DNA of 41,632 bases, from NCBI GenBank assembly GCA_023954475.1, contig JAMLHW010000023.1, forward strand, positions 1-41,632, written 5' to 3'. The translations under genes and the position numbers were made by a program. The notes under the pieces are model-generated. The model saw nothing but the letters and a program-made list of their open reading frames with translations, did not search any database and was not told where the DNA came from. Below are positions 1 through 41,632 of the stretch, piece after piece (position 1 is the stretch's first letter; each line of letters opens with the position of its first letter). Source of the DNA: Anaerolineae bacterium. GTDB taxonomy: Bacteria; Chloroflexota; Anaerolineae; Promineifilales; Promineifilaceae.

Positions 1-288
1 CGCGCGATAATTCCCCGCTTCCAGCCACGCATCAGCCTCCTGCACCGATTGAATCCCCCCAGCCTCAACCAACACACGTAACAAGCTAACCAGTAGATGG
101 CGCGCGTCCTTGTGTATGTGTCCCTTGCCGCGTTCCCAATCGCTGATCGCGCCGCGAGAATAGATGATGCCGCTTGTCAGCGACAACAGATCGGCCAGAC
201 GCTCTTGCGACAACGGGCCACCATTCACGGTATCGCGTGATTTGCGCCGGTAGTAGCGCAACAAGCTGCCAAAATTGTCCTTGCCCAT
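1..288 (-). CDS. HTH (XRE-like) regulator, N-terminal part, cut by window edge
   Basis: The reverse strand from an ATG at 288 stays open to base 1 (96 codons), so the gene runs out of the window. The protein begins MGKDNFGSLLRYYRRKSRD and contains LSQERLADLL followed by GAISDWERGKG. That is the helix-turn-helix pattern of an XRE/Cro-type DNA-binding domain, with the recognition helix near ISDWERGK at about residues 48-55. In Chloroflexota such domains often head long STAND or TPR regulators, but the rest is not visible here. A 17-bp perfect palindrome lies 18 bp upstream of the start and could be its own operator. Family assignment is fairly sure; the full domain architecture is unknown. Confidence 0.75.
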   Translation of the reverse strand, partial: MGKDNFGSLLRYYRRKSRDTVNGGPLSQERLADLLSLTSGIIYSRGAISDWERGKGHIHKDARHLLVSLLRVLVEAGGIQSVQEADAWLEAGNYRA

Positions 289-306
289 AAAACCTCTTGC
301 GCACGC

Positions 307-323
307 TGCGGAAAATTTCCGCA
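307..323. promoter_or_regulatory. 17-bp palindrome upstream of the HTH gene (candidate operator)
   Basis: TGCGGAAA-A-TTTCCGCA is a perfect 8-1-8 inverted repeat, ending 18 bp before the start codon of the leftward HTH gene. Size and symmetry fit a dimeric regulator site. Autoregulation is an inference. Confidence 0.45.
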
Positions 324-486
324 CTGTTGCAGCGATTTCCCTCTGACCTGCGCACGTCCTGTCTATTACTATAGTCCTATAAGCCGGCTTTCACAACGAC
401 GAAGTTAAACCGAATACCTGTCACCGATTTCGGCCGAATTCGGGACAGCAATTCACACTCAAACCCATCGTTCGAGGAGGTCGATC

Positions 487-669
487 ATGGTCAAGTTTAA
501 AATCAGAGGAAGACTCGCAACATTGCTATTGCTCGTCGCACTCGTCGGCGTTGGCGCCGGTCAGGTCAGCACAGCACTGACGACAAGCCCGGCGGTCGCC
601 GTTGCGACAAACGACATCCCGTCTACGGATTCCGAAACCGTTCCGATTGTCGACAATGGCACGTTTTGA
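487..669 (+). CDS. Small exported peptide of unknown function
   Basis: This 60-residue ORF has a strong ribosome binding site (GAGGAGG, 474-480) at good spacing before the ATG. Residues 1-30 look like a signal peptide: basic KFKIRGR, then the hydrophobic core LATLLLLVALVGVGAG, then small residues near a possible cleavage site (VSTA). The mature part would be about 30 residues, rich in Thr, Ser, Asp and Val, with no cysteine and no motif I recognise. It precedes the exported SH3 protein on the same strand, with a structured 229-bp gap between them. It may be a secreted signal peptide or a decayed exported protein; I cannot say which. Confidence 0.55.
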   Translation: MVKFKIRGRLATLLLLVALVGVGAGQVSTALTTSPAVAVATNDIPSTDSETVPIVDNGTF

Positions 670-750
670 CAGTGCATTCGCCCGTGGGGATTGTAGTACA
701 AATTCTCGCGGGCTTCCCTTTTTATCCGGTCGCTGTTCAGGTACGACCCA

Positions 751-808
751 AGATTTGTCAAATCTAGTCTGGTAAAGCGTCAGTTGCAACGCGAAATTAG
801 ACAAATCT
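751..808 (+). repeat. Inverted repeat with internal hairpin in the 670-898 gap
   Basis: AGATTTGTC (751-759) is matched by its perfect reverse complement GACAAATCT (800-808). Between the arms GCGT...ACGC (777-792) can form a smaller hairpin. GTCAAATCT also overlaps the first arm at 757-765. The structure lies just upstream of the TAATCCG direct repeats and could be a leader structure or part of an operator. There is no T-run, so it is not a standard terminator. Confidence 0.4.
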
Positions 809-815
809 TCTCAAT

Positions 816-832
816 TAATCCGGTTTAATCCG
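816..832 (+). promoter_or_regulatory. TAATCCG direct repeat pair upstream of the SH3 protein
   Basis: TAATCCG occurs at 816-822 and again at 826-832, exactly one helical turn (10 bp) apart. It lies about 67 bp upstream of the ATG at 899. The same arrangement (TAATCCG, 3 bp, TAGTCCG) lies directly upstream of the STAND regulator gene at 4268-4284. I infer a shared operator, with the nearby HTH regulator as the obvious candidate binder. Confidence 0.5.
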
Positions 833-898
833 ATTTCGGTCTGGAAGCGGCAACAGTTTGGTAACACAATACATAACAACAAGACTCGGAGGAATATC

Positions 899-1816
899 AT
901 GCTTCGCAAACTTACTGTCACATTTGTTTTCGCCGCACTTATGATCGCGGCACTGTTTACCACCTGGGGAATCACTGCGGTCGATGCCGCACAAGCCCCT
1001 TACCAAACCCGGCTCGCCGTCGGCGAGTACGCTCAGGTGATTCCACCCGACCCAAGCAACGTGCGCACATCGGCCGGTCGCTGGTTGGGCAGTGTTCCTG
1101 CACGTGGCGTTGTCTATATTTTGGATGGGCCTCTCTATCGTAGCAACATGATTTGGTGGTACATCGACTATCCGGAAACTGGCCTGCAAGGTTGGATGAG
1201 CGAAGGTGGGCGTCGGGGCTATTACATGGCACCCTGGGACGGTGGAATCGGTGGCAGTGATTCGCCGACCTCAACAACTGGGCTGACCATCGGTGACCTG
1301 GCATATGTAATTGAGCCGCCGGACAACATCGTACGCCGTAATCCTGGATTAAACAGCGCTGTTATCGGCCGATTCCCCGCCGGAGCCGTACTCGATATCG
1401 TCGGTGGCCCGCGCACTGCTGATGGCATCATATGGTGGAAAGTATATTCCCGTAGCCAGAATCTATCAGGTTGGACAGCCGAGGGTCTAAATGGAACAGA
1501 CTACCTGGCCCATATCATCGGTGTCCCACGTTGTGCGAATAGCTTACGAAGTATTCTAGACGGGCAGGATCGTGCTTACGTGATGACGACCACACCAGAT
1601 GCCAACCTTCTGCGCGGTTACCCTGACACAAGTGCACGCATTATCGGCCGAATGCAACCCGGCGAAACGATGACCATCGTCGATGGGCCATTCTGCGATG
1701 TCAATGAAAACATCGTCTGGTGGGAAGTCGTCCCAGACTCAAATCCTCGCCTGCACGGCTGGACGGCCGAAAGTGAAGATTTCGAATACTATCTGGCACC
1801 GCTTACACTGTACTGA
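899..1816 (+). CDS. Exported protein with three SH3-like repeats
   Basis: This 305-residue protein has a signal peptide (MLRKLTVTFVFAALMIAAL, likely cleaved after VDAAQA near residue 32) and a clear GGAGG before its ATG. Three repeats of about 85 residues follow, each with the bacterial SH3 pattern: a short Arg/Asn-rich strand, a G-x-(I/V)-x-x-G turn, a (V/I)-x-(D/G)-GP element, a Trp-Trp pair and a final GW(M/T)(A/S)E. The Trp-Trp and GW motifs fall near residues 81-82 and 97, 179-180 and 195, and 279-280 and 293. Bacterial SH3 domains usually bind cell-wall peptides or ligands outside the membrane. No catalytic domain is fused, so this is probably a wall-binding or adaptor protein. It converges on the STAND gene with only 8 bp between stops. 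Confidence 0.8.
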   Translation: MLRKLTVTFVFAALMIAALFTTWGITAVDAAQAPYQTRLAVGEYAQVIPPDPSNVRTSAGRWLGSVPARGVVYILDGPLYRSNMIWWYIDYPETGLQGWMSEGGRRGYYMAPWDGGIGGSDSPTSTTGLTIGDLAYVIEPPDNIVRRNPGLNSAVIGRFPAGAVLDIVGGPRTADGIIWWKVYSRSQNLSGWTAEGLNGTDYLAHIIGVPRCANSLRSILDGQDRAYVMTTTPDANLLRGYPDTSARIIGRMQPGETMTIVDGPFCDVNENIVWWEVVPDSNPRLHGWTAESEDFEYYLAPLTLY

Positions 1817-1824
1817 TCCCCTTG

Positions 1825-4260
1825 TTACTCTTCAGGGGTAGACGTCAGCAATTCGCGATAACGATTGACTAACACCTGGTTGGACAATGTTTCAGCCAGG
1901 TGCAATCCTTCTTCCCACGACGCACGAGCGGCATCTCGATTGCCAAGTCCACGATAAATCAGGCCGAGCGTTACTGCTCCGGCCGCCCGACCATATGTAA
2001 ATCCAATTTCGTCATACAACGCCATGCTGTGCTGCGCGTATTGCAGCGCCTGGCTCAGATCGCCCGCATCCGACAGCGTGTACGCGTCCCTCTCGTTACG
2101 CGCCAGCAGAAGCAGCACATTGGCCTCCGTTGCGCGATTGCCTTCCTGACGACTGAAATCCAGACTTTTCAACCCCATCGCCCGTGCGTTTTCAAAGCTG
2201 TGCTGCAAACGGTGCAAGTTGGCAAGCACATAACAACAGGCCGCCTGTTCACCGATGTCGTCCAGTTGCGAGCTGATCGCGAATGCCGCTTCGCAATAAG
2301 ATTGCGCTCTGGACAATTCCTTTTGCTCCAGCGCCGACATCGACAGGAGGAGCAAAACGCGCAATTCGCCGCGCTCATCGCCGACCAGTTGCTGTAGCTT
2401 GAGACTATCGACCAGCAAGGAATCTGTTTGCGCGTAATCGCTGCTCTGGTACGCAATGCGACCTTGCCGGTAGAGTGCATTCGCCATGCCGCCGACATGC
2501 TCCAATTCCTGGTAGCCACGCCACGCCGCGTTGAGATGGTCTTTCGCCCCGGTGAGCTGGTCTTGTTCAATATCGACGCGTGCCAGGTGATAATGCGCAT
2601 CGGCCGATCCGAGCACATCCCCACTTGCGGTGAAACGCGCCATGCTGAATTCCAGCCGTTCGCGTGCCGGCGTATAGTCTGACTGTTCGAGACACGCTTC
2701 GCCGTGAGCCAGCGCGATTGCAGCCGCCGTCTCATCATCAGGCGCGGCCAACGCCGCCCAGCGATAGGCTTCACGCGAGTCGCTGTGCAACCCGCGTGCA
2801 AACCAGACCGGACGCAACAGCAGCACCATGTCGAGCAGAATGCCATTTTCCTGCAACCGGTGCGCCATCTCCAGCGCCGCCTTGGTGTGGCCCCACTCGG
2901 CCAGCAAGGCAGTATAGTCGGCGATGTTGTCGCGCACAAAAGCGTGATAGTATGCGATAAAACGGCGTTCGGCAGGCGCGACATCGTCCAGCTTTTCGTG
3001 GGCGTAGGCGGCGAGCAACGGATGTTGCCGATACCGTCGCGGCTGGTCAGACACGATGTCGAGCAATGCTAGGGTATAGAGCGCGTCGAGTTGGTCTTCG
3101 GCCGAAAATTGGTCCAAGTCCGCCACCGCCGCATACACAGCACCCTCAAACGTCCGTCCGCCCAACACAGCCAGTAGCCGAAACGCGTCGCGTTCTGCCG
3201 GGGTCATCAATTCCCACGTTTGCTCGAAAGCGGTGCGCACTGCTTCGTCCTGACCAAGCTGCAAATGGTCGAGTCGGGAGCGCAGGGCGAGCAGGCGGTG
3301 CTGCATGGCGGCAAGCGGACGGCGGCGAGCGCGGCAAACGCGGCCAAAAATGGTCAATGCCAGCGGCAAATGGCCCAATAAATCGCAAATCGACTGCGCT
3401 GTCTCCGGGTCGGCGTCTACAACAGCGGAATCGGCCGATGCTGCCAGCAGCGCCATACTCGCCTCCATGTCCATCGGCGTCAAAGCAATGCGATTATGCG
3501 GATTGGCGGTCAGACTGTCGGCCACCGTTTGACGGCGCGTCGTCACCAGAATAGCGCACGCTGTATGACGCGATGGCAGCAGCGGTTTCACCTGTGCGGC
3601 GTCGATAACATCGTCGAGCACGATCAGGATGCGCCGCTGGGCAAAGACACTCCACATGCGCGCTGCACGGCTCATCGTGCTGGTGAAATGAGTCAGGTTG
3701 ATGCCGAACGCCTGCCCCCATCCTTCGAGCACGGCGTCGGGCGTGGTGGTGCGTAAATCGGCCCACAACACGCCGTCAGGGAAAGCGGCGGCAATGTCGC
3801 GCGCGACGGTAGCAGCCAGTGTCGATTTGCCAACGCCGCCCATGCCCTGGATGACGCATAGTTGGCCACCCGCCTGCAACACGGCGGCGATATGTGCGCG
3901 TTCGGCCGATCGGCCGATGAAGACGGCGATGTCGCGGCGCGGCAGTTGGAAGGGGGTTTCGGCCGATTCCCAGGGTGAGAGTAAGGACCGATCCGCATCG
4001 TTACCCGCTTTGAAGCGCAGTGTGGCAACCGGCTCGTAATCAGCCGCAGTCAGCAATCGGTTCGCTTGCGCTTCGGTCAGTTGTGCACCCGCAGCAAAAC
4101 GCACTAAATCTTGCCAGTGGCGCGGACGATTGACCAGGCCATTGGCCCAACTGCCGATGGTGCGTGAAGGGATCCCGGCCTGCCGGGCGATTTGGGCGCG
4201 ACTTAGTCCGCTTTGGTCGATCAAATCGCGGATGACATCTGCAAAAAACTGCTGCTGCAT
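1825..4260 (-). CDS. STAND regulator: XRE HTH, NB-ARC NTPase, TPR repeats
   Basis: The protein is 811 residues. Residues 12-55 form an XRE-type HTH (LSRAQIARQAGIPSRTIGSW). An NB-ARC NTPase follows, with Walker A GMGGVGKST at 139-147, Walker B ILIVLDD at 211-217, an ITTR-like sensor (ILVTTRR) and a GLPLAL-like motif (LGHLPLALTIFGR). A winged-helix stretch then leads into TPR-type helical repeats from roughly residue 440 to the end. STAND proteins are signal-sensing NTPase switches: the TPR region senses a ligand or partner, nucleotide exchange drives oligomerisation, and here the HTH would direct output to DNA. The linker at residues 115-120 is encoded by two abutting TCGGCCGA copies (IGRSAE). 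The direct repeats 8 bp upstream of its start suggest autoregulation. A role in phage defence is possible for this class but nothing here shows it. Confidence 0.88.
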   Translation of the reverse strand: MQQQFFADVIRDLIDQSGLSRAQIARQAGIPSRTIGSWANGLVNRPRHWQDLVRFAAGAQLTEAQANRLLTAADYEPVATLRFKAGNDADRSLLSPWESAETPFQLPRRDIAVFIGRSAERAHIAAVLQAGGQLCVIQGMGGVGKSTLAATVARDIAAAFPDGVLWADLRTTTPDAVLEGWGQAFGINLTHFTSTMSRAARMWSVFAQRRILIVLDDVIDAAQVKPLLPSRHTACAILVTTRRQTVADSLTANPHNRIALTPMDMEASMALLAASADSAVVDADPETAQSICDLLGHLPLALTIFGRVCRARRRPLAAMQHRLLALRSRLDHLQLGQDEAVRTAFEQTWELMTPAERDAFRLLAVLGGRTFEGAVYAAVADLDQFSAEDQLDALYTLALLDIVSDQPRRYRQHPLLAAYAHEKLDDVAPAERRFIAYYHAFVRDNIADYTALLAEWGHTKAALEMAHRLQENGILLDMVLLLRPVWFARGLHSDSREAYRWAALAAPDDETAAAIALAHGEACLEQSDYTPARERLEFSMARFTASGDVLGSADAHYHLARVDIEQDQLTGAKDHLNAAWRGYQELEHVGGMANALYRQGRIAYQSSDYAQTDSLLVDSLKLQQLVGDERGELRVLLLLSMSALEQKELSRAQSYCEAAFAISSQLDDIGEQAACCYVLANLHRLQHSFENARAMGLKSLDFSRQEGNRATEANVLLLLARNERDAYTLSDAGDLSQALQYAQHSMALYDEIGFTYGRAAGAVTLGLIYRGLGNRDAARASWEEGLHLAETLSNQVLVNRYRELLTSTPEE

Positions 4261-4267
4261 GGTGGTT

Positions 4268-4284
4268 TAATCCGAATTAGTCCG
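4268..4284 (-). promoter_or_regulatory. TAATCCG/TAGTCCG direct repeat upstream of STAND gene
   Basis: Read on the + strand, TAATCCG (4268-4274) and TAGTCCG (4278-4284) are 10 bp apart, starting 8 bp before the STAND start codon. The layout matches the pair at 816-832. Its position fits a repressor site overlapping the regulator's own translation or transcription start. Confidence 0.5.
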
Positions 4285-4455
4285 TTTTCGACGTAGAGAG
4301 TTCCCACCATTTCAAGCACAATAAAGGCGTGTTAGGTTAACGGAGGAAACGAGTGACATCCTAGACTATAAAACCTCCGTTTACCTGACGCAACTGTTCG
4401 AGGGGTTTTGCGACAATATCAGACGCCGCGGCGCACCATCGAATGAATAAAAGTA

Positions 4456-4500
4456 GGGACATGGCGGGCCATGTCCGAGGTGCGGGGCTTGGCCCGCCAA
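4456..4500. repeat. REP-like pair of 9-2-9 hairpins
   Basis: Hairpin 1 (4456-4475) is GGACATGGC-GG-GCCATGTCC. Hairpin 2 (about 4483-4502) is GGGCTTGGC-CC-GCCAAGCCC. Both are perfect 9-bp stems with 2-base loops. The central octamers GGCGGGCC and GGCCCGCC are reverse complements of each other, so the two loops can also pair together. The element follows GTAG and ends in TAC, like other palindromes in this window. It lies between the divergent STAND gene and the gene at 4543. Confidence 0.6.
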
Positions 4501-4542
4501 GCCCGTACACATACATGTGATCTATTTACATGGGAGAAAATT

Positions 4543-5010
4543 ATGTCACACTACGATGGAAAGCCTTGTATGGAAATGAGTGCAGATGATTTGTTAGCAT
4601 GGTGGAAAGAGTTCCTGCCACCGCTCCGTGAGATCGGGAACCAGGTGATCGGGAACTTGTCTGGCCTGGTTGGTGAAGCATTGAAGGATATTTTGGCGAG
4701 TTTATGGGATAGGGTGATCCAGTATCTAATGGATGCACTCAATGAATACGATTCAGTGGAACCTGGGGAAGAATACGAAGCAGATCTCGAAAAGCTATGC
4801 TCCCTATTCTGTGACCCTGATGCACCTTTGCCCAGTCCCGGGTCACCCATAGAATACTGGAATTTGCGGCCAGGGGTCGATATATTTCATGCAGCACATG
4901 TGATCAAGCTCATCATTGAACGATTACTGCGACTCGATCCTACATCCGAACTTGCTCGATATTTTCAAGCCCTTAATCAATTGCTCTGCATTCTGGGTTG
5001 CTTAACGTAA
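4543..5010 (+). CDS. Hypothetical acidic protein, about 155 residues
   Basis: I chose the ATG at 4543 because GGGAG lies 7 bases upstream. Earlier in-frame starts would run through the REP-like hairpins. The protein begins MSHYDGKPCMEMSADDLLAWW. Residues 17-65 look helical and amphipathic (LPPLREIGNQVIGNLSGLVG...). An acidic Glu-rich stretch follows near residues 68-80, and then a Cys-containing middle and tail. There is no signal peptide and no family I recognise. Codon use is more mixed and AT-richer than in the genes to the right, which fits an accessory origin. Neighbours give no operon context. Confidence 0.5.
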   Translation: MSHYDGKPCMEMSADDLLAWWKEFLPPLREIGNQVIGNLSGLVGEALKDILASLWDRVIQYLMDALNEYDSVEPGEEYEADLEKLCSLFCDPDAPLPSPGSPIEYWNLRPGVDIFHAAHVIKLIIERLLRLDPTSELARYFQALNQLLCILGCLT

Positions 5011-5180
5011 CATCACTGTCTCCAATGGAATGGGGTAATTTGAGTCGGATGTGCCCAATGGATTTCGGCCGAAACATCCCCATGGTGGAAAGATTATCCC
5101 CATCGTAACCGTCTCAGTAAGTGAAGTTGCCAGTTAGAGAAACCAATTCCTAAATTTGGACAACTAAATCATGCAGGTCT

Positions 5181-5219
5181 GCAGTGTTTGAACGTTTGCG
5201 TTCACTGCGGCAAGGAGGT
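5181..5219 (+). promoter_or_regulatory. Leader hairpin and strong ribosome binding site
   Basis: A bulged hairpin (GCAGT/ACTGC outer stem 5181-5185 with 5204-5208; GAACG/CGTTC inner stem 5190-5194 with 5199-5203) sits 3 bases before AAGGAGGT (5212-5219). The Shine-Dalgarno is 7 bases from an ATG at 5227. This supports translation starting at 5227. Whether the hairpin controls it is unknown. Confidence 0.4.
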
Positions 5220-5226
5220 ACGTCTT

Positions 5227-5610
5227 ATGTCTTTTACAACGAGAAAGCAATACATCGACGACGTGATCTCCCCATGCGTACGAGCTAATTCGCACACATG
5301 GCCCATCGCACGACGCACGGTTGATCCCGTCACGGACGAGTCAACAGACTTGATCTCGATTAACCGGAAAAATCATTCTATGTGGCAAACGATAGCCTTT
5401 GACACAGTTGCCACATCACTGGAGCGATTTAGCATGAACAACACCAAACAACAACTCTTTGACATCTTGCTCTGCAGCAGCATCGCATTGACTGCTTGCC
5501 AAAGTGTCGAAGCAATGCTCATTGAGACGAATATTGAGGTCTCAGACGAGACTACAGACATTGGGTTTACAACACATCATAATGATGTCACGCTTACAGA
5601 ACCGAGTTTA
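5227..5610 (+). pseudogene. N-terminal part of a frame-disrupted lipoprotein gene
   Basis: A very good ribosome binding site supports the ATG at 5227. A second possible start is the ATG at 5434 (preceded by GGAG). From 5434 the peptide begins MNNTKQQLFDILLCSSIALTAC, a plausible lipoprotein signal with lipobox ALTAC. The reading frame stays open to 5904, but after about base 5600 it turns into low-quality sequence rich in Arg, Asn and Cys. Meanwhile the next frame becomes a good protein (TEFTTYAQQEARVQLETTYN...) that leads without interruption into the HExxH domain below. The two halves therefore look like one gene split by a one-base frameshift near 5595-5610. A sequencing error, a real pseudogene or programmed frameshifting cannot be told apart here. 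Confidence 0.45.
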
Positions 5611-5699
5611 CGACTTACGCCCAACAGGAGGCGAGGGTCCAACTGGAGACAACCTACAACCTCGACATCGAAGGTGAATGGTCGACCACCGAACTGGCT

Positions 5700-6383
5700 G
5701 TGTTGCAAAGCGCACTCGAAGATGCAGCCACAATGTTCGGCTCCACAGAACGCCTGCGGACACTCATCGAAGACGCACGTCATACCAGCGGCGTTACAGC
5801 CAATAGGCTATCGATTGTTCGCACCAGCGAGGGACGGGCCAGCTACCGACAAGGTAACGATGAATTCCGCATCTTGTTGGGCGACAGAGCATTTGAAACC
5901 TTGAATTACGAAGCAGTGCCGCCGGTAAGTCGGCCAGCGATGCTCAGGTTGCACAATGAAAACAACAGTGCGCACGTGTCGATTTTGCACGAGCTAATGC
6001 ACGTTGTCATTGCTGGTCAGCCAGAGACTCTAGCTGCATTTCAGGAAGAACGCCAATGGGGAACCGAAACGTATTCCGTTGAACTGGGTCCTCAGGACGG
6101 CCGCCGCTCGTTTGCGCAAGCTAATCTGATGCAACGCAGCGGGCCGGAAGAGGATTTGGTGATCGCGATGGCACTATACGCCTATGCGTACGCGCCTGAT
6201 GCACCGGAGACGTACCGACTCTTTTTGGAGGTGATACACGAGTTCCACATGACGTATGTATGGACTGCGTTGCAATTGCCGCATCCAGCACCTGGTATGG
6301 CTGCACAAAACGCAGCAAACACAGACGTGACTGTCGATTATCCAGAATGTCCTGTCGCTGCGTGTGTCGATATGCCGCGCTAG
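5700..6383 (+). CDS. HExxH zinc metallopeptidase-like domain protein (C-terminal part of split gene)
   Basis: Coordinates use the first in-frame GTG. The frame itself is open from 5586 and the upstream residues look genuine, so the natural N-terminus is probably the lipoprotein fragment before it. The zinc-binding motif is HELMH (about 5989-6003) within HVSILHELMHVV. About 60 residues later GPEEDLVIAMALYAY supplies a Glu that could be the third ligand, a layout used by gluzincin-like peptidases of the anthrax lethal-factor fold. If joined to its leader it would be an outer-face lipoprotein peptidase. A strong terminator follows. Substrate unknown. The metallopeptidase call rests on motifs only. 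Confidence 0.6.
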   Translation: MLQSALEDAATMFGSTERLRTLIEDARHTSGVTANRLSIVRTSEGRASYRQGNDEFRILLGDRAFETLNYEAVPPVSRPAMLRLHNENNSAHVSILHELMHVVIAGQPETLAAFQEERQWGTETYSVELGPQDGRRSFAQANLMQRSGPEEDLVIAMALYAYAYAPDAPETYRLFLEVIHEFHMTYVWTALQLPHPAPGMAAQNAANTDVTVDYPECPVAACVDMPR

Positions 6384-6394
6384 TCACTTGAATG

Positions 6395-6438
6395 ACCTGT
6401 GTGTGATATCTGCTCTGGCAGAGCACACACAGGTTTTT
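6395..6438 (+). terminator. Strong intrinsic terminator
   Basis: ACCTGTGTGTG (6395-6405) pairs perfectly with CACACACAGGT (6424-6434), and an inner TGCTCTG/CAGAGCA hairpin fills the loop. TTTTT (6434-6438) follows and runs directly into a TCGGCCGA copy. It ends the HExxH gene 12 bp after its stop. Confidence 0.8.
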
Positions 6439-6491
6439 CGGCCGAAACTATCACCCGTCTAGCACACTCGCACCACCATCCGCACAACGAT

Positions 6492-8447
6492 CTAATCCCC
6501 CACCACAGGCAGCGGCGCACCATCCACCACCGGCAACGGAATGGTGCGCGGCCTGTGGTGGGCGCGCTGCTTCACCGGCGGGCACTCCCACGCCTCCGCC
6601 TCCGTTTCCCGGCGCAGATCCTTCAACTTCGGCAAAATCCCGCAGGCAAAACATTGATGACGGCAATCGACCCGCGTCTCCTGCTGCCCGCTCATCAAAT
6701 AATCCTGCTTCAGGAAACGCCGCGTCACCGCAATGTCGATATGCTCCCACGGGAAAACCTCGTCTATGGCACGTTTGCGGTGGCTGTACTGCTTTGGTTC
6801 AATGCCGTATTTCTCCCCAACTAAAGCCCACGCACTGTTCCATGCATCTTCGTGGAACTGCTCATTCCACGCATCGAATTTCGCACCACCACGCCACGCC
6901 AGTTCAACCACCTCGGCCACGCGCCGGTCGCCCCGCGATAAAAAGCCTTCAAAGTCCGATCCTTCCGGATCGTTCCAGCGCAGGCGCAACCCCTGCCCGC
7001 GAATCTCGCGCTTCAACAAATCGAGCTTGGCGTTGACGTGCGCCGTGTCATCCATCGGCTCCCATTGAAACGGTGTGTGCGGCTTGGGGATGAACGTGCT
7101 GACGCCAACATTGACCGATGCTTTGTTGCCGTGAATGGCACGCCCTTCAGCCAGCACCGCTTTCGACAAATCGATGATCGCCTGCACATCTTCCATCGTT
7201 TCCTGCGGATGGCCAATCATGAAATAGAGCTTGATCGTGCGCCAGTTGCGACTATAAATTTCGCGTGCCGTCTCCAGCAATTCTTCGTCCGAGACATATT
7301 TGTTGATGATATTGCGCATCTTCTCCGTCGCCGCTTCGGGAGCGAGCGTGAAGCCGCCGCGCTTGCTGTCGCCGAGATTGTCCATCAACTGCGTCGAAAC
7401 GCTCTCAATGCGCAGCGACGGCAGCGAGATATTGAGGCCGAGATGACCGAACCGTTGACCGATCCGTTTTGTCAAGTCGAGGACTTCGTCGTAATCGCTG
7501 GAAGAAAGGGAAAGCAATGCGATTTCTTCGTAGCCGGTGCTTTCCAGAATTTTGTCCATGGCATCGAGTACTTCCGCGACGGGACGTTCCCGCACCGGGC
7601 GCGTGACCATGCCGGCATGGCAAAAACGGCAGCCGCGTGTGCAACCGCGCATGATTTCGATGGGGGCGCGGGCATGGACGGTTTCGACAAACGGAATGAT
7701 GAAGTCGGTTACCGGAGGCGGCAGAACCGGGACGATGGTTTTCATCACTTTGGCCGGTGCTTCCGGCATATTGGGGGTGATCGCGGCAATTGTGCCGTCA
7801 TCGTGATAGGTCACGTCGTAGAAACACGGCACGTAGCACCCTTCGATTTGCGCGAGATAACGCAACTGCGTTTCGCGGTCGAGGTGGGCGGCAGCACGCA
7901 TGACGCCGATGATCTTGAGAATCGCCTCTTCGCCTTCGCCGATGACGAAGACATCGATGAACGGCGCCATCGGTTCGGGATTGTAGCAAGCGTGACCACC
8001 GGCAATGATGAGCGGCATCGTCGCGTCGCGTTCGGCCGAATGAATCGGCAGTCCGGCGAGGTCGATCAAATTGAGAGCGTTGGTATATAATTGCTCGTAG
8101 GGCAAGCTGATGGCGAGCATGTCGAATTCGTGAATCGGCCGATTATTTTCCAACGAGAACAACGGCATCTCACGCTCGCGCAACGCAGCTTCCATATCGC
8201 CCCAGGGCGAATAGACACGTTCGGCAAGCAGGTTCTTGTGTTTGTTGACAATGTCGTAGAGAATCATCAAACCGAGGTTAGACATGCCCAGATCGTAGAT
8301 GTCGGGGAAAGCCAGGGCGACCTTGTATTCAACCTCATCCCAATTTTTGCGAATCTGGTTGTATTCACCGCCCGTGTAGCGTCCCGGCTTGTCGACACGA
8401 GGCAAAATGCGTTCTAGTTCGGTTTGTATCGTTTGTGATGTCCACAT
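6492..8447 (-). CDS. B12-binding/radical SAM protein, TIGR03960 type
   Basis: This 651-residue protein matches the family of large radical SAM proteins with an N-terminal cobalamin-binding-like domain (TIGR03960). Residues 1-200 carry the conserved start (ILPRVDKPGRYTGGEYN, VALAFPDIYDLGMSNLG) and GGHACYNPEP. The radical SAM cysteines are in RGCTRGCRFCHAG (CxxxCxxC, about residues 267-276). Near the C-terminus CRHQCFACGI may hold a second metal or cluster site. The reaction is not known. Relatives are often paired with a DUF2344/TIGR03936 partner, not seen here. The last 25 residues (after WECPPV) are a Pro/His-rich tail beyond the usual family end. A -10 box and palindrome lie just upstream. 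Confidence 0.88.
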   Translation of the reverse strand: MWTSQTIQTELERILPRVDKPGRYTGGEYNQIRKNWDEVEYKVALAFPDIYDLGMSNLGLMILYDIVNKHKNLLAERVYSPWGDMEAALREREMPLFSLENNRPIHEFDMLAISLPYEQLYTNALNLIDLAGLPIHSAERDATMPLIIAGGHACYNPEPMAPFIDVFVIGEGEEAILKIIGVMRAAAHLDRETQLRYLAQIEGCYVPCFYDVTYHDDGTIAAITPNMPEAPAKVMKTIVPVLPPPVTDFIIPFVETVHARAPIEIMRGCTRGCRFCHAGMVTRPVRERPVAEVLDAMDKILESTGYEEIALLSLSSSDYDEVLDLTKRIGQRFGHLGLNISLPSLRIESVSTQLMDNLGDSKRGGFTLAPEAATEKMRNIINKYVSDEELLETAREIYSRNWRTIKLYFMIGHPQETMEDVQAIIDLSKAVLAEGRAIHGNKASVNVGVSTFIPKPHTPFQWEPMDDTAHVNAKLDLLKREIRGQGLRLRWNDPEGSDFEGFLSRGDRRVAEVVELAWRGGAKFDAWNEQFHEDAWNSAWALVGEKYGIEPKQYSHRKRAIDEVFPWEHIDIAVTRRFLKQDYLMSGQQETRVDCRHQCFACGILPKLKDLRRETEAEAWECPPVKQRAHHRPRTIPLPVVDGAPLPVVGD

Positions 8448-8461
8448 AGGTGTTTATTCTT

Positions 8462-8483
8462 GCTGTAAAGTACAGCGATTATA
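8462..8483 (-). promoter_or_regulatory. -10 box and operator-like palindrome of the radical SAM gene
   Basis: On the reverse strand TATAAT lies at 8483-8478. Immediately downstream is the perfect palindrome GCTGTA-AAG-TACAGC (8462-8476), which would cover the transcription start. No convincing -35 is seen, as expected for an activated or weak promoter. A repressor site is an inference from position. Confidence 0.4.
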
Positions 8484-8644
8484 GCAATTTTCAATCATGG
8501 AAGTAGCGACCAGCCTAGAAAACGAGTTTTTCCTAACACATCACAGGCAACAAGTGCTCAATTCGAGCTACATAGCACAAACAATATCGGCCGAATCACG
8601 TCCTGAAAAACGCCGATTATGAACGAGAAATGGAGGAAACGTCT

Positions 8645-8947
8645 GTGGATATTAAACGGAACGAGGCAGTTTATACGAGTGACGATGTGCTGTTAGGCAA
8701 CGCCGTTGCCATCTTTCGGCGCACAGATGAAGTCAATCCCAAAATGAAATTGTACGCTGCCTATCTGAAGGTTTTCAATTTCGAAATGGGTGATGATTTC
8801 TTCGTACCGACTAACTTCATCGGCGAGCGCAGTGCCGATGGGCGGCTGCACCTGACAATCAACATGAACACGGTCAAGCGTGAAACGATGGAGCGCATGC
8901 CCAACTTTGTTGCCTTTCAGCAGGGCATACGGGAGGAACTGGCGTAA
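8645..8947 (+). CDS. Conserved-looking small protein of unknown function (100 residues)
   Basis: I prefer the GTG at 8645. The sequence GGAGGAAA (8632-8639) is an ideal ribosome binding site for it, whereas the upstream ATG at 8630 overlaps that site. The protein starts VDIKRNEAVYTSDDVLLGNAV. It has alternating hydrophobic strands (AVYTSDDVLLGNAVAIFRR, YAAYLKVFNFEMGDDFFVP) that resemble a small beta-barrel of PRC-barrel type, followed by a helical tail. There is no signal peptide or cysteine. It faces the uspA gene tail-to-tail and shares its 3' border with a 14-bp palindrome containing TCGGCCGA. A PRC-barrel-like fold is a guess. Confidence 0.6.
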   Translation: MDIKRNEAVYTSDDVLLGNAVAIFRRTDEVNPKMKLYAAYLKVFNFEMGDDFFVPTNFIGERSADGRLHLTINMNTVKRETMERMPNFVAFQQGIREELA

Positions 8948-8986
8948 GCGCTCCGGTTAAGGTTTTGGAAAGGAGATTCGGCCGAA

Positions 8987-9823
8987 TCAGGCCGTCGGAC
9001 GAACGATCAACACGGCGCAAGGCGCGTCGCGCAGCACCTTCTCCGACACGCTGCCGTGAAGCCAGCGCCTGATGCCGGAGCGCCCGTGCGTCGACATTAC
9101 AACCATATCGATCGCATGCGCACGCACATAGTCGAGTATTTGCGTCACCGGCGATCCATGTGCTAGCGCCGTTGTCACGGGCACATCAGAATCGTTGAAG
9201 CGTGTCGCCACAGAGTCCAGGTACGCCTGTCCGCTTTGATGGTGCTTCTCTTCTACATGCAGCAACGTAATCTGTCCGTTGAGTAAACGAGCCGTATTCA
9301 ATGCAGGTGCCAACGCACTTTCCGACAATTCCGAACCATCCAATGTGACCAAAATAGAACTCAGTGGCCGGGCATCGCGCACGACGAGTACGGGACATGG
9401 GGCACCGTGCAAGACGCGCTCTGTGACGCTGCCCAGCATTAAATGCTCCATACCGGAATGCCCGTGAGTGGACATGATGATTAAGTTGACATTTTCTTCA
9501 CCGGCCATATCGACAATGACTGTAGCCGGATCACCAAGCTCAGCAATCGTGCGCAATGCTGGTGCGCGATCTCCATAATTGGCAGCAATACTCTCCAGAT
9601 ACGTTTTGGTCTGCGTGTGAAACGTCTCTGTCAATTCTTGCGATTCAAGATAGTTGTAATCGGTCATCATATCAGGACTGCCAACCGATGTCGGCGGCAC
9701 GATGGGCGTCGCGCGGAGGACGATCAACTCGCTGCTACTCTGCCGACTAATATCAAGTGCCATAGTCAGGGCTTGTTCGGCCGATTCGGAACCATCCAGT
9801 GGAACGAGAATTTTCTGGGTCAT
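8987..9823 (-). CDS. Tandem-domain universal stress protein (UspA family)
   Basis: This 278-residue protein has two Usp domains (about residues 1-150 and 155-278). Each starts with the typical strand (ILVPLDGSESAEQAL; SSILVTLDGSELSESAL). Each ends in the ATP-binding signature: MSTHGHSGMEHLMLGSVTERVL near residue 125 and MSTHGRSGIRRWLHGSVSEKVL near 255. Both have G-x2-G-x9-G-(S/T), so both sites should bind ATP. These proteins are cytoplasmic stress regulators. Its stop codon overlaps the 14-bp palindrome around 8975-8988, and the gene converges with the small gene at 8645. Confidence 0.92.
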   Translation of the reverse strand: MTQKILVPLDGSESAEQALTMALDISRQSSSELIVLRATPIVPPTSVGSPDMMTDYNYLESQELTETFHTQTKTYLESIAANYGDRAPALRTIAELGDPATVIVDMAGEENVNLIIMSTHGHSGMEHLMLGSVTERVLHGAPCPVLVVRDARPLSSILVTLDGSELSESALAPALNTARLLNGQITLLHVEEKHHQSGQAYLDSVATRFNDSDVPVTTALAHGSPVTQILDYVRAHAIDMVVMSTHGRSGIRRWLHGSVSEKVLRDAPCAVLIVRPTA

Positions 9824-9901
9824 GAAGCTGTCCTGTATGTCCTGTGCTGTTGCTATTGAAGTGGATTATACTTTCAATCCACGACGTACTCAAATTGATT
9901 G

Positions 9902-9907
9902 TATAAT
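9902..9907 (+). promoter_or_regulatory. -10 box for the SHOCT-like gene
   Basis: A perfect TATAAT with upstream TG-like context (ATTGTATAAT) lies 27 bp before the ATG at 9929. No good -35 is visible. Confidence 0.4.
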
Positions 9908-9928
9908 GAGTATCATTGGAGGTGTGTA

Positions 9929-10537
9929 ATGGAAGAAGAACGCGAAAAAATATTGCAGATGATTGCCGACGGCATTATATCGGCCGATGATGGGCAGGAA
10001 TTACTCACGGCACTAAATGGTGAAGAAGAAGGTGACGATTCGGCCGAACGCAGTTGGACGCCTCCTCAGGAACCTGATCGCGAGCTGCCCAACATGAATG
10101 AATACAGAGCACGCTGGCGCACCCTTTTCAACGCTGGTGCCGGCATATTCGGTGTCAGCAGCGCCCTATTTCTTCTCATGGGCAAACGCTTGGGAACCAT
10201 CGGTAAAATAATGCGTTTGTTACTCCTGCCGGTCATGGGCATCTCCGGCCTTGTCGCGCTGGCCGCCTATTGGTCACGCGATGGCTTGTGGCTGTTGGTG
10301 CGCATTTTCTCCGCAGGCCGTCAGGATATTGAGATCAGCCTGCCGCTTTTGTTCCCGGTACATTGGCTGCGCGTGGCCGTCGGCATGGCAGCCGACAAAA
10401 TCGTTTTGCCTGAACTCAGCGATCAACTCGGCGCAGCGGCCGATTTGCTGAACGACATTGACGAAGACAGGCACGATCCGTTTGTCGTCGATGTTGATGA
10501 TGGCGACGGTAACCGGGTGCAGGTGTTTATTGGTTAG
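9929..10537 (+). CDS. SHOCT-like N-terminal domain membrane protein
   Basis: The ATG at 9929 is chosen for the GGAGG at 9918-9922; an earlier in-frame ATG at 9899 would be translated through the promoter. The protein is 202 residues. Residues 2-28 (EEEREKILQMIADGIISADDGQELL) are the short helical domain seen at the start of LiaX/YvlB-like envelope-stress proteins, where it senses or oligomerises. An acidic linker follows. Two hydrophobic segments come next (AGIFGVSSALFLLM near 70; IMRLLLLPVMGISGLVALAAYW near 92), then a soluble tail rich in Asp. It is probably an inner-membrane stress-response protein. The exact role is unknown. Confidence 0.65.
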   Translation: MEEEREKILQMIADGIISADDGQELLTALNGEEEGDDSAERSWTPPQEPDRELPNMNEYRARWRTLFNAGAGIFGVSSALFLLMGKRLGTIGKIMRLLLLPVMGISGLVALAAYWSRDGLWLLVRIFSAGRQDIEISLPLLFPVHWLRVAVGMAADKIVLPELSDQLGAAADLLNDIDEDRHDPFVVDVDDGDGNRVQVFIG

Positions 10538-10716
10538 TTTGGCGGCCATTGCGACATCGTTCCGTAACCATACGAGCTATAAAGCGATCAGAGGACACAC
10601 AGTTTCCTCTACTCAAACCGGTTGCCGGGCTGCTTTTCTCTGCACCCGCTGAACTTGCACAGTCTCGGCGCACTTTATGGCAACTTGGCAACACAACTCT
10701 ATCGCCAACAACGCCG

Positions 10717-11286
10717 TTATTTTGCACCAAGCGCCTGCCGATTCTGTGGGGCGTCAACCTCGCGCCACTCACCTGGGCGCAGACCAGCGAGCGTCCACGG
10801 CCCGACCGACCAGCGAATCAAGCGCAGTGTCGGGTGCCCGACAGCCGCCGTCATGCGCCTGACCTGCCGGTTACGCCCTTCTGTGATGGTCAACGCCAGC
10901 CATGTGGCCGGAATCGACTTGCGTTCGCGAATGGGTGGCTCCCGCTCCCACACAGCAGGCGCGTCGATGCGCTGCACTTGCGCCGGCCTGGTGCGTTGGC
11001 CTTTGATAAGTAATCCGGTTTCCAATAGTCGCAGCGCCGCGTCAGTGGGGATACCTTCCACTTGTACCCAATATGTTTTGGATAATTTATGCTGGGGATC
11101 GCTAATGGCATTTTGCAGCCAGCCGCTGTCGGTGAGCACAACCAGGCCTTCACTGGTGTAATCGAGCCTGCCGGCCGGGTAAACACCGGGCAGCTTGAGA
11201 TAATCAGCGAGCGTAGGGCGACCTTCTTCGTCCGTGAATTTGCAAAGAACGTGATAAGGTTTGTTGAGCAGGATCAGACGTGTCAT
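10717..11286 (-). CDS. rluE: 23S rRNA pseudouridine synthase, RluE type
   Basis: This 189-residue protein matches the short RsuA/RluB/E/F class without an S4 domain. Its start (MTRLILLNKPYHVLCKFTD) and the catalytic motif GRLDYTSEGLVV, with Asp42 as nucleophile, are typical. So are SKTYWVQVEG and the C-terminal ITEGRNRQVRRMTAAVGHPTLRLIR. E. coli RluE makes pseudouridine 2457 of 23S rRNA; the same target is likely but not proven. The gene is divergent from the DUF1269 pair. Its stop faces the SHOCT-like gene across 179 bp in which I see no clear terminator. Confidence 0.88.
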   Translation of the reverse strand: MTRLILLNKPYHVLCKFTDEEGRPTLADYLKLPGVYPAGRLDYTSEGLVVLTDSGWLQNAISDPQHKLSKTYWVQVEGIPTDAALRLLETGLLIKGQRTRPAQVQRIDAPAVWEREPPIRERKSIPATWLALTITEGRNRQVRRMTAAVGHPTLRLIRWSVGPWTLAGLRPGEWREVDAPQNRQALGAK

Positions 11287-11515
11287 AAGGTATCAAAATC
11301 GTCACTATGTATCATTGAACGCAGTCGTCGCGTGCATTTCCTGGCGTAAAATAGTGGACACAATCGGCGGTAAGCAGTTAGAATGGTGTTACGGAGCGAC
11401 GATGCATAATGTATGGGATTGCATTGTCCGCTTGAAGCGGCCACTCAAGATGCCTCTTCGTTGTTATTTCGTTTAGAATCCATTCCCAAGCATAACAGAA
11501 CCTGGAGAAAATCCG

Positions 11516-12085
11516 ATGTCAAAAGAGTCTAAAGAGCAGAATCAGAGCTTGTTCGTCGTTGTTTTTGATTTCAAGGAATCGGCCGAATCAGTTTACAGCA
11601 ATCTGAAAAGCATGGAAGATGCCGGTCATGTCAAAGTCAAGACAGCCAGCACCATCTACCGCAACAAACACGGCAAGCTCAAAGTGCATCACAAACATGG
11701 GCTTACCAAATGGGCTGGTGCAGGTGGCGGTGTTGCTATCGGATTTCTGCTCGGTGGCCCTATTTTGGGCGGCGCAATTGGTTTGTTGGCCGGTTCACGG
11801 GGCGGTGGCGAGCAGCGCAAGGCCAAGAAATTCCTCGATGACAAATTGAATGACAACAATTCGGCTATCATCGCCTTGTTTGAAGAGGCTGATTGGGCGG
11901 CTGTAGAAAACCTGTTTGCCCGTTTCGATGCCGAAATCATGCAGATGGAATTATCGGCCGAAGCTGAAAAAGAATGGGCTGATTTGGCTAACGACAGCAC
12001 CGTTGCCAGCGCGGTGCATGATGAGGTTGAAGTCAACGTCGATGATGATGAGGGCACAGCTAACCCTGCGGACGAAGCTCAATAA
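11516..12085 (+). CDS. DUF1269 family protein, copy 1
   Basis: This 189-residue protein has GGAG 9 bases before the ATG. An N-terminal alpha/beta domain (LFVVVFDFKESAESVYSNL) leads to a charged strand (KLKVHHKHGLTKW). A glycine-rich hydrophobic hairpin follows (GAGGGVAIGFLLGGPILGGAIGLLAGSRGGG, about residues 65-97), which could insert in or lie on the membrane. Then comes DDKLNDNNSAIIALFEEADW and an acidic tail. This is the DUF1269 layout, whose function is not established. A close paralogue follows 118 bp later with its own terminator and upstream element between. The acidic C-terminal tail is longer than in copy 2. Confidence 0.8.
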   Translation: MSKESKEQNQSLFVVVFDFKESAESVYSNLKSMEDAGHVKVKTASTIYRNKHGKLKVHHKHGLTKWAGAGGGVAIGFLLGGPILGGAIGLLAGSRGGGEQRKAKKFLDDKLNDNNSAIIALFEEADWAAVENLFARFDAEIMQMELSAEAEKEWADLANDSTVASAVHDEVEVNVDDDEGTANPADEAQ

Positions 12086-12106
12086 TCGTCTTTCAGAAAT
12101 ACAAAG

Positions 12107-12140
12107 CGCTGCTGTTCGACAAGCGTCCAGCAGCGTTTTT
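12107..12140 (+). terminator. Intrinsic terminator between the DUF1269 copies
   Basis: CGCTGCTG (12107-12114) pairs with CAGCAGCG (12128-12135), followed by TTTTT. It lies 21 bp after the stop of copy 1, so copy 2 needs its own promoter. TTTAGAATC occurs before both copies (11472-11480 and 12148-12156) and includes a shared TAGAAT that could be the -10. Confidence 0.8.
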
Positions 12141-12202
12141 CATATTGTTTAGAATCGCGTTTCCAGAGGTTCAGGAACCACCTTGTTTGAAGGAAGGATA
12201 GC

Positions 12203-12736
12203 ATGTCAGAAAAGTCGAAAGAATCAGAGCCGAGTCTCTTTATTGCCGTTTTTGACACAGTGAATGGGGCTGAAACCGTTCATGACGTCTTGCTCAACAT
12301 GCAAAACGCTGAAATGGCACATATAAAAAGTGCCTCGATCGTCTTGCGCAACAAGCGCGGCAAGTTAAAAGTGCATCATCGCTTTGGATTGAATCGTTGG
12401 ACCGGTGCAGCTGGCGGTGTGGCAATCGGTTTCCTGTTGGGCGGCCCCCTGTTGGGTGGTGCGATTGGCGCGTTGGTGGGCAGTCGCGGCAAGGGTGAAG
12501 AACGCCCGGCGAAAGCGTTTCTCGATGACAAACTAGGCCAGGATCAGTCAGCGCTCATCGTCGTGTTCGAAGATGCGGATTGGGAAGCAGTCGATGCGAT
12601 GTTTACGCGCTATAACGCCGAAATCCTGAAAATGGAATTATCGGCCGAAGCGGAACAGGCGTTGACCGATGCAGCCGCCGACAACACAGTGGCGCAGGCT
12701 GTTCACGCTGAAGTCGATATCGAAGCAACTGAATAA
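12203..12736 (+). CDS. DUF1269 family protein, copy 2
   Basis: This 177-residue paralogue of the preceding gene shares most blocks (MSEKSKESEPSLFIAVFD, NKRGKLKVHH, GGVAIGFLLGGPLLGGAIG, AFLDDKLGQDQSALIVVFEDADWEAVD). Its ribosome binding site is AAGGAAGGA. Conservation is strongest in the glycine hairpin and the DADW segment. Both copies carry TCGGCCGA at the same place (LSAEAE) near the end, so the palindrome predates the duplication or is kept in both. The role is unknown; a membrane-associated stress protein is plausible given nearby uspA. Confidence 0.8.
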   Translation: MSEKSKESEPSLFIAVFDTVNGAETVHDVLLNMQNAEMAHIKSASIVLRNKRGKLKVHHRFGLNRWTGAAGGVAIGFLLGGPLLGGAIGALVGSRGKGEERPAKAFLDDKLGQDQSALIVVFEDADWEAVDAMFTRYNAEILKMELSAEAEQALTDAAADNTVAQAVHAEVDIEATE

Positions 12737-12747
12737 GCACAAACAAA

Positions 12748-14694
12748 TCAACGTTCCAGCGTTACGGCATCACGCTGCTGTGATGTGAGCAACCGCTGCA
12801 AAGTTTGCGGTTGGTACACGCCGACATACAACGTCGTCATTGGGTCTTCCGGCAGTGTAAGTGTATGCTGTTTGACGATAATGTCGCCCGGCTGCCACTG
12901 TGCAGCGGGTACGTCAAGCCCATCATCCTGCGCCACGAGATTGGCGTCGCTGTCGAGAGCATGGAGAAACAAACTGCGCGGCGCGACAGGCATCTGCTCC
13001 ACACGCCAATAGGTTGTGACCGCGCAGGGTGTGTTAGCCAGGCAACTTTCGGCCGAAAATCCCAACAGCGTCAACTCGTCCCCAAACACTTCTCCAACAG
13101 CCTGTTCATAGACAATCTCAGCCGCATCCAGTTTCAAATCGTACCGCGTAAATGAATCGTTTGCCGTTACGGTCGCGCCCCACGAAGTCAGCAACGCTTC
13201 CAGTGCCGGATCAAGGGGCAAAATCGACGGCCTGACAATCCGGATCGCGCCGTTTTGCAGCGGCAAAATCAGCGAATCGATTGGTTCGGGCTTGATACCG
13301 CCGAAAAAACGCAGATCGAGATCGTCGCGGATCAAGGCTAATTCGAGTGTCGGCGAATCCATGGTGTCGGGGCTCCAGCCCATGATAGCGACGGGCGTTG
13401 ATTCGGCCGAATCGTCCAGTTCCCGCGCCGCAGCCGTCAACGCCGCTTGCCACACAAATTGCACTTCAGAATTACCCGGCCACACGATGAAAATCCCCGA
13501 AATTGTGCGCACGCTAGCCCAAAACAAAATGATTGTCAAGAGAGTTATCCACGAATTTCGTCGAAAAGTTGTGGATAACTTTGGATATGTCGTGGATAAC
13601 CGGCCCAAACTGTGTATAGAAAGCGCGGGAAAGAGCGTCAACACCGGCAAGATGTTGATCATGCGAATGGTGCTGGGGGCGTCTGTCGTTACGATACTCG
13701 GCAGCGCAGCCGTCGCTGCCCAGAGCAAGGCAAACACGTGTTTCGGCCGATGCCGCCACAGCGCAATCACGACGCCCGCATAAAACAAAATCGCCGCCAA
13801 AATGTTGAAAATTGGCCATCCAGCGACGTTTTGCCGCCACAGCGGATCACCGCGCACACCAAATGCACCAGCAATCTTCACGCCGTTGAGTAACGCTGGG
13901 CCAATATCACCAGCTAGCAACGCCCGCAACGGCGCATCGATCTCCGCAATGCGGAATTCACCTTCGGGAATTCCCTGCAAAAACAGCAGTAGCGGCAACG
14001 CCATCGCCAAATAAATGCCCGCAAACAATGCAATGCCGCGCCAATGACGTTTGAAGATGTCTCGTTGAAAAATCACTAAATAGGCAACCCAGAATGTATA
14101 GAAAATCGGCACGGCCCGCGCCGCCATATAGGTGTAGAGACTGAGGCCGGCAAAGAGACCAGCAAGAATGAGGGATAAAGGATGAAGGATGAAGGGGCTT
14201 TCGCCTTCCGCCTTTCGCCTTCCGCCTTTCATCGTCGCTTGCCAAAAGAAGTAAAACGACAGTGCCGACAGGACAGGCAATGTGATCGCGCGCAGGGCGA
14301 GACGGCTGTAAAAGACGGGGAAGAAGGTGACGGTGAGCAGTGCGGCGGCGATGAGGGCTGTTTTTCGGCCGAAAATCAACTTCAACAACGCAAACGTCAC
14401 CGCGATCAGCACGATGCCCGCCAACGCTGCCGGGAGCCGGAGCGCCAGCGCGTTATCGCCCAGCAGCGCGACGAACGCCGCTTGCATGTAGTGAAAACCC
14501 GCTTCGTGACCGTAGGCTTCAGTGAAATAAACGGCGTGATTGCCGTTCAAAATCGAGCGGTCGATCAGCCAGTTGGCGACCTCATCGTGCTCCAGCCCCA
14601 GATCGGTCAATCTCCATAGACGCAGCGCTGCGCCAGCGAGCAGGATCGCCGTCATTGACCATATCGTTTTGGCTCTTGAGCGCAAATGTTGCAT
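12748..14694 (-). CDS. GT39-like integral membrane glycosyltransferase
   Basis: This 648-residue protein has about ten hydrophobic helices in the first 420 residues and a soluble extracytoplasmic C-terminal domain. The first loop holds LEHDEVANW, with Asp37-Glu38 in the position of the catalytic acidic pair of GT-C enzymes (GT39/ArnT/PMT). These transfer sugars from polyprenyl-phosphate donors to lipid or protein acceptors outside the membrane. Between helices it carries an unusual basic loop (MKGGRRKAEGES) encoded by a short-repeat element (14166-14232). The gene starts 2 bp after the Nudix gene, so both are probably co-transcribed. The polyprenol-phosphate sugar could come from the GT2 at 19693. 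The acceptor is unknown. Confidence 0.78.
   Translation of the reverse strand: MQHLRSRAKTIWSMTAILLAGAALRLWRLTDLGLEHDEVANWLIDRSILNGNHAVYFTEAYGHEAGFHYMQAAFVALLGDNALALRLPAALAGIVLIAVTFALLKLIFGRKTALIAAALLTVTFFPVFYSRLALRAITLPVLSALSFYFFWQATMKGGRRKAEGESPFILHPLSLILAGLFAGLSLYTYMAARAVPIFYTFWVAYLVIFQRDIFKRHWRGIALFAGIYLAMALPLLLFLQGIPEGEFRIAEIDAPLRALLAGDIGPALLNGVKIAGAFGVRGDPLWRQNVAGWPIFNILAAILFYAGVVIALWRHRPKHVFALLWAATAALPSIVTTDAPSTIRMINILPVLTLFPALSIHSLGRLSTTYPKLSTTFRRNSWITLLTIILFWASVRTISGIFIVWPGNSEVQFVWQAALTAAARELDDSAESTPVAIMGWSPDTMDSPTLELALIRDDLDLRFFGGIKPEPIDSLILPLQNGAIRIVRPSILPLDPALEALLTSWGATVTANDSFTRYDLKLDAAEIVYEQAVGEVFGDELTLLGFSAESCLANTPCAVTTYWRVEQMPVAPRSLFLHALDSDANLVAQDDGLDVPAAQWQPGDIIVKQHTLTLPEDPMTTLYVGVYQPQTLQRLLTSQQRDAVTLER
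14166..14232 (-). repeat. Short tandem-repeat element inside the GT39 gene
   Basis: Read on the reverse strand this is made of GGCGGAA/GGCGAAA units followed by CCTTCATC units and CCTTTATC. It closely resembles the element at 22831-22886 upstream of ruvC. It is in frame and encodes an added basic loop. Confidence 0.65.
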
Positions 14695-14696
14695 GG

Positions 14697-15341
14697 CTAA
14701 TCGAAAACCGTGTGCAAATTGGGATCGAGAAAATGCGCAAAGGCTGTCGCGATTTCTTCTGGCGCAACCTTGTTCACGGCCAGTTCGGGCAAGGCGTGTT
14801 GCGGAAACCAGCCAACACCACTCGTTTCGAGGCTGGTCGTCGCTACGCCACTGATCAGGTCACAGATGAACAGCAGGCGATACAGGGAGAAGGCATGTGG
14901 TTTCGGCCGAAAGCACTTGTCCTTGAACGTCACCGACACCAGGCGGCTGGCCTGGACGGTATAGCCCGATTCCTCTCTTACCTCGCGCTCAACAGCCTGG
15001 CTCGGTGAATCGCCGACATCGCAAAAGCCGCCCGGCAGCGTCCACAAGTCGTTTTCGGCGATCTCCTGCACCATCAGAACTTCGGGACCGCTTTCTATCC
15101 AACGAAAAACAGCGCCACGTGTCCCGACCTTGGGTGTGGCGTAGCCGCTTTGTCGGGTGAAAATATCTTCGATTGCGGCCTGGGGTGTGTTGGTGTGGGA
15201 TGAGGCAATTTCGGCCGAAATCCGGTGCACGTCCTCAAACCGCTGCCGATCAAACACATCACGCGAATAGGTCAACCCCGTCTGTGCAATCGCCTGCAAC
15301 TCACGCACCCAACCTAACCACTTCTGATCATCTCGAAACAT
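14697..15341 (-). CDS. Nudix hydrolase with N-terminal helical domain
   Basis: The protein is 214 residues. Residues 1-65 form a helical N-terminal domain (WVRELQAIAQTGLTYSRDVFDRQRFEDVH) found in ADP-ribose/NADH-type Nudix proteins with a Nudix_N_2-like segment. The Nudix box runs from about residue 100: G-FCDVG-D-SPSQAVE-REVREESGY. The first Glu of the consensus is Asp, which is common in this subgroup; the catalytic REVREESG is intact. It should hydrolyse a nucleoside-diphosphate-linked compound; the substrate is unknown. It is followed 2 bp later by the GT39 gene. Confidence 0.85.
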   Translation of the reverse strand: MFRDDQKWLGWVRELQAIAQTGLTYSRDVFDRQRFEDVHRISAEIASSHTNTPQAAIEDIFTRQSGYATPKVGTRGAVFRWIESGPEVLMVQEIAENDLWTLPGGFCDVGDSPSQAVEREVREESGYTVQASRLVSVTFKDKCFRPKPHAFSLYRLLFICDLISGVATTSLETSGVGWFPQHALPELAVNKVAPEEIATAFAHFLDPNLHTVFD

Positions 15342-15371
15342 ATTTCAACCTGATCTATACAATCCGCGCCC

Positions 15372-18300
15372 CTATTGATTTCCACTCAACCCCAACTTCG
15401 ACGCAACCGAACCGGGCAAAATCGATGCCAGAATAAAGCGTTCTTCTTCGCCAAACACCTTCATCAGCCACAACCCCGCCGGATACACGATCAAACCAGC
15501 CAACAATCCAACCACCAAACTAACCTGCGACACAGCCAGCATCACCAACAACATCACACCCGTGATCACAAATGGTTTCCATAGCAGATTGACCCAGCCA
15601 ATCGGCTGCATGCGTACTTTGACAAAGTAGTTAAACGCGATCAGTAAAATGATCTCCGACGCAATTGTCGTCAGTGCTGCGCCGACGAAGCTCAAATAGG
15701 GCAATAAAATCAGGTTGCCGATGAAGTTGAACGCCACGCCAATCATAAACGCTCGCGTTAAACGCCTCTCCATACCGAGCGAAATCACGACGTAATTGGT
15801 CACGCTGTTGAGCCAGCCGATCGGAATCGACCAGATCACGATTTGCAGTGCCGTCGCGCCATCGGGCAAAAAAGCTGCACCGCCGAGCACGCCGATCATG
15901 ATCGGTGCCAACAGCGTGACGACGGCGGCCAACGGCAGCGCGATCAGCGTTAGCAGCTTGGCCGACATGCGAAATGTGCGTCGCGCATCGTCGAGATTGC
16001 TATTCACCTGTCGCGAAATCACCGGGAACAGCGCAAACGTCAGGAACGATGGGATGACGTTGAACGCATTGACCCATTTGTAGGCAGCGTTATAAATACC
16101 GACGACGGCATCTCCGTTGATTTGGCGTAGCAGCGGCACGTCGATCAACCAGAAAATGGTCGCCAGTAGATGGTTGAGCATCAGCGGATAGCTGCGTTTG
16201 AACGCATCGCGCTGTAGAGCCATGTCGATTGTCCAGTCGCCGCCAATCTGCAAAATGCGGCGTGCCATCACGATCAGGATCAGCAGCGTGATCAGATTGA
16301 CGACGATGGAAACCCCCGCTAGACCGACGAAGCTCCAGCCGAGCAGCAGGACGATAACGCCAAAACCGACTTTGAAAATAGTGGTGACAGTGGCGACAGC
16401 GGCGGGATATTCGGCCGATTCAAATGCATAAAACAACCCTGCCACCCCTTGCCCCATACTTGAGAAAATCATCCCTATCGCCAACAGAACAATCGCGATC
16501 ACAATTTCCGACCCAAGCGGATTGGGGCCTTGGGCCACCAAAAAGATGTAGAGAAAAATCGGAATCGCCGCAATAGCAGTCGTAAAAATGCGCAGCAAGG
16601 TCGTATTGAACAGATAGCGCAGCGCCTGTGAGCGATCCTGTGACACCTCGCGGATCACAAAGGTATTCAATCCCCAGTTGGCGATGATCTCAAACCACAT
16701 CGCAATGGCAATTGCCGTCGCGTAGGCGCCGTTTTCTTCCGGCCCGAGTATGCGCAAGTAGAACGCGGCAAACATGAAATCGATCAGCTTGTTGAACAGG
16801 TTCAACGCCATCGGCACCATGCTGTTTTTGGCGATGCTTTGCGTGTTGGTCAGATCGGCATTCGGCCGATAATAGCGCCGCCACAGCCATACCCCAAACG
16901 CAAACGCGACAATAATCGTGCCCATGAACGTCGCCAGTCCGGCCAGCTTGAAGCTCGTCGGACTGTAGCGGAAGCGTATCGCGTACTCACCTGCCCCATC
17001 GAGATACACGCCGCGGAAGTTGCCATTGACCCGATAAATCTCGATTTCCTGCTCGTCGCGTTCATCGCCGTCAATCGGCCGAACAAACGCTTTCCAGCCC
17101 GGTGCGTAGCTGTCATTCAACACAATCCACGACGGCTCGTCCACACTGGCCGCGACCACCACTTCCAGATTGCCGTTGTTCGTCGCCGTCGCCTGCGTAA
17201 GCGGGGCCGGTGAACGCTTCAAAACGCGCTCAAAACCAGGATCGCGCCCCTCGACAAACAGCGTCGTGCGCGGGTCCTCTTGTGCCATCAACGGCAGCGC
17301 CTCGTCGACAAACAGCGCTGCACTGTGCGGAATCGTGTAGGCGCGTGGCACGACCGCCAGATTTTCGTAGACGATCACATCCTCGCCGCGCCACACTTCC
17401 TGCAATTTGGGCAAATCGAGTTCCGTGTCACTGATGATAAACTTAACACCAAGCAGATCGAGCAGTGGTGAATTGATCGATTGCCAATCTTTGAGCGGGG
17501 CGACGCGGTTGAAGGGCAACTCATTTTGCGGTTCAATCGCTGTCATGTAATCGGTGTACTGCTTGTTGATGATCGAATCATAGCCACGCACATCATCAAA
17601 GCCGAACAGCCAGCCCATATTGGCGTTAAATGGTTTGCCACCCCTGCTTTCAAACGAGGTGAAGCGCCAGTCGCCCGGCTGTTGCTCGAGAAATTGCACC
17701 ATCTGCGGCTTGAAATCGAGCAGGTCAGGGTCAGTAGCGGCGTGGAATCCCTGATTGGCGATGAACAAATCGGCGATAATCAATACAAACGCCAGCACAG
17801 GCCAGTAACGCCACCGTCCGGCCAGCCACAACACCACGCCCGACAATACGACGACGATGCCCAACGTTAAAATCTGCGGGAAAAGGTAACTGTAAAACGC
17901 CAACGCCGACGGAAACGCATCCGGAGCCTGCGCCAAACCGGTGAACACGCGTTCAACAACAGGTTCAAGTTGCGAATAGACCGCCCGCGACACAAACAAC
18001 CCGCCCAGAATCACCGCACCGACGACAATCAACGTGATACCAACAAGCCGCCCCCGTGTTTCTCTATGCGTCTTTGCGACTTTGCGTGCGTCCCAGTTTC
18101 CCAGCAAATAATCAACACCAAATCCCGATAATGCCGCCACACACAATGACAGCGCAAACACCCAGCGAAACGGCGAATGCAACTGGTTGATGAACGGCAA
18201 CCCGTAATACAACAGTGCGTACAGAGGTGTGCCGAAGATGAATGCCAACGAAAAGAACCCGAGTACGACAAAAAACAGGGTCAATGTGCGCCGCCGCGAT

Positions 18301-19487
18301 GGATTTTCGATTTCGGATTTTGGATTTCGGATCACGGCCCAGATGCCATACAGAGCGAGAACGAGCGGCAAGATGCCGAGATAGATGCCGCCTTCGACGT
18401 AGTTTTTAATGCCCCAATTGCTGCTGCCCGCGCCGTGTGGGTTGGGTTCGCCGTAGAAATTGGTCGCCAATGCAACCGATTCGCCGGTCAAAATATCAGT
18501 GTATTCGTGGTGCGCCGGATTGCCGAAAAAATTGGGTAGCGCCAGCGTCAAAATGCGCCGTTCAGGGAACGCCCAGCCACGCACTTCGGCAAACGATGCT
18601 GAATCTTCGCGAAAGTTCGTCTGGGCCAGTTCGAGTGAAGGGAGCAGTTGCAATGAGCCGAGCATGATACCCACGCCAACCATGCTGAGTAACCAGATTG
18701 CGGGTTTGACGAGGTGTTTGACTGCGCCGCGTTTGCGAACGAGCTTGCCGAGCAGCCGCCACGCGGTGAAGAGTGCCATCAGCAGCAGCGTGTAGTAGGT
18801 GATTTCGGGATGTCCGGCGAAAAGCTGGAGACCAAGCGCAAATGCACCGAGTGTCGCCCACGGCAGCGTTTTGCCTGCACCTTTTGGCGTCGTGGTGATG
18901 CGGATGATCATTTCGATGCAGGCCAGCAGCAGAGGCAGCCAGACAGCGGCGGCGAGGATCATGGGAAAAACGGCCGAACTGACGAGTAAAAAGCCACTAC
19001 CCTGGTAGATAAGTCCGGCGATGGCGGCGGATGCGCGTTTCTGGGCGAGAATTCGGCCGAAAACATACATATTCACGCCCGCCAACCACAATTGCAGCAC
19101 CGCAAACCAACCATACGCTGCCGTCAGCGGCAAAATCATAAACAGCACACTAAACGGATAGTAAGCTGAGTGTTGTCCATTCGCCAGGAACGGCTGCCCG
19201 GCAAACAAGTGCGGATTCCAAAGTGGAATCTCTCCATTGCTGACGCTATCGTTGATAAACTGTTTCCAGACAATGTTTTCGAGAATCAGGTCGCTGAGGA
19301 GGGAGTTCTGCGGCTGCTCGACACCAAAATCAGCCGCGTACGTTGCATACGGTGCCCACTGAAACAAGTTGTCAATCGGCAACATCGTTTGGCCGCCAAT
19401 CGTCACGTCCCAATAGAGAACGAGCGGCAAAATCAAGAGTGCTGCGACGACAAGGAGATCGCGGAGTAACGGCTTGAAACGGCTCAT
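15372..19487 (-). CDS. YfhO-like membrane protein fused to a MOP-family flippase
   Basis: The protein is 1371 residues. Residues 1 to about 870 match YfhO-type proteins: many membrane helices, the early loop LPIDNLFQWAPYATYAADFG, IPLWNPHLFAGQPFLANGQ, and a long outer domain (about 570-840) with NDSYAPGWKAFV. YfhO relatives support glycosylation of wall or membrane polymers. From about 885 a complete second protein begins (IAKNSMVPMALNLFNKLIDFMFAAFYLRILGPEENGAYA) with 12-14 helices typical of Wzx/MATE-like polysaccharide flippases. The junction near residue 872 contains a TCGGCCGA copy (YRPNAD). Two short-repeat elements insert loops (KVAKTHRET; NPKSEIENPS) in the YfhO part. It may couple sugar transfer to lipid-linked glycan export. 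Confidence 0.85.
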   Translation of the reverse strand: MSRFKPLLRDLLVVAALLILPLVLYWDVTIGGQTMLPIDNLFQWAPYATYAADFGVEQPQNSLLSDLILENIVWKQFINDSVSNGEIPLWNPHLFAGQPFLANGQHSAYYPFSVLFMILPLTAAYGWFAVLQLWLAGVNMYVFGRILAQKRASAAIAGLIYQGSGFLLVSSAVFPMILAAAVWLPLLLACIEMIIRITTTPKGAGKTLPWATLGAFALGLQLFAGHPEITYYTLLLMALFTAWRLLGKLVRKRGAVKHLVKPAIWLLSMVGVGIMLGSLQLLPSLELAQTNFREDSASFAEVRGWAFPERRILTLALPNFFGNPAHHEYTDILTGESVALATNFYGEPNPHGAGSSNWGIKNYVEGGIYLGILPLVLALYGIWAVIRNPKSEIENPSRRRTLTLFFVVLGFFSLAFIFGTPLYALLYYGLPFINQLHSPFRWVFALSLCVAALSGFGVDYLLGNWDARKVAKTHRETRGRLVGITLIVVGAVILGGLFVSRAVYSQLEPVVERVFTGLAQAPDAFPSALAFYSYLFPQILTLGIVVVLSGVVLWLAGRWRYWPVLAFVLIIADLFIANQGFHAATDPDLLDFKPQMVQFLEQQPGDWRFTSFESRGGKPFNANMGWLFGFDDVRGYDSIINKQYTDYMTAIEPQNELPFNRVAPLKDWQSINSPLLDLLGVKFIISDTELDLPKLQEVWRGEDVIVYENLAVVPRAYTIPHSAALFVDEALPLMAQEDPRTTLFVEGRDPGFERVLKRSPAPLTQATATNNGNLEVVVAASVDEPSWIVLNDSYAPGWKAFVRPIDGDERDEQEIEIYRVNGNFRGVYLDGAGEYAIRFRYSPTSFKLAGLATFMGTIIVAFAFGVWLWRRYYRPNADLTNTQSIAKNSMVPMALNLFNKLIDFMFAAFYLRILGPEENGAYATAIAIAMWFEIIANWGLNTFVIREVSQDRSQALRYLFNTTLLRIFTTAIAAIPIFLYIFLVAQGPNPLGSEIVIAIVLLAIGMIFSSMGQGVAGLFYAFESAEYPAAVATVTTIFKVGFGVIVLLLGWSFVGLAGVSIVVNLITLLILIVMARRILQIGGDWTIDMALQRDAFKRSYPLMLNHLLATIFWLIDVPLLRQINGDAVVGIYNAAYKWVNAFNVIPSFLTFALFPVISRQVNSNLDDARRTFRMSAKLLTLIALPLAAVVTLLAPIMIGVLGGAAFLPDGATALQIVIWSIPIGWLNSVTNYVVISLGMERRLTRAFMIGVAFNFIGNLILLPYLSFVGAALTTIASEIILLIAFNYFVKVRMQPIGWVNLLWKPFVITGVMLLVMLAVSQVSLVVGLLAGLIVYPAGLWLMKVFGEEERFILASILPGSVASKLGLSGNQ
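18059..18088 (-). repeat. CTTTGCG-type short repeat within the YfhO part
   Basis: TATGCGTCTTTGCGACTTTGCGTG-like units repeat every 7-9 bases. On the coding strand it gives a basic loop (ARKVAKTHRE). It is in frame, so the protein is not broken. Confidence 0.5.
18299..18334 (-). repeat. GGATTTCG/GGATTTTGG short repeat within the YfhO part
   Basis: Four near-identical GATTTyGG units in tandem encode NPKSEIENPS on the coding strand. A related unit in the rpiB gene (32808-32860) encodes NPKSPIASRKSS. Confidence 0.55.
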
Positions 19488-19531
19488 ACACGGATCGTCC
19501 GGAGATGAATCACCGGACTAGATAGCGACAC

Positions 19532-19549
19532 CCCGTGAACGGGATTTTT
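19532..19549 (+). terminator. Hairpin with T-run, 19488-19692 gap
   Basis: CCCGT-GA-ACGGG followed by ATTTTT is terminator-like on the + strand, although no + strand gene precedes it. TCCGG/CCGGA (about 19498-19517) forms another small hairpin beside it. This gap separates the GT2 gene from the YfhO-flippase gene. Confidence 0.35.
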
Positions 19550-19692
19550 AGACCGTTTTAACGGGCGTCGTTTTTGTGGCACGGCAGATTTATCTCTGTG
19601 CGGATGCAGGAAAAGCTGTATTGTGTGCAAGTTTTGCATCATGACAGAAAAGCCGGCGTATTGCCAACAGCCCCTTGCCACTTTTATATCAG

Positions 19693-20469
19693 CTATTCGT
19701 TATTGGGGCTTGACGCGTTGTCTACCGGAAGCGCACGCGAACGCGGCGTCAGCTTGCGGTAGCGCCAGAGGATTTGCCACACACGGGCAGCGGCTTCAAT
19801 TTTGATCGGAATCGACATTTTCGACTTGCCAATGCGCCGGTCCTCAAAGTAAATGGGGATTTCAAGAACACTATACCCCAATTTCTCGGTCAGGTATGCC
19901 ATTTCGACCTGAAAACTGTAGCCGTGCGAGCCAACATTGTCGAGTTCGATACCGCGCAGGGTTTCAGCACGCCAGCACTTGAATCCGGCCGTTGTGTCAC
20001 GCACTTTGAGATTGAGCAGCAAACGCGTATAGATGGCGTTGGCCCACCAACTGAGCAAAAAGCGTCCGGTTTCCCATCTTTCGTCTACTTGTCCCCCACT
20101 GACATAGCGTGATCCAACAACGACATCGTAGCTGCGCACTTTTTGCAACATTTCCGGGATATGGGCGGGTGAATGCGAGAAGTCACAATCCATCTGGATG
20201 ACAATGTCTGCATTGTGGGCCAGCGCCCAATTGAACCCGGCAACATAAGCACGCCCCAACCCTTCTTTGGCTGTGCGGTGCATGACAAATAGTTGCCTAG
20301 GATGTTGTTGCGCCAGTTCGTCGGCAATCTGGCCGGTTCCGTCTGGTGAGTTGTCATCCACTACCAGAATCGACAGGTTGGGAATATTGAGCGCCCATAG
20401 CTCTGCGGCCATGACGGGCAGATTGTCTGCTTCGTTATAAGTTGGAATAACGACGACGATATTGTCCAT
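19693..20469 (-). CDS. Polyprenol-phosphate mannosyltransferase-like GT2
   Basis: The ATG at 20469 begins [18 protein letters not shown], the normal start of the family; longer in-frame starts add an unrelated Cys/Arg-rich stretch. The protein is 258 residues. GT2 landmarks are [12 protein letters not shown], the DxD-type motif [10 protein letters not shown], and [13 protein letters not shown] with TAGFKCWR. This pattern is that of dolichyl/polyprenol monophosphomannose synthases, which move a sugar from GDP-mannose (or a similar donor) to a polyprenyl phosphate. There is no C-terminal membrane domain, so it is the short soluble type. Its product is a natural donor for the GT39 enzyme nearby. 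Confidence 0.87.
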
Positions 20470-20626
20470 GTGTATGCGCCCCATTTGCCTGTCAGGCTGG
20501 CTGCATCGTGCATGTGCGCCAGAGCAACGGGGAAGCTTACCAAAAAACAAACACCGTGCCAAACCAGAGGGCGATGGTACAATCTGAAGCTGGTATTATC
20601 GGCCGAATTGTGAAAAGGAAGTGAGC

Positions 20627-21946
20627 ATGGCGCGGGCGACAATGTATTTTCCGGACGACTTCACGTGGGGGACGGCGACGGCTGCCTATCAGGTAGAAGG
20701 CGAAAGCGCGGCCAATGACTGGCAACGCTGGGAACAGGAGCCTGGCCGCATTTTGAACGGTGACACGGCGGGCAAGGCGTCCGGTTGGTGGACCGACGCC
20801 GAACAGGATTTGGATGCAGCGGCGGCGATGGGCATGACCGCACACCGGATGGGATTGGCGTGGGATCGTCTGGAGCCGGAACCGGGTGCGTTCGATGAGG
20901 CCGCATTCGGCCGATACCGTCAGATACTCACCTACATGCACACACGCGGCATCGAGCCGATGGTCACACTCCATCATTTCGTCAACCCATTATGGCTCGT
21001 AGCCATGGGCGACTTCAATAACGAAGCGGTCGTCGAGCAGTTTCGGCAATTCACCGCGAAGGTAGTCGCTGAACTGGGTGATTTAATTCCGAAGTGGATC
21101 ACGATCAATGAGCCGCTCGTCTACATCACGCTGCGCTATCTGGACGGTGTCTTTCCCGCTCCGCAAAAGAGCGGATTCAGCGCCGGCATGGAAGCGTTGC
21201 GCAACTTGCTGCGCTGCCATGCTGCTGCTTACCATGAGATCAAGCAGCACTATCCCGATGCGCAGGTCGGAGTCGCCAAACAATATCGGCCGATGCGCCC
21301 CAACAACCGCATCCCTGGTGCCAAATGGTGGTCAAAGCGACTGAGTTGGTTGTTCAACGATGCGTGGATGGACGCTATGACCGATGGTCAACTGCGTTGG
21401 CCGGTCGGTAGCGGTGTCATCGACGGGCTTGCGGGGAGCTACGATTTCGTCGGCATCAACTACTACACATACAGCCTCGTTCACTTTCCTCCCTGGCCGG
21501 GACGGCTCGTCAATGACAACTACCCGGATAACGGGTTGATCGGCGACGGCAATTACGGTGAACTGTACCCGGCAGGATTGTTTGAGGCGATTAAATGGGC
21601 ACTGCGCTACGAAAAGCCGATTTATATTACCGAGAATGGCGTGCCGGATGATGATGACGATATTCGGCCGATATTGATCCTCACTCATCTGCGCGAAATC
21701 TGGCGCGCCGTCAGCTTCAATTTTCCCATCATGGGCTACTACCATTGGAGCCTGGTCGATAATTTCGAATGGGAACGCGGGTGGACACAACGCTTCGGCC
21801 TCATCGCACTTGATCCCGAAACGCAAAAACGTGCGATGCGCACCAGCGCCGCCCTCTACGCCGAAGTCTGCAAAACCAACAGCATCAGCAGCGACATGGC
21901 ACGGAAATATGCCCCATCGTTACTGGCAACGATGTTTCCCGGCTGA
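20627..21946 (+). CDS. Family 1 glycoside hydrolase (beta-glucosidase type)
   Basis: I chose the ATG at 20627, with AAAGGAA 7 bases upstream; the GTG at 20621 is too close to that site. The protein is 439 residues with no signal peptide, so it is cytoplasmic. The family start is FPDDFTWGTATAAYQVEG. The acid/base Glu162 lies in ITINEPL and the nucleophile Glu336 in YITENGVPD. YHWSLVDNFEWERG near the end forms part of the sugar-binding site. It should hydrolyse beta-linked glucosides or galactosides; exact specificity cannot be read. A TCGGCCGA copy (20599) lies 28 bp before the start, between a possible -10 and the ribosome binding site. Confidence 0.9.
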   Translation: MARATMYFPDDFTWGTATAAYQVEGESAANDWQRWEQEPGRILNGDTAGKASGWWTDAEQDLDAAAAMGMTAHRMGLAWDRLEPEPGAFDEAAFGRYRQILTYMHTRGIEPMVTLHHFVNPLWLVAMGDFNNEAVVEQFRQFTAKVVAELGDLIPKWITINEPLVYITLRYLDGVFPAPQKSGFSAGMEALRNLLRCHAAAYHEIKQHYPDAQVGVAKQYRPMRPNNRIPGAKWWSKRLSWLFNDAWMDAMTDGQLRWPVGSGVIDGLAGSYDFVGINYYTYSLVHFPPWPGRLVNDNYPDNGLIGDGNYGELYPAGLFEAIKWALRYEKPIYITENGVPDDDDDIRPILILTHLREIWRAVSFNFPIMGYYHWSLVDNFEWERGWTQRFGLIALDPETQKRAMRTSAALYAEVCKTNSISSDMARKYAPSLLATMFPG

Positions 21947-22044
21947 CGGCTACAGCCCATCTCAAATGCATCCAGCCCCTATGTCCACGCGGTTTGCCAC
22001 GCGCGCAGCGGCCTGAGCTGACTCTGGCGTGCCGATAACTGTGG

Positions 22045-22050
22045 TATAAT
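22045..22050 (+). promoter_or_regulatory. -10 box for yebC
   Basis: A perfect TATAAT lies 30 bp before the ATG at 22080. GTGGAG (22066-22071) serves as ribosome binding site. The -35 is not clear. Confidence 0.45.
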
Positions 22051-22079
22051 TCATCCATTACTTTAGTGGAGAATTATCA

Positions 22080-22820
22080 ATGGCTGGACATTCAAAATGG
22101 GCAAACATCAAGCACCGCAAAGCGCGTACCGACGCCAAGCGGGCTAAAGAATTCACCGTTGCAGCAAAGGAGTTGACGCTGGCAGCGCGCGAAGGCGGTG
22201 GCGATCCCAATTTCAACAACCGCCTGCGACTAGCGTTATTGAAGGCGCGTGCCGTCAACATGCCCAAGGACAATATCGATCGCGCCATCAAGCGCGGTAC
22301 AGGCGAACTCGAAGGCGGTGAACTCCTCGAGATTCTGTATGAGGCTTATGCACCGCATGGCGTTGGTCTCGTCATCGAAGTTGTCACCGACAACAAAAAT
22401 CGTGCAGTGGCCGAGTTGCGCCATGTTTTCAACAAATACGGCGGCAGTCTGGCCGAATCGGGTTCCGTAGCATGGCAGTTCACGCGCAAAGGTCAGGTCA
22501 CGATTGAACAACCTATCGACGATGAGGATGAATTCTTCCTTCTCGTAGCTGACGCCGGCGCAGACGATGTTGAATTCGGTGAGACAACACAAGTATATTG
22601 CGAACTGGACATGTTTAAGGAAGTACGCGACTCGATTGAGGAGGCAGGCTACGAAATTGCTGAGGCAGGCTTGATCTACGACCCCAACAATTTGGTTGAA
22701 CTGGAAATGAGTCAGGCTTTACAGGTGATGAACGTACTGGAAAAACTAGAAGACCTCGACGATGTCCAGAATGTCTTCTCGGCTATTGACATCACCGACG
22801 AAGTCCTCGCGGCAATGTAG
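22080..22820 (+). CDS. yebC: YebC/PmpR-type DNA-binding or translation regulator
   Basis: This 246-residue protein matches the YebC/TACO1 family along its whole length: MAGHSKWANIKHRKARTDAKRAKEF, GGGDPNFNNRLRLAL, AKAVNMPKDNI-like (ARAVNMPKDNIDRAIKRGTG), YEAYAPHGVGLVIEVVTDNKNRA and a C-terminal DDVQNVFSAIDI. Members act as transcription regulators or help ribosomes at difficult sequences. It sits before ruvC, as in many bacteria (yebC-ruvC), and is probably co-transcribed with it. Confidence 0.95.
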   Translation: MAGHSKWANIKHRKARTDAKRAKEFTVAAKELTLAAREGGGDPNFNNRLRLALLKARAVNMPKDNIDRAIKRGTGELEGGELLEILYEAYAPHGVGLVIEVVTDNKNRAVAELRHVFNKYGGSLAESGSVAWQFTRKGQVTIEQPIDDEDEFFLLVADAGADDVEFGETTQVYCELDMFKEVRDSIEEAGYEIAEAGLIYDPNNLVELEMSQALQVMNVLEKLEDLDDVQNVFSAIDITDEVLAAM

Positions 22821-22830
22821 TCACAAAGAA

Positions 22831-22886
22831 AGAATGAAAGCGGAAGGCGGAGGGATGAAACAAACCCTTCATCCTTCATCCTTTCC
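22831..22886 (+). repeat. Short-repeat element directly before ruvC
   Basis: It has GCGGAAGGCGGA and two CCTTCATC units, matching the element inside the GT39 gene (14166-14232, opposite strand). It occupies the ribosome-binding region of ruvC, which lacks a Shine-Dalgarno. Confidence 0.6.
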
Positions 22887-22887
22887 C

Positions 22888-23385
22888 ATGCGCGTTCTCG
22901 GCATTGATCCCGGCACAGCTACCCTCGGTTACGGCATGATTGATGCCGATGAAGACGGTATGCGATTGGTGACGTATGGCGTCATCCGCACCAAAGCGAA
23001 AACGCCGATGCAGGAACGGTTGTTGGCTATCTATGTCGGGATACGCGATTTATTGGCGACGTTTGAGCCGGAAAGTGCAGGCATTGAGGAGTTGTTTTTC
23101 GGCCGAAATGTCACCACAGCGATAACAGTCGGTCAGGCACGCGGCGTCGTTCTGTTGGCGCTGGCACAAGCCGGCATTCCCGTCGGCGAATACTCACCAC
23201 CCAAGATCAAGGAATCGGTCGCCGGTTACGGCAACGCCGACAAAAATCAGATGCAATTGATGGTGCGCAATCTGCTCGACCTCGAAGAAACGCCGCGTCC
23301 CGATGACGCCGCCGACGGACTGGCCGTTGCTATCACCCACTACAATTATTCACGCTTTGCTGATCTCACCGGCGCGGCCTGGTAA
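22888..23385 (+). CDS. ruvC: Holliday junction endonuclease RuvC
   Basis: The start at 22888 gives the canonical MRVLGIDPGTATLGYG. A longer in-frame reading would be coded by the yebC end and a repeat element and is not credible. The protein is 165 residues, normal for RuvC. The catalytic acidic residues are visible: Asp7 (GIDPG), Glu67/68 (GIEELFFGRN) and Asp140/Asp143 (PRPDDAADGLAVAITH). RuvC dimers cut Holliday junctions after RuvAB branch migration. ruvA lies 8 kb to the right (31225), not adjacent; ruvB is not in the window. Lack of a Shine-Dalgarno suggests coupling or weak initiation. Confidence 0.95.
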   Translation: MRVLGIDPGTATLGYGMIDADEDGMRLVTYGVIRTKAKTPMQERLLAIYVGIRDLLATFEPESAGIEELFFGRNVTTAITVGQARGVVLLALAQAGIPVGEYSPPKIKESVAGYGNADKNQMQLMVRNLLDLEETPRPDDAADGLAVAITHYNYSRFADLTGAAW

Positions 23386-23404
23386 CGTACCGCCGCACAC
23401 AGGT

Positions 23405-24067
23405 ATGCAAGCAAATACGCAACAACCCATCCGTGTATTGCTCGTAGATGACCACGCCGTCGTCCGCACGGGCATTCGCCAATTTCTGGAAACGACAGCC
23501 GACATCGACGTCGTCGCTGAAGCCAAAGACGGACGCGGTGCACAGATGTTGCTCATCCAACATCAGCCCGATATCGCCGTACTCGATTTGCAACTACCGG
23601 ATATGAGCGGTGTCGAACTGGCGCGTTGGCTACGCAACCATTACCCTGCCATTGGCATTCTTGTCGTTACGGCCTACGACGAAGACCCCTATGTCACGGC
23701 GGCGCTCAACGCCGGGGCCGACGGCTACATGCTCAAAACGGCGTCTCCTGCTGAATTGATCGATGCTGTACGCGCGGTACACACCGGCAGAGCGGCGCTC
23801 GATCTTTCCATCGCACGCAAAGTGATGCGGCTTTCGGGCGCGACCAGCGCGGAAGGGCCGGGATACAAGCCCTTAACCGACCGGGAAATCGAGGTGTTGG
23901 TGCTGGTGGCCGCCGGGCAGACGAACAAAATTATCGGCCGAAACCTCTCCATCAGCAGCCGCACCGTGCAAAGCCACCTCGCCGGCATCTACACCAAACT
24001 CGACGTCAACACACGCACCGAAGCCGTGACCAAAGCCGTTTCACTGGGCTGGATCACGCTCGATTGA
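23405..24067 (+). CDS. NarL/FixJ-family response regulator
   Basis: The start at 23405 (MQANTQQPIRVLLVDDHAVVR) places the receiver domain normally. It is 220 residues. The receiver domain has the acidic pair Asp15-Asp16, phospho-acceptor Asp61 (IAVLDLQLPD), Thr89 and Lys111. The LuxR-type HTH is at about residues 155-215 (LTDREIEVLVLVAAGQTNKIIGRNLSISSRTVQSHL). It starts 19 bp after ruvC and ends 12 bp before the kinase gene, so it is the partner of that kinase. Targets are unknown. Confidence 0.92.
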   Translation: MQANTQQPIRVLLVDDHAVVRTGIRQFLETTADIDVVAEAKDGRGAQMLLIQHQPDIAVLDLQLPDMSGVELARWLRNHYPAIGILVVTAYDEDPYVTAALNAGADGYMLKTASPAELIDAVRAVHTGRAALDLSIARKVMRLSGATSAEGPGYKPLTDREIEVLVLVAAGQTNKIIGRNLSISSRTVQSHLAGIYTKLDVNTRTEAVTKAVSLGWITLD

Positions 24068-24079
24068 CGCCCGACGCTC

Positions 24080-25735
24080 ATGAACGTCCTGCGACAGGGT
24101 CTTCCGTTTCGGCTCTTCGCCCTGTTCTTCTTCCTACTTTCTGCCGCCGTCCTCATCATCGCTCTAGGCAGCCTGGCTCTGCACCAGAACGCCATGCGTG
24201 AACTGGTCGCTAACCGCGACGAACGCGCCGCACGTGCCGCCGCGACAGCTATCGTGGAACAGTTACGCCAGCGGATCACCTTGCTGGATGGTCTAGCTGT
24301 ACAAACTGCCGGAGGCGAAACGCCGCTCATTGTCGATCTTCTCGCCGATCAATTTGGCGGCGGCCTGGCAATCTGGTACGGCTCGCAACTAATCGCTACG
24401 AACGGTCTGGGAGCGTCGCACGTCAGTTTTGACCAGAACACAACGTTTTCGCCGTTGGTCTTTGACACCGCTACGCAGCAACTCGTACTCTACATCACAT
24501 CGATTCGCGACGATGCGACCGTCGTCGGCGGCATTTACCCGCGCCAACTGGTCGCCGAAACGGTAAACGCCATCGTACCCATCGGCGCAGAAACTGGCGT
24601 CATGGTCGTCGATTCGTCCGGGACAATTATCTACGAGCACACTAACTACGACGACGCCTTTGATTTTGGCGACCATCCGGGTGTAGTTGAGGCGCTGCGC
24701 GGCGAGACTGGTTCGCAATTTGCAGAGACGGTTGGCGGCGAACATGTGATCACCTATACGGCTGTCGAGCCGGTCGGCTGGGCACTGGTCATCGAAGAGC
24801 CATGGGAAGCGGTTGCCGGCAGCTTTTTAGACGCGACGTTGCTCGCGCCGCTGTTATTGGTTCCGCTGCTTTTAGCGGCGTTGCTGGCTTTGTGGTTTGG
24901 TGGTCGCGAGATCGTGCGACCTTTGCAGCAGTTGACGCGGCAGGCGACGGCTTTAGGCGCGGGGGAATTCGGCCGAATCGACGAACCGGTTGGTGGCATT
25001 GCCGAAATCCGACAGCTACAGAGCGAACTGCAGGCGATGGCGAGGCGCGTGGCGATGGCTCAGAGCAGCCTTCGCACTTATGCTGGCGCTGTTACCCAAG
25101 GCCAGGAAGAAGAACGGCGACGGCTGGCACGCGAGTTGCACGACGACACGGTACAATCCCTGATCGCCTTGAGCCAGCGCATCCAACTGGCCCAAATGAC
25201 CCCAGAAGCACCGCCGGAACTGGAAAAACTGCGCCAGATGACGCTGCAAATCATCAACGATGTGCGCCGTCTCATGCAGGCATTGCGCCCCAGCTACCTG
25301 GAAGATTTGGGCTTGCTGCCGACGCTGGAGATTCTCCTAGCAGACATGGAGGCGTCACACGACCTTGAAACTCGGCTTACGGTTGGGGGCGAGGCACGCC
25401 GTCTGCCGGCGGAAGCGGAACTTGTATTTTATCGCGTAGCACAGGAAGCATTGACGAACGTGGTCAGGCACGCACAGGCGACGTATGTCGTGGTGCACGT
25501 CCGATTTTCGGCCGAAGTGACAACGCTCACCATCCAAGACGACGGTAACGGATTCACACCGCCTACAACCCAGTCCGCATTTGCCGAACAAGGTCATTTC
25601 GGCCTACTCGGCATCTACGAGCGTGCTGAACTGCTCGGCGCACAGGCAACGGTATCGTCATCACCTGATGTGGGAACAACTGTTGCGATAGTGCTGCCGG
25701 TGCCGAAAAACCGATCGCGTGCTTCACTCTATTGA
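24080..25735 (+). CDS. Membrane sensor histidine kinase, DegS/NarX (HisKA_3) type
   Basis: The protein is 551 residues. TM1 is at about 11-33 and TM2 at 254-274, enclosing an outer sensor of about 220 residues that looks like a single Cache/dCache domain ([31 protein letters not shown]). A HAMP linker follows ([25 protein letters not shown]). The HisKA_3 phosphorylation site is His354 in [19 protein letters not shown]. The ATPase domain has the N-box ([13 protein letters not shown]), DDGNGF at 487-492 and GHFGLLGI at 505-512. It should phosphorylate the adjacent response regulator in answer to a small ligand outside the cell. Its last 12 bases overlap the end of the convergent P-ATPase gene. 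Confidence 0.93.
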
Positions 25736-27859
25736 GAGGTCAACACGGCGCAACATTTGGGCGTTGATGGCAACGATGATCGTACTCAGAGACATGAGTA
25801 TTGCCCCCAGCGCGGGCGGCATGATGAATCCGAACGGTGCCAAAATGCCAGCCGCCAGCGGGATCATGACGATGTTGTAGCCTGCGCCCCACCAGATATT
25901 TTGCTTCTGTTTGCGGAAACTGGCCTGGCTCAGTCGCAAAATCTTGACCACATCCAACGGGTTGCTCTGCACGAGGATCAATTCGGCCGATTCCACAGCT
26001 ACATCCGTCCCGCTGCCGATAGCAATGCCGATGTCAGCACGTGTCAACGCCGGCGCATCGTTGACGCCATCGCCGACCATCGCCACGCGCTTGCCCTCGC
26101 GCTGCAATGCGACGACTTTCTGATCTTTATCCTCCGGCAACACCTCTGCAAAGTAATGGTCAATGTCCAGTTCTGCGGCAACTGCCCGGGCGACATCGCG
26201 GCTGTCGCCCGTCAGCATGGCAACCGCTATACCCATCTCGTGCAGGGCACGCACTGCCGTGCCGCTTTCCTCTCGAATCACATCGGCCAGGGCAAATGCC
26301 GCCACTATATCTTGTTCGCGCACCAGGTAGACCACGGTTTGCCCCTTTTCGCCGGCAGATTGCGCAAACTCAGCCAGTTTTGGTACGGGTTCCACTTCCA
26401 GAAATTGCAGCAAACGCGGCCCACCGACGTAGACAGTTTGATCATTGTGAACGGCTTTGACACCCTGTCCTTTCAAAATCTCGAATTTGCTGATGGCGGG
26501 GAGAGTGAGTTGTCGCTCTTCGGCCGATTGACGGATGGCACGCGCAATGGGATGTTCTGAATCGCCTTCCACAGCGGCAGTGATTGCCAACGCCTCATCA
26601 GCCGCCAGCATATCTGTCACAACGCTGGCGGCAACACCGATTTCTGCCCTGGTCAGTGTTCCTGTCTTGTCGAAGACGATGACATCCACATCTTTGGCCG
26701 TTTCCATCGCCCGACGGTCGCGAATTAATATGCCGTTTTCTGCACCCAAGGCTGTTGTGTTAGCAACCACGAGGGGTACGGCCAACCCTAGCGCATGGGG
26801 ACAAGCAATGACCAGAATAGTGACGACGATGGCGACGACCTGGGCGGTGACACTGCCATAGTAAATTGACCAGATGACGCCTGCCAGCAGCGCGACCAAC
26901 ACAGCGGCATAAAAGAGCAGTGACGCTGCCTTGTCGGCTAGCAGTTGCGTCTGCGATTTGCTTTGTAGTGCTTCATCTACCAAGCGCATAATGCCGGAAA
27001 GGGTAGTGTCCTCGCCGACGGCAGTGACGCGCAAGCGCAAGCTGCCGTTGCCGGCGTTGATCGTCCCGGCGATGACCTGGGAGTCCACTGTTTTCATGAC
27101 CGGTTTGGACTCGCCAGTGATCATCGCTTCGTTGAGTTCGGATGCACCTTCGATGACAATGCCGTCCGCCGGGACGATTGCGCCGGGTCGCACGAGGACC
27201 ACATCGTCGCGTTGTAGATGGTCAACGGGATGTTCCTCAACGCTGCCGTCGGGTTGTATGATTTCGGCCGAATCCGGCATCAATTTTGCCAGTGAATCCA
27301 GCGCACCCGACGCCTGGCGCACGCTGCGCATCTCCAGCCAGTGGCCGAGCAACATGATGTCGATCAACGTGACCAGTTCCCAGAAAAAGTCCTCTCCGAT
27401 CTCCCAGACGAGCGTCGCCATGCTGTAGAAATAAGCGACGCTAATTGCCAACGAAATCAGGGTCATCATGCCCGGACTGCGGTCGCGTAATTCCCACGTC
27501 GCCATCCTGAGAAACGGCAAACCGCCATAAAGGAAGATGATGGTGGACAGCACCGGAACGATGAGCAAACTGCCGGGAAAAACCGGCACCGTATAGCCAA
27601 ACCACGATTGAATGGCTGGACTGTAGATAATGACCGGAATGCTTAACGCCAAAATGATCCAGAACCGGTTGCGAAACATGATTTCGTGGCCGGTGTGGTC
27701 GTGGTGGCCGGTGTGAGCCTTGTCGTCTGCATGACGGTGATCGGCATGTTTGTCGTGGACGGCATGATCGGCCAAGATGTCTCGTCGTCCCTCCATCTCG
27801 CAAATGCGACAGCAGGTGCAACGGTCGTTTTTCCGCTCGGAATGTGTGTGTGTGGTCAT
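25724..27859 (-). CDS. Heavy-metal P1B-type ATPase, CPH (CopB-like) subtype
   Basis: The protein is 711 residues. The N-terminus is a metal-binding tail: TCCRICEM near residue 15, then a His/Asp-rich stretch (about residues 32-59) in place of the usual Cys-based HMA domain. Eight helices are expected. The translocation motif is CPH ([13 protein letters not shown], about residue 354), typical of CopB-type copper or silver ATPases. The phosphorylated Asp is in DKTGTLT (about 395), the hinge is GDGVND (about 597) and the actuator has a TGES loop (MITGESKPV). It exports copper, or possibly silver, using ATP. Across a 270-bp gap with inverted repeats it is divergent from the thiol-redox genes. Confidence 0.92.
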
Positions 27860-27973
27860 TTGTGAGTCTACTCCAGTCCGGATTTATTCAATGGCGTGTT
27901 TCAACTATCACATCAAACTTAACATATCTCAGACATACGCTGAGTGTAGGCCATCCGGCACGCGCTGAACACA

Positions 27974-28046
27974 GCCATTTGGCGGAATTACAGTCATGAT
28001 TTCGGCCGATTCTCATCATCCACTGAGCATAAACCAGCCAAATGGC
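27974..28046. promoter_or_regulatory. Inverted repeat around a TCGGCCGA copy in the P-ATPase/redox divergent gap
   Basis: GCCATTTGGC (27974-27983) and its reverse complement GCCAAATGGC (28037-28046) flank TCGGCCGA at 28002. GTCATGAT occurs twice (about 27993 and 28059). This 27860-28128 gap must contain the promoters of both divergent genes. The repeats may be binding sites of a metal- or redox-responsive regulator; this is inference. Confidence 0.4.
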
Positions 28047-28128
28047 GCATACGAGCGGTCATGATACGTGATAAATTGTTGACGATGAACAGCGAACGGT
28101 GAATGAAAACTTCGCTGCGAGGGAATCA

Positions 28129-28551
28129 ATGGAGAAAGACAGATTCATGCGTTCACGACTGCGTTGGCTGCTGGCCTTTGTCGTCGTCTGGCTGGCAGTC
28201 GGTTGCACACAGTTACCAACCGTACAACCGGGCATATCGCTGCCAGATGCCGGTCTGTTGCCGGATACAGAACAGCCACTCTTTGTCTTGTTCTACACAG
28301 ACAACTGACCGCCTTGAGCGCAATTTACGCCTATCGTGAATGGGCTGGAGACAGAATTTGACGGAAAGGTGACATTTGTGCGGCTGAACGCAGCGCAGCG
28401 CGAGGTAGAGCAGTTACAGCAGCAGCTTGGTTTGCGCGGGCATCCCGCCGTCGGCCTGCTCAACAGTAAAGGCCACCTTGTTGAGCGCTATTTTGGCGTA
28501 CAATCGGCCGAAACTCTGCGTCAACGTCTGCAAAGGCTGGCATCGCCCTGA
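28129..28551 (+). CDS. Thioredoxin-like lipoprotein with two in-frame TGA codons at CxxC (putative UxxU selenoprotein)
   Basis: From the ATG at 28129 (GAGGGA upstream) the frame reads a lipoprotein signal with lipobox LAVGC (Cys26), then a thioredoxin fold: strand PLFVLFYTDN, active-site segment, AQFTPIVNGLETEF, strand KVTFVRLNAA, the cis-Pro loop RGHPAVGLLN (Pro106) and the last helix ETLRQRLQRL. The only interruptions are TGA at 28306-28308 (residue 60) and 28315-28317 (residue 63), exactly the two Cys positions of CxxC, giving X-Pro-Pro-X. TGA is the normal stop of several genes nearby. A candidate SECIS hairpin lies just downstream. I infer UxxU selenocysteine; a doubly mutated pseudogene is the alternative. 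Gene callers would split it (28099-28308; 28336-28551). Confidence 0.7.
28329..28345 (+). promoter_or_regulatory. Candidate bacterial SECIS-like hairpin
   Basis: GCCTAT (28329-28334) pairs with ATGGGC (28340-28345), with one U-G wobble, around the five-base loop CGTGA, whose second base is G. The loop begins 17 bases after the second TGA and 26 after the first. That is within the spacing and loop-G pattern known for bacterial SECIS elements, which bind SelB. The stem is short and unscored. Confidence 0.4.
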
Positions 28552-28583
28552 GTCCATAACAAGCAACGTATCGGAGAGAAAAA

Positions 28584-29105
28584 GTGCGAACAACATCCAG
28601 ACGCAAACGACGCGAACAGTACCAACGCCACGAACGACGCAATCGCATCATCTACGGCATAATCGGCGGTATCGTCCTGCTCGCCATCGTCGCCATGGTA
28701 ACCGTCTTGCCTTCGCCAAACCAGCGGCTGCGTGCCGACTTTGAGCCGACCACGCTCAGCATAGGTGAACAAGTCTATGTCCAACAATGCGCCGTCTGTC
28801 ACGGCATCAACCTCGAAGGTCAGCTCAACTGGCGAGAAGGCAACGCCGACGGCACATTCCGCGCCCCACCGCACGACGAAACGGGGCACACCTGGCATCA
28901 TGGCGACAGCTATTTGCTGGAACGTATTCGCACGGGAACGGCTACGATGAGCCCCGACATGCAGGCGGCCAGCAACATGCCCGGATACGAAGGCATTCTC
29001 ACCGACGAAGAAATGCAAGCCGTATTGGCATATATCAAGGAAGCGTGGCCGACCGACATTCAACGTTCGCAAGCTCGCGCCACAGCCGCCGAGCCTACCC
29101 AATAG
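28584..29105 (+). CDS. Membrane-anchored cytochrome c
   Basis: It starts with GTG at 28584 after GGAGAG. The protein is 173 residues. A very basic cytoplasmic start (RRKRREQYQRHERRNR) precedes one membrane anchor (IIYGIIGGIVLLAIVAMVTVL, 22-42). The haem site is CAVCH (Cys69, Cys72, His73), and NMPGY supplies the likely axial Met132. It is a class I monohaem electron carrier facing outside. It lies 32 bp after the thioredoxin-like gene and 27 bp before the DsbA-repeat gene, so the three look like one operon. It could pass electrons between thiol-redox proteins and the respiratory chain. Confidence 0.88.
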   Translation: MRTTSRRKRREQYQRHERRNRIIYGIIGGIVLLAIVAMVTVLPSPNQRLRADFEPTTLSIGEQVYVQQCAVCHGINLEGQLNWREGNADGTFRAPPHDETGHTWHHGDSYLLERIRTGTATMSPDMQAASNMPGYEGILTDEEMQAVLAYIKEAWPTDIQRSQARATAAEPTQ

Positions 29106-29132
29106 TACAAACGGAGTGAGACGGAATAATAT

Positions 29133-31106
29133 ATGATGAAGAAATGCAGCGTATTCCTGGCGATGGCGTTTGCTGTTTTGTTTCTGGTGGCCTGTCAACC
29201 ACCCGATCCTGTTGGCCTACCGGATGAAGTGGGTGAGGTTGATGTGGTTTCGGCCGAAAACGGCCCCGCCGAAAAACCCGTTTCTCCCACCTTTCCCGGC
29301 CTGACCGCCGAGGGCGACTTGTTGGCTCTGGGCGACCCCAACGCCCCGATCGCGATGGTCGAGTACTCCGATTTTCAATGTCCATTTTGCCGCCGCTACG
29401 CCGAACAAACCTTTGTTCAAATCAAACGGGAGTGGATCGACACGGGCCAGGTGTACTACGTCTTCCGCGATTTCCCGATAGCAGGCCTACATCCACTGGC
29501 TTACCGCCTCCACGAAGCCGCCCGCTGCGTCGCCGCTGCCGACCTTGACGCCTTCTGGCAGGCCCACGACCTGTTCTTCGCCCAGGCGGAACGCTTTCAG
29601 GTGCAATCCGAGGCGGCCATGGACGGAGCCATTTTGGCTGCACTCGCCGAAGCCGGGCTGCCCGATGTCGCCGCGTGTTTACAGAACGGGGAATTTGCTG
29701 CGGTGGTGCAGGCAGGCGTCGCCGAAGGTCAGGCACGCGGTGTGCGCGGCACGCCGTCATTTTTCGTCGACGGCAATTTGTTTGCCGGCGCACAACCATA
29801 CACTGTTTTTGAACAATATCTGACCGCTGCCGGTGATGGAACGTTGGCCGCTTTGCTGCAGCCGACACCAGTTCCTGCGCAGGCTGGTGCGCCAGTCGCT
29901 GCACCGACACCGGCGACGATTGAGCCGCGCCCTGTAAGCGCCCTGGGCGATCCCGATGCGCAGGTGACCATTGTCGAATATTCTGATTTTCAATGCCCGT
30001 TTTGCCGCCGTCATCATCAGCAAACGCTACCCTCATTACTGCAAAACCACGTCGAAACGGGGCGCGTTTACTACGTATTCAAGGATTACCCGATTGCCAA
30101 CCTGCATCCGCTGGCTTATCGGCTCCACGAAGCGGCATTGTGCGTCGGCGAGACAGTGGGTGCAGACGGTTTCTGGCTGGCGCACGATCTCTTTTTTGAC
30201 CAGGCTGAGCATTTCCAGGTCGATACGGTGGCGGCGATGGATGCTGCTGTGATCGACGCGCTAGCCGCTGCCGGGTTGCTGACGACAGTAGTGGAGGATT
30301 GTTTTGTCAATGGCGAGAAATCGGCCGAAGTGCAGGCCAACATTGCCGAAGCCCAGGCGCTGGGTGTAACCGGTACACCAGCGTTTTTCATCAACGGCTA
30401 TCCGCTGACGGGGGCGCAACCGCTGCAAACGTTCGAATATGCGATTGGCCTGGCAGAAGAAGGTACGATCGCTGATGCGTACCAGCCGCGCAACGGGCCG
30501 AATGATGGCAAGGCACAAGCCACAGCTACGGCGCAAGCCACCGGCCCGGTCGATGTGCCGCTTGGCGATGCGCCAGCCAAAGGTTCGGTCGATGCGCCCA
30601 TCACCATAGTCGAATACTCCGACTACCAATGCCCATTCTGCCTGCGCCACTTCACCGACACCATGCTGGAGATTCAGCGCTACATCGACGCTGGACAGGT
30701 GCGTTACGTATTCAAGGATTTTCCGCTGCACAACATCCATCCGCAGGCGGAAAAGGCCCACGAAGCAGCGCGCTGCGCTCGTGAACAGGGTGGAGACGAC
30801 GCGTACTGGCAGATGCACGACCTGCTGTTTACCAACCAGTCGGCTTGGGGACAGGCACCGCTCGACCAGCACAGCGATGTGATCAAAGAATTGGCGGCAG
30901 AAGCCAGTCTGGACCAGAGTGCGTTTGATGTGTGTTTGGACAGTGGTCGTCATGCAACGGCGATCAACAACGACTTGCAGGAAGGGTCGCGGCTGGGTGT
31001 GCGCGGGACGCCAGCGTTTTTCATCAACGGCCAGTTTGTGAGCGGTGCGCAGCCGTTTGCCGTCTTTGACCAGGCGATTCAGCAGGCGCTAGCATCGGCC
31101 GAATGA
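29133..31106 (+). CDS. Lipoprotein with three tandem DsbA-like thioredoxin domains
   Basis: The protein is 657 residues. The signal ends in lipobox LVAC (Cys21). Three DsbA/thioredoxin_4 domains follow, each opening with (V)EYSD(F/Y)QCPFC. The active cysteine pairs are Cys83/86, Cys288/291 and Cys500/503, each with a later cis-Pro motif (RGTPSFF, TGTPAFF, RGTPAFF). Linkers are Ala/Pro/Thr-rich. All three sites are complete CPFC, so the protein should oxidise or isomerise thiols of exported proteins, with three active sites on one anchor. Single-domain relatives are usual; three in one chain is rare. It ends with a TCGGCCGA copy coding Ser-Ala-Glu just before the stop. Confidence 0.9.
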   Translation: MMKKCSVFLAMAFAVLFLVACQPPDPVGLPDEVGEVDVVSAENGPAEKPVSPTFPGLTAEGDLLALGDPNAPIAMVEYSDFQCPFCRRYAEQTFVQIKREWIDTGQVYYVFRDFPIAGLHPLAYRLHEAARCVAAADLDAFWQAHDLFFAQAERFQVQSEAAMDGAILAALAEAGLPDVAACLQNGEFAAVVQAGVAEGQARGVRGTPSFFVDGNLFAGAQPYTVFEQYLTAAGDGTLAALLQPTPVPAQAGAPVAAPTPATIEPRPVSALGDPDAQVTIVEYSDFQCPFCRRHHQQTLPSLLQNHVETGRVYYVFKDYPIANLHPLAYRLHEAALCVGETVGADGFWLAHDLFFDQAEHFQVDTVAAMDAAVIDALAAAGLLTTVVEDCFVNGEKSAEVQANIAEAQALGVTGTPAFFINGYPLTGAQPLQTFEYAIGLAEEGTIADAYQPRNGPNDGKAQATATAQATGPVDVPLGDAPAKGSVDAPITIVEYSDYQCPFCLRHFTDTMLEIQRYIDAGQVRYVFKDFPLHNIHPQAEKAHEAARCAREQGGDDAYWQMHDLLFTNQSAWGQAPLDQHSDVIKELAAEASLDQSAFDVCLDSGRHATAINNDLQEGSRLGVRGTPAFFINGQFVSGAQPFAVFDQAIQQALASAE

Positions 31107-31224
31107 AGTTAGTAGTAGTCGTCAGCAAACAGCGATCAGCGTGAAAAACAGCACAATCGCTTCCTATTAGCTAGTTGCACGCCAATAGTTGTTTCATACC
31201 GGTTTTTATGCGACGATTGTGTAC

Positions 31225-31803
31225 ATGATTGCCAGCATAACCGGAACGATTCTCAAGATTGAAGCCGATGCCCTCGTCATCGCTGTCGGCGGCGTTGGCG
31301 TGCGCGTGTTTGTGCCGCGCACCGTGCTGGAAGATGTCGGCGGCATCGGCCGAAATGTCGCCCTCCACACCCATCTCGCCGTCCGCGAAACCGATCTCAC
31401 CCTCTACGGCTTTGAGACCGAAGACGATCTGCGCCTGTTCCTGCTGTTAATCGGAATCAACAAAGTCGGCCCCAAGCTGGCGCTCTCCATTCTCTCCACA
31501 CTCAGCCCCGAACTGCTGCGCAGCGCCGTCATGCAGGAAGAAACGGTCGTTTTGCAGCGCGTACCCGGCATCGGCAAAAAAACGGCCGAAAATATCATGT
31601 TTGCCCTGCGCGGCAAGCTCGACTACGCCGACTCATCTTCAGTCGCGCTCTACAGCGATGTCGATGCCGATGTCATCGATGTGCTGACAACGCTCGGATT
31701 CAGCATTGTCGAAGCGCAATCCGCGCTGCAAAAAGTACCCCGTGATGTTAAAGATGTCGATCAGCGCGTTGCCGCTGCTTTGCAACTTCTGGACCAGGGC
31801 TAA
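31225..31803 (+). CDS. ruvA: Holliday junction branch migration protein RuvA
   Basis: The start at 31225 gives MIASITGTILKIEADALVI, the normal family N-terminus. There is no Shine-Dalgarno. The protein is 192 residues with the three RuvA domains: OB fold (1-62), double helix-hairpin-helix (FLLLIGINKVGPKLALSIL; LQRVPGIGKKTAENIMFAL), and the mobile C-terminal domain (DVIDVLTTLGFSIVEAQSALQKV) that contacts RuvB. RuvA tetramers bind four-way junctions and load RuvB. ruvB is not adjacent. Confidence 0.95.
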   Translation: MIASITGTILKIEADALVIAVGGVGVRVFVPRTVLEDVGGIGRNVALHTHLAVRETDLTLYGFETEDDLRLFLLLIGINKVGPKLALSILSTLSPELLRSAVMQEETVVLQRVPGIGKKTAENIMFALRGKLDYADSSSVALYSDVDADVIDVLTTLGFSIVEAQSALQKVPRDVKDVDQRVAAALQLLDQG

Positions 31804-31849
31804 CAACTAAGCGGTTTATCAACGGAATAATACAATCTCCGTTCACCTG

Positions 31850-31878
31850 TTGCGTGGCCGTTTTCACTTTACTATAAT
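31850..31878 (+). promoter_or_regulatory. Sigma70-type promoter for lepB
   Basis: TTGCGT (31850-31855), a 17-bp spacer and TATAAT (31873-31878), 28 bp before the ATG at 31907. It is one of the best promoters in the window by eye. Confidence 0.65.
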
Positions 31879-31906
31879 CGCTTCAGCGTCTGACGCTGGA
31901 GACGAC

Positions 31907-32587
31907 ATGACCAATTACGAGCAGCCAATGGACAGAGAACATTCGGCCGAATCGGGCGACTATGTCCGGCAGCCAACCTCATACTTTGTACGCGAAATAA
32001 TCGAAACACTCCTGCTCACCCTGCTCATCTTCTGGGTAGTGAATACCATGACAGGGCGTTTTCGCATTGAAGGACAAAGCATGGAGCCTACCTTGCACGA
32101 GGGAGAATACGTCCTCGTCAACAAACTGGCGTATTATCTCGGTGAGCCGGAGCGCGGTGACATCATCGTCATGCATCACAGTGCTGAACGCGATTTCATC
32201 AAGCGCATTGTGGGTTTACCGGGCGATCATGTCGTCATCAATGACAATCACGATGTGTTGGTCAACGGCGTCAAGCTCAATGAACCGTATCTCAACGGCC
32301 CACCCCCTTCGACGGGTTCATGGACGGTACCCGAAGACTCGTATTTTGTGATGGGGGATAATCGGCCGAATTCCAGTGATTCCCGCGCATGGGGCTTTCT
32401 CGAAGCGGATCAGATAGCCGGCAAAGCGGCTGCCATTTACTGGCCGCTGGCAGATTTACAATGGGCGCCCCATTACGACCATACTTACGTCGATTACGGC
32501 GCTGTGCCAACGTCAACAGACAACAGCCCTGGGTCACCAGATACGGCGCACAATCTATCGACCGTCCCACAGTCGCTAACGCAATAA
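31907..32587 (+). CDS. lepB: Signal peptidase I
   Basis: The ATG at 31907 has CTGGAG before it. The protein is 226 residues. One membrane helix (about 30-47, IIETLLLTLLIFWVVN) anchors it. Catalytic Ser58 lies in GQSMEPTL and Lys99 in RDFIKRIVGLPGD, with the box GDNRPNSSDSR further on. It removes signal peptides from exported proteins at the outer face of the membrane. The tail (about 25 residues after DHTYVDYG) is Ser/Thr/Pro-rich and beyond the usual end. Its stop overlaps the start of the next gene (TAATG), implying translational coupling. Confidence 0.93.
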   Translation: MTNYEQPMDREHSAESGDYVRQPTSYFVREIIETLLLTLLIFWVVNTMTGRFRIEGQSMEPTLHEGEYVLVNKLAYYLGEPERGDIIVMHHSAERDFIKRIVGLPGDHVVINDNHDVLVNGVKLNEPYLNGPPPSTGSWTVPEDSYFVMGDNRPNSSDSRAWGFLEADQIAGKAAAIYWPLADLQWAPHYDHTYVDYGAVPTSTDNSPGSPDTAHNLSTVPQSLTQ

Positions 32588-33330
32588 TGGAACGCGACGC
32601 GATTGAAGCGCTGGTACGCCAAACGGTTGAACGCGCGCTTGGCCTCGGTCAAAAAGCAATTGTCGACGCGGATATGGTACAGAATTGGCCGGAAGGTTCC
32701 AATTTGACCATTGCACCCGACGCGATTGTGACGCCACTGGCACGACAAATGGCGCTGGAACGGAAGATCGCGCTGGTTTCGGCCGAATCCAATAGTGCTG
32801 CAACCCGGTCTTCAGGACACAACAACCCGAAATCCCCAATAGCAAGTCGCAAATCTTCCATTTCGGCCGAAGCAGAAAAAACCGTCGCTATCGGTGCCGA
32901 CCACGGCGGCTACAATCTAAAAGAACAGCTCAAACCTGTCCTGATCAAACTTGGCTATGCTATCGCTGATTGCGGTACGCACAGCACCGACTCAGTCGAT
33001 TATCCCGATTACGCCTACGCCGTGGCACGTCTGGTTGCCGACGGCAAAGCCGCCAACGGCATCATCATTGATGGCGCAGGGATCGGCAGTTGCATGACCG
33101 CCAACAAAGTTCCCGGCATCCGCGCCGCTCTCTGCTACGACCAATCGACCGCCGTCAACAGCCGTGAACACAACCACGCCAACGTTCTCACGCTCGGCGC
33201 AGGACTCATCGGCTTCAATCTGGCCGCGCAAATTGTCGAAACCTGGCTAGCTACCCCGTTTGGCCCCGACCGCCATGCCCGCCGCGTCGCCAAAATCACG
33301 CAAATCGAGCAACGCTACACCCGTCCCTAA
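32587..33330 (+). CDS. rpiB: RpiB/LacAB-type sugar-phosphate isomerase with extra N-terminal domain
   Basis: The ATG overlaps the lepB stop. The protein is 247 residues. The RpiB domain spans about 98-247 (TVAIGADHGGYNLKEQL, the CGTHS-like DCGTHSTDSVDYPDYA, GIIIDGAGIGSCMTANKVPGIRAALC, REHNHANVLTLGAG). It should interconvert ribose-5-phosphate and ribulose-5-phosphate, with Cys126 near the active site; the second loop has GIGS rather than the more usual GTGxG. Residues 1-65 are an added helical domain ending in VTPLARQMALERKI, joined by a disordered linker encoded between two TCGGCCGA copies and a short repeat (NPKSPIASRKS). Standard RpiB has about 150 residues, so the extension is unusual. 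Confidence 0.85.
   Translation: MERDAIEALVRQTVERALGLGQKAIVDADMVQNWPEGSNLTIAPDAIVTPLARQMALERKIALVSAESNSAATRSSGHNNPKSPIASRKSSISAEAEKTVAIGADHGGYNLKEQLKPVLIKLGYAIADCGTHSTDSVDYPDYAYAVARLVADGKAANGIIIDGAGIGSCMTANKVPGIRAALCYDQSTAVNSREHNHANVLTLGAGLIGFNLAAQIVETWLATPFGPDRHARRVAKITQIEQRYTRP
32808..32860 (+). repeat. Short-repeat segment in the rpiB linker
   Basis: AT-richer sequence with CGAAATCC/CGCAAATC units lies between the TCGGCCGA copies at 32779 and 32863. It encodes NPKSPIASRKSS, similar to the repeat loop in the YfhO-flippase gene (18299-18334). Confidence 0.45.
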
Positions 33331-33335
33331 CATAG

Positions 33336-33354
33336 CACAGGCAGTTTACCTGTG
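33336..33354. terminator. Hairpin between convergent genes
   Basis: CACAGG (33336-33341) pairs with CCTGTG (33349-33354). It fills the 27-bp gap between the ends of rpiB and the leftward gene at 33358. It lacks a long T-run on either strand, so a bidirectional terminator role is tentative. Confidence 0.35.
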
Positions 33355-33357
33355 TGT

Positions 33358-33849
33358 TCAAGCATTTTGCTTTCGCTCACATGCCAGCGTGATTGCCTCC
33401 AGTAACCGCGCTTCCAGAAACGGATCGAGTTGTACCGGGCCGTTGTTGCTCAACAATTGGTAATTGGGATTGGGATTATACGATTCGAGTTGAAGCGCCC
33501 CATCTCGTATGGCAAACCAGCCAAGCACGTCTTCAAACGGTGGTTTCTCCCCCGCGTCAACGGTACGCCGGTCAATGACATATACCGGTCCGTTTTTGAG
33601 CTTCTCTGCCTGCTTCTGCACGACCGGCAATTCCGGTGCAAAATGAGCAACGATACGATGCATCAGTGTCAGAAAATCTTCGTTGGCGGTGAAGTTCTCA
33701 ATCGTCATGTCGGGTCGTCGCGGATCGACCTCGCCGAGAACCGCTTCGCTGACAAGGCCGTACCGGTCGACCTCCTCCGGTGTGAGCAGCGACAGGGCTG
33801 CCATCTGCTGGCCGCCGAGATTGATAGTGTAGACGTAAAGATCGAGCAT
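33358..33849 (-). CDS. Hypothetical protein, 163 residues
   Basis: The protein begins MLDLYVYTINLGGQQMAAL and has no signal peptide. It has a mix of helices (ENFTANEDFLTLMHRIVAHFAP) and strands (GPVYVIDRRTVDAG, DVLGWFAIRDGALQLESYNPN), with no cysteine until one near the end (LACERKQNA). I do not recognise the family. It lies downstream of elp3 on the same strand, separated by a palindromic repeat (33864-33912). Coding quality is good (GC-rich third positions, no rare codons). Confidence 0.6.
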   Translation of the reverse strand: MLDLYVYTINLGGQQMAALSLLTPEEVDRYGLVSEAVLGEVDPRRPDMTIENFTANEDFLTLMHRIVAHFAPELPVVQKQAEKLKNGPVYVIDRRTVDAGEKPPFEDVLGWFAIRDGALQLESYNPNPNYQLLSNNGPVQLDPFLEARLLEAITLACERKQNA

Positions 33850-33863
33850 TTTCTTGCATTCTT

Positions 33864-33912
33864 GTAGCGCAGACAGTTTGTCTGCAGGACACAGACAGAC
33901 TGCCAGTGCTAC
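33864..33912. repeat. Imperfect cruciform palindrome, GTAGC...GCTAC
   Basis: GTAGC (33864-33868) pairs with GCTAC (33908-33912). Inside, GCAGACA-GTT-TGTCTGC (33869-33885) is a perfect 7-3-7 hairpin, and CAGACAG recurs beyond it. It lies between elp3 and the gene at 33358. Layout (GTAG, hairpin, hairpin, TAC) resembles the elements at 4456 and 36107. Confidence 0.5.
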
Positions 33913-33913
33913 G

Positions 33914-35611
33914 TTACAGCGGGCAGGTCATGTAGAGGCCATCACGCTGGAACCCGTGTTTGGCGTAATAGCCACGCGTACCAACGGCGCTGATGACCGC
34001 CATTCGGCCGAATCCGGCATCATAGGCTATGCGTTTGGCATGGTCAATGAGTTGGGAACCAAGTCCACTGTGCTGCGCGGCACCTTCTGTCGTTCGGCCG
34101 ATGCGCAGCGCCGGCCCATACACATGCACTTCCCGAATCATCGCGTGTCCCGCCAGCTCCGGCAACGGTAACGCTTGATCAGAATGCGGCAGCGACAGAC
34201 GTAGAAAACCGGCGATCCGTTCATCGGCCGTTTCATAACTGAGAAAATGCTCAACGGTGGCATCGGTATCGTAGCTGGCAATCAACAACTGTAAATCAGT
34301 CGGCTCAACCTGATCGCGACGGATTTCGCGGCAGCGGATGCATTGGCAACGCAAACCGCGCTGTTGCATGCGGTGCTGGGCGATCTGACGCAGATTGGCC
34401 TTTTTGTTGCCTTCCACTACGTTCGTCGTCGGAATGTCACGGATGACGCGGGTCAGTCGAGTGTAGCGCGGCGTCACGGCTTTGCACTGCACGAGCAGTT
34501 CGATCAACGTCTCCTCATCGTATGGCGTGTACTCACCCCGCTGCCACCATGCGTACAGGTCGGCGTTTTCAACCAACATACAGGGGTAAATCTTAAGCTC
34601 ATCCGGCCGAACGGCAGGATCATCCCAAAGTGAGCAGTAGTCGGCGAGGTCGCTTGCCGGGGTTGCGCCGAGCAGGTTTGCCATCCAGTGTCCATGAATC
34701 TTGAAACCCGCCAGCCGCAATAAGCGGAAGGCATCGCGTGTCGCCTGTGCATCGTGGCCGCGTTTGTTGAGCGCCAAAACACGCTCGTTCATTGTCTGAA
34801 TGCCCACTTGCACTTTGGTGACGCCCAGTGTGCGCAGCCAGCGCAATTCATCGGCGTCGATGTGATCCTGCCGCGTTTCGACGACAAGACCGACATTGCG
34901 ATGTTCGGCCGATTCATTTCGCTCCTGTGCCGCCTGCAATGTTTCCGACTCAACCCCGTTCATCGCATCAAAACAGCGCTTGACAAACCATTCCTGATAA
35001 TCGCGCCGATAACTCGACCACGTACCGCCAAGGATCAAAAGCTCAATTTTGTCCGTCGGATGGCCGAGACGCGCCAGCGTAGCGATGCGCGATGCTGTCT
35101 GCGTGTACGGATCAAAGCCGTGGCGTTCGGCGCGTTGTGCGCCCGGTTCATCGTGCAGGTAGCTCTTGGGCATACGCACGTCAGTCGGACAAAAAATGCA
35201 CTCGCCCGGGCAAGGAAACGGCTTCGTGAGTACGGTGACGACCGCGACGCCTGCTTGCGACCGTGTCGGTTTGAGTTGCAGGCGCACGATGGCACGCTGA
35301 TCAAATTGGAGATAGCCCGCATCGCATAGCTGCTGATAGACGACAAGGGCGTTTTCCTTGGTCAACCAGGCTAGACCGTCTTTGGCGTAACGACGCATGA
35401 CGCGCCGGTAGCGTTTGGTCGTCAATTTATGTGCCGGATCCAGCAATTCACGCAGCAATGCTGCATACGCGTCTTCTTGTCCCGCAATTGTGACGGCGAC
35501 ACGTTTGGCTTGCCAGGCGCTATCATCCCGTTCCACATCGACAACGGGTACGAATTCGAGCTTACGTGCGTTTTTGCCGTAGATTTCGAGCGAAGGTTTG
35601 TCTTCAGACAT
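33914..35611 (-). CDS. Elp3-family radical SAM/GNAT tRNA U34 modifying enzyme
   Basis: The protein is 565 residues. The radical SAM cluster site is Cys134, Cys138 and Cys141 (PFPCPGECIFC), followed by RMPKSYLHDEPGAQRA and the Elp3 block IELLILGGTWSSYRRDYQEWFVKRCFDAMN. The C-terminal 110 residues are a GNAT acetyltransferase domain (GLGSQLIDHAKRIAYDAGFGRMAVISAVGTRGYYAKHGF). Elp3 uses acetyl-CoA and SAM chemistry to begin 5-carboxymethyl modification of wobble uridine in tRNA. Bacterial copies act alone without the Elongator complex. It contains three TCGGCCGA copies in different frames. Confidence 0.92.
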   Translation of the reverse strand: MSEDKPSLEIYGKNARKLEFVPVVDVERDDSAWQAKRVAVTIAGQEDAYAALLRELLDPAHKLTTKRYRRVMRRYAKDGLAWLTKENALVVYQQLCDAGYLQFDQRAIVRLQLKPTRSQAGVAVVTVLTKPFPCPGECIFCPTDVRMPKSYLHDEPGAQRAERHGFDPYTQTASRIATLARLGHPTDKIELLILGGTWSSYRRDYQEWFVKRCFDAMNGVESETLQAAQERNESAEHRNVGLVVETRQDHIDADELRWLRTLGVTKVQVGIQTMNERVLALNKRGHDAQATRDAFRLLRLAGFKIHGHWMANLLGATPASDLADYCSLWDDPAVRPDELKIYPCMLVENADLYAWWQRGEYTPYDEETLIELLVQCKAVTPRYTRLTRVIRDIPTTNVVEGNKKANLRQIAQHRMQQRGLRCQCIRCREIRRDQVEPTDLQLLIASYDTDATVEHFLSYETADERIAGFLRLSLPHSDQALPLPELAGHAMIREVHVYGPALRIGRTTEGAAQHSGLGSQLIDHAKRIAYDAGFGRMAVISAVGTRGYYAKHGFQRDGLYMTCPL

Positions 35612-35640
35612 GAATAATTGCAGTTGATGCCGCAGGTTGG

Positions 35641-36093
35641 CTAAGAAATGGTGTTCAAAGCGTTGATCAGGGCGCGGAATTCAATGGAATCCGGTAGCGG
35701 ACCACTCACGACTGCCTGTATGAATTCGGCCGGTGGTTGGTACTGATGTGCGGCAATGTAGTGACAGATGAGATCGGGTGCGGCGTAAATATCATCGTCG
35801 CCGATGATACGGATTTCGGCCGAACCGAGTACCACGCTGTCGCCGTCAATATCAGCCACAACCGTTTCACCACATAATGGGCATGGCATCGGTTTGCGCT
35901 GACGACAAACGGTAACGGCAGGATGGCAGTAAGGCAGCAGTTTGGCAACAAATTCGGCCGAAACCCTGCCGGTGACAAAATCCTGTTTGCGCCGCAGCCA
36001 GCCAATCCCCAGCGGCTCGTAGCCGAAATCCGCATCCACACAACCGCCATACGGCATCAAATCACCATCACGTTCACGTCTTGCCACTACCAA
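35641..36093 (-). CDS. Hypothetical protein with zinc-knuckle-like Cys motif
   Basis: The start is uncertain: TTG at 36093 has GGAG upstream, while an ATG at 36057 gives MPYGGCVDADFGYEPLG. The protein is about 138-150 residues. CPLCGE near residue 70, with earlier cysteines (CHPAVTVCRQRK), could bind zinc. The second half looks like an acidic alpha/beta domain (VVADIDGDSVVLGSAEIRIIGDDDIY...LICHYIAAHQY). I do not recognise it. It lies 29 bp before elp3 on the same strand and could be co-transcribed. Confidence 0.55.
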   Translation of the reverse strand: MVVARRERDGDLMPYGGCVDADFGYEPLGIGWLRRKQDFVTGRVSAEFVAKLLPYCHPAVTVCRQRKPMPCPLCGETVVADIDGDSVVLGSAEIRIIGDDDIYAAPDLICHYIAAHQYQPPAEFIQAVVSGPLPDSIEFRALINALNTIS

Positions 36094-36106
36094 TCTGCTC
36101 CAATCA

Positions 36107-36128
36107 GGGCGAACACGTGGATTCGCCC
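36107..36128. repeat. Palindromic repeat GGGCGAA...TTCGCCC
   Basis: A perfect 7-bp stem (36107-36113 with 36122-36128) around CACGTGGA; read leftward it follows GTAGG. This GTAGGGGCGAA-type motif resembles intergenic palindromes I recall from other large bacterial genomes. It fills the gap between the LLM gene and the gene at 35641. Confidence 0.5.
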
Positions 36129-36139
36129 CTACTAATTAC

Positions 36140-37165
36140 CTATCCGACCAGTTCCACCATGGTACGCAACGCATTTTCATCGAACACTGTGATATTGAGC
36201 GTCGTAATGTCGCTGTCCAGCCACGGTTGTAATCTTTCGCGAATGCGCTCTTTCGGGCCGACCAGCGCGACCTCATCGATCAATTCCGGCGGCACAGCCA
36301 TCATGGCTTCACCCTTTCTACCGGCCAGATAGAGATCCTGAATCTTTTCAGCCGCATCGCCGTACCCATAGCGCGTCGCCAGATCATTGTAGAAGTTGCG
36401 GCCTTTCGCGCCCATGCCGCCGATATACAGCGCCAGCATCGGTCGCAGTGCATTGTAGCCGATGTCGAGGTTGTCGGTCACGACGACGTTGACCGTCGGT
36501 GCAATGTCAAAATCGGCGATAGATTTGCCGCTTGCGGCAAGCCCTGCCTCAATTGACGGTTTGTAAATTTCGTCGTAGCGGGTGGGCGAGAAGAAAATCG
36601 GCAGCCAACCGTCAGCAATTTCGGCCGATAACGCTACATTTTGCGGCCCAATCGCAGCAATGTAAATCGGGATATCGGGTTGCGCATTGAGCGTGCTCTT
36701 GAGCGGCTTACCCAATCCGGTCGCATCGTCACCGCGATAAGGCAATTCATACAGCTTGCCCTGATAACGCGCCGGATGCTTGCGTTCCATGATCATGCGC
36801 ACGATATCGACATACTCGCGCGTGCGCGTCAGTGGACGTTTATAACTTTCGCCGTGCCAGCCCTCGGCCACTTGCGGCCCCGAAAGCCCCAGGCCGAGCA
36901 ACATCCGCCCACCCGACAATTGATTGAGCGTCATTGCCGTCATCGCCGTATTGGCCGGCGTACGGCCCGGCATCTGCATGATCGCCGTACCCAGTTTGAT
37001 TTGCCTGGTCTGTGCGCCGATCCACGCCAGTGGCGTCACAGCATCAGAGCCGTATGCTTCTGAGGTCCAGACAGCGTATACACCCAGTTCGTCGGCCAGT
37101 TTGATCAATGCCAGCGGCAATTCGATCTTGCCGGATGCGTACCCCACCATCATTCCTAAACGCAT
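36140..37165 (-). CDS. LLM-class F420-dependent oxidoreductase
   Basis: I chose the ATG at 37165 ([20 protein letters not shown]), which has GGAGAG 6 bases upstream; a longer reading enters tandem repeats. The protein is 341 residues. It is a luciferase-like TIM barrel: [77 protein letters not shown]. This pattern is that of F420-dependent (rather than FMN) members such as Mer/Fgd-like enzymes. It would pass hydride between F420 and an unknown substrate. No F420 synthesis gene is in the window. Confidence 0.85.
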
Positions 37166-37181
37166 GTCTCTCTCCGTTTTG

Positions 37182-37213
37182 TAGTTGGTTGGATGGTTGG
37201 ATAGTTGGTTGCA
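37182..37213. repeat. TTGG-rich tandem repeat upstream of LLM gene
   Basis: Units of AGTTGGTTGGATGGTTGG repeat every 4-8 bases just upstream of the LLM ribosome binding site. It is a short simple repeat, not a CRISPR. Confidence 0.6.
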
Positions 37214-37313
37214 ATCGATGTTATTCGACCCAAACCAAATTGCTAACCATCTCACTCACTTTCACGTCGTTGAATTGTATGTCAGCGCCAGGCAAAGCTC
37301 AAATGTGTCCAAC

Positions 37314-37346
37314 AAAAAGCGCCGCTCATGGCGACGCTGGCTTTTT
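37314..37346 (-). terminator. Intrinsic terminator downstream of the VanW gene
   Basis: Read leftward, AAAAAGCC...GGCGCTTTTT forms a stem with a GC-rich core and a T-run (complement of 37314-37318). It is 53 bp after the VanW stop. A second palindrome, GCGGACAG-G-CTGTCCGC (37359-37375), lies between them. Confidence 0.65.
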
Positions 37347-37398
37347 GCACTAAATGTTGCGGACAGGCTGTCCGCGCTCCGGTGTCATTATCAACCGA

Positions 37399-39264
37399 CT
37401 ATTGGTCGTATACCCACGCGGGTACATCGGCACCGGGACCGTATTTGTAGATGTTGCTCCACGGGATGTAGTTGCTGATGAAATAATCTTCGTCGCGCAA
37501 TTCGCCCCATTGATTGAGCACGATGCGGTGTACGGTCACGTCTGCGCCGCCGACCGCCCAATCGACTTGTTCAATTTCGCCATCGGGCAATTCGGGATCA
37601 TATTCCCATATGTCGGGGGCAGGATCAGTCTCATTTTCTACGGTAACTTCGCGGAGTACTGTTCGGCCGATATCGGTGCTGTAAAACTTAAACGTCAACG
37701 ATTGGTCACCTTCGCGATAGTAATTCTCAATCAGAAGATGATGCTCAGTATTGTTGGTAAACGTGAGATCGACAATGGGCGAGAAGATGGTCGCGTCCAT
37801 ACCGACACCACCAGGCCCGTCGATGGGGCCATCTTCGTAATAATGCACGCGATACCCGTGATTATAACGGTCACCAATATCAAGACCGGCCCAAAATGCC
37901 GTCTGGAACAAGGTCGTGCTCACCTGACACACGCCGCCACCGATTCCTTCGATCGTGCGGCCATCGACAATGATCAATCCTTGTGTGTACCCCTGTTCTT
38001 CACTGATTTCGCCCAGATATTTGTTAAACGAGAACAATTCACCGGGCGCGACGACAATGCCGTAGAAATTGGCCGCAGCTTGGGCAATATTGTGCATGCG
38101 CTCCGGCGGTGACCCGTAGAAATAGGTGGTCGCTTCGCTGGTCAGTTCGACGATGCCCAACTGCTCGCCGGTCGCGTCGGAATGCACTATCGGTGTCACT
38201 TCTTGCACGACAAACGGGATACTGCGATTGGGTCCGTTGAAGTTGGCTTGCAAGGCGGCGATTGTGGCATCGATATCGAGGAAACGGCCATTGATGTGTG
38301 GCTCTATGAGGACGAGTTCGCGTGTGTCGTCGTCAAAATAGAAACGGGCGTTGACGGGATCGCGGGCAATTTCGGCCGAATACCCTTCCAACCACGCGCG
38401 CACCGCCGTTTCATCCAGTGAAACGACATGTTCCGCCCCATTGGCACCATCAACGAGATCAACCTGCAACCATTGCACTAATAGATCGGGTGGCAATGTC
38501 ACGCGCTGCAAATCGACGCCGTCCACCGGTTTTTCAAAATAGAATTCGACCGGGCTGCTGACGACTTGCTCGACTAACTCTGCCGTGACGCCGGCATCGG
38601 CGATGCGCGGTGGCACGTCGTGAATCAGCAGTTCGACGCGAGCGCGCTGCAGGTTGGTGACGGGTTGCATCAAGCGGGTACGGGCGTCGGCTTTGTCCAG
38701 TTTTCGGCCGAATTGCGTCGCCACGGATGACACTTCACCATCGACCATCTGCAAACTGCCGTCAACAGGCGCACGGTCAATTGACGCGGCCAATTCCTCA
38801 ACGACACGATCGACATACGATTCATCGACAATTACGGCGACCGGAACAGGCGTACCGTAATACCAACTCACCGCTTGTTCGCGCAATTGTTGCACCTGGC
38901 TGCCACTGCGACCGATATTAAACGCCGTATCGACGATTGTGTCAAGATCGTAGTGAATGCCCAGATCGGTGGCCGTTTTGTGCCACTCTGTGCCCGTTGA
39001 CGGGTCGACGAGAACGATGTCCTGGGGATTGGCAGCGATAACCGCGGTGTCCAGGGCACTGCGTGCTTCAGCAGGCTTCAGGCCGCCCAAATCGATGCCG
39101 AGCGCCGTCACGCCTGTGTAAATGCGGTCGGCGTGCCGGCTTTCGTAGCTGGTCATCAGCCATAATGAAGCGGCGATGATCACCAAAAGGGTAACGAGCG
39201 GTACCAGCAGGAACCACGCTATGCCGCGCAAAAAGGTATTGCTTTGACGGTCGTCTGTCTGCAT
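37399..39264 (-). CDS. VanW-domain membrane-anchored wall protein
   Basis: The ATG at 39264 (MQTDDRQSNTFLRG) is followed at once by one membrane helix (about 14-38), so longer readings are unlikely; no good ribosome binding site is present. The protein is 621 residues. A YoaR-like domain, seen twice in this family (IDLGGLKPAEARSALDTAV, and the ARVELLIHDVPPRI region), is followed by the VanW domain with the hallmark GIGGGVCQVSTTLFQTAFWAGL and HGYRVHYYEDGP. These proteins sit outside the membrane and are thought to bind or act on peptidoglycan; the exact role is unsettled. A terminator lies downstream. Confidence 0.85.
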   Translation of the reverse strand: MQTDDRQSNTFLRGIAWFLLVPLVTLLVIIAASLWLMTSYESRHADRIYTGVTALGIDLGGLKPAEARSALDTAVIAANPQDIVLVDPSTGTEWHKTATDLGIHYDLDTIVDTAFNIGRSGSQVQQLREQAVSWYYGTPVPVAVIVDESYVDRVVEELAASIDRAPVDGSLQMVDGEVSSVATQFGRKLDKADARTRLMQPVTNLQRARVELLIHDVPPRIADAGVTAELVEQVVSSPVEFYFEKPVDGVDLQRVTLPPDLLVQWLQVDLVDGANGAEHVVSLDETAVRAWLEGYSAEIARDPVNARFYFDDDTRELVLIEPHINGRFLDIDATIAALQANFNGPNRSIPFVVQEVTPIVHSDATGEQLGIVELTSEATTYFYGSPPERMHNIAQAAANFYGIVVAPGELFSFNKYLGEISEEQGYTQGLIIVDGRTIEGIGGGVCQVSTTLFQTAFWAGLDIGDRYNHGYRVHYYEDGPIDGPGGVGMDATIFSPIVDLTFTNNTEHHLLIENYYREGDQSLTFKFYSTDIGRTVLREVTVENETDPAPDIWEYDPELPDGEIEQVDWAVGGADVTVHRIVLNQWGELRDEDYFISNYIPWSNIYKYGPGADVPAWVYDQ

Positions 39265-39403
39265 ATCGGAGGATTCTAGCGTCTTTTCGGCCGAAATCGA
39301 ACCATTTCCACAGTCGCTTAATACAATATCTAACTTCGGCTGACCACAGTAACGCATCGTCAGATGAAATCTGTAAGCTGAATACATTGCAACGGAAGTT
39401 TTC

Positions 39404-39460
39404 AGAAGCCTAGCTTTTGCTATGGGTAGCGTTTGCACCAGACGAAAAAGCTAGGCTTCT
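39404..39460. repeat. Perfect 15-bp inverted repeat in the 39265-39525 gap
   Basis: AGAAGCCTAGCTTTT (39404-39418) and its exact reverse complement (39446-39460) enclose a 27-base loop. TTTTG follows on the + strand. It lies between the PLD-like gene end and the VanW gene start, both leftward. It may be a terminator or a small non-autonomous repeat. The rest of this gap holds TCGGCCGA at 39287 and a small CAGAT/ATCTG hairpin, with no credible gene. Confidence 0.6.
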
Positions 39461-39525
39461 TTTGTTACAGAGTACTGAGTCATACGGAAAAAAACATTGT
39501 GAGGATGTAGAGATAAACCCATTTC

Positions 39526-40635
39526 TCACCGCCCCGTGTCACTTTCTTCCCAGATGGTTTCAAATTCCTCGATGAAATAGCTGGTGAAGTCGGGATCGTG
39601 GACGATGAGCAGGTTTTCGTCGTTGCCGGTGTCGGCACTGTCGGTGAAGTTGTAAGAGCCGAAAATCGTCGTTTCGCCGTCGATGAGTATCACTTTGTGG
39701 TGCATCAAGTTGGGGTTGCCATCCAGCCGCACTTCAATATCCAAATCATCGACCTGGGCTAAATACGGATAGAAACTGGCGACATTATCCGCACCGAGCG
39801 TCTCAAAGACACCGCGCACGGGAACACCGCGTTCGGCCGATTCCAGCAGTGCGCCACCGATGTCATTTTGTGTAAAGGAGAACGTCATGAACAGAATTTC
39901 GCTTTCGGCCGAACGCAATTCGTCGGCCACAATCGGCGCAACCTTGCCTTCCGGCGCAAAATAATTCTCGATCACGGTGTTGCCAATGACCACGGCAGGA
40001 TTGGGTGTGACGTTGGGTGACCGCGGCCCAAAACGCCGATCTTCGGCCATTTCATTCATTTCGGCCATGTAGTTGGCCGCGAGATCGGCCGAAACGAGCC
40101 GCACCATATTGTTATTGTTGCAATACGCACCGCTCGATGTGAAATTCATCGACCCCGTCCACACCACTTCATCATCAATGACAATGAACTTGTTGTGCAT
40201 GAAGCCACTGCGTTCATCTTCAATGACACTGAGGCCGTTGCGACGCAGGCGACGCACAGCGTCATTGTCACCGTAATCGCTGTCGGTAACAATTCGCACC
40301 GGAACGCCGCGTCGCTCCAGGTCGATTAAGGCGTTGACAATCGGCTCGGCTCCAATCTCAAATCCAGCCAGATCGACATGGCTCGTGGCCGACAACAAAT
40401 CATCAGCGATGATGGCGTCGAGTCCGTCTGTGCGGTCCGCTTCAGGAGCGCAGGCCGGATCGGTGAAGTAAATATCGTACCAGGTGTTGGGAATTGTTTC
40501 GGCCGAATTGTCTTCGCCAAACAGGGCCGATGTGTTGACAAATTCCTTGACATTGCCGCCGGCCCACCACACGCCGATCAACCCCAAAATGATGGCGATC
40601 AGCGTAGCGAGTCCGGCTTTACTTGTGTTGCGCAT
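39526..40635 (-). CDS. Exported phospholipase D-like protein
   Basis: The protein is 369 residues. It has an N-terminal membrane anchor or signal (about 8-26, GLATLIAIILGLIGVWWAG). Two PLD active sites follow: HNKFIVID with GSMNF (His147, Lys149, Asp154), and HHKVILID with GSYNF (His312, Lys314, Asp319). Both HKD motifs are complete, so one functional phosphodiesterase site is expected. Substrate may be phospholipid or nucleic acid outside the cell; similar exported PLD proteins include nucleases. Its promoter overlaps a TCGGCCGA copy, and the mRNA leader would be very short. Confidence 0.88.
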   Translation of the reverse strand: MRNTSKAGLATLIAIILGLIGVWWAGGNVKEFVNTSALFGEDNSAETIPNTWYDIYFTDPACAPEADRTDGLDAIIADDLLSATSHVDLAGFEIGAEPIVNALIDLERRGVPVRIVTDSDYGDNDAVRRLRRNGLSVIEDERSGFMHNKFIVIDDEVVWTGSMNFTSSGAYCNNNNMVRLVSADLAANYMAEMNEMAEDRRFGPRSPNVTPNPAVVIGNTVIENYFAPEGKVAPIVADELRSAESEILFMTFSFTQNDIGGALLESAERGVPVRGVFETLGADNVASFYPYLAQVDDLDIEVRLDGNPNLMHHKVILIDGETTIFGSYNFTDSADTGNDENLLIVHDPDFTSYFIEEFETIWEESDTGR

Positions 40636-40644
40636 AATGCGGGG

Positions 40645-40672
40645 ATTATGGCATTTCGGCCGAAAACGTCAA
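40645..40672 (-). promoter_or_regulatory. Promoter of the PLD-like gene with TCGGCCGA in its spacer
   Basis: Read leftward: TTGACG (complement of 40667-40672), 16-bp spacer containing TCGGCCGA (40656-40663), then CATAAT (complement of 40645-40650). The start codon is only about 10 bp beyond the -10, so the transcript would be nearly leaderless. Confidence 0.5.
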
Positions 40673-40744
40673 CTGTGAAAATCGAGCAAGTAGCCAGAGG
40701 GACGTTAAAAATCGCCCTGGGTACGCGTCCTGATTATTTGAAAG

Positions 40745-40773
40745 TTGCATGTCGTCCGAAACAATGGGATAAT
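40745..40773 (+). promoter_or_regulatory. Promoter of tRNA-Lys
   Basis: TTGCAT (40745-40750), 17-bp spacer, GATAAT (40768-40773), 11 bp before the tRNA 5' end. Confidence 0.55.
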
Positions 40774-40784
40774 TTTGGGCTAGT

Positions 40785-40857
40785 GGGCCGTTAGCTCAGT
40801 TGGCAGAGCAGGTGACTTTTAATCACTTGGTCGGGGGTTCGAGTCCCTCACGGCTCA
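40785..40857 (+). tRNA. tRNA-Lys (anticodon TTT)
   Basis: It folds as a full cloverleaf: acceptor GGGCCGT/ACGGCTC (one G-U pair), D arm TTAGCTCAGTTGGCAGAGC, anticodon stem GTGAC with loop TTTTAAT-type reading CTTTTAA (anticodon TTT), and T arm GGGGGTTCGAGTCCCTC. Discriminator A. CCA is not encoded. Its wobble uridine is a likely substrate of modification enzymes. tRNA genes like this are common integration sites, and the genes to its right look mobile. Confidence 0.95.
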
Positions 40858-40955
40858 TTTGTGACTAGGTGACTGGCTAACAACCAGCCCATCCGTACTA
40901 AGATTTTGGTGCGTATGCGGTTGTTAAGGTTCTGACCACAGAGCCACAATGTGCA

Positions 40956-41010
40956 GGTCCGTACTCTCACTTAGCGGGGTGGGTACGGGCCTTTGCCTTT
41001 TGTGGCAAAG
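40956..41010. other. Structured region downstream of tRNA-Lys
   Basis: GGTCCGTAC (40956-40964) can pair with GTACGGGCC (40983-40991, one G-U), and CTTTGCC/GGCAAAG (40991-40997 with 41004-41010) forms a second hairpin. The second hairpin abuts the stop of the leftward HTH gene and may end its transcript, though no T-run follows on that strand. Confidence 0.4.
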
Positions 41011-41011
41011 C

Positions 41012-41200
41012 TCAGGTTCGTTTCATCACTTCGCGCTCAAATCGCTCAACTTCTTTTTTGTCAATCAAATACCCGGCTCGTGGCCCGACACCATCATAAC
41101 CAGCAATCTTGAGCTTTCCGCTACGAATATAGCGACGCACAGTGTATTCTGATTTCTCCCAACGCTCTGCCAAGTCCGCGACCTTAAGTTTATCGGCCAT
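41012..41200 (-). CDS. Small excisionase-like HTH DNA-binding protein
   Basis: The ATG at 41200 has AAGGA close upstream; longer starts (41236, 41257) are possible. The protein is 62 residues: LKVADLAERWEKSEYTVRRYIRSGKLKIAGYDGVGPRAGYLIDKKEVERF. This is the MerR/excisionase-type winged HTH (helix, turn, recognition helix YTVRRYIRSGKL, then a wing and a binding strand). Such proteins direct integrase excision of mobile elements or regulate small genes. Its place next to a tRNA and a nuclease fragment favours a mobile-element role. Confidence 0.75.
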   Translation of the reverse strand: MADKLKVADLAERWEKSEYTVRRYIRSGKLKIAGYDGVGPRAGYLIDKKEVERFEREVMKRT

Positions 41201-41382
41201 GTCCTTGGTCTCCCGTGGTACGTCGTACAACATCATACCACATACTATATCATGCACATCCTACAATGATCAAGTAATTCGAGAATATCGGCCGAATTAC
41301 GAACATCTGTAGCATTGATCCCTACGTCAAATCTAACGATAATTACAGAATCATCGTCATCTCACAAATAAATGATCGCGCC

Positions 41383-41632
41383 ATGTCAAAGTTCATCAAT
41401 TACTACAGCTATATCAAATCCACAGAATGGCGCAAGAAAGCAGATGAAGCCAAGAGCAGGGCAGGGCATCGATGCCAAGTCTGCAATCGTCCACAATCAA
41501 TTGTCACACTCAATGCTCACCACCGCACATACGAGCGACTAGGAAACGAACGACCAGAAGACATCACTGTTCTATGTCACGAATGTCATGAACTATTTGA
41601 GAAGCAGAACAAGATCGTTCGGCCAGCTGATG
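41383..41632 (+). CDS. HNH endonuclease-like protein, cut by window edge
   Basis: From the ATG at 41383 the frame is open to the edge (83 codons), beginning MSKFINYYSYIKSTEWRKKA. Zinc-type pairs CQVC (about residues 32-35) and CHEC (about 65-68) surround the HNH core LNAHHRTYERLGNERPEDITVLCHECHELF. That is the usual ββα-metal nuclease layout with the catalytic His in AHH. It may be a homing or phage-type nuclease. There is no obvious ribosome binding site, and the AT-richer sequence around it suggests transfer. Confidence 0.7.
   Translation, partial: MSKFINYYSYIKSTEWRKKADEAKSRAGHRCQVCNRPQSIVTLNAHHRTYERLGNERPEDITVLCHECHELFEKQNKIVRPAD

Follow-up and report, generated by a model that had tools for sequence, protein, structure and literature searches.

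The gene and its surroundings

The window, that is, the whole stretch of 41,632 nucleotides that was analysed, contains a short gene for a thioredoxin-like lipoprotein whose reading frame is crossed by two TGA codons. The features of the locus are the following:

25724..27859, minus strand: copper-type P-type ATPase (CopB-like) with a His-rich N-terminus and a CPH motif, divergent from the thioredoxin gene
28129..28551, plus strand: predicted UxxU thioredoxin lipoprotein gene, 140 aa with two putative Sec, stop TGA included
28306..28308, plus strand: UGA1, predicted Sec60, first (nucleophilic) CxxC position of thioredoxin
28315..28317, plus strand: UGA2, predicted Sec63, second (resolving) CxxC position
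28329..28345, plus strand: SECIS-like hairpin GCCUAU-CGUGA-AUGGGC, loop 28335-28339, recognised by pairing, covariation and codon choice
28584..29105, plus strand: cytochrome c gene (PF00034, 44.9 bits) with CAVCH, the APPHDETGHTWHH motif and an N-terminal membrane anchor
29133..31106, plus strand: lipoprotein with three DsbA-like domains (Thioredoxin_4, three times), each with CPFC, all Cys

When TGA is read as a residue, the frame starts at ATG 28129 and ends at the stop TGA 28549-28551. Translation confirmed the extent and coordinates of the 140-codon frame that a sequence-only reading of this DNA had described, with its intact lipobox (LAVGC, Cys26) and predicted cis-Pro loop (GHP, with P106 invariant across the alignment). 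No in-frame stop occurs besides the two TGAs and the terminal one, and the two fall exactly on the CxxC positions, as that reading had also stated; the active-site segment is FYTDN-U60-P-P-U63 and continues as AQFTPIVNGL. The neighbouring cytochrome c and triple DsbA-like genes that it had mentioned were found as listed above.

The protein matches the Pfam Thioredoxin profile PF00085 over residues 47-135 with 40.9 bits (cut-off 23.5), and a search of NCBIfam gave no model at its cut-off. In the AlphaFold2 model (pLDDT 89), strands and helices follow one another as in thioredoxin and the active site opens a helix at residue 61; its top structural matches in the PDB are thioredoxins, with an rmsd of 1.2-1.9 over about 90 columns. 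The CxxC dithiol of PF00085 is replaced by UGA at both positions; the protein is thus a member of PF00085 by homology, with a changed active site. A lipobox-like motif is found by a strict pattern in 50 of the 59 UxxU members described below and is visible in most of the remaining ones, and a lipid anchor is predicted to hold the thioredoxin at an extracytoplasmic site.

Homologues, phylogeny and selection

With the window protein as query, 15 of 59 genomes gave two-TGA homologues with E values under 1e-11, and an alignment-based search of 396 genomes of the class added to these. A scan of genome contigs by a pattern that back-translates Cys, and so is unable to match TGA, yielded CxxC homologues only. 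The fetched loci that were read comprise 59 UxxU (window included), 40 UxxC and 25 CxxC sequences, so that UxxU, UxxC or CxxC is found at the aligned positions, where the sequence-only reading had proposed to look; loci with two TGAs were preferentially fetched, although nearly all the higher-scoring matches that had a single TGA or none were also read, these lying outside the UxxU clade. Besides the window copy, 58 further homologues from related genomes carry TGA at both positions, which bears out the earlier argument that a chance pair of nonsense mutations is unlikely. TGA1 is present in all UxxU and UxxC members, and the CxxC homologues have a Cys codon there; TGA2 is present in 55/55 members of the main UxxU clade. 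Only 1 among the 59 predicted UxxU ORFs has an extra in-frame TGA.

A maximum likelihood tree was built from 118 sequences, in which Sec was coded as Cys to keep the motif from biasing the topology. One clade spanning many families of the class contains 55 of the 57 UxxU rows (support 97/77), and the remaining two, L030 and L079, are a pair within a UxxC group (support 100/98); on this short alignment, whose deep forks are weak, the clade of 55 and the separate pair indicate two UxxU origins by parsimony. L030 (G025, WUSTU) and L079 (G002, WUTTU) represent a second independent UxxU thioredoxin lipoprotein with the same hairpin, and the L079 hairpin carries a compensatory A-U to G-C change. One additional UxxU sequence, L221, comes from outside the class, and no relatives were found in the viral contigs searched.

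Downstream of the UGAs and the hairpin, dN/dS between close relatives is 0.05-0.29 wherever dS is unsaturated. The recurrence of both TGAs, together with these values, argues that translation continues through both UGAs.

A side observation among the UxxC members is a tandem pair of predicted thioredoxin selenoprotein genes (L026/L076, G056:C42:27083-27809; UPIC and UPYC), with the hairpin in each.

A SECIS-like hairpin downstream of the UGA codons

A conserved SECIS-like hairpin, absent from the sequence-only reading, lies just downstream of the UGAs. In the window it has 6 bp and the loop CGUGA, which lies 26 nt downstream of UGA1 and 17 nt downstream of UGA2. The consensus of the hairpin is CCCAU-CGUGN-AUGGG, it encodes PIV[N/D/H]GL, and its spacing is fixed in UxxU and UxxC members; the CxxC homologues are without it. 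Across 58 distinct UxxU sequences, standard pairs make up 95% of the cells in the six-pair stem; when the partners are slid the value reaches 72% at most, and in the CxxC homologues it is about 39%. The stem also covaries: columns 27-35 change from A-U to G-C in 4 UxxU and 10 UxxC sequences, and columns 26-36 from C-G to U-A in 1 UxxU and 8 UxxC sequences. Codon usage follows the stem, since the stem Gly codon is GGG in 50/51 cases (75/292 elsewhere in the same genes) and the stem Pro codon is CCC in 52/56 (99/318 elsewhere), both counts being uncorrected for relatedness. Codon choice is thus forced by the stem, which makes PIV[N/D/H]GL an RNA signal, at least in part.

The MFE is -8.8 for the window, folded over the 42 nt after UGA2, and it is -7.5 or lower in 54 of the 59 UxxU members; the window stem includes one G-U pair and its energy is modest. 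The bacterial SECIS model of PMC13188914 comprises a spacing of 16-37 nt, a loop of 3-9 nt, a G in the first two loop positions and an MFE of -7.5 or lower, and both spacings of the window hairpin, as well as its loop, fall within these limits. No SECIS family was found by an Rfam search at the locus. A DNA-pattern search for the hairpin in the genome to which the window belongs gave no match, the window copy included, which reads CCT where the pattern has CCR.

One SECIS apparently serves both UGAs; this is the simplest reading of the sequences, because both loop spacings lie inside the published limits. The UxxC paralogues, with the hairpin at the same place, indicate that the 26-nt spacing serves a lone UGA1, and a 17-nt spacing resembling the UGA2 geometry recurs after the lone UGA of another lipoprotein gene of this genome, described below. 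A separate second SECIS for UGA2 was considered and rejected as unlikely, since the 60 nt that were folded showed no other conserved hairpin.

In a CxxC homologue from another class (L216, G420:C292:3683-4045; CPFC), part of the hairpin sequence is retained, GCCCGTCGTGGACGAG; it is possibly a fossil SECIS left after a Sec-to-Cys reversion.

Selenocysteine machinery and decoding of the two UGA codons

The genome is of 5.12 Mb and 98% complete. The sequence-only reading had called the gene a putative UxxU selenoprotein and had proposed a search for selA, selB, selC and selD; all four were found in the same genome, with 546 bits for selA, 354 bits for selB, and a tRNA-Sec (selC) with anticodon UCA. 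SelD is itself in the Sec form (SCAGUASK; L136, G000:C12:502257-503192). A lipoprotein of the NF041057 family encoded elsewhere in this genome (L222, G000:C26:195346-196140) has UxxC, with TGA in DYSDFLUGTC and a predicted hairpin whose CGUGU loop lies 17 nt after this lone UGA; by its sequence, L222 is another selenoprotein of this genome. Across genomes, selA is present in 15/15 of those with a strong two-TGA match, and two nearly complete genomes with no selA match (G041 and G054) have Cys homologues only.

From these sequence data, the gene very probably encodes an envelope-anchored thioredoxin with both active-site Cys replaced by Sec (U-P-P-U). SelB with Sec-tRNA would use the same hairpin twice, at UGA1 first and at UGA2 three codons later, and the ribosome could also often terminate at UGA1 or UGA2.

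Three other explanations of the TGA codons were weighed. Only UGA1 might be read as Sec, UGA2 being a conserved stop that either shortens the product or provides a switch responding to selenium. The UxxC paralogues, in which the position of the hairpin suits UGA1 alone, agree with this; nevertheless it is very unlikely, because purifying selection acts strongly on the protein sequence that follows UGA2, which includes the thioredoxin core and the cis-Pro loop, UGA2 stands precisely at the aligned position of the resolving Cys, and its 17-nt spacing is a permitted one for a SECIS. Alternatively, UGA might encode another residue with no selenium involved, for example Cys, inserted by an opal tRNA, or Trp, if the code were altered, and homologues do have Cys at these positions. 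A suppressor tRNA, however, needs no SECIS, yet the hairpin is kept in the members with UGA and absent in those with Cys, and the complete set of SelA, SelB, SelD and tRNA-Sec is present. TGA is also a normal stop here: it ends 9 of the 21 larger ORFs of the window, in agreement with the earlier statement that the code is not globally changed, and it ends the adjacent ATPase and DsbA-like genes, although the earlier attribution of TGA stops to the genes next to this one fails for the cytochrome c gene, which ends with TAG. A changed genetic code was therefore rejected, and decoding as another residue is extremely improbable. Finally, a pseudogene or a sequencing error, in which a CxxC thioredoxin gene was struck by two nonsense changes, would fit a short gene with two in-frame stops that annotation software would break, but its probability is negligible and it was rejected on conservation and dN/dS, since the same TGA pair occurs in the other 58 sequences from many genera and families, purifying selection persists downstream and the compensated hairpin is retained.

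Bacterial SECIS elements are described as serving one nearby UGA over a limited distance. Under the two-Sec reading, a single hairpin has long been maintained throughout this family together with two UGAs that are 9 nt from each other, and the switch to UxxU arose at least twice; the flexibility of SelB with one SECIS is thus directly testable.

Comparison with known selenoproteins

The two-Sec thioredoxin family appears genuine from its sequences and, as far as can be checked, uncatalogued. In a 2026 inventory (PMC13188914) the row for thioredoxin PF00085 is UxxC, with one Sec, and there is no PF00085 UxxU entry, within an open-access literature outside which an earlier mention is possible. 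These UxxC selenoproteins share with the window protein the family, the fold, Sec at the first position and a SECIS just downstream; the window protein differs in having predicted Sec at the second position too, in being a lipoprotein and in its own gene neighbourhood. The UxxU genes may be missing from inventories because standard annotation would cut them at the TGAs.

The sequence-only reading had considered UxxU unusual. It is indeed uncommon, but precedents exist, namely SelL and Prx-like selenoproteins. UxxU is known in the Prx-like thiol:disulfide oxidoreductases (PF00578, UxxC/UxxU), in some GOS Prx-like 2 proteins, in the NF041115 metal-binding family, in an FmdB-type protein and in two SELENOW proteins. 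PF00578 and GOS Prx-like 2 proteins are likewise bacterial or archaeal selenoproteins of thioredoxin fold with UxxU, but they belong to the peroxiredoxin-like branch, and membership of the window protein in the PF00578 UxxU family was rejected, as no PF00578 match was found up to E 0.1. Nor did it match the NF041115 model in NCBIfam up to E 1. The NF041057 (Rcas_1661) family likewise consists of envelope lipoproteins of thioredoxin fold with Sec in some members, which are DsbA/DsbG-like with UxxC and not classical UxxU thioredoxins; of the copies in this genome, the Sec copy lies elsewhere, and the all-Cys triple copy is beside the thioredoxin gene.

SelL, a Prx-like protein, has the UxxU motif in common with the window thioredoxin; this redox motif is reported to form an intramolecular diselenide in SelL. 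In eukaryotes, a SECIS in the 3'UTR can serve several UGAs, while the bacterial SECIS of the window gene lies inside the coding sequence. The title of Shchedrina et al. 2007 (via PMC2398784) presents SelL as a diselenide selenoprotein of aquatic organisms.

Genomic neighbourhood and possible role

A cytochrome c gene homologous to that of the window (28584-29105), on the same strand and within 1.5 kb, accompanies 18/59 UxxU genes, against 0/65 UxxC/CxxC genes (Fisher p 3e-7). Within 4.5 kb, cytochrome c occurs in 22/55 UxxU loci, with 27/27 copies on the same strand; many UxxU loci have none within the DNA examined, and all neighbour counts depend on contig ends. In one frame, L123 (G088:C176, minus strand, 1135-1938), the UxxU thioredoxin and a cytochrome c domain are joined, in the order lipobox, UAPU thioredoxin and cytochrome c with CAACH and APPHDSTGHTWHH.

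The triple DsbA-like lipoprotein of the window belongs to the NF041057 (Rcas_1661 seleno-lipoprotein) family, with 371.7 bits (cut-off 190), and lipoproteins of this type are neighbours in several UxxU loci; other members of the family have Sec. The family name Rcas_1661 is a hint that the genome may be from Chloroflexota. The ATPase matches TIGR01511 with 577 bits (cut-off 397), and a heavy-metal P-type ATPase family is found near 18/55 UxxU loci. Also recurrent near UxxU genes are DsbA-like, DUF2085, CsoR-type repressor, cupredoxin, DUF1573 and PCYCGC proteins, as well as DUF3105, near 11 loci. By association, these recurrent neighbours suggest a function in the redox handling of copper and thiols in the envelope, for which cytochrome c would be the partner.

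The mature lipoprotein would switch between diselenol and intramolecular diselenide forms, acting as a fast oxidoreductase outside the cytoplasm. Selenium chemistry leads one to expect a low diselenide potential, from which the UxxU site would be strongly reducing. The redox partner might be the adjacent cytochrome c, within the copper and envelope-thiol gene set, a weaker part of the proposal. That a SECIS is used twice within three codons and that the resulting diselenide thioredoxin exchanges electrons directly with cytochrome c is, taken as a whole, a tentative proposal; if true, the envelope would have a redox relay based on selenium against copper or thiol stress. Such a protein would give the classic thioredoxin active site a natural counterpart made entirely with selenium, for which cytochrome c is a candidate partner.

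It is conceivable, if doubtful, that the job of the two-Sec protein is instead the reduction of apocytochrome c or CuA-site thiols, as in ResA/CcmG/TlpA-like maturation, and not exchange with the mature cytochrome. An extracytoplasmic thioredoxin adjoining a cytochrome c gene is suggestive of such a role. So are its slight resemblance to ResA (16.6 bits, cut-off 170), the copper genes nearby and the 4 loci in which a TlpA/ResA-like cluster is among the neighbours. The fusion with a mature cytochrome c domain in L123, however, is no less compatible with a redox partner, and the neighbour clusters that were read and could be assigned include no cytochrome-assembly gene.

At one further locus (L025/L172, G017:C26:39131-39340), a ULPU thioredoxin immediately follows a DUF3105 gene; its N-terminal part is out of frame, which suggests an assembly frameshift or a damaged copy.
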